Source: a virus. Taken from it: a DNA stretch of 45,285 nucleotides. Shown piece by piece: positions 1-45,285 of the stretch; within the stretch, counting starts at the first letter, position 1, and every line of letters begins with the position of its first letter. Where the stretch lies: positions 1-45,285 of the IMG/VR virus record IMGVR_UViG_3300023292_000016; one strand, 5' to 3'. The notes beneath the pieces were generated by a model. The model saw only the letters and a list, made by a program, of their open reading frames with translations. It did no database searches and was not told the origin of the DNA. Both the position numbers and the translations under genes were made by a program.

Positions 1-305
1 GAGAAAAGTTTGGGGAAGTCAAGCCTAAGAGGGAAAGAAAACCTGTAGATGATAAATTGGTTGAACTACAAGAAGGTTTCAAGGATTACATAACAAAGAA
101 CAGGCTTCTGAGTGTATTTTCTAAACATGGTGAGATTTCAAATCCAAAGCAAATAGGGAAATATATCAAGTATGTTCTGAATGACGCTAAGGAAGAGTTT
201 GACAAGGATTACATTGATGAACTTCAAGGTTTAAAGAAGAAGGAATTGCAGTATGTATACAATGTAAGTAAGATTGTAGTAGAAATGTTAGGTGGGTATT
301 TGTAA
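1..305 (+). CDS. C-terminal part of an unknown protein (5' end outside window)
   Basis: The frame is open from the left edge (first full codon at base 3) to the TAA at 303-305, so only about the last 100 residues are present. An internal TTG at 57 is not a convincing start because the frame continues upstream without a stop. The visible part is charged, Lys/Glu-rich and probably helical, ending in VEMLGGYL. I do not recognise the family. It is followed after 33 bases by another small gene on the same strand. Confidence 0.65.
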   Translation, partial: EKFGEVKPKRERKPVDDKLVELQEGFKDYITKNRLLSVFSKHGEISNPKQIGKYIKYVLNDAKEEFDKDYIDELQGLKKKELQYVYNVSKIVVEMLGGYL

Positions 306-338
306 TATATGTGGTAGTAACATAAGGAGGCTGTAGAC

Positions 339-539
339 ATGGATAAAACAACTAAGATTGAAATAGGAGATGGAACTCCGCAATCTGGCTGCAATTCTAA
401 CAACACAATACCAATAGAAATGAAACTTTGTGCTGATTCTCGGAAAGATCAGTGTCCATATTATGTAAGAATTACTATCAACACAGAATACCTGTCATTT
501 TTTCAAGGGTTTTGTGGATTCGGATTTAAGAAAAAGTAA
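339..539 (+). CDS. Small Cys-containing hypothetical protein
   Basis: This 66-residue protein starts at an ATG preceded by AAGGAGG about 8 bases upstream. It has four cysteines (two in the middle within KLCADSRKDQCPYY, one earlier, one near the end) and a hydrophobic aromatic C-terminal stretch followed by KKK. No family is recognised. It is the last protein gene before the RNA gene cluster and could share its transcript. Confidence 0.65.
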   Translation: MDKTTKIEIGDGTPQSGCNSNNTIPIEMKLCADSRKDQCPYYVRITINTEYLSFFQGFCGFGFKKK

Positions 540-545
540 TGTGTG

Positions 546-732
546 TGGTAGTGGCGTAAAAATTGACAATCGGGCGTTAAATGGGGAGTAAAGGAAGGCT
601 CGGCATATTTGTCAATTCCGATGGGCGCTAAACGCGAATCAGAAACATAAGGCATCCGTTTTATTGGCGTGAGGGGTGAGGTTAGCCAGTTTCGCAGTCC
701 CCTCGTCCAGGGTTCAAATCCCTGGCTACCAC
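546..732 (+). ncRNA. tRNA-like RNA with a ~110-nt insertion
   Basis: The ends pair as a 7-bp acceptor-like helix (546-552 TGGTAGT with 725-731 GCTACCA). Just inside the 3' strand is a canonical T arm (CAGGG, TTCAAAT loop, CCCTG; 708-724). The span is 187 nt, about 110 more than a tRNA. The interior has a 9-bp helix AATTGACAA/TTGTCAATT (561-569 with 609-617) and a GAGGGG/CCCCTC helix (671-676 with 699-704). No anticodon arm could be assigned confidently. It may be a tRNA with an intron-like insertion or a separate tRNA-like RNA; it is too short for a normal group I intron. Confidence 0.45.
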
Positions 733-740
733 ATACAAAC

Positions 741-868
741 AATTGAATATGTCTTGCAATGAGGGCGGTCGTCACTAAGACGTAGGTAGAGGTTGCCTGT
801 TGGCCGTGGGATAAGTAAACGGCGTCTGCATTTATCAACCGAGCGACCTGGTCAAGGCATATTCAATT
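741..868 (+). ncRNA. Structured RNA closed by a 16-bp terminal helix
   Basis: The ends form AATTGAATATGTCTTG / CAAGGCATATTCAATT (741-756 with 853-868), 16 bp with one T-G wobble. Inside are further complementary pairs: GGTCG/CGACC, GGTTG/CAACC and CCGT/ACGG. No T arm, anticodon loop or CCA end is present, so it is not an ordinary tRNA. It sits between the tRNA-like RNA and a second long-stem RNA. T4 encodes stable RNAs of unknown function (RNA C and D) in its tRNA cluster, which is the closest known parallel. Confidence 0.55.
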
Positions 869-875
869 TTTATAC

Positions 876-962
876 TTGACCATAAGTAACCGCAAACCCA
901 CCGGTAGTAGGTTTTAGAAGATGATGGAACGCTACTTCTAAGTCAATCCTGCTTATGGTCAA
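876..962 (+). ncRNA. Structured RNA closed by an 11-bp terminal helix
   Basis: TTGACCATAAG (876-886) pairs perfectly with CTTATGGTCAA (952-962). The interior holds AAACC/GGTTT (894-898 with 910-914) and TAGAAG/CTTCTA (915-920 with 935-940), giving a three-helix junction. There is no anticodon or T arm. It lies 7 nt after the previous element and 9 nt before a tRNA, which suggests processing from one precursor. Confidence 0.55.
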
Positions 963-971
963 TATATACTA

Positions 972-1046
972 TAGCCCCTTAGTAGAAAAGTATTACACCC
1001 TCCTTACAAGTGGGAAAACACGGGGCGGTACCGTGAGGGGCTACCA
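972..1046 (+). tRNA. tRNA-Val(TAC), divergent
   Basis: The acceptor TAGCCCC (972-978) pairs with GGGGCTA (1037-1043), extendable to 8 bp, followed by encoded CCA (1044-1046). The anticodon loop CTTACAA (1003-1009) has anticodon TAC at 1005-1007. The anticodon stem has one T-T mismatch. The T stem CACGG/CCGTG is perfect, but its loop is GGCGGTA, lacking the usual TTC. Phage tRNAs can diverge, or this may be a decayed copy. Confidence 0.6.
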
Positions 1047-1049
1047 TAC

Positions 1050-1123
1050 AGGTCCATGATGTAGCGATAACATACTCGGCTCTGATCCGAACTACCCAGG
1101 TTTGAATCCTGGTGGACCTGCCA
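1050..1123 (+). tRNA. tRNA-Gln(CTG)
   Basis: Acceptor AGGTCCA (1050-1056) pairs with TGGACCT (1113-1119), then discriminator G and CCA. The anticodon loop CTCTGAT (1080-1086) gives CTG, reading CAG, and G73 fits glutamine tRNAs. The T arm CCAGG-TTTGAAT-CCTGG is canonical. Confidence 0.85.
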
Positions 1124-1142
1124 TTAATAAAAATTTCTAAAG

Positions 1143-1171
1143 TTTACAATTATCTTCATATCTGTTATTAT
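1143..1171 (+). promoter_or_regulatory. Sigma70-type promoter for the tRNA-Glu group
   Basis: TTTACA (1143-1148), a 17-base spacer and TATTAT (1166-1171). The predicted start is about 1178, some 9 bases before the tRNA-Glu gene. It matches six other promoters in the window in -35 sequence and spacing. Confidence 0.75.
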
Positions 1172-1186
1172 AGAAGTATAAGAATT

Positions 1187-1261
1187 TGGTGCTGTCGTCT
1201 AATGGTAGGACATGCGACTTTCTATCGCATAATCGGAGTTCGATTCTCCGTAGCACTACCA
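1187..1261 (+). tRNA. tRNA-Glu(TTC)
   Basis: Acceptor TGGTGCT (1187-1193) pairs with AGCACTA (1252-1258, one wobble), followed by CCA. The anticodon stem TGCGA/TCGCA closes loop CTTTCTA with anticodon TTC. The D arm and a T arm with loop TTCGATT are canonical. It is the first gene after the promoter at 1143. Confidence 0.9.
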
Positions 1262-1272
1262 AAGAAAGTTTT

Positions 1273-1344
1273 ATCTCGGTCGTCTAAATGGCAGGACATT
1301 GGTCTCTAACCAAAGACAGGGTTCAAATCCCCTTCGAGATACCA
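1273..1344 (+). tRNA. tRNA, probably Arg(TCT); anticodon uncertain
   Basis: Acceptor ATCTCGG (1273-1279) pairs with TCGAGAT (1334-1340), then A and CCA. The D arm closely resembles that of the preceding tRNA-Glu. The anticodon stem is TTGG/CCAA. A 7-base loop TCTCTAA (1303-1309) gives anticodon TCT but puts C instead of T at position 33. Placing T1305 at position 33 would give CTA but loses stem pairing. The T stem is only 3 bp before a mismatch. Confidence 0.65.
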
Positions 1345-1361
1345 TATATAGAACAAATTAA

Positions 1362-1437
1362 GCGGGTTTGGTGTAACAGTAGCATACCCGACTACCCGTT
1401 GGGAGGTCTTGGTTCAAATCCTGGGACCCGCTCACCA
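1362..1437 (+). tRNA. tRNA-Gly(ACC)
   Basis: Acceptor GCGGGTT (1362-1368) pairs with GACCCGC (1425-1431), followed by discriminator T, typical of glycine tRNAs, and CACCA. Anticodon stem CCCGA/TTGGG closes loop CTACCCG (1392-1398) with anticodon ACC (1394-1396). Glycine is mostly encoded by GGT in the surrounding genes, which matches this anticodon. Confidence 0.75.
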
Positions 1438-1457
1438 AATTTTAAAAAGGTAATTAC

Positions 1458-1622
1458 ATGAAAGGTTTTAGAGAACAATATTTAGAATGTGTTGAAAATG
1501 GTAATCTAATAAAGGTGAAATGCTTTTGGTGTAATCATGAAGTGTTAGTGTGTAAGAAGTATGATACATATTGTCATTCTAAGGCATGTAGAAATGAAAG
1601 ATTAGAGAAGAAGGGAGAGTAA
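1458..1622 (+). CDS. Small zinc-finger-like protein (54 aa)
   Basis: The gene starts at an ATG with AAAAAGG about 8 bases upstream and stops at TAA 1620-1622. It encodes six cysteines, including CFWC at about residue 23 and CHSKAC near the C terminus, consistent with a small treble-clef or zinc-ribbon fold. It is wedged between tRNA-Gly and the next basic protein, with 4 bases between them. Function is unknown. Confidence 0.6.
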   Translation: MKGFREQYLECVENGNLIKVKCFWCNHEVLVCKKYDTYCHSKACRNERLEKKGE

Positions 1623-1626
1623 TAAA

Positions 1627-1884
1627 ATGGGTAGACAAGGTGGAAGAGGTGGTGGCGGAACAAGGAAATTTGGACGTGATGAAAAAAATTGTAAGAAATA
1701 CCGTCTTGAAGGCCGTAGAGAAAAGAATAAAGCAAAACGAATTGCAAAGGAAGCCAAACGTCAAGAGAGATTAAAAGCTTGCAAAGAGAAAAGACAAGCA
1801 GCACACTTGAAAAGATCAAAAGATGAAAAAATGACAAAGAAGAAATGGTTGAAGATTAAAGAAATAAATAAAGAAAGAATATAA
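1627..1884 (+). CDS. Highly basic Arg/Lys-rich protein
   Basis: An 85-residue protein with a GGRGGGG-rich N terminus (residues 2-12) and a long Lys/Arg helix. Net charge is strongly positive, suggesting nucleic-acid binding; the Gly/Arg start resembles RNA-binding RGG segments. The RBS AAGGGAGAG lies at the end of the upstream gene. The stop codon (1882-1884) directly abuts the first base of the next tRNA. No family recognised. Confidence 0.6.
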   Translation: MGRQGGRGGGGTRKFGRDEKNCKKYRLEGRREKNKAKRIAKEAKRQERLKACKEKRQAAHLKRSKDEKMTKKKWLKIKEINKERI

Positions 1885-1962
1885 CCGCCTGTATGCCGAC
1901 CGACTTCTAATCGGTAGAAAGCTAATGGACACATGGGAGTTCGACTCTCCCCAGGCGGTCCA
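1885..1962 (+). tRNA. tRNA-Arg(TCT) with apparently missing D arm
   Basis: CCGCCTG (1885-1891) pairs with CAGGCGG (1952-1958), then T and CCA. A perfect anticodon arm ACCGA-CTTCTAA-TCGGT (1899-1915) gives anticodon TCT. The T arm GGGAG-TTCGACT-CTCCC is canonical. Only 7 bases separate the acceptor from the anticodon stem, and about 19 lie between the anticodon arm and the T arm. So no normal D arm can form, while the variable region is long. Total length is still that of a tRNA. Confidence 0.65.
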
Positions 1963-1967
1963 GATTT

Positions 1968-2099
1968 TGCTGTGTTGCCATTTAAATATGGATGCTAATC
2001 TTCACCAGTATATGGGCGTGTGCTACTCTATACGGAAGCAACGGAAGCTATTTTCGGGAGATGATAAATAGCCAGTAGGTATAAACTACCAACACAGCA
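1968..2099 (+). ncRNA. Structured RNA closed by a 10-bp terminal helix
   Basis: TGCTGTGTTG (1968-1977) pairs perfectly with CAACACAGCA (2090-2099). Inside are GCTATTT/AAATAGC (2047-2053 with 2066-2072), GTATA/TATAC, CCAT/ATGG and GTAG/CTAC hairpins. No anticodon or T arm is visible. It lies 6 nt after one tRNA and 11 nt before the next. Like the RNAs at 741 and 876 it contains a GTAGGT motif, and with the 876 RNA it shares AGATGAT. Confidence 0.55.
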
Positions 2100-2109
2100 T
2101 TTAAAATAT

Positions 2110-2184
2110 GGGCTCGTAGTTCAAATAGTAGAATATTTGGTTCTTACCCATAAGACGAGGGAGCATTACCTTCCGGGCCTACCA
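2110..2184 (+). tRNA. tRNA-Lys(CTT)
   Basis: GGGCTCG (2110-2116) pairs with CGGGCCT (2174-2180) with wobbles, then A and CCA. The anticodon loop TTCTTAC gives CTT. The D arm is like that of tRNA-Thr at 4761. The T stem GAGGG/CCTTC forms, but its loop is AGCATTA, lacking TTC, as in the tRNA-Val at 972. Confidence 0.7.
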
Positions 2185-2193
2185 AAAAATTAA

Positions 2194-2268
2194 ACCCCTG
2201 TAGCTGAGTAGAACAGCAATATCCTCCTAAGATATCGTACGCAGGTGCAATTCCTGTCAGGGGTTCCA
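2194..2268 (+). tRNA. tRNA-Arg(CCT)
   Basis: ACCCCTG (2194-2200) pairs with CAGGGGT (2258-2264), then T and CCA. The anticodon stem ATATC/GATAT is perfect, with loop CTCCTAA and anticodon CCT (2226-2228), reading AGG. The D stem GCTG/CAGC has a short loop; the T loop is TGCAATT. Confidence 0.85.
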
Positions 2269-2297
2269 TAATTAGAGGAATTAGAGGAATTTGTATA

Positions 2298-2591
2298 ATG
2301 GCAAGTAAAATTCATGTGATAACTACCATAAATGATGTGAAGTGGCCAAAGGGTTCTAGAACCGTGGGGTTTTATTATGACCTGAATGATGCTATTGAAA
2401 GTGTTGAGTATAATAATGGTGATATTTATGAGAATGGATGGTTTAGGTATTGTGTCATTGAGAGCATTGATGAAGGTATGTATAATATTGACATGAATGC
2501 TTTATGGTTTGAATGGAAAGAAGATAAAGGGTATAGAGTTATAAATAAACCTGAGAAATTTAAAGGTGTAGCGGGGTTTGGAATGGGATAA
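2298..2591 (+). CDS. Hypothetical phage protein (97 aa)
   Basis: The start ATG is preceded by AGAGGAATTAGAGG. The protein is Tyr/Trp/Asp-rich without Cys pairs or membrane segments. The pattern 'YDLNDAIE' near residue 30 resembles the 'FSNLDEAIN' segment of the gene at 22757, so the two may be distant paralogues. Function unknown. Confidence 0.65.
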   Translation: MASKIHVITTINDVKWPKGSRTVGFYYDLNDAIESVEYNNGDIYENGWFRYCVIESIDEGMYNIDMNALWFEWKEDKGYRVINKPEKFKGVAGFGMG

Positions 2592-2601
2592 GGGGGATTA
2601 T

Positions 2602-2790
2602 ATGAAATTTGATAGATGGATGTTGACGGAGGCCTCATATCCAGGAAATCTTGGGATAGAAGAAATGGTAAAGTTCTATAGGGTTGCTTCTAAAAATGAA
2701 ATCAAATCAATGGAGAAAACAGTGGAAAAGAAGGACTGGGATGAGTTTAGAAAGATCATCAAAAATGTATTGAATGTGGAATTAAAATGA
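2602..2790 (+). CDS. Small protein with capsid-targeting-like N terminus
   Basis: The ATG at 2602 follows AAGGGGG 7 bases upstream, a better start than an upstream in-frame ATG at 2578. The 62-residue protein begins MKFDRWMLTEAS. LTE followed by A matches the (L/I)xE cleavage pattern of T4-type prohead proteases, and other genes here share the motif. The rest is a Lys/Glu-rich helical segment. It overlaps the next gene by 4 bases. Confidence 0.6.
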   Translation: MKFDRWMLTEASYPGNLGIEEMVKFYRVASKNEIKSMEKTVEKKDWDEFRKIIKNVLNVELK

Positions 2791-3023
2791 ATGTAGTATT
2801 CAAAAAAATTGGGGATATTGTGAACCCCGGTATGTATCCTGTATTAGCGGAAGACATGATAAAATTCTTTGATGGTGTAACCATTAGGAAGGTTACAAAT
2901 TTTGAAGATGATTGTTATAATTATGTAGATGCTGATAGAACTTATTGGTTAGTACATAAAGATTGGACAATGGACGTAAATAGACACGAAGATTTAGATG
3001 AATTGTTTAGTATGAAATTATAG
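2787..3023 (+). CDS. Hypothetical protein, paralogue of the gene at 3696
   Basis: A 78-residue acidic protein ending HKDW...EDLDELFSMKL. The same C-terminal pattern (HKDW, then DLDELF) and an upstream 'DMxKxFDGV' segment occur in the protein at 3696-3968, so these are diverged copies. The start overlaps the upstream stop (ATGA). Function unknown. Confidence 0.65.
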   Translation: MNVVFKKIGDIVNPGMYPVLAEDMIKFFDGVTIRKVTNFEDDCYNYVDADRTYWLVHKDWTMDVNRHEDLDELFSMKL

Positions 3024-3028
3024 TACAT

Positions 3029-3122
3029 GCCCTGATAGTGTAACGGTAACACACCCGGCTTATACCCGGCATAGTCTCCAGATTAGAGAGCATTACAGGT
3101 TCGAATCCTGTTCGGGGTACCA
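3029..3122 (+). tRNA. tRNA-Ile(TAT) with a long variable arm
   Basis: GCCCTGA (3029-3035) pairs with TCGGGGT (3112-3118), then A and CCA. D stem GTGT/ACAC; anticodon loop CTTATAC with anticodon TAT (3061-3063); T arm ACAGG-TTCGAAT-CCTGT. Between the anticodon and T arms are 24 bases with a TCTC/GAGA hairpin, i.e. a class II-sized variable arm, unexpected for an isoleucine tRNA. Confidence 0.75.
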
Positions 3123-3133
3123 CACAAAAATAT

Positions 3134-3205
3134 GTCCCTGATAACTGATGTTAGTAGTGGTCTGCAAAATCATTAGAGAGGGCTTGATTCCCTCCAGGGA
3201 CTCCA
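3134..3205 (+). tRNA. tRNA-Cys(GCA)
   Basis: GTCCCTG (3134-3140) pairs with CAGGGAC (3195-3201), discriminator T (typical of cysteine tRNAs) and CCA. Anticodon loop CTGCAAA with anticodon GCA (3164-3166). The T stem GAGGG/CCCTC is perfect, with loop CTTGATT. Confidence 0.85.
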
Positions 3206-3216
3206 CACAAAATTAT

Positions 3217-3285
3217 CGTAGAGAGGAGGGGTCTCCCACTTGGGTTCATATCCCAGGCTTTCCAGGTTCAACTCCTGGCTCTACA
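3217..3285 (+). tRNA. tRNA with CAT anticodon (Met or lysidine-Ile), short D loop
   Basis: GTAGAG (3218-3223) pairs with CTCTAC (3279-3284). The T arm CCAGG-TTCAACT-CCTGG and the anticodon arm TTGGG-TTCATAT-CCCAG (anticodon CAT, 3247-3249) are clear. The D arm appears reduced to GGAG-GGGT-CTCC. CCA is not encoded. Sequence alone does not separate Met from Ile2. Confidence 0.7.
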
Positions 3286-3297
3286 TCCTGAATTTAT

Positions 3298-3370
3298 GGC
3301 GATGAACTTTGGTAAGTGACACAAGCTCATATCTTGTTGTAAGAAAGTTCGATTCTTTCCTTCGCTACCA
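3298..3370 (+). tRNA. tRNA with CAT anticodon (Met or lysidine-Ile)
   Basis: GGCGATG (3298-3304) pairs with CTTCGCT (3360-3366) with one T-T mismatch, then A and CCA. The anticodon stem ACAAG/CTTGT is perfect, with loop CTCATAT and anticodon CAT (3328-3330). T stem GAAAG/CTTTC with loop TTCGATT. Confidence 0.8.
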
Positions 3371-3396
3371 CCATTACAGAAAGGAAGTTGTGAGCA

Positions 3397-3693
3397 ATGA
3401 AGGTTTATCTTGATGATATTCGTATACCCACCAGTGATTGGGAATTAGTTAAATGGCCTAAAGAAGCTATCAAATTACTTGAAACAGGTAGAGTAACAGT
3501 AATTTCTTTAGATCATGACCTTGGTAATGATCAGAAAGGCACAGGATATGATGTGATACTATGGATGGAGGAAAGGGTTGCTACAACAAGTTTTATACCT
3601 CCTAATATCATGATACACACATCTAATCCATCAGCCTACAAGAAAATGGAAAATGGTGTAAAAAGCATATATAGATTGTATAAGGAAAAGTAA
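3397..3693 (+). CDS. Cyclic-phosphate-processing receiver (cREC) domain protein
   Basis: This 98-residue protein has the cREC signature: KVYLDD at residues 2-7 (acidic pair D6-D7), then SLDHDLG near 37-43, GTGYDV near 49-54 and HTSNP near 74. cREC domains are modified response-regulator folds found in RNA-repair and RNA-processing contexts and are predicted to act on 2',3'-cyclic phosphate ends. Here the gene directly follows a tRNA run. An inferred role is handling tRNA ends produced by anticodon nucleases. RBS AAAGGAAG is 10 bases upstream. Confidence 0.7.
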   Translation: MKVYLDDIRIPTSDWELVKWPKEAIKLLETGRVTVISLDHDLGNDQKGTGYDVILWMEERVATTSFIPPNIMIHTSNPSAYKKMENGVKSIYRLYKEK

Positions 3694-3695
3694 AA

Positions 3696-3968
3696 ATGTT
3701 TATAACCCTGAAGACATTAGACATGCTAAAGTATTATGGTAATAAGCCTTTAGATGATTACAAGTACTTTATTACATCTGATATGGAGAAATACTTTGAT
3801 GGTGTGCCTCATGAGGGTGAAATATTTGATGAACGTAATGGTGGATGGAGATTTATAGTGTTCACTGATTCTAAGACTTATCAAAGACTTTATCATAAAG
3901 ATTGGATTGATAGGATTGAATATTCAAGATATTCTGATTTGGATGAATTATTTGAAAAGGAGTTATGA
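3696..3968 (+). CDS. Hypothetical protein, paralogue of the gene at 2787
   Basis: A 90-residue acidic protein containing DMEKYFDGV and a C-terminal HKDW...DLDELFEKEL, mirroring the gene at 2787. The start follows the cREC stop by 2 bases, with AAGGAAAAG overlapping the upstream gene end as RBS. It overlaps the next start by 4 bases. Function unknown. Confidence 0.65.
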   Translation: MFITLKTLDMLKYYGNKPLDDYKYFITSDMEKYFDGVPHEGEIFDERNGGWRFIVFTDSKTYQRLYHKDWIDRIEYSRYSDLDELFEKEL

Positions 3969-4147
3969 GAGAAATGGCTAATGATGAAAGAATTTATGAA
4001 GGTTGTGCTGTGGCTGATTTGTGTGAAGGTATTTGTAGAAAAAAGTATAAAAATACCTGTCCTGCTTTCTTTAAGTATAAGAAGGTAAGGAGGGTGACTA
4101 AAACAGGTAAATTGAGTAACAAAACTTACATAGTAGAGGTAACATAA
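3965..4147 (+). CDS. Small Cys-rich hypothetical protein
   Basis: A 60-residue basic protein with four Cys (C14, C20, C24 and C32) in a short span, suggesting a metal site. The ATG at 3965 overlaps the upstream stop and follows AAAGGAG closely; a second in-frame ATG at 3974 has better spacing. The TAA ends 1 base before tRNA-Ser. Confidence 0.6.
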   Translation: MREMANDERIYEGCAVADLCEGICRKKYKNTCPAFFKYKKVRRVTKTGKLSNKTYIVEVT

Positions 4148-4148
4148 G

Positions 4149-4245
4149 GGAGGGTTGGTAGAGTCCGGCTGATTACGTCTGTCTTGAAAACAGAAAGCGA
4201 TACGAAGAATATCGTTCGTGGGTTCGAATCCCACACCCTCCTCCA
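4149..4245 (+). tRNA. tRNA-Ser(TGA)
   Basis: GGAGGGT (4149-4155) pairs with ACCCTCC (4235-4241), then T and CCA. The anticodon stem TCTGT/ACAGA is perfect, with loop CTTGAAA and anticodon TGA (4185-4187). A long class II variable arm (about 4193-4217) is as expected for serine. The T arm GTGGG-TTCGAAT-CCCAC is canonical. Confidence 0.9.
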
Positions 4246-4258
4246 CAAAAGGTGATGT

Positions 4259-4486
4259 ATGGATGGTATAATTAAAGAAATGAACAAGTTATCATTAGAG
4301 AAAGGTGATATACTGGTTGTTAAATTACCTATTGAAACCACTGTTGAAGAGTATGATAGAATAAAAAATAGTCTTAAACATTATTTACCTAAAGATGTTC
4401 AGGTAATGATAGTTAGTGATAATGTCGATATAGGAATTATAAAAAATAGAACAGGAGAGTATTGGGACCTTTTTAGGATAGAATGA
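4259..4486 (+). CDS. Hypothetical protein (75 aa)
   Basis: It starts 13 bases after tRNA-Ser with AAAAGGTGAT as RBS. The sequence alternates beta strands and a helix (ILVVKLP, then VQVMIVSDNV), suggesting a small alpha/beta domain. No motif identifies a family. It overlaps the next gene by 4 bases. Confidence 0.6.
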   Translation: MDGIIKEMNKLSLEKGDILVVKLPIETTVEEYDRIKNSLKHYLPKDVQVMIVSDNVDIGIIKNRTGEYWDLFRIE

Positions 4487-4770
4487 GAAATGATACAACA
4501 TATGTGATGGCTGCAAATCATCGAGATTATTATAATTTTTTACAAAAGGATGGTATAGAAGGTCATTCATATCGTTATATATGTAATGAGGTAAGTATTA
4601 GAGGTTGTCGGCTTGGTCAGGTAATTAGATTAGAGAATTGGGATAGAAATCCAGCATACAATTATAATTTTTTACAAATGCTAAAATATGCACATAAAGC
4701 AACTTTCGATGATTCTTATTGTTCAGCAAAATATGATTCCATTATGGGTCTTTTTGCCAAGCCTCTGTAG
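4483..4770 (+). CDS. Hypothetical protein whose 3' end overlaps tRNA-Thr
   Basis: A 95-residue Tyr/Asn-rich protein with two near-repeated segments ending YNFLQ (about residues 17-21 and 61-65). The TAG stop (4768-4770) lies inside the tRNA-Thr gene, so the last three codons and stop are made from the tRNA acceptor and D region. No family recognised. Confidence 0.6.
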   Translation: MRNDTTYVMAANHRDYYNFLQKDGIEGHSYRYICNEVSIRGCRLGQVIRLENWDRNPAYNYNFLQMLKYAHKATFDDSYCSAKYDSIMGLFAKPL

Positions 4771-4835
4771 TTCAAATGGTAGAATAATGCTTTCGTAAGG
4801 CAAAAACGGGGATTCAATTTCCTCCAGAGGCTCCA
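4761..4835 (+). tRNA. tRNA-Thr(CGT)
   Basis: GCCTCTG (4761-4767) pairs with CAGAGGC (4825-4831), then T and CCA. Anticodon stem TGCT/GGCA closes loop TTCGTAA, anticodon CGT (4794-4796). T arm GGGGA-TTCAATT-TCCTC. Its first 10 bases are shared with the end of the upstream protein gene. Confidence 0.8.
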
Positions 4836-4844
4836 CACAAATAG

Positions 4845-4873
4845 TTTACAATTCTCATTATTTATGGTACTAT
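4845..4873 (+). promoter_or_regulatory. Sigma70-type promoter for the HD-hydrolase/ligase operon
   Basis: TTTACA (4845-4850), a 17-base spacer, TACTAT (4868-4873). The predicted start is about 4880, 18 bases before the HD-domain gene, leaving room for its AAAAAGGAG RBS. Confidence 0.75.
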
Positions 4874-4897
4874 AGAAGATAAAAAGGAGTATTTTAT

Positions 4898-5638
4898 ATG
4901 AGTGATTCGTTACTTAAAAATATTATAAACCTTGACTACCCTTTGATGGATAAATTTAAAGAGGCCGCTCCTGGTACTTTTCGTCATTGTAATAATGTTA
5001 TGAACTTCTGTGAATCTGTATCTAATATACTGGAGTTAGATACGGATATTATGAGAGCATCAGCAATGTATCATGATATAGGTAAAATGAATAATCCTGA
5101 TGCTTTTGGTGAGAATCAGAATGGTACAAATATACATGATGATATTGACCCAATGGTAAGTTACAATTTGATAACAAGGCATGTAGGTGATAGTATACTG
5201 GTTCTATTACAAATACCTGATATACCACATAAAATGCTTGAAATAATTTCCCAACATCATGGTAACACAGTATTACAATACTTTTATAATAAGTCAAAAA
5301 GTAATCTTGATGATGTTTATCGTTATAAATGTAAACCACCACAATCAATAGAAGCGGCTGTATTAATGTTATGCGATAGTGTAGAAGCTACTGCTAAAGG
5401 TCTATTTAACAATGGTGACCTAAAAGATTCCGATGATAGGAAAAGAGTTGTGGATAACACTATTAAGAAATTAGTCGATGATGATCAGTTGGATGAAATG
5501 AAGGTTGGTGAATTAAAAACCATTAAGAAGGTGTTGTACAAAGAGTTGGAGAGCCTGTATCATAAGAGGGAAGTATATGATAAGGATGAAATTGTTAAAG
5601 ATAATAAGGACAGCTTGTTTTCAGAGGAGGAAGGATGA
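4898..5638 (+). CDS. PgpH-type HD-domain phosphohydrolase (candidate c-di-AMP phosphodiesterase)
   Basis: A 246-residue soluble protein aligned by motif with the cytoplasmic HD domain of PgpH-family c-di-AMP phosphodiesterases. H30 lies in GTFRH; the HD pair is H59-D60 in YHDIGKM followed by FGENQ (70-74); H95; H120-H121 in ISQHHG; and D160 in LCDSVEATAK. KPPQSIEAA precedes D160. PgpH normally has seven membrane helices and an extracellular domain before this region; here it stands alone with an acidic tail. First gene after the promoter at 4845. Likely cytoplasmic and metal-dependent. The substrate is inferred, and another cyclic or (p)ppGpp-type nucleotide is possible. Confidence 0.8.
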   Translation: MSDSLLKNIINLDYPLMDKFKEAAPGTFRHCNNVMNFCESVSNILELDTDIMRASAMYHDIGKMNNPDAFGENQNGTNIHDDIDPMVSYNLITRHVGDSILVLLQIPDIPHKMLEIISQHHGNTVLQYFYNKSKSNLDDVYRYKCKPPQSIEAAVLMLCDSVEATAKGLFNNGDLKDSDDRKRVVDNTIKKLVDDDQLDEMKVGELKTIKKVLYKELESLYHKREVYDKDEIVKDNKDSLFSEEEG

Positions 5639-6075
5639 TAGAATATACGGTAAAGGTGTATGATGATAGTACTAAGCAATGGTTTCTAAATGGTAAACTT
5701 CATAGAGTAGATGGGCCTGCTTTAGAATATCCCAATGGTGATAAGAAATGGTTCCTGAATGGTAAACTCCATAGAACAGATGGTCCTGCTATAGAATGCG
5801 CAAATGGTGATAAGTATTGGTACTTGAATGGTAAATTCCATAGAACAGATGGTCCTGCTATAGAATGTATTAATGGTGATAAGGAATGGTACCTGAATGG
5901 TAAATTTCATAGAACAGATGGTCCTGCTATAGAATGTATTAATGGTTGGAAGTATTGGTATCTTAATGATGTAGAATTAACCGAAGAGGAATTTAACAAT
6001 AGGATCAAACTTAAAAATACCAAACTGATTAAGTGTTTAAAGCGACTATTGGAATGCTTGGAAGGGGAAGCATGA
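5635..6075 (+). CDS. Tandem-repeat protein (four 23-residue NGK-HR-DGPA repeats)
   Basis: A 146-residue protein made of four repeats of the form NGKxHRxDGPAxExxNGxKxW, a MORN/YwqK-like beta pattern common in virus proteins of unknown role. The repeats span residues 19-110, followed by a helical C terminus rich in Lys and Leu. The ATG overlaps the upstream stop, with GAGGAAGG as RBS. A binding surface is likely; the partner is unknown. Confidence 0.75.
   Translation: MIEYTVKVYDDSTKQWFLNGKLHRVDGPALEYPNGDKKWFLNGKLHRTDGPAIECANGDKYWYLNGKFHRTDGPAIECINGDKEWYLNGKFHRTDGPAIECINGWKYWYLNDVELTEEEFNNRIKLKNTKLIKCLKRLLECLEGEA
5689..5964 (+). repeat. Four tandem 69-bp coding repeats
   Basis: Each unit begins AATGGTAAA and encodes 23 residues. 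Units 2-4 are nearly identical, and unit 1 is more diverged. The array is in frame, so copy number can change by recombination without breaking the gene. Confidence 0.85.
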
Positions 6076-6344
6076 TAGAAAAACCTGTAGAACAAACCAT
6101 ATTTATCAAAGAAGAGGATTACAATCTTTTCTGGGAAACGAAGATAGCAAAACTCGTAGAGGTTGTGTATAAATCTGACACTAATTTTATCAATGCTTAT
6201 ACATCTAACCCTAAAAAGGTAATGGGTAAACTGGTATTCAATATGAAAGTGGTTCCTATTGATTTGAAGGAAACATTACAAGCATTTTTAAAGGTGTTAG
6301 TAGAAGGACAACCTACACTACCAGATGGGGGAATGTTAGCATGA
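6072..6344 (+). CDS. Hypothetical protein (90 aa)
   Basis: I chose the ATG at 6072 overlapping the upstream stop, with GAAGGGGAAG as RBS, over an in-frame ATG at 6033 inside the previous gene. It is a mixed alpha/beta acidic protein ending in LPDGGMLA, without Cys or membrane segments. No family recognised. Confidence 0.6.
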   Translation: MIEKPVEQTIFIKEEDYNLFWETKIAKLVEVVYKSDTNFINAYTSNPKKVMGKLVFNMKVVPIDLKETLQAFLKVLVEGQPTLPDGGMLA

Positions 6345-6511
6345 GAAAGAAAGAAGAAATAATGAATGGACTAAAAGAAATTGGTGGTAATGCTTTATAT
6401 AGTGTTAGTGAAGCAAAATTGAGTGTAGAGGTGTGTAAACTTGAAGCTCTTTTAGATATAAGGAATATACTTAAACATTGGAAAGAGACAGGGAGTTATT
6501 TAGATGATTAA
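6341..6511 (+). CDS. Small hypothetical protein (56 aa)
   Basis: ATG 6341 overlaps the upstream TGA (ATGA), with GGGGGAATG upstream as a possible RBS. The TAA (6509-6511) lies 8 bases into the DNA ligase gene. The protein is helical (RKKEEIMNGLKEIGG) with one Cys. The gene fills an otherwise empty 160-base gap in coupled spacing, which supports it. Confidence 0.55.
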   Translation: MRKKEEIMNGLKEIGGNALYSVSEAKLSVEVCKLEALLDIRNILKHWKETGSYLDD

Positions 6512-8282
6512 GAAACTAAAAGAATATGATTTGTTGTATTACACTGATGGTACCTCTCCTATATCTGATGAAGAATATGACTATCTAAAGGAACAGGCTA
6601 AAGAGGAATATCCAAACGACCCCTATTTTAAAACTGTGGGTTCACCTTCAAAGGATAAGATAAAGCTACCCTATGTATTAGGTAGTCTTAATAAGTTGAA
6701 ACCTGATACCGTAGATGGGTGGATTGAAAAACATCCTGGTGAAATTTTAGCAAGTCAGAAATTAGATGGTGTAAGTATACTTGTTATATATAGAGATGGT
6801 GAAGTAGAATTTGCTTCTACTAGAGGTGATGGTGAATATGGTAGAGATATAACGGATAAGGCTAAAATATTTTGTGAGCCTATAGAAAATAAGAGTCTCA
6901 TGGTAGTACGTGGAGAAGCATTGCTTGTAGGTGGTTCTCATTTGGACCTTGGATTTAAGACCGCAAGAAATGGTGTAGCCGGTATGCTTAATAGAGATGA
7001 ATTAAATGATGTAGAATTGATTTTTCCATTTTTCTATGAACTGATTGAATATGCTGAATTAAAAACCTATACTGAGTATGAAAGATTTGTGCTTATTGAA
7101 TCTTTGGGTTTAAGAACACCTGAATGGGTATTGATGGAAGAATTTGATATTAAAGAAGTAATGTCTATGATAAGCAGTAAAGGGGATTGGGATGTAGATG
7201 GTGTTGTATTAACCGTCAATAATTCAGAAAGGGAAGATGTAAAATACCCTAAAAATAAAATAGCGTTTAAGGTACAAGGGGAATCAGTCGAAACTAAAGT
7301 ATTATCAGTAGAGTGGAATGTTGGTAGGACAGGAAGGATTATACCCGTTGTGATATTTGAAACCATAGAAATAGGTGGTGTCAAAATAAATAGGACTACA
7401 GGATTTAATGCCAAATTTATATTGGACAATAGTATTGTTTCTGGAGTTACTGTAAAAATAACGAGGAGTGGTGATGTAATTCCATATTTAACCTCCGTAG
7501 AGAACAATACATCTAAGAAGAAGGATGTACCTGATTATTGTCCATCTTGTGATACTAAAGTTGAATGGAAGGGTGTTGATATTGTTTGTACTAATAAAAA
7601 CTGTCATTCAAGGACACTAAAAAGCGTAGAGTATTTTCTAAGAGCATTAGGTGCAGAGAATATAACAAGTATAACATTAGAGAAGCTTGGTGTCCATTAT
7701 ATTGAAGAAGTATATGACCTTAATGAATTTGAAATATCGGAAATAGATGGTTTCGGTATAAGAAGTGGTGAAATGATAGTAGATGAAATAACTAAGACCC
7801 TTACTACTACACAAGAAAAATTATTACAATCATTCGCTATACCAGGTGTGGGTAGAAGGATGTCAAAAACTTTATTAGGATGCTTTGGTACTATTGAAAA
7901 TATATTTGAATCTGGGATAGATGAACTAACAGAATGTGAGAGTGTAGGTCCTAAGATAGCAGGAAATATTGTAATGAACATTTATAGGTGTGAAAACTTG
8001 TATAAATACCTTACAGAACAAATTGGTATGAAGTTTGAGAAAGAAGGAGATAATAATATGTTACTGAAAGGACAACAATTTGCTTTAACTGGTAAAGGTG
8101 ATATAGGTAGAAAGGAAATTATATCACTCATAGAAGATCAAGGCGGAACAGTAAAAGGTATGAGTAAAACAACCAACTACCTTGTTACTAATGATGTAGA
8201 TTCTCAATCAGGTAAGACAAAAAAGGCAAGAGAATATGGTACACAAATAATTAGTTATGATGATTTAATGGGAATATTATGA
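6504..8282 (+). CDS. ligA: NAD-dependent DNA ligase
   Basis: A 592-residue LigA-type ligase that seals nicks using NAD+. An Ia-like start (YYTDGTSPISDEEYD, 12-26) binds the nicotinamide end. Adenylation motif I has K86 in KLDG, then TRGDG and RNGVAG. An OB domain follows, then a zinc finger with Cys pairs near 344-366, helix-hairpin-helix repeats (SFAIPGVGRRMSK, CESVGPKIAG) and a C-terminal BRCT domain from about 518. Bacterial LigA is around 670 residues, so this is compact but complete. It probably joins Okazaki fragments with the primase, SSB and flap exonuclease encoded nearby. Confidence 0.95.
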   Translation: MIKKLKEYDLLYYTDGTSPISDEEYDYLKEQAKEEYPNDPYFKTVGSPSKDKIKLPYVLGSLNKLKPDTVDGWIEKHPGEILASQKLDGVSILVIYRDGEVEFASTRGDGEYGRDITDKAKIFCEPIENKSLMVVRGEALLVGGSHLDLGFKTARNGVAGMLNRDELNDVELIFPFFYELIEYAELKTYTEYERFVLIESLGLRTPEWVLMEEFDIKEVMSMISSKGDWDVDGVVLTVNNSEREDVKYPKNKIAFKVQGESVETKVLSVEWNVGRTGRIIPVVIFETIEIGGVKINRTTGFNAKFILDNSIVSGVTVKITRSGDVIPYLTSVENNTSKKKDVPDYCPSCDTKVEWKGVDIVCTNKNCHSRTLKSVEYFLRALGAENITSITLEKLGVHYIEEVYDLNEFEISEIDGFGIRSGEMIVDEITKTLTTTQEKLLQSFAIPGVGRRMSKTLLGCFGTIENIFESGIDELTECESVGPKIAGNIVMNIYRCENLYKYLTEQIGMKFEKEGDNNMLLKGQQFALTGKGDIGRKEIISLIEDQGGTVKGMSKTTNYLVTNDVDSQSGKTKKAREYGTQIISYDDLMGIL

Positions 8283-8548
8283 AATTTACAGACCGGTTAA
8301 GATATAGGGATATAAATGATTATAAGATTTCAGAAAGGAAGATTCTTATAGATAATGAGAAGCATTGGTTTGCTCTTGAATCTATAGATGATAGGTTATG
8401 GTATAAAGATGGTATTATCCAGGAATATTATTCATTAAATGGAGAATTGTTAAAGGAAGGCATATCACCACATCAAATGAGTTTAGATAAGTTCAAAGGT
8501 GGTATAATAGTATTTTCAACAGATGTAAATGCTGTAGATAAAAAATAA
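8279..8548 (+). CDS. Hypothetical protein (89 aa)
   Basis: Coupled to the ligase gene through an ATGA overlap. A charged soluble protein with LWYKDGIIQEYYSLNGELL, a beta-hairpin-like stretch reminiscent of single YwqK/MORN units. Function unknown. Confidence 0.6.
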   Translation: MKFTDRLRYRDINDYKISERKILIDNEKHWFALESIDDRLWYKDGIIQEYYSLNGELLKEGISPHQMSLDKFKGGIIVFSTDVNAVDKK

Positions 8549-8559
8549 GGAGAGTAAAC

Positions 8560-8811
8560 ATGGGTCTTTGTCAACGTTGCCGCACGATACTGCCGCCAAC
8601 TATGATGTTTGTGACAGAAAAGGGTGAGCAGATATGTGCATTTTGTAAGACAGGAAAGGCAGTAATAACGCTGGAGGATGATAACGGTAATTTTAAGAAG
8701 TTTACTAAGCAAGAGGCTTCGGGTAAGTATAAAGAGTTTGCGGACAATGTTATGAAAAAACCTGAACTCAAAAAGCTATTGGTGCAGGATGATAAGAGAA
8801 TTATAACATGA
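8560..8811 (+). CDS. Zinc-ribbon protein (83 aa)
   Basis: Two Cys pairs, CQRC at residues 4-7 and CAFC near 27-30, form a probable zinc ribbon, followed by a charged helical tail. RBS AAGGAGAG is 8 bases upstream. It may bind nucleic acid or a protein partner. No specific family recognised. Confidence 0.65.
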   Translation: MGLCQRCRTILPPTMMFVTEKGEQICAFCKTGKAVITLEDDNGNFKKFTKQEASGKYKEFADNVMKKPELKKLLVQDDKRIIT

Positions 8812-9056
8812 AAATTTTAGATGAAACTACTAAATATTTAAGAGTCACCAATGGAGATGAAGATTATAGTAGCTATATGATAACGAATGGTACCACAGCA
8901 AAACAGCGTTTATCAATAGAACAGGGTGGATCTGTATATGGAGTTTTAACAAGGGAAGATAAAGAACAATTAGATAGAATAGAGTCTATGTTAGAAGAAT
9001 TAATGAAATGGGGGGTTGAAAATGAGCAATATAATACTTTTAAATGCAGATTATAG
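8808..9056 (+). CDS. Hypothetical protein (82 aa) overlapping an HNH gene
   Basis: Coupled by ATGA to the previous gene. The N-terminal half is beta-rich, and the C-terminal half contains a helix (REDKEQLDRIESMLEELMKW). Its last 35 bases overlap the start of the HNH nuclease, so its C terminus may have been altered by the insertion of that gene. Confidence 0.55.
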   Translation: MKILDETTKYLRVTNGDEDYSSYMITNGTTAKQRLSIEQGGSVYGVLTREDKEQLDRIESMLEELMKWGVENEQYNTFKCRL

Positions 9057-9531
9057 CTACCTTGGTTCAATTGGATGGCAGAAAGCTGTTTGCTTAATGG
9101 TTAAAGGTAAAACAGAAGTATTAAAGTACTCTGAGAGAATCATTAAGAACTTCGATGGAAGTGTGGTAATGAGGATTCCGTTAGTTTTGAAATTAGTAAA
9201 ATTCATTAGAACCCTTTTCAAGACTAAAGTGCCGTTTTCCAAGCGCAATGTTTTAGTAAGGGATGGTTTCAAATGCGTATACTGTGGTAAGGAATCTAAG
9301 AAATTGACCATTGACCATGTTATCCCTAAATCTAAAGGTGGTAAGTCAACTTTTGAAAATTGTGTTGCCTCATGTAAGCAATGCAACCTGAAGAAAGGTC
9401 ATAAATCATGCATAGAAGCTAAAATGTTCCCTCATGTAAAGATCTATCAGCCAACCATTTCAGAGTTTTTGAATTTGAAATTGAAGAAACTTGGAATTAA
9501 TGAAACACTAAAGGAATTGGGGGTATTTTAA
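9022..9531 (+). CDS. HNH endonuclease
   Basis: A 169-residue protein with a complete HNH/zinc-finger core: CVYCG, LTIDHVIPKSKGG, ENCVASCKQCNLKKG. This family also occurs free-standing in bacteria and phages. I preferred ATG 9022 (GGGGGG RBS, 6 bases upstream) over an in-frame TTG at 9016. It probably nicks or cuts DNA, perhaps as a free-standing homing nuclease. It overlaps the upstream gene by 35 bases. Confidence 0.85.
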   Translation: MSNIILLNADYSYLGSIGWQKAVCLMVKGKTEVLKYSERIIKNFDGSVVMRIPLVLKLVKFIRTLFKTKVPFSKRNVLVRDGFKCVYCGKESKKLTIDHVIPKSKGGKSTFENCVASCKQCNLKKGHKSCIEAKMFPHVKIYQPTISEFLNLKLKKLGINETLKELGVF

Positions 9532-9532
9532 T

Positions 9533-9766
9533 ATGTTGGTTAAAGATTTAAGACGTTTACTTGCACCATTGGATGATGATGTATTGGTTGTATTACCTTT
9601 AGATAGTGAAGGTAATGGTTATTCTCCATTGGCTGGTTTTTCGAAGCAAACTTATGTACCAGATTCACAATATTCAGGTGAAATTTATATGCCTGAACTT
9701 ACAGAAGAAGATGTATATGCCGGTGATGATGGTGTAAATGCTATCGTCCTATGGCCAGGTAATTAA
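9533..9766 (+). CDS. Hypothetical acidic phage protein (77 aa)
   Basis: Begins 1 base after the HNH stop with GGGGG upstream as RBS. It has the pattern LRRLLAPLDDDVLVVLPLD, a helix plus beta strand seen in many small phage proteins of unknown role, and a C-terminal VNAIVLWPG. No Cys or membrane segment. Confidence 0.65.
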   Translation: MLVKDLRRLLAPLDDDVLVVLPLDSEGNGYSPLAGFSKQTYVPDSQYSGEIYMPELTEEDVYAGDDGVNAIVLWPGN

Positions 9767-9789
9767 AGGAGGAACGAAATTAATTAAAT

Positions 9790-10896
9790 ATGTCAGTAAA
9801 GAAAAAGTTGTTACCAATAAAAACACCGTCTCGCATAGGCTTCCTTAGCTTCTTAGGCGACCTCGGAGGTTGCGGAATTCTTAGGACCGTGACCCCCTAT
9901 CTCCTTCTCAATTATCTAAAGATACCTAAAATATCAGTTCATACATCTTACTTTTCTCAATACATAGGGGATACTAACTTCTATAAAAACTTCTCCTTTA
10001 TACAATTTCAACGTTCCGCAACTGAAGCACACCTTAACATTCATAGAAAATTCCGTCAATTAATCCAACCTAAACATAAAATACCATTAATATATGAAAT
10101 TGATGATCTGCTTATGGACATACCTAAGTGGAATTTCGCCCATACATATTATAGGGATAATGTTCATCATATAGAAGCCATGATGAGAGAATCTGATGGT
10201 ATAGTTGTCTCTACTCACCCATTAAGAAAAATTTACTCCAAATATAATAAGAATATCAAAGTTATACCTAATCATCTTGCTAAATTCATATGGGGTGATA
10301 TCAAACCTAAGCATGAAAGGTATGAAGAAAGTAATAAGATAAGGATATTATGGGCTGGGAGTCAGAACCATTTCAAACATCCTTCAATGAAAAGTTCTTC
10401 CGATGGTGGGGATTTAGGTAACGAACTTATGGATTTCATCAAAAGGACAACTGATGTATATGAATGGGTGTTTATGGGAGCATTACCTATGGAGTTAGAA
10501 GATGTTAAAGGTAAGATAGAATTTCATGACTGGCAGAACACATTTGAGTATCCTAATTATTTGAAGAGTTTGAATGCTGATATAGGAATAGCACCATTAC
10601 AAAAAGGGGAGTTTAATGATAGCAAGAGTAATATCAAGGCCTTGGAATTTACTGCTTCTGGAATACCTGGTATATATAGCAATGTTGCACCATACAATCT
10701 AATGAAAATGAAGTGTGATACAGAAGAATATATGATAGACCGTATAGAAGCATTAGCCAAAGATGTAGAATTGAGAGAAAGAATTTGGAATGATGATTAT
10801 AAAACACTAAAGGGTCAATTATGGTGGGAAGAAAACGATAACTTGAGGAAATATGTTAGCACCTATTTGAGTTTTATGGGACGAAGACTTCCATAG
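9790..10896 (+). CDS. GT-B glycosyltransferase (family 4-like)
   Basis: A 368-residue protein with a two-Rossmann GT-B layout. The N-terminal domain has GDLGGCGILR (28-37) and YEIDDLL (about 103-109). The C-terminal donor-binding domain has ILWAGS, ADIGIAPL and NIKALEFTASGIPGIYSN. It is predicted to transfer a sugar from a nucleotide-sugar; the acceptor is unknown. The first 100 bases use more C-ending codons than the neighbours. RBS AAAGGAGG lies unusually far upstream (about 14 bases). Confidence 0.8.
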   Translation: MSVKKKLLPIKTPSRIGFLSFLGDLGGCGILRTVTPYLLLNYLKIPKISVHTSYFSQYIGDTNFYKNFSFIQFQRSATEAHLNIHRKFRQLIQPKHKIPLIYEIDDLLMDIPKWNFAHTYYRDNVHHIEAMMRESDGIVVSTHPLRKIYSKYNKNIKVIPNHLAKFIWGDIKPKHERYEESNKIRILWAGSQNHFKHPSMKSSSDGGDLGNELMDFIKRTTDVYEWVFMGALPMELEDVKGKIEFHDWQNTFEYPNYLKSLNADIGIAPLQKGEFNDSKSNIKALEFTASGIPGIYSNVAPYNLMKMKCDTEEYMIDRIEALAKDVELRERIWNDDYKTLKGQLWWEENDNLRKYVSTYLSFMGRRLP

Positions 10897-10925
10897 TTTA
10901 CAAATAATTAGAATAGTTGTATAAT
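10897..10925 (+). promoter_or_regulatory. Sigma70-type promoter upstream of the gp59-like/VWA operon
   Basis: TTTACA (10897-10902), 17-base spacer, perfect TATAAT (10920-10925). The -35 begins immediately after the stop of the glycosyltransferase gene. The start would be near 10932, just before AGAGGAGG. Confidence 0.85.
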
Positions 10926-10951
10926 AAAAAGTAAAAGAGGAGGAAAGTGTG

Positions 10952-11230
10952 ATGGATTGTGAAAAAACTGAAGAAAAACAAGGGCAAATTTTTAATTATA
11001 TGGGCAGATTGGAAAATTTAATAAAGGAATCTGCTAATACACAAGCAAGTCTATCAAATAGACTTGTTACAATTATTGGTCCCGAATCACCAGAAACAGA
11101 AGCAGAAGAAGGTAAAAGTGAAATTGAAACTGAATTGGCACCATTAGCTAATAAGTTACGAGCATATTGTAATGCAATGGTGTCAATTAACAGTGATTAT
11201 GGAAATTTATTGGCAAGGATACAGTTATAA
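10952..11230 (+). CDS. Hypothetical acidic protein (92 aa)
   Basis: First gene after the promoter, with AGAGGAGG 8 bases before ATG 10952; a GTG three bases earlier is also possible. The protein is Glu-rich and helical (GRLENLIKESANTQASLSNR), perhaps a coiled coil. No family recognised. Confidence 0.65.
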   Translation: MDCEKTEEKQGQIFNYMGRLENLIKESANTQASLSNRLVTIIGPESPETEAEEGKSEIETELAPLANKLRAYCNAMVSINSDYGNLLARIQL

Positions 11231-11240
11231 AGAGGAACCA

Positions 11241-11399
11241 ATGCTTATAAAAACGGACGAAGAGTTAATGGAAATATTTGAGGATTTAAGAAATGGGGTA
11301 AAAGAAGGAACACTTACTTTCAAAAGAATAGGAATGTCTTTTGAAGAATTGTATGAAGAAATGGTGGAAGAAAGACAAAAAAATGTACGAAACACTTGA
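11241..11399 (+). CDS. Small acidic protein (52 aa)
   Basis: The ATG follows AAGAGGA by about 5 bases. It is Glu-rich and helical, with no identifiable motif. It overlaps the next gene by 17 bases. Confidence 0.55.
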   Translation: MLIKTDEELMEIFEDLRNGVKEGTLTFKRIGMSFEELYEEMVEERQKNVRNT

Positions 11400-11973
11400 T
11401 ATATATATAGCTTTCAGGAGAGCACAAGCAGAATTTAACAATAGAGGATACAGGATTCCTAAAGATTTTGACAAGCACCTTAAAACAAAGATGTCCAAGA
11501 AGAATAGGGAGGCATTAGAATTAGCCACGAAATACTTCAATACTAAATGGACCAACATAAATCCTGATAAATTTTTTGATTGTGGGTTTGAATTGTATAA
11601 GAGCTTCACATACTTACAATTTTTTGAACCAAAGGTGTTGAATATATATAAGGTAAGGGATAAAAACCATAAAAGGGAGATGGAAATTGACAAAGGAGAG
11701 TTGAAAAAATCCATTGCTTGGGTTAAACATTGGATATCAAAATATAATGGTGAAAAGCTAAAGGGTGTAAGGGATTATTGTAGACTTAGAGATAAAAACT
11801 TTAGTGTTCCTGTACAGCACTATTTACACAATAAAATTGACAAATATTTCTTGGTTCATTTAATCAGTAAAGGAGTATTAAAACTCACAGACGAGGATAG
11901 AGCATTGATACCTTATATAGTAGAACAATATAGAGAATGTTTGGTGAAATTAGAGGAAATGAAAGGTGTTTAA
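11383..11973 (+). CDS. T4 gp59-like helicase loader (candidate)
   Basis: A 196-residue basic, all-helical protein starting MYETLDIYIAFRRAQAEFNN. The layout resembles T4 gp59, which loads the gp41 helicase onto gp32-covered ssDNA: an N-terminal helical region with a DYxxxxx-HF-like start, and a C-terminal segment with PVQHYLHNKIDKYFLVHLI. A gp32-type SSB gene lies 2 kb downstream on the same strand, and primase and RNase H homologues are present. The call rests on pattern and context; no catalytic motif can confirm it. The RBS is weak (GGAAG). Confidence 0.45.
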   Translation: MYETLDIYIAFRRAQAEFNNRGYRIPKDFDKHLKTKMSKKNREALELATKYFNTKWTNINPDKFFDCGFELYKSFTYLQFFEPKVLNIYKVRDKNHKREMEIDKGELKKSIAWVKHWISKYNGEKLKGVRDYCRLRDKNFSVPVQHYLHNKIDKYFLVHLISKGVLKLTDEDRALIPYIVEQYRECLVKLEEMKGV

Positions 11974-12000
11974 TACATTAACTAATTCAAGTTTTTCTAC

Positions 12001-12192
12001 TTGGTCGGGTTTTGTTGTTTTTGTGGTAGAAGATGGCAAACATTTTTTGTAATTGCAGGAGAAAAAACTGTGATAAAGTACTATGTCAATCAAGAGGAAA
12101 TGCTACCGTTTTCTGAAACAAAATGTCCTGTTTGTAATGGTACACTTGTTGATTATAAATCTTTAGAATTAGTGGAATTAATAGTAAGATGA
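12001..12192 (+). CDS. Zinc-ribbon protein with TTG start (63 aa)
   Basis: Cys pairs CCFC near residues 5-8 and CPVC near 42-45 suggest a zinc ribbon. The only available start in this frame is TTG 12001 (an upstream stop lies at 11983), with no clear RBS, so the start is uncertain. It is coupled to the next gene by ATGA. Confidence 0.5.
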   Translation: MVGFCCFCGRRWQTFFVIAGEKTVIKYYVNQEEMLPFSETKCPVCNGTLVDYKSLELVELIVR

Positions 12193-12470
12193 GTTGGGTA
12201 TGGTATGAAAAAAACTTAGGTAATGGTTACATATTTGGTTGTTGGTCTAAAAAACCTATTACTATAGTATGTAATGATGATTCAATAGTATTAGAAAATA
12301 AAGACCTTGAAATTGAAGATATATCTGATGCATGTATAATTTTAGACCAAAAAAATGCCGATTTAAGAGATAAAAAGGTAATGTTTGGTGCGCATTTATT
12401 TTCTTATGATGATTCAATAGGTGCATGTTTATTAGCTGAAATTAAAGATATAATAGAGGATATTAGGTGA
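12189..12470 (+). CDS. Hypothetical protein (93 aa)
   Basis: An acidic, beta-rich soluble protein beginning MSWVWYEKNLGNG, overlapping the upstream stop. It has no conserved motif I can name. Confidence 0.6.
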   Translation: MSWVWYEKNLGNGYIFGCWSKKPITIVCNDDSIVLENKDLEIEDISDACIILDQKNADLRDKKVMFGAHLFSYDDSIGACLLAEIKDIIEDIR

Positions 12471-12476
12471 TATGTT

Positions 12477-12785
12477 TTGAAACAGAAGAAGAAAAAAGAG
12501 GATGAAGTAAAGGTTATACCTAATGATAGTATGCACCCACCAGAAAGAATGATAGATGATGAAATAAAAAAGCTATTAGTCAAACGATTGAAGTTAGATC
12601 CTAATGCTGTTGTTGGTATAATGTATCGTGCCTCTGTAGTATTTGGAAATGATGAAAAGGAAACTTTAATAGAATATTTTCATCCTGACTTATGGTATGA
12701 TTTATGTGTACAATATGAGGAAGTGTTACCGGGATTTAATGGTGGAAAATGTGAATGGTACGAAATGAAAAGGGAGGATAAATGA
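12477..12785 (+). CDS. Hypothetical protein (102 aa), TTG start
   Basis: The Lys-rich start KQKKKKEDE is followed by a mixed alpha/beta region with several Trp/Tyr. The TTG start has AGGTGAT about 9 bases upstream; no in-frame ATG exists near the start. The stop is 1 base before the VWA gene. Confidence 0.55.
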   Translation: MKQKKKKEDEVKVIPNDSMHPPERMIDDEIKKLLVKRLKLDPNAVVGIMYRASVVFGNDEKETLIEYFHPDLWYDLCVQYEEVLPGFNGGKCEWYEMKREDK

Positions 12786-12786
12786 T

Positions 12787-13563
12787 ATGAGTGGATTTGA
12801 TGATTTAGTAAGTGATATGGAAGAGGAAGGAAAGGTTAAACTTAATGATAGTAGACCAGTAAATCATATAGCATTTGTGATGGATCATAGTGGTTCAATG
12901 TGTGATCTCGCAGAACAATCAAGAACAAATTTCAATGAACAGTTAGAACAGATAAAAAAGGATTCTGACGAGCAATCAAACTATGTTACTATTATTGAGT
13001 TTGATAGTAAGGTAAAGGAAGTTTGTAGAGGTAAAGATATCAATGCTATAGAACCTCTTAAAACTTATTGGCTTGGAGGAATGACGGCACTTTACGATGC
13101 TATAATGTATGCCGTAAGCTGTATAGAGAATGATATGCCTAAAGAAGGTAATCATGCTGCATTAGTTACTATTATTACTGATGGATTTGAAAATGCTTCT
13201 GTGGAAAACAAATGGGACGAAGGTAGATTGAGAATAAAGGAACGAATAGAAAGGTTACAAAAGACTGATAATTGGACCTTTGTGTTTATGGGTGCTAACC
13301 AAGATGTATTAGAAACTGCGGTGGATGGTCTTGGTGTAAATAGGCTCAATACTATATCTTTTGATGCTTCTAATAAAGGAGTAAGGGATTCCGGTGCTAC
13401 ATATAAAATGTCCTATGAAAATTACTCCTCCAGTAGACTGAAAGGTGCCACAAATACCACAAATTTCTTTAACAATGATACTAAGGATGATACTGTAAAA
13501 ACAAGCGCTACAAGTGAAAGTGGTGGGGGAACAAGCGAAAGAGGTACAGCTAATGACAACTAA
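12787..13563 (+). CDS. VWA-domain protein with intact MIDAS
   Basis: A 258-residue von Willebrand A domain. The metal-binding MIDAS is complete: D33-H-S35-G-S37 in MDHSGSM, T100 in GGMTALYD and D132 in TDGFEN. Family members use a bound divalent ion to bind a protein partner. After about residue 215 the C terminus is a low-complexity Ser/Thr/Gly/Asn tail. No secretion signal, so cytoplasmic. In phages the role is unknown; a chaperone or complex assembly function is possible. RBS GGGAGG lies 9 bases upstream. Confidence 0.85.
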   Translation: MSGFDDLVSDMEEEGKVKLNDSRPVNHIAFVMDHSGSMCDLAEQSRTNFNEQLEQIKKDSDEQSNYVTIIEFDSKVKEVCRGKDINAIEPLKTYWLGGMTALYDAIMYAVSCIENDMPKEGNHAALVTIITDGFENASVENKWDEGRLRIKERIERLQKTDNWTFVFMGANQDVLETAVDGLGVNRLNTISFDASNKGVRDSGATYKMSYENYSSSRLKGATNTTNFFNNDTKDDTVKTSATSESGGGTSERGTANDN

Positions 13564-13753
13564 TATACGAGGCAATCCGTTATGGAAAATGGATGGAAGT
13601 AGAAAATATAAATGTGGATGTATAGCAATTCGTGATAAAGCTGTATGCCCTATACATATGGAACCATTAAGAGAACAAATGATATATGGTAACGATACAG
13701 TGGGAACCCTTAACGAAAAAGATAAATATAAGGAACAAAATTTAAATGAATAG
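13553..13753 (+). CDS. Small Cys/His protein (66 aa)
   Basis: I chose ATG 13553, which has AAGAGG upstream and overlaps the VWA gene by 11 bases, over an earlier in-frame ATG at 13514. CGC near residue 20 and CPIH near 32 could form a metal site. The TAG stop overlaps the T-rich start of the downstream promoter. Confidence 0.6.
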   Translation: MTTNIRGNPLWKMDGSRKYKCGCIAIRDKAVCPIHMEPLREQMIYGNDTVGTLNEKDKYKEQNLNE

Positions 13754-13782
13754 TTTACAATTTACACTAACTCCTATATAAT
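13754..13782 (+). promoter_or_regulatory. Sigma70-type promoter for the gp32-like gene
   Basis: TTTACA (13754-13759), 17-base spacer, perfect TATAAT (13777-13782). A strong AAAGGAGG RBS follows at about 13788. A dedicated strong promoter fits the high demand for an ssDNA-binding protein. Confidence 0.85.
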
Positions 13783-13801
13783 ATACTAAAGGAGGTAAAA
13801 T

Positions 13802-13951
13802 ATGAACGTATTAAACATAAGAGATAAAGATGATGGAAGTTGTGAATTAGATTGCGAATTCGCAGATGAAGAAGTAAAATTATTGTTAAATTACGCAGTC
13901 GTAAACATAATAAGAGAATATGTAGAAAAGGAGGGTGTAAAGCATGAGTAA
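13802..13951 (+). CDS. Small acidic leader gene before gp32 (49 aa)
   Basis: ATG 13802 sits 6-8 bases after AAAGGAGG, and the stop (13949-13951) lies 8 bases inside the gp32-type gene, so the two are translationally coupled. It is acidic (KDDGSCELDCEFADEE) with a Cys pair. Its role may be coupling control of SSB translation, or it may be an independent small protein. Confidence 0.6.
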   Translation: MNVLNIRDKDDGSCELDCEFADEEVKLLLNYAVVNIIREYVEKEGVKHE

Positions 13952-14930
13952 ATGGATAAATGGTGACTTGTTTGACAAATTCCAGGAGCAGAAAAAGAAT
14001 GAGAAAGACAAACCAGCAGGTGGTGGTGGATTGAGAAGGTCAGAATTAGCATGGAAGAATCCTGATAAGGGAACTGTTGATAAAGCTAAGGTTTATGTAG
14101 GTAGATTTTTACCAGATCCTAAAGGTCAATTCTATAAGAAGTATCATTATCATATGTTTAAGATAGGGGATCAATGGTCATTTTTCCTTTGTCCTAAAAC
14201 CTTTCATTTTGATAACTATTGTCCTTGGTGTTCTGTAAGTAGTAAACTTTATACTGGAACCAAAGCTGATAAAGCTATGGCTTATGATTTTAAAAGAAAG
14301 GAAAAGTTTGTTGGCAATTGGTTTGTAGTTGATGATCCAAGAGATGCTGAAGCTGAAAGTGAAGAAGATAAAGTTACTGAAACTGTTAGAGCATATGAAT
14401 TTCCTGGTAAGATTGAAAAGAAGGTCAAGGAACAAGTCACAGATGTAAAGAATGGATTAGGTCCTCTAATCTTTGATCCTGGTAAAGATGGATTTGATTT
14501 CTTTTTGAAAGTAACATCAACCATAAAGGATAAAAGAGGTAAGGTATGGCCTGATTATGGTCTTAGTGAATTTGGAAGAAAGCCTCATGCCATAGCTGAT
14601 AGTGATAAGAAAATTGAAGAAGTTATGAAGACAACTATTGACCTTGATGAATATCTTGAAGGTATGGAAAGGGATGAGGAAGATGTTATAGAGTCTTTGA
14701 AATCACTTATGTTGTGGGACCTTGTAAGTTCTGAATGGAAAAAGGCAAAAGGTATGGAGAAAGAGATTGCACAGGATGATATACCCGATTTCAAAAACGA
14801 GGAGGGACCTAATAAAGAAGACGAACCTGTAGTAGAAAAAGGAGAAGAAGATCCCCCACCATTTGAGCCTGATAATGAAGAAGAAGATCAATCCAACGAA
14901 GAACTTTTGAAAGAACTTGATAATTTGTAA
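13944..14930 (+). CDS. gp32-type single-stranded DNA-binding protein
   Basis: A 328-residue protein with the T4 gp32 architecture: a basic N terminus, a core with a zinc site and an acidic C-terminal tail from about residue 270. The presumed ligands H70, C83, C93 and C96 have exactly the spacing of T4 gp32 (H64, C77, C87, C90). The motif reads FLCPKTFHFDNYCPWC. gp32 coats ssDNA during replication and recombination and recruits partners through its acidic tail. Overlaps a small leader gene; driven by the promoter at 13754. Confidence 0.9.
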   Translation: MSKWINGDLFDKFQEQKKNEKDKPAGGGGLRRSELAWKNPDKGTVDKAKVYVGRFLPDPKGQFYKKYHYHMFKIGDQWSFFLCPKTFHFDNYCPWCSVSSKLYTGTKADKAMAYDFKRKEKFVGNWFVVDDPRDAEAESEEDKVTETVRAYEFPGKIEKKVKEQVTDVKNGLGPLIFDPGKDGFDFFLKVTSTIKDKRGKVWPDYGLSEFGRKPHAIADSDKKIEEVMKTTIDLDEYLEGMERDEEDVIESLKSLMLWDLVSSEWKKAKGMEKEIAQDDIPDFKNEEGPNKEDEPVVEKGEEDPPPFEPDNEEEDQSNEELLKELDNL

Positions 14931-14933
14931 GCC

Positions 14934-14969
14934 ATGAAAGTAGAATGGATGGCTGACGAAAATACTTAA
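14934..14969 (+). pseudogene. Truncated duplicate of the start of the 15307 gene
   Basis: ATGAAAGTAGAATGGATGGC plus four more bases (24 nt in all, 14934-14957) recur exactly at 15307-15330. Here the frame ends after 11 codons (MKVEWMADENT), while at 15307 it continues as a full gene. It is most likely a relic of a tandem duplication. Confidence 0.6.
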
Positions 14970-14983
14970 AGAGAGGAAACATC

Positions 14984-15310
14984 ATGGACAAAATTGAGAT
15001 ATTTAATAAGCAGTTTAAGGCGGACTTACAGGTTTTACTAAATTCACATTGCATTGAAAATGAGTGTGATGTGCCTGACTTTCTACTAGCTGAGATGATT
15101 ATCAATTTTATCCAAGCAGTAGGAGAACCAATTAAGAAAACCTTGGATTGGCATGGCTGTGATTCTGTTTGCCATCCAAGGTATAATTCTGTTAAGACGG
15201 AATTATGTCAACCGACTGTGGATATGCTTAATCCAGATAATCCTCCGAAAGGTGGTAGTGGTGTGCCTAAAATGAGGCCATTACCCGATAATTTGTTTGA
15301 ATTGGAATGA
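14984..15310 (+). CDS. Hypothetical protein (108 aa), ends LPDNLFELE
   Basis: AGAGAGGAAAC lies upstream of the ATG. The N-terminal half is helical with several Cys; the middle is Pro/Gly-rich. The C-terminal LPDNLFELE closely matches the LPDDLFELN end of the next protein, another sign of local duplication or a shared interaction peptide. It overlaps the next gene by 4 bases. Confidence 0.6.
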   Translation: MDKIEIFNKQFKADLQVLLNSHCIENECDVPDFLLAEMIINFIQAVGEPIKKTLDWHGCDSVCHPRYNSVKTELCQPTVDMLNPDNPPKGGSGVPKMRPLPDNLFELE

Positions 15311-15537
15311 AAGTAGAATGGATGGCTGACAAACAACTTGTCAAATTTATATCTGAAAGTGATCTAGAAAAGAAAATCTTAGAGAGGTGTAGTGAAAGGT
15401 TGTATAGTGTTTTAGAAAAGCACCTCTATGAATATATAAGTTCCGCAAGATTGTATGATATAGAAAGTGAGGTCAATACTATTATAGAGGTGGAATCATT
15501 AACAGAATTACCCGATGATTTGTTTGAATTGAATTAA
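15307..15537 (+). CDS. Hypothetical protein (76 aa), ends LPDDLFELN
   Basis: A helical acidic protein. Its first 24 bases are duplicated at 14934, and its C-terminal peptide resembles that of the gene before it. It is the last gene before the terminator at 15557. Function unknown. Confidence 0.6.
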   Translation: MKVEWMADKQLVKFISESDLEKKILERCSERLYSVLEKHLYEYISSARLYDIESEVNTIIEVESLTELPDDLFELN

Positions 15538-15556
15538 AATAATTTGTTATATTTTT

Positions 15557-15594
15557 ACCCCAGTATATAAATAGATATGTACTGGGGTTTTTTT
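15557..15594 (+). terminator. Rho-independent terminator
   Basis: A perfect 9-bp stem ACCCCAGTA (15557-15565) / TACTGGGGT (15580-15588) is followed by seven T residues counting from the last stem base. It closes the gp32 operon, and a new promoter begins 4 bases later. Confidence 0.9.
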
Positions 15595-15597
15595 ATG

Positions 15598-15626
15598 TTT
15601 ACATATAAGTAAAAATGAGTTATAAT
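15598..15626 (+). promoter_or_regulatory. Sigma70-type promoter directly after the terminator
   Basis: TTTACA (15598-15603), 17-base spacer, perfect TATAAT (15621-15626). AAGGAGG of the next gene begins 3 bases after the -10, so the mRNA leader is very short. Confidence 0.85.
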
Positions 15627-15643
15627 TAAGGAGGCGTGGCAAT

Positions 15644-15937
15644 GTGAGGTTTAAAGACTGGTTAATAAATGAAGCACCTATTGCAGCCAAGGGTTGGACG
15701 GATAAAAGCATTTCAAAATTTGAGAAGACTATCGGTAAGAAAGCTGATGAGGAAGGTTTTTTTTCTGCCTGTGTCAAACGAATGGAAGGTAAGATGGGTG
15801 AACAAGCACAAGGATTCTGCGCTGCCATAAAAGATAAAAAATATGGCAGCACACATTGGAGAGGAAAAGGCAAGACTAAAAAACAAGCAAAGAAGGATGT
15901 TAAAATGAATCCATATAAAGAAAAAGGAGGTAAGTAA
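15644..15937 (+). CDS. Basic protein with capsid-targeting-like N terminus (97 aa)
   Basis: GTG start 9 bases after AAGGAGG. The N terminus MRFKDWLINEAP matches the window's recurring motif with INE before A, a plausible prohead-protease site. The rest is basic: FSACVKRMEGKMGE, GFCAAIKDKKYGSTHWRGKGK. After cleavage the mature protein would be a small basic DNA-binding-like protein. It may be packaged in the head; this is inference. Confidence 0.65.
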   Translation: MRFKDWLINEAPIAAKGWTDKSISKFEKTIGKKADEEGFFSACVKRMEGKMGEQAQGFCAAIKDKKYGSTHWRGKGKTKKQAKKDVKMNPYKEKGGK

Positions 15938-15939
15938 TT

Positions 15940-16143
15940 ATGCCAAGAGGCGATGGAACAGGACCAGATGGCCAAGGTCCAAAAACGGGAAGAGGACTTG
16001 GAGATTGTTCAGATAATAATGAACAACCACAACAACCCAATTATAAACCTGGATTTTACTTCGGAGGACGAGGACAAGGACAAGGAAGGGGTAAAAGACA
16101 AGGAGGAAGATTTCGTAGATGGTTCAGTAGAGGAAATAAATAG
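15940..16143 (+). CDS. DUF5320-like Gly/Arg-rich protein (67 aa)
   Basis: Begins MPRGDGTGPDGQGPKTGRG, the hallmark start of DUF5320 proteins, small proteins of unknown function seen in bacteria and archaea. One Cys follows, then a Gln/Gly/Arg-rich tail (GRGQGQGRGKRQGGRFRRW) able to bind nucleic acid. RBS AAAGGAGG overlaps the previous gene end. Confidence 0.7.
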   Translation: MPRGDGTGPDGQGPKTGRGLGDCSDNNEQPQQPNYKPGFYFGGRGQGQGRGKRQGGRFRRWFSRGNK

Positions 16144-16151
16144 ATAATTAT

Positions 16152-16521
16152 GGGTCTGAAATGGCTTCGATTGGTTGTTTGTTTGTTACAACTGCATTCG
16201 GTGAAAATTCTAATCAACACCTTAAAAGGTTTGGAAACTTAAAGTAATTGCAGATGATTATAATTACGAATATGCAATGGCCGCTTAAAGGCTTTGCCGT
16301 TTCTTCATATGTTTCCTGGACGTATGAAAGAGGCGTAGACTAAACAGGATACGTTATACATCTTTTCGTGTTAAACGGTGTATAACAAAGGCATTGTAAC
16401 ACGGTCAATGAACAGTTTATAAAGTTTGGGTTCATTGATTTACACAAACTTTATGATGAATGTAACTCAGTTAGTAATGGATACAGTCAAGACCTCGGTT
16501 CGACTCCGAGCAGATCCACCA
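16152..16521 (+). ncRNA. ssrA: tmRNA (ssrA) with tag ADDYNYEYAMAA
   Basis: A 370-nt tmRNA. GGGTCTG (16152-16158) pairs with CAGATCC (16511-16517), followed by A and encoded CCA. The 3' T arm reads CTCGG-TTCGACT-CCGAG. The tag frame starts at GCA 16250 and runs to TAA 16286-16288, encoding ADDYNYEYAMAA, whose AMAA end resembles the AxAA degradation tags. Downstream pairs such as TTATACA/TGTATAA fit the pseudoknot domain. tmRNA with SmpB rescues stalled ribosomes and tags products for proteolysis; no smpB gene is seen here. Confidence 0.95.
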
Positions 16522-16533
16522 TAAAAGGAAAGT

Positions 16534-16566
16534 ATGAGATTTCAAGAAAGGATGTGTTGTATATGA
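16534..16566 (+). other. Ten-codon frame starting MRFQE upstream of the 16563 gene
   Basis: ATGAGATTTCAAGAA is identical to the first five codons of the gene at 17255, but here the frame stops after MRFQERMCCI. It has an AAAGGAAAG RBS. It may be a relic of a duplicated capsid-targeting start or a leader peptide. Confidence 0.35.
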
Positions 16567-17258
16567 GGAATTGGAATGATTTTTATGGATGTAAAGAACT
16601 CAGTATGGATGAAAATATTAGTTTTCTTTTGTATTTAGAGAACTGTAATAGAATTGAAACGAAAGAAGGAAAATTTCTTCATTATCAATATTTGAGATAC
16701 CTATTGAAAAGACAGGGTTGTTTAGTAAAGAATTACTTACCACCTGAATATGGTTCCTTTTATTATTATACAATTAGTAATCTTCAAATTGAAATTGATA
16801 AAATTAAAAAATCACATGGTTGGGGCCGTATGCTTATACCTACGTATAAAAGGTATATAGGTATTATAAACAATATATATACAGAGGAATGGTATAGTAC
16901 AACAAAGATTACAGATGCTTATAATAGTATCGAACCATTAAAATATTCAAAGTTTTCAGATGTAATAGAATCAGCGGTCGATAACTATTATAATATGTTG
17001 TTAATCAATTATGAAATTATCAATAAACGATTTGATGATGTATATATAAAGAAGAATGGTAAGGTAAAATATTTATCTGTGAAGGAACTTTTTTCTGGAT
17101 GGTATAACAATAAGTATAGGATAGATAATACATACTTATACCAAATGGAAGTAAAATCTCTTTTAATGAATTTTAAATGGGTGGGTTATAGTAATTATTA
17201 TAGAAAAATTACTAAGGGTATTTCAAAAATATATAATATGGAATGGTTAAATATATGA
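16563..17258 (+). CDS. Hypothetical protein (231 aa)
   Basis: I used ATG 16563 with GAAAGGA 10 bases upstream; an in-frame GTG at 16554 is also possible. The protein is Tyr/Asn/Lys-rich, soluble and probably helical, with many KxxY patterns but no motif I recognise. It follows the tmRNA and is coupled by ATGA to a capsid-targeting-like gene. Confidence 0.65.
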   Translation: MRNWNDFYGCKELSMDENISFLLYLENCNRIETKEGKFLHYQYLRYLLKRQGCLVKNYLPPEYGSFYYYTISNLQIEIDKIKKSHGWGRMLIPTYKRYIGIINNIYTEEWYSTTKITDAYNSIEPLKYSKFSDVIESAVDNYYNMLLINYEIINKRFDDVYIKKNGKVKYLSVKELFSGWYNNKYRIDNTYLYQMEVKSLLMNFKWVGYSNYYRKITKGISKIYNMEWLNI

Positions 17259-18199
17259 GATTTCAAGAATATATGAAAGAAACCACTAAATTTGCTAAGG
17301 CTATGCAATATTTTAATGGTTTAAAGGATTTTGGTGTTGGAATGGGTATTTTTACAACTATGAACCCATCAGCTAAAGAAGTAGGTCAGGAAAAAAATAA
17401 AAAATTATATAAAGACTTATTATCACTACTAAAATCAAAGGGTAAAAAATATATTAAACAAATAGGACAATATGATGTGAGTGAAAAATCCGTTATTGTT
17501 ATTAATATATCTTTAAAGGAAATCCTTAATATTGCTAAATCTTCTCTATGGAAACAACAATCTGTTATATGGTTTTCTAAGAAAGATAATGAAAAAATTA
17601 AATCGGCATTGATAGGTAATGGTGGTATAATAAAATCTAAATCAATAGATAGTGGTAAAATTACACAAGAATTAACAAACTATTATAGTATAATTGGTAA
17701 TAGGAAATACTCCATGAAATTTGAATCTGATAAGAGAATATTTTATAGAACTCAATTGGGTGATATGATTGAAGAAAAATGGTACAGTAATATTAAATCA
17801 ACTGTACCTGGTAAAGATAAGAAGGTTGAAGTTTTTAAGAATCCAACCTCAAGAGATAAGAAGTCATTAGGTAACATAATAAGATTTACAGCCTATAACA
17901 AAACCAAGACTGTATATGCTTGGGTTTATGATCAAGCTCACCACCACGATGTTTCAAAAGCAGTTGGCATCAAACATAGATTTAATGATCCTGATTTACT
18001 TACAGGTGTAGCAACATGGAAAGGAGGTAAGTGGGTTTTTAGCTCTTCTGATTTCTTAAAAGATTTCAAAAAGATGGTTGGTTCCGAAGGAGAGTTTCTT
18101 AATGATTTACTAAATAATGATTGGTCGTGGGTAACCTCTTTTCTTGATTTAGAAACTACATTAGATAAACTGAGAGGATATCTGAAAGGTAAGTTATGA
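17255..18199 (+). CDS. Unknown protein with capsid-targeting-like N terminus (314 aa)
   Basis: The start at 17255 overlaps the upstream stop and gives MRFQEYMKETT, part of the recurring N-terminal motif. The body includes VYAWVYDQAHHHDVSKAVGI (about residues 229-248), a His/Trp-rich patch that could be catalytic or metal-binding, and C-terminal helices. No known family. It is followed by a second protein of the same N-terminal type. Confidence 0.65.
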   Translation: MRFQEYMKETTKFAKAMQYFNGLKDFGVGMGIFTTMNPSAKEVGQEKNKKLYKDLLSLLKSKGKKYIKQIGQYDVSEKSVIVINISLKEILNIAKSSLWKQQSVIWFSKKDNEKIKSALIGNGGIIKSKSIDSGKITQELTNYYSIIGNRKYSMKFESDKRIFYRTQLGDMIEEKWYSNIKSTVPGKDKKVEVFKNPTSRDKKSLGNIIRFTAYNKTKTVYAWVYDQAHHHDVSKAVGIKHRFNDPDLLTGVATWKGGKWVFSSSDFLKDFKKMVGSEGEFLNDLLNNDWSWVTSFLDLETTLDKLRGYLKGKL

Positions 18200-19251
18200 A
18201 TTTCAAAGACTATATAACAGAAGCAACAATCAAGGGTGCCTTTTTTATTTCACCGAGAGGGGAACTTATAACTACAAAGGGAACCCACATAGATACGATT
18301 ATTAAGTATCCTAAAAAGTTTGGACTGACCAAGGAATATATAGAAGGTGTTTATGATAAATATGACGAAAAAATCGGGCAAGAAGGTAGTGCTAGAAGAG
18401 TAATCATAAAAAAACTTATGAAAAGTGGGTGGATTCGTATAAGGAGATACCCTAATAAGTTTTGGTCAGTACAATTATCAAAACTAAATAATAAGACCAA
18501 AGATTACTTACATGATTGGGCGAATAGAATACTTAAAGGTACACAGGGATTCCGAGAGGATGATAAGTTTATGCCTGTAAAAATAGACACACTTTCAAAA
18601 TTTTATACTTATCATGGAAAACTCACAGTAGATAAGATATCAAATGATGTTCTATATAATGAATCTGTTACACACAAAAGGGAAATGTTGATAGAAAAGA
18701 GGATAGAGGATTTATCAGAATCTTCATTGAGTAGGATATGGCAGTTTGTGGAAGAGGAGAAAAAGCCATTTGCCGTTATATCTGCTTATAAAGGAACTTA
18801 TAGTAATAAAGAAAATGAAAAAAATCATGTTGAATTGAAAAAAATGGTAAGAGAAATTGGATATGGTTTTATTGAAATGAAAGGTGGATATAGAGAAGAT
18901 GGGGGGTTTGTAAATGAAAAATTGTTATTTATAGCATCAATAACTAAAAAGGAAGCTGTTGAGTTAGGTAAATATTTTAAACAGGAAGGTATATTATATA
19001 AAGATAGTAAGGCTTTTGTAGAAATAGACCCTGTGAATAATAGTATAACATCAAAATTTTTAAAATCAACAAATAGTAATAATATTAGTTTAAATAAGAA
19101 AATTATAATGGACTTCTTTTCAAGACTATTAAAAGGTTCACACAAAAACAAGAAGTTTGTTTTTAATAAAATACGATTAGAAGAAAAAACACATGTATGG
19201 GCGTATGGGCGTATGGGTGGTAGAAAACCCGAATGGCTCAGGATAAATTGA
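18196..19251 (+). CDS. DUF3293-like domain protein with capsid-targeting-like N terminus (351 aa)
   Basis: Begins MNFKDYITEATI, where ITE before A is a good match to the prohead-protease pattern. Residues about 20-150 hold a small beta/helix region (GAFFISPRGELI). From about 185 comes KPFAVISAYKGTYSNKENEKN, then GYGFIEMKGGYRED, a pattern like DUF3293 proteins, whose function is unknown. Coupled by ATGA to the gene before. A candidate virion-packaged protein. Confidence 0.6.
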   Translation: MNFKDYITEATIKGAFFISPRGELITTKGTHIDTIIKYPKKFGLTKEYIEGVYDKYDEKIGQEGSARRVIIKKLMKSGWIRIRRYPNKFWSVQLSKLNNKTKDYLHDWANRILKGTQGFREDDKFMPVKIDTLSKFYTYHGKLTVDKISNDVLYNESVTHKREMLIEKRIEDLSESSLSRIWQFVEEEKKPFAVISAYKGTYSNKENEKNHVELKKMVREIGYGFIEMKGGYREDGGFVNEKLLFIASITKKEAVELGKYFKQEGILYKDSKAFVEIDPVNNSITSKFLKSTNSNNISLNKKIIMDFFSRLLKGSHKNKKFVFNKIRLEEKTHVWAYGRMGGRKPEWLRIN

Positions 19252-19252
19252 T

Positions 19253-19774
19253 ATGAGTAGTAAATCTAAAGGTTCAGCCTGGGAGCGTGATGTCTGTAAG
19301 TTTTTGAGTGTATGGCTAACAGGAAAGGAGAAACCTTACCAGTATTGGAGAATGCCTGCATCCGGGGGATTGGCAACTATAAGTGAAGAAAATGCAGATC
19401 TTTCTGGTGATATAAGAGCATTAACACCGGAAGGTGAAGAAGCTTTAACACAATTTTATAGTGTGGAATGTAAAAATGGATACCCTCATACTTCCTTCTG
19501 GCAACACTTTAAAGGTATCAAAGGTTTCAATCTTGAATTGTTTTGGAGACAATGCATTGGTGATGCTAAGAAAGCTAATAAACTTCCTATGCTTATATAT
19601 AGAAAGAAAGGTAACAACCCTATTATTGGTTTGGACCGTTATTGGAAAGGTTTAGATTTACCCAGCATACGATTAATATTCAAAAAGGAGAAGGGTTTAC
19701 CACCTTTAGTTTTTTATAATATGAAGGAATTTTTTAATATAGTCACACCAAAGGAAATAATGGAGGGAACATAA
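19253..19774 (+). CDS. PD-(D/E)XK nuclease, Holliday-junction-resolvase-like
   Basis: 173 residues with E11 in KGSAWERDV, D53 in LSGDIRAL and E72-C-K74 in YSVECKNG, the classic D...ExK metal site of archaeal-type resolvase and restriction folds. A YWRMPASGG loop lies between. It probably cuts branched DNA during recombination or packaging. Another PD-(D/E)XK function cannot be excluded. Confidence 0.7.
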   Translation: MSSKSKGSAWERDVCKFLSVWLTGKEKPYQYWRMPASGGLATISEENADLSGDIRALTPEGEEALTQFYSVECKNGYPHTSFWQHFKGIKGFNLELFWRQCIGDAKKANKLPMLIYRKKGNNPIIGLDRYWKGLDLPSIRLIFKKEKGLPPLVFYNMKEFFNIVTPKEIMEGT

Positions 19775-19776
19775 AG

Positions 19777-19998
19777 ATGAAAATTGATGAAAAAATTGAT
19801 AAACACTTGAATGAAAAAATGGGTAAAGGTTTAACACACACACAATTAAAAGAAATTATAAGATATTCAAAACTTGCAATGGGTTTTGCTGAATCTATGA
19901 AAAGAAATTTAAAAGATTTAGAAAGTAATGATTTAAAAACCATTGGTAGATTAAAATTAAATTTAAAAAAGTGTTTAAATGATATTGGATTAGGATAA
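19777..19998 (+). CDS. Hypothetical helical protein (73 aa)
   Basis: RBS GGAGGGA about 7 bases before ATG. Lys-rich and helical throughout (KEIIRYSKLAMGFAESMKRN), with no Cys pairs. It shares one base with the next start. Confidence 0.6.
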   Translation: MKIDEKIDKHLNEKMGKGLTHTQLKEIIRYSKLAMGFAESMKRNLKDLESNDLKTIGRLKLNLKKCLNDIGLG

Positions 19999-20399
19999 TG
20001 TCTAAGATTAATGTCACACCAGGGGAATATGCTGATATAGTTGTTTGTTTTTTATTGGACAAAATGCTTCACCCGGATGAAGTTATACCATTGAATAAGG
20101 ACTTCAACAAATATGCTGATAAACTAACCGGTAAAGGTATGAAGTCAGTATCATTGAACTACTATTTGAATCTGAATGCTAACTTGAGAGTATACTATAA
20201 ACGTATAAAGAAGGTATTCGAATATGACCAGAACCAATCGGCAGTTATACAGATTTGGCCGTCAAAGAAGGATAAGGAAAAATCAGCTAAGAAAGATAAT
20301 ATATTGAAAAGGGCCATTAACAAATTACTAATGAAGGATGATATAACAGAAGAAGAAAGAGGAATACTAACGGAGGAATATAAAGATGAGGAGGAATAA
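19998..20399 (+). CDS. Hypothetical protein (133 aa)
   Basis: An N-terminal helical segment (GEYADIVVCFLLDKML) and a strongly charged C-terminal tail (KKDKEKSAKKD, then TEEERGILTEEYKDEEE). No recognised domain. The start overlaps the previous stop (TAATG). Confidence 0.6.
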   Translation: MSKINVTPGEYADIVVCFLLDKMLHPDEVIPLNKDFNKYADKLTGKGMKSVSLNYYLNLNANLRVYYKRIKKVFEYDQNQSAVIQIWPSKKDKEKSAKKDNILKRAINKLLMKDDITEEERGILTEEYKDEEE

Positions 20400-20404
20400 C
20401 AAGA

Positions 20405-20725
20405 ATGGGTGAAATAAGTGGAGTAGATAATATAGATGTTCATCAAGCACAAGCACAAGCAGATGTAGCAATAACAGGGGAACCAGGTAAAGTAAAGACC
20501 AGTTTGGATGGTGTGTTTGCTGATGGTGAAAAGGGTGGATTGCCGGTATTTAATGTTGATAAACATTCTTTTTATCAAAATATGACGCATGGCCGTAAGA
20601 GGTTGCGTTTAAAGAGTGGTACAGCAGGACAAGCATTTATGAGCCAATCTAAAAACAACCAACCATTTTGGCTATCTTACGAAAATCCGGAAAATGGGGA
20701 AATGTGGACGAGGAAAGTCAGATAA
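20405..20725 (+). CDS. Hypothetical protein (106 aa)
   Basis: RBS GGAGGAATAAC precedes the ATG. A Gln/Ala-rich start (DVHQAQAQADVAI) is followed by a beta-rich basic region (HGRKRLRLKSG, QPFWLSYENPENGEMW). No family recognised. Last gene before the promoter at 20747. Confidence 0.6.
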   Translation: MGEISGVDNIDVHQAQAQADVAITGEPGKVKTSLDGVFADGEKGGLPVFNVDKHSFYQNMTHGRKRLRLKSGTAGQAFMSQSKNNQPFWLSYENPENGEMWTRKVR

Positions 20726-20746
20726 TGTTTGATGAATAGGATAATG

Positions 20747-20775
20747 TTTACAATTTACCATAAATAAGTTATAAT
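20747..20775 (+). promoter_or_regulatory. Sigma70-type promoter for the RNase H-like exonuclease
   Basis: TTTACA (20747-20752), 17-base spacer, perfect TATAAT (20770-20775). The predicted start is near 20782, followed by AAAGGAGAT. Confidence 0.85.
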
Positions 20776-20805
20776 ACAGGTATCTAAAGAAAGGAGATAT
20801 CTAAA

Positions 20806-21693
20806 ATGTCTACAATATTGTTTGATTTTCATAATTTAGCGTTCCGAAATTATTTTTCAAAGGATGTTGGAATCACAACCCCACAACCAGATTTTCAACT
20901 ATGGAAGTATATGATGATTAATTCTATATACGAATCATTATATAAAGTTGAAAATCCCACCGAAGTTATATTAGCAGTAGATGACAGAAAAAGTTGGCGA
21001 TCCTTATATTTTTCAAGGTATAAGGAGTCTAGAAAGAAACAAAGAGATAAGCAATCGGATGTTGACTGGAACCAACTATTCAAAACCTTAAACGATTATT
21101 CTATCGAACTTAGGGAATACCTACCATTCAAAACAATACAATTATCAAGATCAGAAGCGGATGACGTTATAGCCGTCCTTTGTATGGATATTATAGAAAA
21201 TGATAGATATATAATTTCCAATGATGAGGACTTCCTACAGTTATGCTCTGAAGGTGTGAAACTTTACAATCCTTCTAAACAAAAGTATGTAGACTGTGAG
21301 GATACTGAAAAGTTTATCATAAGCAAAAGTCTTTTAGGACAGAAAAAGGATGATATATTCAATGTTATAACTCCATCTGATTGGGGTCAAACAAAAGAAA
21401 CTGAAGATAAGAGAAAGCCTGGTTATGGTCCAGCTGCTTTGAAAAAAACTATGATATATGGATGGGAAAAATGGTTAAAGGAAAATGGATGGGAGGAGAA
21501 CTTTAAGAGGAATAGGGTTCTAATGGATTTCAATTATATACCAAATGTCATCAAAAATAGTATAAGGAAAGCATACGAGGAATATGTATTACCAGAACCA
21601 GAAAACATCTATAAGTTCTTTAAAATGAATAGATTCAGAAGTTTCTTGGATGACTTTACTAATGTGGAACGAAAACTAATGGAATTGTATTGA
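20806..21693 (+). CDS. T4 RNase H-like 5'-3' flap exonuclease
   Basis: A 295-residue protein of the FEN/5'-3' exonuclease fold. D7 in LFDFHNLAFR, then DDRKSWR near 58, SRSEADDVIAV near 118 and SNDEDFLQL near 142 supply the acidic metal-binding residues; the helix-hairpin-helix part follows (GYGPAALKKT). T4 rnh removes RNA primers from lagging strands together with gp32. Ligase, SSB and primase genes nearby support that role. Confidence 0.85.
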   Translation: MSTILFDFHNLAFRNYFSKDVGITTPQPDFQLWKYMMINSIYESLYKVENPTEVILAVDDRKSWRSLYFSRYKESRKKQRDKQSDVDWNQLFKTLNDYSIELREYLPFKTIQLSRSEADDVIAVLCMDIIENDRYIISNDEDFLQLCSEGVKLYNPSKQKYVDCEDTEKFIISKSLLGQKKDDIFNVITPSDWGQTKETEDKRKPGYGPAALKKTMIYGWEKWLKENGWEENFKRNRVLMDFNYIPNVIKNSIRKAYEEYVLPEPENIYKFFKMNRFRSFLDDFTNVERKLMELY

Positions 21694-21711
21694 AACTAAA
21701 GGATATCCTAA

Positions 21712-22050
21712 GTGTTTAAAAAAAATGAATTAAGAGAATTGATGGATAAGGAAGTTGATATTGGAGCTAGAAGTATAGGTGCCAATACTGAAGACCCACC
21801 AAGTAAATTTTCTAAAGATAAGTTTGGTGTATGCTATGATTGTCAGCATTTAAAGGCAGCAATTACAGAATACGGAAAAATTCATGCCAGATGTTTTGAA
21901 CTTGAAGTGTCTTTAAGCAGTTTAGATCCCATAATCCACTGCTCCAGCTATAAGAAAAGGGGTTCAATGACCTTATGGGAAATGAAGGATATTGCTGTTA
22001 TTTTAGAACCCTTTAAAAAACAGGCTGGGTTTATAATAGAAGAGGATTAA
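21712..22050 (+). CDS. Cys-containing hypothetical protein (112 aa), GTG start
   Basis: GTG start with AAAGGAT about 10 bases upstream. CYDC near residue 42 with later Cys at about 60 and 75 suggest a metal site like those of small iron-sulfur or zinc proteins. Function unknown. Confidence 0.55.
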   Translation: MFKKNELRELMDKEVDIGARSIGANTEDPPSKFSKDKFGVCYDCQHLKAAITEYGKIHARCFELEVSLSSLDPIIHCSSYKKRGSMTLWEMKDIAVILEPFKKQAGFIIEED

Positions 22051-22052
22051 TA

Positions 22053-22247
22053 ATGGGATATTATCATTATTGTTGGAATTGTGACGAAGGATTACCTAAA
22101 CCCACCCCAAGAGAGGATTTATTAGATGGTGGTCAAAAATGTCCTTCTTGTGGAAAGCGTCAAGACCAACAAAAAATTATGGAAGAATGGATTGTAGGGC
22201 TTTATGAAAACATGGATGAATTGAAGAAGGAGGGGTTTAAGATATGA
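22053..22247 (+). CDS. Zinc-ribbon protein (64 aa)
   Basis: CWNC (7-10) and CPSC (about 31-34) form a typical zinc-ribbon pair. An acidic helix follows. The ATG comes 2 bases after the upstream stop; GAGG in the previous gene end serves as RBS. Coupled by ATGA to the next gene. Confidence 0.65.
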   Translation: MGYYHYCWNCDEGLPKPTPREDLLDGGQKCPSCGKRQDQQKIMEEWIVGLYENMDELKKEGFKI

Positions 22248-22510
22248 AATTTGCTAAAGATTACTTAAAAGAGGTATTGTATGATGATGTAGGGGAGATT
22301 ATAGAAAATAAAATCATTGAAATAAGTAGATGGACAGTCAATTATAGGATGATTTTTAAAACTGAAGATGGGGGATTGTTTGAAACATTTTATGAAAGTG
22401 GTGCAACAGAAATGCAAGACCAACAACCATATGAATATGATGACGATGAGATAGAATGTTCAGAAGTAAAACCCGTTAAAACAGTAGTTACTATATACGA
22501 AAGGGTATAA
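22244..22510 (+). CDS. Hypothetical protein (88 aa)
   Basis: GGAGGGG lies 8 bases before the ATG. It starts MKFAKDYLKEV, a weaker version of the recurring N-terminal motif (LKE before V), and continues as a beta-rich acidic protein with no recognised domain. Confidence 0.6.
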   Translation: MKFAKDYLKEVLYDDVGEIIENKIIEISRWTVNYRMIFKTEDGGLFETFYESGATEMQDQQPYEYDDDEIECSEVKPVKTVVTIYERV

Positions 22511-22512
22511 TT

Positions 22513-22752
22513 ATGGGAAAAGTTAATATTATCAAGCCTAAAGGTATGTATGAATTGGAGAATTGTCCATTAGGTTATCTTTATCCTTTAGCGTGCCAGG
22601 TAAAGGGGTGTCCTTACTGGGATGGTTATGTGTTTTTAGATGCCTGTTATATAGGTAGAAAAAATTATGTAAGTGATCAATGGAGAAAGGTAATGATGAC
22701 AGAAGTAAAGGTAGCTAACTATGTAAAATGTTCAGAAAAGGAGGGGGAATAA
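22513..22752 (+). CDS. Cys-rich hypothetical protein (79 aa)
   Basis: Five to six Cys, arranged CPLG...CQVKGCPYW...C...C, suggest a small metal-binding fold. The gene is 2 bases after the previous stop. No family recognised. Confidence 0.6.
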   Translation: MGKVNIIKPKGMYELENCPLGYLYPLACQVKGCPYWDGYVFLDACYIGRKNYVSDQWRKVMMTEVKVANYVKCSEKEGE

Positions 22753-22756
22753 AATC

Positions 22757-22969
22757 ATGGAACCTCGTTATATCATTATAGATCAAGCTAAAAGAGATAA
22801 ATTTGAAAGAGAATGGCAATTACCCTATGGTTACAATGGTTGTCGTATATTTAGTAACTTAGATGAAGCTATAAATGGGTTTAAATTTATACCTTCAGAA
22901 CTTATAGGCAATTCAAACTATATAATTGAAAAATATGAGAATGGTGTAAAGGAGGTAATGCCAATATGA
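22757..22969 (+). CDS. Hypothetical protein (70 aa)
   Basis: AGGGGGAATAAAATC precedes the ATG. The 'RIFSNLDEAINGF' segment and a following 'YIIEKYENGV' recall the gene at 2298, possibly a diverged paralogue. Coupled to the next gene by ATGA. Confidence 0.6.
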   Translation: MEPRYIIIDQAKRDKFEREWQLPYGYNGCRIFSNLDEAINGFKFIPSELIGNSNYIIEKYENGVKEVMPI

Positions 22970-23166
22970 GTATGTTTGAAAAGGAGGAAGTAGAAGAAAT
23001 AAATAAGATACCCCAAACGGAAATGGCCCGTCTGTGGAGGTTTACTCCAGCGGGGCATCCATGGTTCGATTCAACTAAACCATTTTTTAAGATATTTGAG
23101 AAAAGATTTAATGAACTTGGAGGTTCTACACCGTCAATATCAAAATCTATAGGATGGGAGGAATGA
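22966..23166 (+). CDS. Hypothetical protein (66 aa)
   Basis: AAAGGAGG is well placed before the ATG. It contains ARLWRFTPAGHPWFDS and then a helix ending in FNELGGSTPS, a pattern common in small phage proteins of unknown role. No motif allows a function call. Confidence 0.6.
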   Translation: MSMFEKEEVEEINKIPQTEMARLWRFTPAGHPWFDSTKPFFKIFEKRFNELGGSTPSISKSIGWEE

Positions 23167-23167
23167 C

Positions 23168-23416
23168 ATGAGTATATATTACAAGTTCTTTATATGTAAA
23201 AATTGTGGTGGTAAGCATTTCATAAAGATTAATCAATTTGGTGTAACCTTTCAAGAGGTCAATTTTTCTGATGAATTGATGTATGATGAGGTTGATATAG
23301 AAGAATATAGATGTATCGATTGTAACACTCTATACTCTTTAAGAGATATTAAAGAAGGCACTAAAGAAATTATCAGAAAATATAAATCTGATTACTGGGA
23401 GAAGGAAATAGGATGA
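23168..23416 (+). CDS. Zinc-ribbon protein (82 aa)
   Basis: CKNCGGKHF at 10-18 and CIDC near 53-56 form a zinc ribbon around a beta-rich acidic insert. RBS GGGAGG. Coupled to the next gene. May bind DNA, RNA or a protein partner. Confidence 0.65.
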   Translation: MSIYYKFFICKNCGGKHFIKINQFGVTFQEVNFSDELMYDEVDIEEYRCIDCNTLYSLRDIKEGTKEIIRKYKSDYWEKEIG

Positions 23417-23811
23417 AGGAATTTGAGGATGGACCAATTACTAAGGTGAGAATTATCGCAGCGAGAGATACTGCTGCATATCGTATAGAAAGGGAAAGGG
23501 AAAGAAATAGGATGAAGGAACACTATACAATTAAAAAGCTTGAAGAGTTACTGGAAATTTTAGAATCTTCTTGTATTGACGACCCTGAAGATATACTTAA
23601 TGATTTGGTTATAAAAGGCCCTCTTTTAATTAAGGAAGTATTATCATATCGTTATAGAAATGATTTAATACAAAAGATTATTAAGGCCATTTTTGAAGAT
23701 TTAGAAAAGGAGTTACAGAATTATAATGAATATGGGGTCGAATGGTTTAAATTTATATCAGAGAGAAGTTTAAATAAAATTTTAGATAAATGGGAGAAGG
23801 AGGTAGTATGA
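23413..23811 (+). CDS. Helical charged hypothetical protein (132 aa)
   Basis: Very rich in Arg/Glu at the N terminus (RIERERERNRMKE) and helical throughout, with no Cys pairs or membrane segment. It is coupled by ATGA overlaps to both neighbours. No family recognised. Confidence 0.6.
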   Translation: MKEFEDGPITKVRIIAARDTAAYRIERERERNRMKEHYTIKKLEELLEILESSCIDDPEDILNDLVIKGPLLIKEVLSYRYRNDLIQKIIKAIFEDLEKELQNYNEYGVEWFKFISERSLNKILDKWEKEVV

Positions 23812-24581
23812 AAGCAGTATTTGTAGAAGAAAAAACGATAGATTCCACCTGGTATAGTTTATTGGAAAAAATAAATCAATTTGGAAATATAAATAAGATA
23901 GATTCAGGAAGTTATCAAGGTTCCAAAAGGCTTGAATTTAATTATGTTTCCGGTGTTATACAATATCCAACTACAAGACCTTTATCACCTATTTTACCTG
24001 AAGGTATACCACCTGTAACTACTGATGTTGACATTGAGAATTACTTCGTCAATTATCTTATGGATGGTAGTCTTTCCCTTGGAGAGCATTATAAATACGC
24101 AACATGGATTACAGGTGGTGGTTATAAGGTACCATCTTTGAGGATGGTTAATGAAGAAGGTGAAAGAGGAGATGGACAGTGGGTCGTAGTTCCTAATCAA
24201 ATTCAATGGTGTATCGATCACTATAAAGAGAAAGGATTTGGTAATAATCATTGCTATATTCAGGTGGGTTATCCTGAGAGCAACATGGCATATGATATAC
24301 CTTACAAGGAGGAGACAGAACGAGGAACAAGTCCGTGCTTACGTGGAATTGATACACATATTGTTAAAGATAAAGATGAATACTATCTTAATTTTCATAT
24401 CTATTTCCGTTCCTGGGACCTATGGGGAGCTTTCCCTGTTAATATAGGAGGAATTGTAATGCTACAAGAATATATGGCTAATGAATTAGGAGTAAAAGTG
24501 GGTATATTAGCCTTTTCCTCATTAAAATTGCATTGCTATGATTTTCAGTTAGATGTAGTTCGTGATCGCTTAGGAAAATAA
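23808..24581 (+). CDS. Thymidylate synthase-family protein
   Basis: A 257-residue protein of the thymidylate synthase/dNMP hydroxymethylase superfamily. The nucleophile is probably C177 in SPCLRG. RSWDLWGAFPVN (201-212) matches the conserved RSxDxxxGxPxN phosphate/base-binding segment, and LKLHCYDF the C-terminal HxYxxH-like element. N212 is the residue that separates dUMP from dCMP enzymes in classical ThyA, favouring dUMP, but the sequence is divergent (archaeal-like CLR at the active Cys). ATG 23808 is coupled to the upstream stop with GAAGGAGG. It fits the nearby ribonucleotide reductase. Confidence 0.8.
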   Translation: MKAVFVEEKTIDSTWYSLLEKINQFGNINKIDSGSYQGSKRLEFNYVSGVIQYPTTRPLSPILPEGIPPVTTDVDIENYFVNYLMDGSLSLGEHYKYATWITGGGYKVPSLRMVNEEGERGDGQWVVVPNQIQWCIDHYKEKGFGNNHCYIQVGYPESNMAYDIPYKEETERGTSPCLRGIDTHIVKDKDEYYLNFHIYFRSWDLWGAFPVNIGGIVMLQEYMANELGVKVGILAFSSLKLHCYDFQLDVVRDRLGK

Positions 24582-24584
24582 ATT

Positions 24585-25583
24585 ATGAAGAAATTGACAT
24601 ATGATTATGTAAAGGGGCAAATAGAGAAAGAAGGGTATAAATTATTAAGTAAATCATATATTGATTCACATAATAAAATAAAATTAAAATGTCCAAAAAG
24701 TCATAAATACAAGGTTAGTTGGAATGATTTCCAACAAGGGGTTAGATGTCCTATTTGTAAAGGTATAAATGCCTCCAATAGGTCAAAATTAGGTCTTTTA
24801 TATATTAAAGAGGAAGTTAAAAGAATGACCAAAGGACAATATGAATGCCTTTCCTTAAATTATATAAATAATGTTACAAAATTGGAATTTAAATGTTTTA
24901 AAGGTCATATATTTAATATGATATGGAATAGTTTTCAGCAAGGACAAAGATGCCCTATTTGTTATAACGAATCTGATGAAAGGTTAGAATCATTAAGAAA
25001 AGGTAGGAAAACAATTCTTAAAAATGCAAAATTTTATTGTAAAAATAACTTACCTACCTTTGATACTTATGCTCCTCAATTAGAATGGTGTGAAGAAGTT
25101 AGAAGGAATATGAAAAATATAGATTTATTGGAGGTAAGGTGTTTTAAGTGTAATGAATGGTTTATACCAGGTTTAAAAATTATTAATAGTAGAATACAAT
25201 CATTAAAAGGTAGCAAAAATGTAAGAGGTGAACATAATTTTTATTGTTCAGATAAATGCAAGCATTCTTGTTCTGTATATGGTAAGGCACCTGAAATACT
25301 TATGAAAGAAGATGCTATTCGTGCCGGTAGATTAGGTTGGTTGAAACTTGATAGAGAAGTTCAACCAGAACTCCGAAAGTTAGTACTTGAAAGGGACGGA
25401 TATAAATGTGTTAAGTGTGGTTCTAAAAATAATCTTCATTGCCACCATATCTATCCAGTAAGTACCAATCCATTAGAGTCTGCTGATATTGACAATTGCA
25501 TAATTTTATGTTATACTTGCCATAAGTTAGTTCATCAAAAGGATGGATGCAGGTATGGACAATTAAAAATAGAGGTATGTTAA
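24585..25583 (+). CDS. Modular HNH homing-type endonuclease with zinc repeats
   Basis: 332 residues. Two N-terminal CPxxHxYxxxWxxFQQGxRCPIC repeats (about 36-62 and 98-125) are DNA-recognition zinc ribbons typical of free-standing homing nucleases. A middle Cys module (CFKCNEWF, YCSDKCKHSC) is followed by a C-terminal HNH core: VLERDGYKCVKCG, HCHHIYPVSTN, DNCIILCYTCH. The gene at 30070 shares the last ~190 residues. It sits between thymidylate synthase and RNR, a common target neighbourhood for homing nucleases. Confidence 0.85.
   Translation: MKKLTYDYVKGQIEKEGYKLLSKSYIDSHNKIKLKCPKSHKYKVSWNDFQQGVRCPICKGINASNRSKLGLLYIKEEVKRMTKGQYECLSLNYINNVTKLEFKCFKGHIFNMIWNSFQQGQRCPICYNESDERLESLRKGRKTILKNAKFYCKNNLPTFDTYAPQLEWCEEVRRNMKNIDLLEVRCFKCNEWFIPGLKIINSRIQSLKGSKNVRGEHNFYCSDKCKHSCSVYGKAPEILMKEDAIRAGRLGWLKLDREVQPELRKLVLERDGYKCVKCGSKNNLHCHHIYPVSTNPLESADIDNCIILCYTCHKLVHQKDGCRYGQLKIEVC
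25437..25501 (+). repeat. 65-bp segment identical to 30724-30788
   Basis: The HNH-core codons (HCHHIYPVSTNPLESADIDN) are encoded by an identical 65-base stretch in both HNH genes, while flanking codons differ at synonymous sites. This indicates recent gene conversion or duplication. Confidence 0.8.
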
Positions 25584-25585
25584 TA

Positions 25586-25804
25586 ATGAAAGAGAAACCA
25601 TATAGTTGGAAAGCTGTTTGTACATGGGGTGAGGGACCTGATGTTTTATTATATCAAGAAAGGAATGGTGATTCCTTTGAATGGTATGACTTGACATCCA
25701 AAGAAGCAAAGGCTTTAGCTTATAAACTATTGAACGCAGCAAAGAGTGCAGAAGATATGGATGAATCAATAGAAGAATATTTTGATAGGGGGATGAGAAC
25801 ATAA
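25586..25804 (+). CDS. Hypothetical protein (72 aa)
   Basis: ATG 25586 has AGAGG 11 bases upstream; an in-frame ATG at 25577 is too close to it. Contains TWGEGPDVLLYQERNG and a helical acidic C terminus, a pattern frequent in small phage proteins. Immediately upstream of the RNR start. Confidence 0.6.
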   Translation: MKEKPYSWKAVCTWGEGPDVLLYQERNGDSFEWYDLTSKEAKALAYKLLNAAKSAEDMDESIEEYFDRGMRT

Positions 25805-28024
25805 GTGAATGATGAAAACGAATTTGGACTAAGTGATAATGCAATACGAATTTTTAATAATTTGTATTCATTTCAAAATGAGACAATGAAGGATACATTT
25901 AGAAGGGTAGCAAAAGAGTTCGCCACAAATAAAGAGGAAGAAGAAATAGCCTATGGTTTATTAGCCAACAATGTATGGCGACCGAATACCCCAGTTTTCT
26001 TAAATGCAGGAACAAAACATAAAGTATTCAGCGCGTGTTATGTTGTATCATTGGAAGATAGTATGGAGAGTATCTATAATACTGTAAATGTGTCGCGAAA
26101 GGTATTTCAATTTGGGTCAGGAATAGGTATTCCCATAGGTAACCTTAGAGAAAGAAATGCTTATATATATGAAGGTGAAAAAGAAAAACCACCTGAAGGT
26201 AAAAGTTCGGGACCTATAACATTTATGCGTCTTTACGATGCTGTAGGTGAAACAACTAAGTCTGGTGGTAGAGTAAGAAGAGCCGCTATACTTTGTAATA
26301 TGCCTGTATGGCATCCTGATATAATGGAGTTTATAAACTGTAAAGAAGAGGATGGTAGGTTGTCCAATATGAATATATCAGTTGCAATTACTGATAAATT
26401 TATGGAAGCATTAGATGACAGTATATCATTTCCATTACATTCACCGTCTAATGGTATTAAAGTAAGTGAAATAAATGCAGAAGAATTGTGGGATAGACTT
26501 GCTTATATGAGCTGGAAATCCGCTGACCCAGGAATGATGTTCATAGATATTATAAATAAATTCAATACTTTGAAAAGTAAGTTCCTTATTGAATGTACTA
26601 ATCCCTGCGGTGAGGAGCCTTTAATCCCTTTCGGATGTTGTAACCTATCAGCTATTGATGTAAATAAGTTTACAGTATCTAATAAAATGCATTGGACGGA
26701 TCTATATAATGTATCAAGGGATATAACAGTACTAATGGATAATTCTATTGATGTAATGGATTATCCTGATGAAAGATTTGAAGATGTATCTAAAAAGTAT
26801 AGACAAATAGGTATAGGTATAATGGGTTTAGCCGATGCTATGTTCACTCTTGATATTAAGTATGATAGTCTTAAAGGTAAAGAATTTGCATCCAAAATTA
26901 TGAAAACAATAACAAGTGCTTCTATTGATAAAAGTGCTGAACTGGCAGATGAAAAAGAACCATTTCACAATTATAATGATTTTAAAGAAGATGTAGAAGA
27001 AATACTATCAACCTTTTGTGATGACGATGAATTAATAATGAGAAAAGTTAAAAAGTTTGGTGTTAGAAATTCTCAACACACTACATGCGCACCTACTGGA
27101 ACAACTGCAATTTCCTGTGATGCTTCATATGGCATAGAACCTTGTTTTGGTTTAGTATTTCAAAAAAATCTCATTGACGGTTCCACTATGATGTTTGTTA
27201 ACAAGGTATTTGAGGAGAGATTTCAAAATGAACCATGGTACACTGATGATTTGCTTGAAAAAATATTCAATAATGGTGGTTCTCTAAAAGGTATTAGAGG
27301 TATACCTAAAGAAGTAAGAGAAGTGTTTGTAACGGCACATGATATAAAACCAAAGGATAGGATAGATGTTCAATCAGCATTACAAAAGTATTGTAGTACA
27401 GCAATAAGTAGTACTATAAATCTCCCTGAATCAACTACTAAGGAGGACATTTCAGAATTATATAAATATGCTTACGAGAAGGGATTAAAGGGTATTACCG
27501 TATATAGGGATGGAAGTAAGAAGAATCAACCAGTTACATTCTCCCCCACAACGAATGAGCATGAAGAATTTGTTAGACCGGCTAAGCTATCTGCTGATGT
27601 ATTTAAGATTGATACAGGCAATGGAACACTATACACCACAGTAAGCTCTTCAAATGGAAAACCTGTGGAGCTTTTCCTTCAAATTGGTAAGTCAGGACAA
27701 GTAATGAATACTTTATCTGAGGCTGTGGGAAGGGTAGTATCTATAGCATTACAAGGTGGGGTATCTGTAAAAAATATAGTCAAAACACTTATAGGCATAA
27801 ATAGTGATAAGCCCGTATGGTCGAGATTAGATGAAACTGACCTCAAACCTACTCAAATACTAAGCATACCAGACGGATTAGCACAGTTGTTAGACAGGTA
27901 TTATAGTGATAACAAGTACAATGGTTTTTCATCGGATACTGAAAAATGTCCAGAGTGTGGAATGCCTATAATGATGATAGAAGGATGTGCTTCCTGTAAT
28001 TGTGGTTATAGCAGGTGTGGATAG
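25805..28024 (+). CDS. nrdJ: Class II (adenosylcobalamin-dependent) ribonucleotide reductase
   Basis: 739 residues, GTG start. The reductase core has SACYVV (first active-site Cys, near 77), GSGIGIPIG, NPCGE (266-270) and FGCCNLSAI; the CAPTGTTAISCDASYGIEP segment is also typical. A TSCPD-type domain follows (about 590-690, GTLYTTVSSSNGKPVELF), then a C-terminal zinc ribbon (CPECGMPI ... CASCNCGYSRCG) carrying re-reducing cysteines. Class II enzymes need B12 but not oxygen or a second subunit, fitting the absence of an nrdB gene nearby. No intein or intron interrupts it. Confidence 0.93.
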   Translation: MNDENEFGLSDNAIRIFNNLYSFQNETMKDTFRRVAKEFATNKEEEEIAYGLLANNVWRPNTPVFLNAGTKHKVFSACYVVSLEDSMESIYNTVNVSRKVFQFGSGIGIPIGNLRERNAYIYEGEKEKPPEGKSSGPITFMRLYDAVGETTKSGGRVRRAAILCNMPVWHPDIMEFINCKEEDGRLSNMNISVAITDKFMEALDDSISFPLHSPSNGIKVSEINAEELWDRLAYMSWKSADPGMMFIDIINKFNTLKSKFLIECTNPCGEEPLIPFGCCNLSAIDVNKFTVSNKMHWTDLYNVSRDITVLMDNSIDVMDYPDERFEDVSKKYRQIGIGIMGLADAMFTLDIKYDSLKGKEFASKIMKTITSASIDKSAELADEKEPFHNYNDFKEDVEEILSTFCDDDELIMRKVKKFGVRNSQHTTCAPTGTTAISCDASYGIEPCFGLVFQKNLIDGSTMMFVNKVFEERFQNEPWYTDDLLEKIFNNGGSLKGIRGIPKEVREVFVTAHDIKPKDRIDVQSALQKYCSTAISSTINLPESTTKEDISELYKYAYEKGLKGITVYRDGSKKNQPVTFSPTTNEHEEFVRPAKLSADVFKIDTGNGTLYTTVSSSNGKPVELFLQIGKSGQVMNTLSEAVGRVVSIALQGGVSVKNIVKTLIGINSDKPVWSRLDETDLKPTQILSIPDGLAQLLDRYYSDNKYNGFSSDTEKCPECGMPIMMIEGCASCNCGYSRCG

Positions 28025-28038
28025 AAAGGAGGTAAAAT

Positions 28039-28698
28039 ATGATACTACATATACCCCATTCATCAAGAGAGCTTGGTGGTCATATAGAGCTTGATAACGA
28101 GCAAGATAATCTTGATAATCTTACTGACACTTATGTAAATGAATTGTTCAATTATTGGGGATGTGATATTATCAGTTTCCCTCTCAGTAGGTTCGTTTGT
28201 GATGTAGAAAGATTAGAACATAATGATCCAATGGAAGCAAAGGATCAGGGTATAATTTATAGAAAGGATACCTTTGGTAATGATATCAAGCGAATAACAC
28301 CCGATGAAGATATAATGGAAATGTATCGTGACTATCATACAAAATTTAACGTAACCACTAATAGACAGTTATGTTACTATGAATATGTTATAATAATTGA
28401 TTGTCATACATTTGCTCCCAATGATCCATCCGACCCTCATGTATGTATAGGAATGAATGAGACACATACCCCAGATATATTAATAGAAATGGCTGAGAAA
28501 CATTTCCAAAAGAATGGATTGACCATTGATATCAACTATCCATATGAAGGTACTATAATTCCATCTATACATCATGAAAACAATAATGTGAAATCCATGA
28601 TGATTGAGATAAATAGAAATATATACACTAAGGATCTCGAAAATATCATTGATACATTATTGGAGGAAATAAGAGATTATGAATGGAGTATTGCGTAG
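28039..28698 (+). CDS. N-formylglutamate amidohydrolase-like protein
   Basis: 219 residues with HIPHSS at 4-9 (family start), LSRFVCDVER near 53-62, IIDCHTF near 119-125 and MIEINRNIY near 193, which supply the His/Asp/Glu zinc and substrate residues of the FGase family. Bacterial FGases release formate from formylglutamate, but related phage proteins may act on other amide bonds. RBS AAAGGAGG. Confidence 0.8.
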   Translation: MILHIPHSSRELGGHIELDNEQDNLDNLTDTYVNELFNYWGCDIISFPLSRFVCDVERLEHNDPMEAKDQGIIYRKDTFGNDIKRITPDEDIMEMYRDYHTKFNVTTNRQLCYYEYVIIIDCHTFAPNDPSDPHVCIGMNETHTPDILIEMAEKHFQKNGLTIDINYPYEGTIIPSIHHENNNVKSMMIEINRNIYTKDLENIIDTLLEEIRDYEWSIA

Positions 28699-28789
28699 AA
28701 TTAATGAGATATTAGAAGCTTTTAAGGATATTGGAAAATTATCATCCAAGCAATTGATGAGGGGGTCAACGGTTGAATCCAGAGGATGA
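28679..28789 (+). CDS. Possible small protein (36 aa)
   Basis: ATG 28679 follows GGAGGAAAT and overlaps the end of the FGase gene; the TGA lies inside the next gene. Helical (INEILEAFKDIGKLSSKQ). Only coupling and RBS support it. Confidence 0.4.
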   Translation: MNGVLRRINEILEAFKDIGKLSSKQLMRGSTVESRG

Positions 28790-29102
28790 GGACAATTTCA
28801 AACAGGTAACTGGCAGAGTATTTCATCAAGCTGTATCAAAAATAAGGGGTAATGATATATCAAGAGGGGATAATGCAAAAGGTCTTGATACATTGACAAT
28901 ATACAGTGTATCTGAATATAAGAAGATGCAGTGTTATCTTGGTAAGAACAATTCATCAGGATACTGTATAGCACATAGTAATGAACTTGTATCATTATTT
29001 TCATCACAAAAGTCTTCTGCGAATGCCTTAATGAGATCAGCAGTATCAAATGGTGCTAAAAGACTTGATTGCTTTGCTATTATAGGAAAGGTAATAATAT
29101 AA
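28773..29102 (+). pseudogene. N-terminal part of a split GNAT-like gene
   Basis: TTG start with GAGGGGG upstream. The 109 residues end RLDCFAIIGKVII, while the overlapping next frame carries GDLHDLYTKFSFK, which looks like the usual C-terminal part of such a domain (GxLxxxYxKxGFK near an acetyltransferase-like end). The two read as one domain broken by about 26 extra bases near 29075-29100. It may be expressed as two pieces; no clear slippery heptamer is visible. Confidence 0.5.
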
Positions 29103-29278
29103 GTGGTGATTTACATGATTTATACACAAAGTTTTCCTTCAAAATCGATAAATCTAAAAATGAAGGAAAACCAGATGAGCCATATTCCGTTATAAATGGA
29201 GTGTCTAATTATGTTGATGATAGAGGTGTTGTTCATCCAGAAGATGAAAAGGTTGTAATATATATGAAGAGGTTGTAA
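29069..29278 (+). pseudogene. C-terminal part of the split GNAT-like gene
   Basis: The frame overlaps the preceding one by 34 bases in the -1 frame and opens from a TTG at 29069. It contains GDLHDLYTKFSFKID, then EPYSVINGVSN and ends EKVVIYMKRL. No ATG start is available in the frame. AGGAAAGG lies at about 29083 but no ordinary start codon follows it. Most likely the downstream half of the 28773 gene. Confidence 0.5.
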
Positions 29279-29282
29279 TATA

Positions 29283-29480
29283 ATGTATGTAATGGTTGAT
29301 GAATGCGGTAAAGATAAAATTGTAAGAATTGTAAATATAAATGAAAATACTCTAACAGATACCCAAGGATATAAATACAATAAAGAGAAAATAAAATATG
29401 TATGGAAGAATAAAACACCTGTGAAAAACACTGGATACATAAGAAAACATTTATTGGAGGAGAAAAACAATGGGAATTAG
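29283..29480 (+). CDS. Hypothetical basic protein (65 aa)
   Basis: AGAGGTTG precedes the ATG. A short beta-rich protein (KIVRIVNINENTLTDTQGY), resembling a small SH3-like barrel, with a basic C terminus. It overlaps the next gene by 11 bases. Function unknown. Confidence 0.55.
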   Translation: MYVMVDECGKDKIVRIVNINENTLTDTQGYKYNKEKIKYVWKNKTPVKNTGYIRKHLLEEKNNGN

Positions 29481-29805
29481 AACATTTATAAAGGAAGAAG
29501 AGCAAAGAGAGTATAATATTCAAGCACTTACAGAACAAAAGACCGGTGCTGAGATTGCTAAGGAATTGGGTATTAGCAGACAAGCGGTATCCCAAACATT
29601 GAAAAGGGCATTGAAGAAGGTGTATAAAGAAACAAGAAAGTTAGATAAGGAATGGGATGCTTTTGAAACAGCAGTCGTTATGTCACAAATATTCAAAGTA
29701 GATGATGACGATATGAGTAAATTTATCCGATTATTTCCTAAAGATATACGAAAAGAAATAGAGAATGATGGAAAGAAACGTATGGTACACCTAAAGAACA
29801 AGTAA
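29470..29805 (+). CDS. Helix-turn-helix DNA-binding protein
   Basis: 111 residues with TGAEIAKELGISRQAVSQTL at about 26-45, a sigma-70 region 4-type helix-turn-helix, followed by basic helices. It probably acts as a transcription regulator or sigma-like factor for phage promoters, but lacks region 2, so it is not a complete sigma factor. GGAGG upstream as RBS. Confidence 0.75.
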   Translation: MGIRTFIKEEEQREYNIQALTEQKTGAEIAKELGISRQAVSQTLKRALKKVYKETRKLDKEWDAFETAVVMSQIFKVDDDDMSKFIRLFPKDIRKEIENDGKKRMVHLKNK

Positions 29806-29985
29806 ATGGAAGATGGAAAAGAACAAAACACAACACCTCTTTGTATAAACTGTTTCCATTGTAAAATAAAGAATGGTAAGATATTCTGTAAGTATAAGAA
29901 ATTCAAGGACTTAACGTATGAAGAGGCAGCCTTATTAACCCCTTTTGATTATGAATGCTGGAAAGGGATTTTTTTCGAGGAATAG
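29806..29985 (+). CDS. Cys-rich small protein (59 aa)
   Basis: ATG 29806 directly follows the upstream TAA. Cys residues are in CINCFHC (13-19), then C at about 29 and 52, suggesting a zinc or iron-sulfur site; the end DYECWKGIFFEE is common in small phage Cys proteins. Probably coupled to the HTH gene. Confidence 0.6.
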   Translation: MEDGKEQNTTPLCINCFHCKIKNGKIFCKYKKFKDLTYEEAALLTPFDYECWKGIFFEE

Positions 29986-30007
29986 GAGGACAGGGTTTGA
30001 TCACCTT

Positions 30008-30062
30008 GGCTTAGTGCTTACTCACTAAGCCTTACTCCACAACAATTTAACTTAGTAAGGAG
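30008..30062 (+). promoter_or_regulatory. RNA hairpins that may sequester the HNH gene RBS
   Basis: GGCTTAGTG (30008-30016) pairs with CACTAAGCC (30023-30031). CCTTACT (30030-30036) pairs with AGTAAGG (30054-30060), covering the AAGGAG ribosome binding site of the HNH gene at 30070. The helices share two bases and so compete partly. Sequestration of homing-nuclease RBSs by hairpins is known in T4. Confidence 0.6.
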
Positions 30063-30069
30063 TTTAATT

Positions 30070-30870
30070 ATGAAAATATGCTGGGATAATTTAGAAGGGT
30101 TAAAATATAATAAAAAGACCGGTAAATGGCATGATAAGAGATATGTATATTATATTTACAAAGAGAAATGTGAAATTTGTGGGGAACCATTTTTAGCACA
30201 AGTAAGTAATAAAGTAGGTTATTATTGTTCTAAAATTTGTGCTGGTAAAGGATATAATACAAAAGAAAGAAAATTAAAAAAATCAAAGAACCAAAAAGGT
30301 GAAAAAAATAGTAATTGGAAAGGTGAATTATGGAAAAAACATATACCTCTTTATGATACTTATGCCTCTCAGATAGAATGGTGTGAAGAGGTAAGAAGAA
30401 GTCCAAAAGATAAGAATATATTAGAAGTAAGGTGTTTTAAATGTAATAAATGGTTTATACCAAAAGATTATAATGCCAATAATAGGTCTCAATATCTCAA
30501 AGGTAATTATAATTATGAATCTCGTTTTTATTGTTCTGATGAATGTAGATATTCCTGTTCTATATATGGTAAATCACCTGAACAATTAATGAGAGAAGAT
30601 GCAATAAGAGCAGGAAGATTAGAATGGTTGAAATTGGATAGAGAAGTTCAACCAGAATTAAAAAAATTAGTATTGAAAAGGGATGGATATCAATGTGTTA
30701 AGTGTGGTTCTACCGGTACTCTCCATTGCCACCATATCTATCCAGTAAGTACCAATCCATTAGAGTCTGCTGATATTGACAATTGCATTACTTTATGTTA
30801 TACTTGCCATAAGAAAGTGCATCAAAAAGATGGATGCAGGTATGAACAATTAAGAATAGAGGTTTGTTAA
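30070..30870 (+). CDS. HNH homing-type endonuclease, paralogue of 24585
   Basis: 266 residues. One N-terminal Cys module (CEICGEPF, YYCSKIC), then the same middle segment as the 24585 protein (PLYDTYASQIEWCEEVRR, CFKCNKWF, YCSDECRYSC) and the same HNH core (LHCHHIYPVSTN, CYTCHKKVHQKDGCR). It lacks the paired repeats of the 24585 protein and so probably recognises another site. It lies between a small gene and the primase gene, whose ATG overlaps its stop. Confidence 0.85.
   Translation: MKICWDNLEGLKYNKKTGKWHDKRYVYYIYKEKCEICGEPFLAQVSNKVGYYCSKICAGKGYNTKERKLKKSKNQKGEKNSNWKGELWKKHIPLYDTYASQIEWCEEVRRSPKDKNILEVRCFKCNKWFIPKDYNANNRSQYLKGNYNYESRFYCSDECRYSCSIYGKSPEQLMREDAIRAGRLEWLKLDREVQPELKKLVLKRDGYQCVKCGSTGTLHCHHIYPVSTNPLESADIDNCITLCYTCHKKVHQKDGCRYEQLRIEVC
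30724..30788 (+). repeat. 65-bp segment identical to 25437-25501
   Basis: Second copy of the identical HNH-core stretch described at 25437. Confidence 0.8.
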
Positions 30871-31907
30871 TGATAGCTTTAGATGTTATGATTGAATTTT
30901 GTTATCAATATATGGAAGGTGTGAAACTCTCTAAAAATGGTACCCATGTGTTATCGAGATGCCCACTTTGCGGAGATTCAAAGAAATCTAAATCAAAGAA
31001 ACGATTTAATATGGATTTTAATGGGGGGCAAATTTTATGGCATTGTTTTAACTGTAATGAATCTGGTTCATTTCTTACTCTTTATTCCACTCTTAAAGGA
31101 ATATCCATAGCCCAATCCCTTAAAGATCTCCAATCATACGACCCAGACTATCTAATCCAAAAACTTTCCAATCGCAAGAAAGAAAAAATAATTAAGGAAA
31201 TAGAATATGAATATGAATATCACGATTATATACTGAATGACTGTATATCTGTTGATGAAAGAGTTGATGGTTATATGAAACTAATCTATCAGAAAGCTCT
31301 AAGAAAATTCATAAGAGATAGGAAAATATCCCATCTTAATGTACATGTTGCTTACAAAGGTGATTATCAAGGGAGATTTATAATACCCATATACGATAAA
31401 GATAATCATATTGTTTACTTCCAAGCAAGAGCAATGATTGATAGTATTCTACCCAAATATAAGAACCCCACATTGGCTAAAGGCAGTATTATATATAACA
31501 AGCATGAATTTGATAGTTCCAAATATATAATTATATGTGAAGGTCTGATTGATGCTGCTACTATTGGAAGTCAAGGAACATCCTGCTTGGGTAGTGAAAT
31601 ATCCAAAGACTTTCTGAATGAAATATCACAATTAACAAATAAGGGTTTGATAGTATGCCTTGATAACGATGAAGCTGGTCTAAAATCCATACTTAAACTT
31701 ATAGATTCTAACAATACCCCTCCTAATACCAAATTCTTTTTGTTTTCTAATGATAAATATAAGGATATAAATGAATTTTATGTTGGTTCTGGTATAAATA
31801 ATATATATAAGTTTGTTATAGACAATTCATACTCAAGCACTAAAGCTTATACCAAAATTAAGATTTCCCCATGGAGACTGAAATTATTAGGAGGAAAATG
31901 TAAATGA
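30870..31907 (+). CDS. DnaG-type primase (T4 gp61-like)
   Basis: 345 residues from the ATG overlapping the HNH stop. An N-terminal zinc ribbon has C31, C34, C59 and C62 (RCPLCGDS, WHCFNCNE). The middle supplies the catalytic core (GRFIIPIYD, VYFQARAM), then Toprim motifs ICEGLIDAA and LIVCLDNDEAG with the metal-binding E and DxD. The C terminus is short and has no helicase domain, as in phage primases. It makes RNA primers for lagging-strand synthesis with the gp32-like SSB and a helicase not in this window. Confidence 0.9.
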   Translation: MIALDVMIEFCYQYMEGVKLSKNGTHVLSRCPLCGDSKKSKSKKRFNMDFNGGQILWHCFNCNESGSFLTLYSTLKGISIAQSLKDLQSYDPDYLIQKLSNRKKEKIIKEIEYEYEYHDYILNDCISVDERVDGYMKLIYQKALRKFIRDRKISHLNVHVAYKGDYQGRFIIPIYDKDNHIVYFQARAMIDSILPKYKNPTLAKGSIIYNKHEFDSSKYIIICEGLIDAATIGSQGTSCLGSEISKDFLNEISQLTNKGLIVCLDNDEAGLKSILKLIDSNNTPPNTKFFLFSNDKYKDINEFYVGSGINNIYKFVIDNSYSSTKAYTKIKISPWRLKLLGGKCK

Positions 31908-32377
31908 GAATTACCAGTATAGGAACAGATTTTATTACAATCACGGAGGATAATCTATACGATGAGGATTTGAGAGGTATATCAAGGGTTCATTTGATCA
32001 AATTAGCATTCTTTAATCCAACAGAGGAAAAGGTAAAGAAAGTTTTGTCCTTTTACCCTAAAACGAATAGGTTCATTATAGGAGATAACATAAGAATCTA
32101 TAATTATATTCTGAAGTACACGTCTAAAAAGTATTATATACAGAACCAGAAAGGTGTTGGTATTATATCCTTTTTCAGAAAGAATAACAAGGTACTATTA
32201 GATTTTTCAAATTTAAGTACTTACGAACTGCACTTTATATTGAATTATTGTTTTGAAGATGTGTTGAAGAATTTGGAGGTTATATCCATAAATGACGATA
32301 TCTTCTGTGACAAAGAAGAAATACTGAACCTTTGGAATGGTAATGTTATCATATGTGAAGAGGGATATGTTATATAA
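31904..32377 (+). CDS. Hypothetical protein (157 aa)
   Basis: Coupled by ATGA to the primase. A soluble mixed alpha/beta protein (RITSIGTDFITITEDNLYD) with many Ile/Asn/Tyr and few motifs. Its coupling to the primase suggests a replication role, which is only inference. Confidence 0.6.
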   Translation: MRITSIGTDFITITEDNLYDEDLRGISRVHLIKLAFFNPTEEKVKKVLSFYPKTNRFIIGDNIRIYNYILKYTSKKYYIQNQKGVGIISFFRKNNKVLLDFSNLSTYELHFILNYCFEDVLKNLEVISINDDIFCDKEEILNLWNGNVIICEEGYVI

Positions 32378-33186
32378 TGACATTGATTTTAGGGCCTTAT
32401 GTTGGATCTTTTAAACAAGAAATACTTACCTTTAGACCATACATAACATGGATACATAAAGTTCTACAGCCAGATAAAACATACATTAGCACACATTTTA
32501 ATCGCTCCTTTTTATATAAGACCTTTGATAACGAACAACTACCTGTATATAAACAATTATCTAGAGATGAATTAGGACAGGAAGGTTATATACATAGGTT
32601 ATTATCTTTAAAAAATTATAATATTCTCGTTAAAGATCTAAAGATATCCATATCAGAAAGAGAGGGTTGTTCTAAAAAAAATATAGATGTGATGGGTATA
32701 AATTACACAAAGTCGGTAATACAATACCCCATATATAATAAAACATTTGAACATATAGATTTAAAAAACATAAATACTCCTGAAGAACTAAAAAATTTAC
32801 GCATTTTCATACCTTATGGTGACGAAGATGAAATGAGCATTTTTTACAATTCTATAAAAGATAAGGGGTTCGTTGTTATAGGTGATATGAATACACCCTT
32901 AGTAAATGAGAATGAAATATTTAAATATATAGATTATTTTGAAAATGGTTGGAAATATATAATAGGTGCCATATCATATGCTAAAGTAGTGGTGTGTCCT
33001 TTAAGTTATTGGACAACTATATGCAATCTACAGAAGGTGCCCGTATTCTCTTGGGGTAATAATCCTGGTCAGTATAGAGAAGGTGGCATGTACCATTTTA
33101 ATAACAAGGAAGCGATGATACTTCCTAACATTGGCAATATTACTGGTTATTTAAACAATTTTATAAATGGTGGTTTAGAAAGGTAA
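32377..33186 (+). CDS. Glycosyltransferase-like protein (candidate)
   Basis: 269 residues beginning LILGPYVGSFKQEILTFRPY, which resembles the start of GT-B heptosyl/sugar-transferase-like phage proteins. A C-terminal VVVCPLSYWTTICNLQKVPV occupies the position of a GT9-type nucleotide-sugar loop, followed by FSWGNNPGQ. No catalytic residue can be named. The start overlaps the upstream stop by one base. Confidence 0.45.
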   Translation: MTLILGPYVGSFKQEILTFRPYITWIHKVLQPDKTYISTHFNRSFLYKTFDNEQLPVYKQLSRDELGQEGYIHRLLSLKNYNILVKDLKISISEREGCSKKNIDVMGINYTKSVIQYPIYNKTFEHIDLKNINTPEELKNLRIFIPYGDEDEMSIFYNSIKDKGFVVIGDMNTPLVNENEIFKYIDYFENGWKYIIGAISYAKVVVCPLSYWTTICNLQKVPVFSWGNNPGQYREGGMYHFNNKEAMILPNIGNITGYLNNFINGGLER

Positions 33187-33191
33187 CAATT

Positions 33192-33446
33192 ATGAAACTA
33201 AGAGAATATTTAATGGAAAAGATAACGGAAGATCCTAAGTATACACGGAAGCAGAAAGAAAATTTATCGCATGTTATATTGAATATACTTATGGACCCAT
33301 ATGCAGCTAAAATATTAGGTAAAATTGAAAAATCAGCTGACAAAGATAACATAACAATAACTAAGAAGGAAGCAAAAGCCATACTTACCAATTTAAAGAA
33401 AATTAGACAAATAGTTATTGATTTACCTATAGAAGATGAGGAATAA
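33192..33446 (+). CDS. Hypothetical helical protein, partial capsid-targeting motif (84 aa)
   Basis: Starts MKLREYLMEKITED, fitting the recurring N-terminal pattern but with K after the presumed cut site. The rest is a Lys-rich helical domain (RKQKENLSHVILNILMDPY). It shares one base with the next gene. Function unknown. Confidence 0.6.
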   Translation: MKLREYLMEKITEDPKYTRKQKENLSHVILNILMDPYAAKILGKIEKSADKDNITITKKEAKAILTNLKKIRQIVIDLPIEDEE

Positions 33447-33895
33447 TGAAATTTAAACAACATATAGATGAATTATATGATCTATATGTTGAAGAATTGT
33501 GTAATGAATTTGATGAATCATTAGAATCTATAAATGCAATGTCTGATGGAAAGAATAAATGGGTATGGCAATTTGATGGTCTGAAATACAGAGCAAAGGT
33601 AGCAAAGATAAGTGGTATATATCATTTCACATTTGGTGCTGATATGGATGGTACTATTGTTACCGGTGACACACATACAGGACATCCATTAAAAGCCTTT
33701 GCAGGAGCACTAAGTGCATTAAAACAATTTATCAGTAAAGTGAAGCCAAAAGAATGGCAATACTGTGGTTTCATTAAAAGAGAGAAATTATATGATAAAT
33801 TTTCAGATAGGATTGAAAAGGAATTACATTACAGACTTACCGATAAATATATTGAAAACACCTTCATGATATATTACACATTTGAGAGGTTATGA
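33446..33895 (+). CDS. Hypothetical protein (149 aa)
   Basis: Starts MKFKQHIDELYD, again close to the recurring N-terminal pattern (IDE before L). The middle, WVWQFDGLKYRAKVAKISGIYHF, is beta-rich and DMDGTIVTGDTHTGHPLKAF follows. It may be a small enzyme or structural protein; no family recognised. Confidence 0.6.
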   Translation: MKFKQHIDELYDLYVEELCNEFDESLESINAMSDGKNKWVWQFDGLKYRAKVAKISGIYHFTFGADMDGTIVTGDTHTGHPLKAFAGALSALKQFISKVKPKEWQYCGFIKREKLYDKFSDRIEKELHYRLTDKYIENTFMIYYTFERL

Positions 33896-33898
33896 GAA

Positions 33899-34201
33899 AT
33901 GAAAGCCGAAAACGGAATACTAAAAAAGATAATGGTGGCTATAGTCATTGCATTATTTATGTCTATACTTGGTTGGGGTACATGGGTTACACATAGTTCT
34001 TATAGTGTTACAAGTTTAGCTGCTGATGTTATTGAAAACAAACAAGATATACAGGAAGAAAGAGATGATAGAAACCAGCAAGTTCAAAAAGAAATAGGGA
34101 AAGTTCAAACAGATGTGGAGAAAATAAAATTGAAACAAGATGTAATGAATGATATCCTTATAAGAATTGATGAGAGGATGAAAAGAAATGAGAATAAGTA
34201 A
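33899..34201 (+). CDS. Membrane-anchored coiled-coil protein (100 aa)
   Basis: One N-terminal membrane helix (IMVAIVIALFMSILGWGTWV, about 11-30) is followed by a long charged coiled coil. Layout resembles inner-membrane spanins or phage membrane-anchored accessory proteins. It overlaps the following lipoprotein gene by 14 bases, an arrangement seen in lysis cassettes. Confidence 0.65.
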   Translation: MKAENGILKKIMVAIVIALFMSILGWGTWVTHSSYSVTSLAADVIENKQDIQEERDDRNQQVQKEIGKVQTDVEKIKLKQDVMNDILIRIDERMKRNENK

Positions 34202-34706
34202 AATATTATTGGTTGGGTTGTTAATAGTAATGTTTGGTTGTATCAAAACATCGACTGATTATGTATTTCAAAAAGATGGTAATATTATTGAGGTACCATC
34301 TGGAAAAAATGAAAAGGAAAAACAAAAAATAAGAGAAAAGCAGATATACATAGCCCCAAAAGATAGTTTTAAGTCTTCTTTTGGGGAGTATTCATATCAG
34401 GGGTATATTGATCCACAAACAATAACAAGAAACTGGATAGTGTTAGATAAGTATATTATTCTGGTTGGACCTTCTGCATTTGAATTGTATTATAAAAATC
34501 CTAAAAGTCCTTGTAAGATTCCCGTTGCTGTATTTTTGGTTTACAAAGGAATGCCAATGGGGTTTTCTTACTTATATGGTGGTGATGTATACTTATATTT
34601 ATTTGATGAGGGTACAAAATGCTATAAGGGTAAGAAATTGGAAGGTAAAGCTAAGGATAGTTTTAAGAAGAAATTTAACAAGGTTTTAGAAATTAGAGAT
34701 ATATAA
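34188..34706 (+). CDS. Lipoprotein with signal peptide (172 aa)
   Basis: The signal peptide ISKILLVGLLIVMFGC ends in a lipobox (MFGC, Cys 18), indicating lipid attachment. The mature part is about 155 residues, beta-rich and basic. With the coiled-coil membrane gene it could form a spanin-like pair, or act as a surface or superinfection-exclusion lipoprotein; it is longer than a typical outer spanin. Confidence 0.7.
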   Translation: MRISKILLVGLLIVMFGCIKTSTDYVFQKDGNIIEVPSGKNEKEKQKIREKQIYIAPKDSFKSSFGEYSYQGYIDPQTITRNWIVLDKYIILVGPSAFELYYKNPKSPCKIPVAVFLVYKGMPMGFSYLYGGDVYLYLFDEGTKCYKGKKLEGKAKDSFKKKFNKVLEIRDI

Positions 34707-34726
34707 ACTGTAAGGAGAAGAAAGAA

Positions 34727-34987
34727 ATGCCTATTTTCGAGTATTTATGTAATGATTGTGGTTGTTATGAAGAAAAGTTAGAGTTTGGAAAAGAAATGGA
34801 TGAGAAGCATACCTGTCCAAAATGTAAGAAAGCAATGGATAGATTGATATCAAAGTCACGTTTTGAATTGAAGTATAATAATCGCACAGATATGTGCGAC
34901 TGGAAGGGTAATAGCAGTCACTATTGGGATGCTTATAAACAAGCAAGAGCTAATGGTCAAAATGTCAAACCAACTGGATCGGATTGA
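34727..34987 (+). CDS. FmdB-like zinc-ribbon protein (86 aa)
   Basis: Begins MPIFEYLCNDCGCYEE with a second pair CPKC near 36-39, the FmdB-type putative regulatory zinc ribbon. The C-terminal part, SSHYWDAYKQARANGQNVKP, is repeated in altered form at 35751-35855, beyond the GIY-YIG gene. RBS AAGGAGAAG. Confidence 0.8.
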   Translation: MPIFEYLCNDCGCYEEKLEFGKEMDEKHTCPKCKKAMDRLISKSRFELKYNNRTDMCDWKGNSSHYWDAYKQARANGQNVKPTGSD

Positions 34988-34988
34988 A

Positions 34989-35744
34989 ATGATTATCTAT
35001 AAAACTATAAATGAGATTAATGGTAAATGTTATATAGGTCAAACTATCAAACCTTTATCTGAAAGAAAAAAATCACATTTACAACGAGCAAATGCAGGTA
35101 CAGATTTTTATTTTTATAGAGCTATTCGTAAATATGGTTTTGATAATTTTAAATGGGAAATTATAGAGGAATGTTCATCTAAAGAAGAAATGGATGAGAT
35201 GGAATACCATTATATCAAACAGTATAATTCTTTCAAACCTAATGGATATAATTTAACTTGGGGTGGAGAAGGAAATCATGGATTTAAACATTCCGAAGAA
35301 TCTAAAAGAAAAATAGGATTGAAATCTAAAGGTAAAAATAATGGTATGTATGGTAGAAAAAGAAGTCAAAGAGTAAAAGATATAGTAAGTAAAGCTAATA
35401 AAGGGAGAAAGCTTACAGAAAATCAATTAAAGAAATGGTCTGAAGTGAAAATTGGTACAAAACTTTCAGAAGAAACTAAACAAAAATTGAGAGAACAAAG
35501 AATTGGTAAGAAGAATCCTTTTTATGGTAAAAAACATACTAAAGAAACTTTAAATAAAATTTCTGAAAAACTTACAGGAGAAAATCATCCTAATTCTAAA
35601 TTAAATAATGAAAAAGTGAGAAAAATTAAAGAGTTAGTAAAAAATAATGAAACCACCAAAAATATATCAATTATATTTAATGTATCAACTTCAACTATTA
35701 GAAGGATAAAAAATGGTAAAAGTTGGTTACATGTTACAATATAA
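34989..35744 (+). CDS. GIY-YIG homing-type endonuclease with NUMOD3 repeats
   Basis: 251 residues from ATG 34989, whose N terminus MIIYKTINEINGKCYIGQ supplies the GIY-YIG core (Y4, C14-Y15-I16-G17) with R26 following. From about 95 come NUMOD3-like DNA-binding motifs (HSEESKRKIG, LSEETKQKLREQRIGKKNPF, HTKETLNKIS) and a C-terminal helix-turn-helix (NISIIFNVSTSTIRRIKNGK). Typical of phage homing endonucleases. An in-frame upstream ATG at 34929 would lie inside the previous gene. Confidence 0.9.
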   Translation: MIIYKTINEINGKCYIGQTIKPLSERKKSHLQRANAGTDFYFYRAIRKYGFDNFKWEIIEECSSKEEMDEMEYHYIKQYNSFKPNGYNLTWGGEGNHGFKHSEESKRKIGLKSKGKNNGMYGRKRSQRVKDIVSKANKGRKLTENQLKKWSEVKIGTKLSEETKQKLREQRIGKKNPFYGKKHTKETLNKISEKLTGENHPNSKLNNEKVRKIKELVKNNETTKNISIIFNVSTSTIRRIKNGKSWLHVTI

Positions 35745-35750
35745 TATAAT

Positions 35751-35855
35751 ATGTGCTCATGGGGAAATGAGGGTTATTCTTCGAGTCATTATTGGGATGC
35801 ATATAGAGCAGCAAGAGCAAGAGGAGAGGATGTAAAACCCGCTGGGGAGGATTGA
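35751..35855 (+). pseudogene. Duplicated 3' end of the FmdB-like gene
   Basis: A 34-codon frame from ATG 35751 encodes SSSHYWDAYRAARARGEDVK, closely resembling the C terminus of the 34727 protein. It follows the GIY-YIG stop by 6 bases. It looks like the original 3' end of the zinc-ribbon gene (or of a second copy) left behind after the nuclease arrived with its own replacement end. Confidence 0.65.
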
Positions 35856-35863
35856 AATTAAAG

Positions 35864-37183
35864 ATGAGATTTGAAAATTTTTTAGAGGAATCTACTACAG
35901 GTATAACAGCATTTAACAAATATTTTAAAGACAGAGATGTTGAAACATTTTTAAAAAAGGATACCCCTGTATATGATAAACAAGGTAAGAACACTGATGA
36001 AATAATACCACAAGGAAGCAAAGTAGTGGTTCCTAAATCCTCCAAATACGATAATGGAAAGGTAATAGTAGTATATAAAAATATTCCTTACAATATTTCA
36101 TTCAATTTACTCGATAAAGGAGCAAAAACTGGTGGTGAAAAACTTAGGATAACCACTAATAAGCTTACACAAACAGCCAAATCTGAAATGATGAGTGTTG
36201 ATGGCAAAGAATTTGATGCTAAAGTATTTTACAGTGCTAAAGATATAGCTAATAGTGTTATTAATGGTATATATAATATAAGCACTATACCCGAAAATCT
36301 TAAAACTATAATAATCAAAAACCTTAATTCTAATAAATATTCTAAATTTGATTGGGGGACATTCGATGATAGAAAGTTAAAACAAGAAATATCCAAGTAT
36401 TATGGTGAAATATTGATAGGGTTATGTGTATTGAATGGGGAATTAAAGGTTTTTAATAAGAGCCCCATCAAATCTCCTAATGATGTATTGATGTTTATAG
36501 TCCCTACTAGTTCATCGTTTGCAGGTATAGATAGTATATTTGAAATGAAAGATGGTACTTTTATACCTATATCAAGCAAATCAGGTGTAGGTGCATCGGC
36601 ATCATTTCATGCTAACCTTATTCCTAAATTGATCTCTTATGTTGATAACGGTGGTAGAATTAACAATCCATTATTGAAATATATGACTAAAATTAACATG
36701 AAGAGAGATATTAAAAATATGGAATTCATTTATGATGTTGGTATGGATGTTTTGATGTCTAGATATTTAAAAGGTAGTAAAGGTAAATATATAAAAAATA
36801 ATTCATATAAAATATATCAGAATTTGGCTAAAGGAATTCTAACACCCATTGAGGAATATTTGATGGATGTGGTTAGAAATAATTCATGGCCTGTTACAAA
36901 AAATCAAAAGACTATTAATGATAAGTTACCCGATTCTTTTACTTATTTTATATGTCAAAATATAGCCTTTTTATTGAATTCGGATCCTAAAGCTATTCAA
37001 CTACTTACAAAACTACTTACATACTGGCAGGCTAATTTAGATTTGAAAAAATTTGTTTCAACTGGTGATGTTAAATTCAATATGACAAAGACAAATAAAG
37101 GAAATCTTAAAATGGTATCTGGAAAGGGCTCAATGTCATCAGTAAAAACCCAACAAGGAAGATTAACGTATATCATAAAATAG
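35864..37183 (+). CDS. Large protein with capsid-targeting-like N terminus (439 aa)
   Basis: ATG 35864 with GGGGAGG 13 bases upstream; start MRFENFLEESTTG has LEE before S, fitting the prohead-protease pattern. The body includes KVFYSAKDIANSVINGIY, a helical middle and a C-terminal NFLLN-like region, with no recognised catalytic motif. Lys/Asn-rich and soluble. Its size makes it the strongest candidate in the set for a virion-packaged effector. Confidence 0.65.
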   Translation: MRFENFLEESTTGITAFNKYFKDRDVETFLKKDTPVYDKQGKNTDEIIPQGSKVVVPKSSKYDNGKVIVVYKNIPYNISFNLLDKGAKTGGEKLRITTNKLTQTAKSEMMSVDGKEFDAKVFYSAKDIANSVINGIYNISTIPENLKTIIIKNLNSNKYSKFDWGTFDDRKLKQEISKYYGEILIGLCVLNGELKVFNKSPIKSPNDVLMFIVPTSSSFAGIDSIFEMKDGTFIPISSKSGVGASASFHANLIPKLISYVDNGGRINNPLLKYMTKINMKRDIKNMEFIYDVGMDVLMSRYLKGSKGKYIKNNSYKIYQNLAKGILTPIEEYLMDVVRNNSWPVTKNQKTINDKLPDSFTYFICQNIAFLLNSDPKAIQLLTKLLTYWQANLDLKKFVSTGDVKFNMTKTNKGNLKMVSGKGSMSSVKTQQGRLTYIIK

Positions 37184-37185
37184 TC

Positions 37186-37214
37186 TTTACAAATAATTTT
37201 AAATGTGTTAGAAT
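37186..37214 (+). promoter_or_regulatory. Sigma70-type promoter for the methyltransferase; leaderless mRNA predicted
   Basis: TTTACA (37186-37191), 17-base spacer, TAGAAT (37209-37214). The predicted start is about 37221 and the ATG is at 37223, so the mRNA would be leaderless or nearly so. No RBS is seen upstream of the ATG. Confidence 0.75.
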
Positions 37215-37222
37215 ATGGTATT

Positions 37223-38059
37223 ATGAAAAATAAAATCTTACAAGGTGATACATTAAAGGTTCTCAAAAAATTACCCGATGCTTTCATAGATATGGGTGTG
37301 ACCTCCCCACCATACAACAAGAAGATAAATACAGATGGTTCAATATTCAGATCCATCAAATATGATAAAGTACAGGACGATCTACCTGAAGATGAATACC
37401 AACAAAACCAAATAAATGTACTCGATGAGCTTTACAGAACTATAAAACCTGGGGGTTCATTTTTTTACAATCATAAGGTAAGACATCTTAAAGGTATAGC
37501 CACATTTCCATTAGAATGGTTAGTTAAATCTAAATGGCACATAAGACAAGAAATCATATGGGATAAACATACTTGTACTGAATGGGGTGGTTACAGGTTC
37601 CATCAAAAGGACGAGAGAATTTATTGGTTATACAAACCTATAGGTGGTAAAGTAATAGGTGTGAAATTGGAAGGTAAACATGCTGTATGCTCTTCTATAT
37701 GGAACTTTACACCAGATATGGATAATCCACATCCAGCACCATTTCCAGTTATTCTACCACTGAGATGCATACTATCGTTTATGAGTGATAGAAAAGGCTT
37801 GATTATAGATCCTTATATGGGTAGTGGAACAACGGGTATAGCTTGTAGGTTATTGGGTCATGATTATATGGGCATAGACATATCATCTAACTATATAAAA
37901 TCGGCAATAGATAGAATTTCTAACTTTAAAGATCATATAGATGTGTTAAAACAAGAACTTCTAATTCATGTAGTAAAAAATTCATATAAAGATAGACAAA
38001 AGAAGAAGAAAGAAAGGGATTTAAAGAAGAAGACCGTAATAAATAGTTTTTTTAATTAG
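37223..38059 (+). CDS. DNA methyltransferase (N4-cytosine or N6-adenine, beta class)
   Basis: 278 residues. The catalytic motif TSPPYN (27-32) comes before the AdoMet motif DPYMGSGTT (from D196), the order of beta-class enzymes; SPPY occurs in both N4-C and N6-A families. A Lys-rich tail (RQKKKKERDLKKK) follows. It modifies phage or host DNA, perhaps to evade restriction. An in-frame GTG at 37205 lies upstream of the predicted transcript and is unlikely. Confidence 0.9.
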   Translation: MKNKILQGDTLKVLKKLPDAFIDMGVTSPPYNKKINTDGSIFRSIKYDKVQDDLPEDEYQQNQINVLDELYRTIKPGGSFFYNHKVRHLKGIATFPLEWLVKSKWHIRQEIIWDKHTCTEWGGYRFHQKDERIYWLYKPIGGKVIGVKLEGKHAVCSSIWNFTPDMDNPHPAPFPVILPLRCILSFMSDRKGLIIDPYMGSGTTGIACRLLGHDYMGIDISSNYIKSAIDRISNFKDHIDVLKQELLIHVVKNSYKDRQKKKKERDLKKKTVINSFFN

Positions 38060-38076
38060 GGAGTTAATATGTACGT

Positions 38077-39162
38077 ATGAGTAATATAAAAAAATTGTTT
38101 GAAGAAAATTTTAATATGTTGTCCAGTATGAATATAAAGGAATATACTCTATATCGTGGTTGGCATCAAATACACAATAGAGAATGGTCCATAGCTGAAA
38201 AGCAAAAAATGTGGGAAGTCAAGCAATGTATTTGGAAACCAAGCCAACCAGAAGATTACCTAAAAATCCAACCAATAATTATTCCTGTAATAACTAAGGA
38301 TCAAAGCCTTACCTGGAATACTCTCCGCATATTTACACATTCGGCACATTGGAATGCTAACAAAGGTCGCATTAAAAGGTTTATTGTAATGAATAAACCT
38401 GACCTTACCTACATTGGAATCATATCATTAGGTTCCGATTTCATATCACTAAAACCTAGAGACGAATATATAGGCTGGTCAAGAGATGATCGTTTAAAGA
38501 AATTCCTCAGATATACAGCTATGGGTTCCTCAATCTCTCCAACTCAACCATTAGGATATAATTATGTAGGTGGTAAACTTATTGCTCTAATGGTTTGTTC
38601 TAAGCCTGTGGTTGATACATGGAATGCCTATTATAATAAGGAAAAACTAATAGGCATAACAACTACAAGTCTTTATGGTGGATTTAGTCAGTACACCCGT
38701 TTGAAGTATTGGAGGAAATGCGGCACATCTGAAGGTAAGATATCATTGGAACCATCTGATAATGTATATAAGGAAGCAGTAAAAGAATTAAAGAAAAAAT
38801 ATCCTGAAAAAATTAGAGGAATATATGAAGGTTCCAGACCTAAAGGTAGGATACTAACCATGATATATAGTAATTATGGTATAAGACCTCCTGCTAATCA
38901 TGCTCCAAGAGGTTCTTATTGGTGCAGGTTATACACTAATACTAATGAATATTTAAGAGGTGAAACTGAAGATTATGGACAGCCTTTATTTGATAATTCT
39001 ATAAAAGCATTAACTGATCTATGGAAAGAAAAATATGCCTCAAAAAGGCTAAAAAACATGATTGAAAATGATAAATACAATACAGAAATGCTATTTTATG
39101 ATGATTTAATTAAGTTATCATGGAAGGAAACTAAAGAAAAATATTTAAAAAGGAAATTGTAA
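38077..39162 (+). CDS. DUF4338/DruA-like protein (361 aa)
   Basis: The central region GIISLGSDFISLKPRDEYIGWS (about 113-134), GGKLIALMVCSKPVVDTW and TTTSLYGGFSQYTRLKYW, then GTSEGK, follow the pattern of DUF4338, the family of the Druantia protein DruA, with a GNAT-like core. It lies right after the DNA methyltransferase, so a base-modification or defence-related role is possible. The family call is from motif memory and needs a profile search. RBS GGGAG. Confidence 0.55.
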   Translation: MSNIKKLFEENFNMLSSMNIKEYTLYRGWHQIHNREWSIAEKQKMWEVKQCIWKPSQPEDYLKIQPIIIPVITKDQSLTWNTLRIFTHSAHWNANKGRIKRFIVMNKPDLTYIGIISLGSDFISLKPRDEYIGWSRDDRLKKFLRYTAMGSSISPTQPLGYNYVGGKLIALMVCSKPVVDTWNAYYNKEKLIGITTTSLYGGFSQYTRLKYWRKCGTSEGKISLEPSDNVYKEAVKELKKKYPEKIRGIYEGSRPKGRILTMIYSNYGIRPPANHAPRGSYWCRLYTNTNEYLRGETEDYGQPLFDNSIKALTDLWKEKYASKRLKNMIENDKYNTEMLFYDDLIKLSWKETKEKYLKRKL

Positions 39163-39165
39163 TAA

Positions 39166-41412
39166 ATGTCAAAAATAGGTATGATTGTAAACAGTCCAGG
39201 GCAAAGTAATAAACCCAAGGAAGTTAAAAAGGTGATCAAGCCCGAGGTTGTCAAGCCCGAGGTTGTCAAGCCCGAGGAAAAATCTCATCTGTATATAACA
39301 TCAGAAATTAAAAAGGTGATTAAGCCGAAGGTATTGTTTATATGTGATGTAAAGAATTGGGCATGGTATTTTAAATCCGTTCAATTGAAAAAATATTTAT
39401 CTAATGAGTTTGATATTACCTGTATCCTTGCTGGGGGTAAGATAGATCCCAAAAAATATGATGTATATTTCACATTCGGTTATAGCTATATAGATATTGA
39501 ACCTTTGAAAGGGATACCTAAAAATAAAAAGGTTACTGGTATTACATCACATAGACCTATAAGTGTAATAGAACCTAAGATGAATCTTGCTGGAGCTGTT
39601 CATGCTAACAGTAAATTGTTGCTTAGTCAATTAAGAAATATTCATGATAACATATATTACCTACCTAACGGAGTAGACGAAACACTATTTAGACCCACCA
39701 CTCCCATACCTAATGAAAGAGAAAACATTATAGTTGGTCATGTTGGTAAATTATCTCCATTAAAGGGTCAGTTAGAATTTATAGAACCGGCTGTAAAGAA
39801 AGCTAAATGTTTATATCATCCTAATTATAAAGATCATACTGAAGCTTTAACACATGAAACAATGCCGTCAATATATAATGGTTTTGATTGTTTCATTGTA
39901 GCAAGTCAAGAAGACGGGACACCCAATACAGCATTAGAGGCTGCCGCTTGTGGAAGACCTATAATATCCAATAGAGTTGGTAATATGCCAGAGTTTATTC
40001 AAGATGGTATTAATGGATTTCTCGTTGAAAAGAATGTTGATAAATATGCTGAAAAAATACTATACTTTCGTGATCATAGAAATGAACTGATAAAAATGGG
40101 TAATATTGCAAGAAAAACTGTATTAGAAAGCTGGACATGGAAGATACAAGCAGAAAACTATAGAAAAATGTTGTGGGATATAGTAAATAATAGAAAATCA
40201 ACGGAATATTCAAATAAAGGTGAAATTGAAAAGAGAATAATTGATATATCTAAAGAATTAGAAAAGATTGATGATGAGGAAAGGGACCTTATAAAGAAAA
40301 GGGAATCTCTAAAAGTTAAATCTGAACTACTTAAAAAGGATATGAATAATATGAAAAGGGATATGTCTCCAGAAGAATGGAAAATAAAATATGGTCCAGA
40401 TGAAGGCACATTAAGAGATTTAGAAGTAATAAGAAGGGAAAAGCAAAAGAAGAAGAAGGAAGAACCAAAGCAGAAGGAAGAACCAACAAAAATAATAAAA
40501 AGAGAAAGATCTAAAAATGGAAAACCTGATATACTAATACTTTCAGATGTAAGGGGCTGGGCATGGGATGTTAAAGCTAAGAATATAAAGAAATGGTTAA
40601 GTGACGATTTCAATATATTTATAAGATATTTTCAATCATCCCCAACAGATAAGTTCGATAGGAAAGAAAAGTTTGACTTGTATTTTACATTTGATTGTGG
40701 TGCTTCACATTTCCTTTCTCATATACCAGCTGAGCAAAAATTGACAGGTGTAACATCACATACATATACCAGTTATAGGGGTAATTGGAAACAGATGTTG
40801 GATGGTTCTAAATTTCATCATGCTAATAGTGTATTGCTACAAAAGGAATTAGAAAAGTATTATAGTGAAGTATATTACTTACCTAATGGTGTTGATGAAA
40901 CCCTTTTTGCATTTAAAGAAAGAGACATAACTAAACCATTTACAGTGGGTTATGTGGGTAAAAATACTACGAGGAAGGGTTATGTACAATTTGTTATAGA
41001 ATCTTGTAGACAAGCGGAAGTAAAATTGAAATCCCAAGTATGTAGATTTAACTCCCCTAATGTGATAAAACCAGGGAAAATACCACCTTTCTATCATGAT
41101 GTTGATATGATAATGATTGCTTCTGATATGGATGGTACTCCTAATCAATTACTGGAAGCGACATCAACAGGTAGATGTTTTGTGGGTAATAAGATAGGTA
41201 ATGTACCAGAATTCATAAATGAGGGTATTAATGGGTATATGGTTGAAAGGAATGTTAAATCATATATAGAACGGTTAAATTGGATGAAGAACAATAGAGA
41301 AGTAGTACAGGAGATGGGAAGGAAAGCAAGACAAACAGTAGAAGAAAAATGGACATGGAAGATACAAGCAGAAAACTATAGAAAAATGTTCAAGGAGGTA
41401 TTGGGTAAATGA
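39166..41412 (+). CDS. Tandem double GT-B glycosyltransferase
   Basis: 748 residues with two full GT4-like GT-B domains. Each has a start of the type DVxxWAW (about 59 and 458), YYLPNGVDETLF, then EDGTPNTALEAAACGRP / MDGTPNQLLEATSTGR followed by NMPEFI / NVPEFI and ENYRKM. The charged coiled linker (about 345-445) separates them. The N terminus has KPEVV repeats. It is a gene duplication and fusion, perhaps adding two sugars in sequence or acting on both sides of a symmetric target. Followed by a dehydratase gene with a 4-base overlap. Confidence 0.85.
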   Translation: MSKIGMIVNSPGQSNKPKEVKKVIKPEVVKPEVVKPEEKSHLYITSEIKKVIKPKVLFICDVKNWAWYFKSVQLKKYLSNEFDITCILAGGKIDPKKYDVYFTFGYSYIDIEPLKGIPKNKKVTGITSHRPISVIEPKMNLAGAVHANSKLLLSQLRNIHDNIYYLPNGVDETLFRPTTPIPNERENIIVGHVGKLSPLKGQLEFIEPAVKKAKCLYHPNYKDHTEALTHETMPSIYNGFDCFIVASQEDGTPNTALEAAACGRPIISNRVGNMPEFIQDGINGFLVEKNVDKYAEKILYFRDHRNELIKMGNIARKTVLESWTWKIQAENYRKMLWDIVNNRKSTEYSNKGEIEKRIIDISKELEKIDDEERDLIKKRESLKVKSELLKKDMNNMKRDMSPEEWKIKYGPDEGTLRDLEVIRREKQKKKKEEPKQKEEPTKIIKRERSKNGKPDILILSDVRGWAWDVKAKNIKKWLSDDFNIFIRYFQSSPTDKFDRKEKFDLYFTFDCGASHFLSHIPAEQKLTGVTSHTYTSYRGNWKQMLDGSKFHHANSVLLQKELEKYYSEVYYLPNGVDETLFAFKERDITKPFTVGYVGKNTTRKGYVQFVIESCRQAEVKLKSQVCRFNSPNVIKPGKIPPFYHDVDMIMIASDMDGTPNQLLEATSTGRCFVGNKIGNVPEFINEGINGYMVERNVKSYIERLNWMKNNREVVQEMGRKARQTVEEKWTWKIQAENYRKMFKEVLGK
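39232..39276 (+). repeat. Three 15-bp coding repeats (KPEVV)
   Basis: GTTGTCAAGCCCGAG occurs twice in tandem (39247, 39262), preceded by a variant copy GTGATCAAGCCCGAG (39232). In frame, it encodes VVKPE units forming a flexible N-terminal extension. Confidence 0.7.
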
Positions 41413-42329
41413 AAAAAGTGTTGATAACAGGTGGTTCTGGTTCAATAGGTAAGGCTTTCATTAAAAAATATTATGACCTATATGAGTTCTATAATATCAG
41501 TAGGGGGGAGAAACTACAAGCAGAATTAAAAGATGAATTTCCTTTAGTTACTAATTACACAGCCTCCATTGAAGATGAATGTGCTTTATATAGTGTTTAT
41601 GATAAAGTGAAACCAGATATAGTAATTCATACCGCTGCAATGAAGCATATAGAAGTAATAGAACAACATCCTATACAAGGCTGTAAGATAAACATATTGG
41701 GTAGCTTGAATGTGATTTCAGCAAGTAGATGGTTTCACGTTCCTATAACTATAAATATAAGCACTGACAAAGCATGTAAGTCTAAAAGTGTTTATGGCAA
41801 TACAAAATTCTTAATAGAAAAATGTTTTATGGAAGCAAACACTGATAGAAATAAATTCATCTCTTGTAGATTTGCCAATGTTGCCAATAGTAGTAGTTCT
41901 ATAATACCGAGATGGAAAAAAATGAAAGAGGGTGGTATACCTTTGAGGGTTACTGATAAAAGGATGAATAGAATGATGTTTTCTTTAGAGGATGCTGCAA
42001 AATTCATATATAAATCTATTGGTATGTGTGATCTACATGGTGGTGGATGGACGGGTGTTAAAGGAGACATGAAAACTGTTAATATATATGAGTTAGCTAA
42101 AAGTATATCCGATGATGTGGAACTTATAGGTGTTAGATCTCATGTGGAAAAATTCGAAGAAGATCTAATATCTGAGAGAGAACTACCCTTTACTACTATA
42201 CTGGATTGGGATTTTTTTATAGTATCTAATATAGAAAGGGAAAATAACAGATTGACCGAACCTTATGGTACACTCAATACTCAAAAAATGACAGAAGAAG
42301 AAATAAAGGAAATGATTGGGGGAGAATAA
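41409..42329 (+). CDS. Nucleotide-sugar dehydratase/epimerase, CapD-PseB-like
   Basis: 306 residues of the extended short-chain dehydrogenase family. NAD-binding GGSGSIG (8-14); AAMKH near 77-81, typical of FlaA1/PseB/CapD UDP-GlcNAc dehydratases; STDKA near 118-122; and YGNTK near 129-133 (the catalytic Y and K). It probably converts a UDP-amino sugar to a keto intermediate used by the adjacent glycosyltransferases. It starts in overlap with the GT gene. Confidence 0.85.
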   Translation: MKKVLITGGSGSIGKAFIKKYYDLYEFYNISRGEKLQAELKDEFPLVTNYTASIEDECALYSVYDKVKPDIVIHTAAMKHIEVIEQHPIQGCKINILGSLNVISASRWFHVPITINISTDKACKSKSVYGNTKFLIEKCFMEANTDRNKFISCRFANVANSSSSIIPRWKKMKEGGIPLRVTDKRMNRMMFSLEDAAKFIYKSIGMCDLHGGGWTGVKGDMKTVNIYELAKSISDDVELIGVRSHVEKFEEDLISERELPFTTILDWDFFIVSNIERENNRLTEPYGTLNTQKMTEEEIKEMIGGE

Positions 42330-42330
42330 A

Positions 42331-43380
42331 ATGGCAGGAAATGTAACATTACTTTACACAGTGAGAAATAATTATAATATTTTTAGGTTGGCATTAGAAT
42401 CAGCTATTGCTTATATACCAAAGGAACAGTATGCTAATATAGTAATAGTAGATGATTGCTCTGATGAAGAAAATATATTAAATTACTTAAATAGTCTCGA
42501 AAATGACAAATCTTTAAATGTAACAGTTGTAAGAGGGGGTAAACCTAAATCATTAGGATATTATAATAAAACATCAAGAGGTAAAAATCCAGAACAAAAT
42601 ACAAGTCTGGGTCATGGTATAGCTATAAGTGCCGGTCTTGAATATGTTAAAACCAGATATGTTTTAATACTGGATTCCGATACCAATATACTACCAAAGG
42701 GTGTAAACCTTATACCTAATATGTTACCGTGTTTTGACCTTGATGAAAAGATACTTGCTGTAGGACAATCATCAGGTAGAATAGATGGTATAGTGATAAA
42801 TCATACAGGTAGATTTGAATATTATAAGGACAAATATAATGCTGAGACTACAGGTGGATTTCCAAATTCTTGTCTTATTTTATGTGATATGAAAAGTTGG
42901 ACAGAACATGGTATATCAACATTCGGTAACGCTGGATGGGCATCAGCTCCTTATTGTTATAGTTTATTTAAAGAAGGATTTAAAACCTGTAATTATAATG
43001 TATTTAAGGATGGTTATGCATTACACCTTGGTTATAGTACTGTTAGAGTTACAAGAGAAAACTTTACGGCAACATTAGGATTTGTTAAGAATTGCACAAA
43101 ATATGGTAGTTTAAGAGGTAGTGATGGTAGTATAAATGATTGGTATGGTGGATATTTTAGTGTTGGTCTAACTACAGAAGAATTATTCAATTTCTTAAAA
43201 GTAGAATATGATGGATTTCCATATGACCAAAGAAAATCTGTAATACATAAAATTATTTCTAAAAGTCTTGGTGGAGAAATGGATTATGAACCCGGTCCCA
43301 AACCTTGTACTAACCCATTAATTAAGAATTTCGATCCTAATAATCCTCCTATGCCAGATTCAATAAGATATAAGAAATAA
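42331..43380 (+). CDS. GT2-type glycosyltransferase
   Basis: 349 residues from ATG 42331, chosen for GGGGGAG 8 bases upstream over an in-frame ATG at 42316. NVTLLYTVRNN and IVIVDDCSDEEN form the GT-A nucleotide-binding region; YVLILDSDTNILPKG has the metal-binding DSD; TSLGHGIAISAGLEYV and SAPYCYSLFKEGFK follow. Probably adds sugars from the pathway fed by the dehydratase. Acceptor unknown. Confidence 0.8.
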   Translation: MAGNVTLLYTVRNNYNIFRLALESAIAYIPKEQYANIVIVDDCSDEENILNYLNSLENDKSLNVTVVRGGKPKSLGYYNKTSRGKNPEQNTSLGHGIAISAGLEYVKTRYVLILDSDTNILPKGVNLIPNMLPCFDLDEKILAVGQSSGRIDGIVINHTGRFEYYKDKYNAETTGGFPNSCLILCDMKSWTEHGISTFGNAGWASAPYCYSLFKEGFKTCNYNVFKDGYALHLGYSTVRVTRENFTATLGFVKNCTKYGSLRGSDGSINDWYGGYFSVGLTTEELFNFLKVEYDGFPYDQRKSVIHKIISKSLGGEMDYEPGPKPCTNPLIKNFDPNNPPMPDSIRYKK

Positions 43381-43398
43381 TAAAAGGAGAAAAAAATT

Positions 43399-44151
43399 AT
43401 GAGAGATGTAGATATAATGAGAACTTCAGCATCTAGACCTGATTATCTAAGGATATCAACAGAGTCAATGGTAAAGTTCTTAAAACCAACGGTGAATTTT
43501 CGTTGGATGGTTCATGAAGATCAAATAGATGGTGGAAGGTCAGATGAATGTATTAGATATGCTAAGGAGAGTGGTGTATACAGTGTAATAGAAAGACATA
43601 ATCCACCTATAGGGCAAGGAGCTTCACTCGGATGGTTATTAGGTAAATGCAAAACACCTTATGTATTAAATTGGGAGGATGACCAAGACCCTATAAAAGA
43701 AATTGATATAGAATCATTATGTAACTTGATGGATAATAATCCCGATATCAACCAAATAGGATTTCATAAGAGAACCATAATGCATGAGAAACCAGGCTTC
43801 GTTAAAAAACAAGTAGTAAGGGATGGTGTACCTTTAGTTACTGACCCTCATTGGGCATTTACACCTTCTTTATTTAGGTTAAGCTATTTGAAGCCTAAAT
43901 GGGTAAGTTTTGCTGATAATGTGCATTGGAAAATGAATGAGGTATTAAAAGGTGGTAGAGGCATGAGAGATGCTGATTGGGTAATTGCTAACACAGGGAC
44001 CTATTGGTTAGGTTGCATAAGACATATTGATATGCTTATGAAAGATCATGGATTCACAAAAGAAGAAGCTTTAAATTGTGATGATGGACGGTATCACTTC
44101 CATTTAGGAACTGGGGATGGTTCTATCAGGCATGGAAGGTATAAAGGGTAA
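43399..44151 (+). CDS. GT-A-like glycosyltransferase (candidate)
   Basis: 250 residues. RTSASRPDYLRISTESM begins a GT2-like fold; PIGQGASLGWLLGKCKTPYV precedes WEDDQDP near 93-99, which places an acidic triad where GT-A enzymes hold the metal-binding DxD. DPHWAFTPSLFR and DADWVIA follow. It lies in the sugar cassette between other transferases. RBS AAAAGGAG. Confidence 0.6.
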   Translation: MRDVDIMRTSASRPDYLRISTESMVKFLKPTVNFRWMVHEDQIDGGRSDECIRYAKESGVYSVIERHNPPIGQGASLGWLLGKCKTPYVLNWEDDQDPIKEIDIESLCNLMDNNPDINQIGFHKRTIMHEKPGFVKKQVVRDGVPLVTDPHWAFTPSLFRLSYLKPKWVSFADNVHWKMNEVLKGGRGMRDADWVIANTGTYWLGCIRHIDMLMKDHGFTKEEALNCDDGRYHFHLGTGDGSIRHGRYKG

Positions 44152-44168
44152 TATAAAGAGGAGGGATT

Positions 44169-45140
44169 ATGTTACGTCCGAAAAGAATTGTTATACTTGG
44201 TAATATACAGAATTATTATAGTGCCTTTCTATATGGCACACTCGAAGGAGCTATACGTTGTGGATGTTGGGCTAAAACTGTTCAACTTGTTAATAGGTCT
44301 ACGCATGACATCAAACTGGAATTAGATTGGTTCAAGCCCGATTTTATTTTTTGTCATATGATTTTTGGACCATTGAGACATGATGTGTTACAAATGCTTA
44401 GTGAAATGCGTAGAAGAATGGGAACAAAGGTATTGTATCACATGGGGGACTCTCGAGAAATACCCCGTTATCCAAAACCAATTGATCAGTGGGTTGACCT
44501 TGGGCTTGTTAATCACGGTGACTATCAAAAGTTCTCTAACATATGGAGGATACCTACTATACATTGGCCTTATATGGCATTTTATCAAAAAGATATAGCT
44601 GATTCTGATCCACGTTATAATTGTGATATGGCATTTACAGGTGATCTTGATTCTTCTACTCATCATGGACCAAGGAGAATGTTTATACAACAACTCAAAA
44701 GACTTATCAATATAAAGGTTTATCCAACACCACAAACAGGTAATACTCGTTTTCAGACAGCAGAACTTTCATCTTCTGCTAAATCCGTACTTGGTATGCA
44801 GATGGGTGTAAACATTCCTCTTTATCAGGACGTTAGACCTTTTCAATATTGTGGAGCAGGTGCTCTTTATTTTCATGATCAATGTGAAGCAATGGATACA
44901 TTTTTTGAACCTGAAATGCATTATATTCCTTATAAGAGAGATAATGCTCAGCATTTAAAAGAGCAATATGATAAGTATGTTATAAAGGAACCTAAAGAAG
45001 GTGATAAGATACGGAGACAAGGATTTGATTTTTGTCAGAAGTATCATTCAACAAAGGAAAGGGTACAGAGTGTATTGAATTACTTTGAAGGTGGAGAAAC
45101 TTTACCTATATACAAAAAGGATATAAAGGAGACTATATAA
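44169..45140 (+). CDS. CgeB-like glycosyltransferase
   Basis: 323 residues. An N-terminal Rossmann half (RIVILGNIQNYYSAFLYGTL), VLYHMGDS and LGLVNHGDYQ are followed by MAFTGDLD and a C-terminal donor half (GVNIPLYQDVRPFQYCGAGA, YIPYKRDNAQHLKEQYDKYV), the pattern of CgeB-like GT-B enzymes. RBS GAGGAGGG. It is the last complete gene of the sugar cassette. Confidence 0.75.
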   Translation: MLRPKRIVILGNIQNYYSAFLYGTLEGAIRCGCWAKTVQLVNRSTHDIKLELDWFKPDFIFCHMIFGPLRHDVLQMLSEMRRRMGTKVLYHMGDSREIPRYPKPIDQWVDLGLVNHGDYQKFSNIWRIPTIHWPYMAFYQKDIADSDPRYNCDMAFTGDLDSSTHHGPRRMFIQQLKRLINIKVYPTPQTGNTRFQTAELSSSAKSVLGMQMGVNIPLYQDVRPFQYCGAGALYFHDQCEAMDTFFEPEMHYIPYKRDNAQHLKEQYDKYVIKEPKEGDKIRRQGFDFCQKYHSTKERVQSVLNYFEGGETLPIYKKDIKETI

Positions 45141-45141
45141 A

Positions 45142-45285
45142 TTGAAGTTAATCAAGAAGATCTACAATGAGGTGATAATAGAAGGAAACGGTATAACTAT
45201 AGACGGGGAGTTTTTTAGTATAGTGAAAGGTAAGCATAGTATATGGATTCCAAAGCCCGAAATGAAAATACCGTGGAGCTATAAT
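45142..45285 (+). CDS. Start of an unknown protein (3' end outside window)
   Basis: A frame open to the window edge begins at TTG 45142, 10 bases after AAGGAG. The 48 visible residues (KLIKKIYNEVIIEGNGIT, then IDGEFFSIVKGKHSIWIPKP) are beta-rich and resemble no family I know. An internal GTG could be the true start. Confidence 0.5.
   Translation, partial: MKLIKKIYNEVIIEGNGITIDGEFFSIVKGKHSIWIPKPEMKIPWSYN

What the first reader, a model, noticed from the sequence alone, without database searches (positions are those of the whole stretch)
37223..39162. DNA methyltransferase next to a DruA/DUF4338-like protein
A beta-class methyltransferase is followed after 17 bases by a protein with a DUF4338-like core. 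DruA belongs to the bacterial Druantia defence system; a phage copy beside a methyltransferase may be a DNA-modification enzyme, a decoy or a phage-phage exclusion module.
Basis: partly seen in the sequence, partly recalled or inferred. Interest (0 to 1): 0.7.

Follow-up and report, generated by a model that had tools for sequence, protein, structure and literature searches.

The report
Phage DruA-like protein, probable DNA modifier
A marine-type phage carries, right behind a DNA methyltransferase, a protein of the same family as the bacterial defence protein DruA; its predicted shape is closest to the DNA-modifying enzyme Mom of phage Mu, and its relatives sit beside phage replication genes and DNA-glucosyltransferase-like genes, so it probably helps to chemically mark phage DNA rather than act as a decoy.

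Summary
Confirmed: window 37223-38059 is an intact beta-class DNA methyltransferase (SPPY motif, closest solved relative an N4-cytosine enzyme). After exactly 17 bases, 38077-39162 is a true DruA/PF14236 protein (E 4e-22). Its AlphaFold model (pLDDT 90.6) is a GNAT fold whose best solved match is Mu Mom (Foldseek E 3.5e-4; Z 10.3), although no Mom-family relation is seen by sequence. The relatives form a large phage branch, far from bacterial DruA, common in T4-like marine phages. 141 of 161 loci have replication or recombination genes within 3 kb. Two glycosyltransferase families searched independently mostly lie beside DruA-like genes; one folds like T4 DNA glucosyltransferase (Z 20.7, against 14.7 for the best other enzyme). 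So the DNA-modification reading is favoured (about 55%); decoy and exclusion readings have no support here. The methyltransferase pairing was found only in this virus and may be incidental. DruA-likeness in cyanophages and GNAT identity of DUF4338 are already published; the links to replication and DNA-glucosyltransferase-like genes were not found in the papers read. Enzyme activity, substrate and modified base are untested.

The parts
37223..38059 (+). Beta-class DNA amino-methyltransferase (N6_N4_Mtase), probably N4-cytosine; ORF also open from GTG 37205
   Evidence: PF01555 E 8.3e-32; best PDB match DNA cytosine-N4 methyltransferase 8s9m E 5.9e-45
37304..37315 (+). Motif IV SPPY
   Evidence: sequence; SPPY is the motif of most N4C enzymes (PMC8885841)
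37808..37828 (+). Motif I DPYMGSG (SAM binding)
   Evidence: sequence
38060..38076 (+). 17-base gap; contains GGAG at 38060-38063
38077..39162 (+). DruA/DUF4338 family protein, 361 aa, GNAT fold
   Evidence: PF14236 E 4.2e-22; model pLDDT 90.6; best PDB match Mu Mom 8bv8
38515..38592 (+). Predicted GNAT motif A: strand 147-155, loop QPLGYN, helix from 165; P155 Q157 P158 G160 N162 G165 G166 K167 invariant in 36 relatives
38653..38694 (+). Strand 193-199 and following loop with invariant S198 and Y206 (candidate catalytic Tyr)
   Evidence: catalytic role inferred
39166..41412 (+). 748-aa protein with two glycosyltransferase group-1 domains, 3 bases after the DruA-like gene; possible but unproven partner
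   Evidence: PF13692 E 1.6e-28, two stretches; not a member of families A6 or A8

Best explanation
The DruA-like protein is a phage-branch GNAT-fold transferase that most likely puts a chemical group on the phage's own DNA, as Mom does for phage Mu, so that host nucleases recognise it less well. In relatives the added group may then be glycosylated by a T4-BGT-like enzyme encoded next door. In this virus the gene was placed behind an orphan N4-cytosine-type DNA methyltransferase and before a two-domain glycosyltransferase. Shown here: family, predicted fold, conserved GNAT loop, genomic context, methyltransferase motifs. Inferred: acyl-CoA or similar donor, DNA as acceptor, protection from host defence, any joint action with the methyltransferase.
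For: GNAT fold with Mu Mom the best solved match by both methods, although the Z margin over other GNATs is small. DUF4338 described independently as a GNAT domain (PMC10853773). Invariant residues cluster in the motif-A region: 10 of 16 fall in residues 150-206, p 1.7e-5. Replication or recombination gene within 3 kb in 141 of 161 loci, in several different arrangements, for example between gp44 and gp62 in cyanophages. Reverse searches: BGT-like family A7 has a DruA-like gene within 300 nt in 55 of 80 loci (36 of 47 with full flanks); family A6 has one in the locus in 56 of 80; same strand throughout, with both DruA clades and both gene orders. The A7 model matches T4 DNA BGT at Z 20.7 and AGT at 16.2, other enzymes at 14.7 or less; profile match to 1bgt E 8.6e-4. 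No thymidylate-synthase/hydroxymethylase family gene and no Tet/JBP gene in complete phage HTVC008M or in a 146-kb contig that carry both genes. Mom genes lie next to DNA methyltransferases in two of eight phages looked at. Median dN/dS 0.10 in a pelagiphage set.
Against: No biochemical data. Profile comparison with the Mom family is not significant (1%), and Mom S124, mutated in the inactive 8bv8 structure, seems to be Gly in this family (inference from fold order only). No methyltransferase homologue within reach of the other DruA-like loci apart from one distant case. The window's own DruA gene has no replication gene within 3 kb and no BGT-like gene in the record. Only about 6% of DruA-like copies have A6/A7 glycosyltransferases nearby, and two 108-110 kb contigs have the BGT-like gene without DruA.
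Confidence: 0.55

Rival explanations
1. It is a GNAT-type acyltransferase that modifies a protein (replisome, RNA polymerase or host factor), not DNA.
For: Most GNATs act on amines of proteins or small molecules; many ordinary GNATs score Z 8.7-9.7, close to Mom's 10.3. Phage GNAT Rac acetylates host RNA polymerase (PMC7824862). Position among replication genes would also fit a replisome target.
Against: Does not by itself explain recurrent adjacency to a DNA-glucosyltransferase-like family; Mom is the best match by two methods.
Confidence: 0.2
2. It is a non-catalytic DNA-binding or replication accessory protein that keeps the GNAT fold.
For: Long branch from bacterial DruA (5.2 changes per column); constant residence in replication modules; catalytic activity of DruA itself is not established in the papers read.
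Against: The strongest conservation is at the motif-A loop and the strand after it, where donor binding and catalysis occur in GNATs.
Confidence: 0.14
3. It is a decoy or inhibitor of host Druantia, or part of a phage-phage exclusion module with the methyltransferase.
For: True homology to DruA; defence-system pieces in phages are known in general, and Phold lists cyanophage DruA-like proteins under defence hits (PMC12774648).
Against: Widespread in phages of Synechococcus and Pelagibacter, among replication genes rather than accessory islands; only about 22-28% identical to bacterial DruA; no DruB-E-like helicase in the scanned neighbours. Whether the hosts carry Druantia was not checked.
Confidence: 0.06
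4. The methyltransferase and DruA-like genes are neighbours by chance; each works alone. (This rival concerns the pair and is compatible with the best explanation of the DruA-like protein.)
For: The pairing was found only in this virus and its 58-kb twin record; the closest methyltransferase relative, in phage P-TIM68 (49%), is in a phage that was not among those with a DruA hit.
Against: 17-base gap, same strand, next gene 3 bases on; Mom-methyltransferase neighbours recur in unrelated phages.
Confidence: 0.5

Closest known systems
Bacterial DruA (PF14236; Druantia type I)
   Same: Same Pfam family; profile-profile 99.7% over 240 columns; shared RD..IGW, GGKL and TTSS..YNRLK-like blocks
   Different: 22-28% identity, separated by a very long branch; no Druantia partner genes near the phage gene
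DruA-like proteins of Synechococcus phages (S-PRM1 and others, PMC12774648)
   Same: Same phage branch (clade II); S-PRM1 is in the hit list
   Different: Window protein is in clade I, nearest L072/L075 (about 50%); beside a methyltransferase, not gp44/gp62
Mom of phage Mu (PF25680, 8bv8)
   Same: Best solved fold match; GNAT fold; Mom genes can also neighbour DNA methyltransferases
   Different: No sequence-level family relation; catalytic S124 apparently not kept; extra N- and C-terminal helical parts
Bdelloid rotifer N4CMT and phage relatives (8s9m, PMC8885841)
   Same: Methyltransferase aligns over 237 residues with the same VTSPPYNK motif
   Different: Target sequence unknown; phage orphan enzyme
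T4 DNA beta-glucosyltransferase
   Same: Fold of family A7 that neighbours DruA-like genes in relatives
   Different: Not in the window; acceptor base unknown; no dCMP-hydroxymethylase family gene in HTVC008M

Membership tests
DruA / DUF4338 (PF14236) | Score above the curated Pfam cut-off | tested here: met
   79.1 bits against 27
DruA / DUF4338 (PF14236) | Profile-profile relation to bacterial DruA outside the Pfam model | tested here: met
   99.7%, E 1.5e-25
Druantia type I defence system | Partner genes, above all the large DruE helicase, beside druA | tested here: not met
   Pfam scan of ten genes from 34.2 to 45.1 kb shows no helicase; neighbours are methyltransferase, glycosyltransferases, epimerase; the ends beyond the record are unknown
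GNAT fold | Beta4-loop-alpha3 acyltransferase fold | tested here: met
   Foldseek 8bv8 probability 1.00, E 3.5e-4; about 50 GNAT entries at Z 8.7-10.3
GNAT fold | Acyl-CoA binding and transfer | not testable with these tools
   needs purified protein
Mom family (PF25680) | Match to the Mom profile | tested here: not met
   no Mom hit at E up to 1; hhalign 1%
Mom family (PF25680) | Catalytic S124 equivalent | tested here: inconclusive
   no residue-level structural alignment available; order of elements suggests Gly165/166
Beta-class N4-cytosine DNA methyltransferase | Motif IV (SPPY) before motif I, both intact | tested here: met
Beta-class N4-cytosine DNA methyltransferase | m4C product and target sequence | not testable with these tools
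   needs sequencing or LC-MS
T4-BGT-like DNA glucosyltransferase (partner in relatives) | Present in the window | tested here: not met
   no match to A6 or A8 profiles in the window
T4-BGT-like DNA glucosyltransferase (family A7 in relatives) | Fold and sequence-profile match to T4 BGT | tested here: met
   Z 20.7, 296 residues; E 8.6e-4

The most novel reading that the evidence does not exclude
Phage DruA-like proteins are a second class of Mom-fold DNA-base transferases. In hydroxymethylase-free T4-like phages they make the acceptor group for neighbouring BGT-like glycosyltransferases, giving an undescribed DNA hypermodification; by extension, bacterial DruA would mark DNA in Druantia defence.
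Probability: 0.25. Interest if true: 0.85.

Novelty: new variant of a known kind. Interest (0 to 1): 0.6.

Why it matters
DruA is a component of a defence system whose biochemical role I did not find described. A large phage branch of the same family, embedded in replication modules and next to DNA-glucosyltransferase-like genes in cultured Pelagibacter phage HTVC008M, gives a directly testable prediction: look for a modified base in that phage. If it holds, a chemistry would be assigned to DUF4338 and a new kind of DNA hypermodification would be found in some of the commonest ocean viruses.

Tried and rejected
Membership of the Mom family by sequence: rejected. A conserved methyltransferase-DruA pair: no second case in 160 other loci, apart from a distant methyltransferase 1.9 kb from DruA in L162. 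The upstream 443-aa gene as a restriction partner: no Pfam family above cut-off; its only phage relative is a Cr30 hypothetical protein, so this was left open. Short-palindrome avoidance as a sign of modification: all-round mild avoidance with CTAG and GATC lowest, not informative. The 443-aa and methyltransferase proteins have no close relatives in viral contigs beyond the twin record. No solved structure matches DruA by sequence. DruA's mechanism was not found in the Druantia papers searched; the main paper on the Mom active site is not held.

Full report
OBSERVATION. Pfam gives N6_N4_Mtase E 8.3e-32 and DruA (PF14236, the former DUF4338) E 4.2e-22, both far above the curated cut-offs; PHROGs and PADLOC agree. 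The next gene, a 748-aa protein with two glycosyltransferase group-1 domains, starts 3 bases after the DruA-like stop codon.

THE METHYLTRANSFERASE. Motif IV (TSPPYN) comes before motif I (DPYMGSGTT), the beta-class order. The closest solved relatives are DNA cytosine-N4 methyltransferases 8s9m and 8s9n, E about 6e-45, with an identical VTSPPYNK stretch. SPPY is shared by most bacterial N4C enzymes, and the rotifer N4CMT clusters with phage enzymes of unknown target (PMC8885841). I therefore predict N4-methylcytosine; the target sequence is unknown. The closest phage relative is in Prochlorococcus phage P-TIM68, 49%.

THE DRUA-LIKE PROTEIN. Bacterial genes annotated as Druantia DruA match at 25-28%, and profile-profile comparison is decisive (99.7%, E 1.5e-25). 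In a tree the phage proteins are separated from bacterial DruA by a very long branch (the root is for drawing only) and form two groups, here called clade I and clade II; the split is only moderately supported (80/15 and 93/76). The window protein lies in clade I next to L072 and L075 (99/97).

FOLD. An AlphaFold2 model from 36 relatives has pLDDT 90.6 and pTM 0.88. The best solved match is Mu Mom 8bv8 by Foldseek (E 3.5e-4, probability 1.00) and by VIA-align (Z 10.3, rmsd 3.9, 168 residues); ordinary GNATs follow at Z 8.7-9.7, so the GNAT fold is firm and the special closeness to Mom is suggestive only. This agrees with a published note that DUF4338 is a GNAT domain (PMC10853773). Sequence comparison with nine Mom proteins is not significant, so it is not filed as Mom. 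The invariant residues P155, Q157, P158, G160, N162, G165, G166 and K167 lie in the strand-loop-helix that corresponds to GNAT motif A, and S198 and Y206 follow the next strand; 10 of 16 invariant residues fall in residues 150-206 (p 1.7e-5). Reading these as donor site and catalytic residues is inference.

CONTEXT IN RELATIVES. In cyanophages the gene sits between the clamp-loader genes gp44 and gp62; in Pelagibacter phages it lies between gp46/peptide deformylase and MazG/peptidase genes; in others between gp41 helicase and DNA polymerase. In 141 of 161 loci a replication or recombination gene lies within 3 kb. The arrangements are mixed over the tree (16 changes against a minimum of 7), so the gene was re-placed several times within replication modules. 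The window itself is an exception, with no such gene within 3 kb. Pelagiphage copies show median dN/dS 0.10.

GLYCOSYLTRANSFERASE LINK. Two families (A6, A7) were seen beside DruA-like genes of both clades. They were then used as independent queries. A7: 58 of 80 loci hold a DruA-like gene, 55 within 300 nt (36 of 47 with full flanks), clade I downstream or clade II upstream. A6: 56 of 80 hold one, mostly clade II upstream, in a few cases clade I. All are on the same strand. The loci are related to each other, so these are not independent events; the swap of clade and gene order argues for at least two events in each family. The A7 model (pLDDT 89.6) matches T4 DNA beta-glucosyltransferase best (Z 20.7 over 296 residues), then T4 alpha-glucosyltransferase (16.2), then other enzymes (14.7 or less); the sequence profile also finds 1bgt first, E 8.6e-4. 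HTVC008M (complete) and a 146-kb contig carry the A7 gene and two DruA-like genes each, but no thymidylate-synthase/hydroxymethylase family gene and no Tet/JBP gene, so a T4-type hydroxymethylcytosine route is not evident. Against this, only 10 of 163 DruA-like copies in the first locus set have A6 or A7 within 1.5 kb, and two 108-110 kb contigs have A7 without DruA.

THE PAIR IN THE WINDOW. A methyltransferase beside DruA was found only in this virus and its twin record. Mom genes do neighbour DNA methyltransferases in two of eight phages fetched (Staphylococcus phage Alsa_3, Polaribacter phage P12002L), so such a pair makes sense but is not shown to be functional.

CONCLUSION. The DruA call is right. 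The best-supported role is DNA modification by a GNAT-fold transferase (0.55), with protein acylation, a non-catalytic replication role, and decoy/exclusion behind it. DruA-like proteins in six Synechococcus phages were already reported (PMC12774648), and one deposited cyanophage record (PQ898602) names its copy methylcarbamoylase mom. The replication-module residence over many loci and the link to BGT-like glycosyltransferases are the new points, and they can be tested in a cultured phage.

Noticed in passing
window 16152-16521: A full-length tmRNA match (Rfam RF00023, E 1.5e-48) together with nine tRNA genes between 1050 and 4832 in a phage record.
   Followed up: no
window 23790-25583: A thymidylate-synthase family gene stops within the conserved part and is directly followed by an HNH endonuclease gene (24585-25583); probably an intron or homing-endonuclease insertion.
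   Followed up: partly
window 34929-35744: GIY-YIG homing endonuclease with NUMOD3 motifs overlapping the end of the preceding ORF.
   Followed up: no
window 35852-37183: 443-aa protein upstream of the methyltransferase; only phage relative is a hypothetical protein of Caulobacter phage Cr30, 27%.
   Followed up: partly
window 41409-45140: Epimerase/dehydratase and two further glycosyltransferase-like genes continue the same-strand run after the DruA-like gene.
   Followed up: no
L063, L316 record, L074, L125: Some phages carry one DruA-like gene of each clade, for example HTVC008M at 86143 and 99541; the first HTVC008M copy lacks about 39 profile positions inside.
   Followed up: partly
BFVD A0A3G4ZXG3, A0A5K0UAJ3, A0A3G4ZRA1: Giant-virus proteins (Faunusvirus, Yasminevirus, Dasosvirus) are among the best structural matches to the DruA-like model.
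   Followed up: no
L171: DruA domain fused to a Tn5-type transposase in a bacterial genome.
   Followed up: no
L162:3547-7559: Phage-like contig binned as Bacteriovorax: DruA-like gene between clamp-loader genes, with a beta-class methyltransferase about 1.9 kb downstream.
   Followed up: partly
window, whole: CTAG occurs 12 times against about 92 expected.
   Followed up: no
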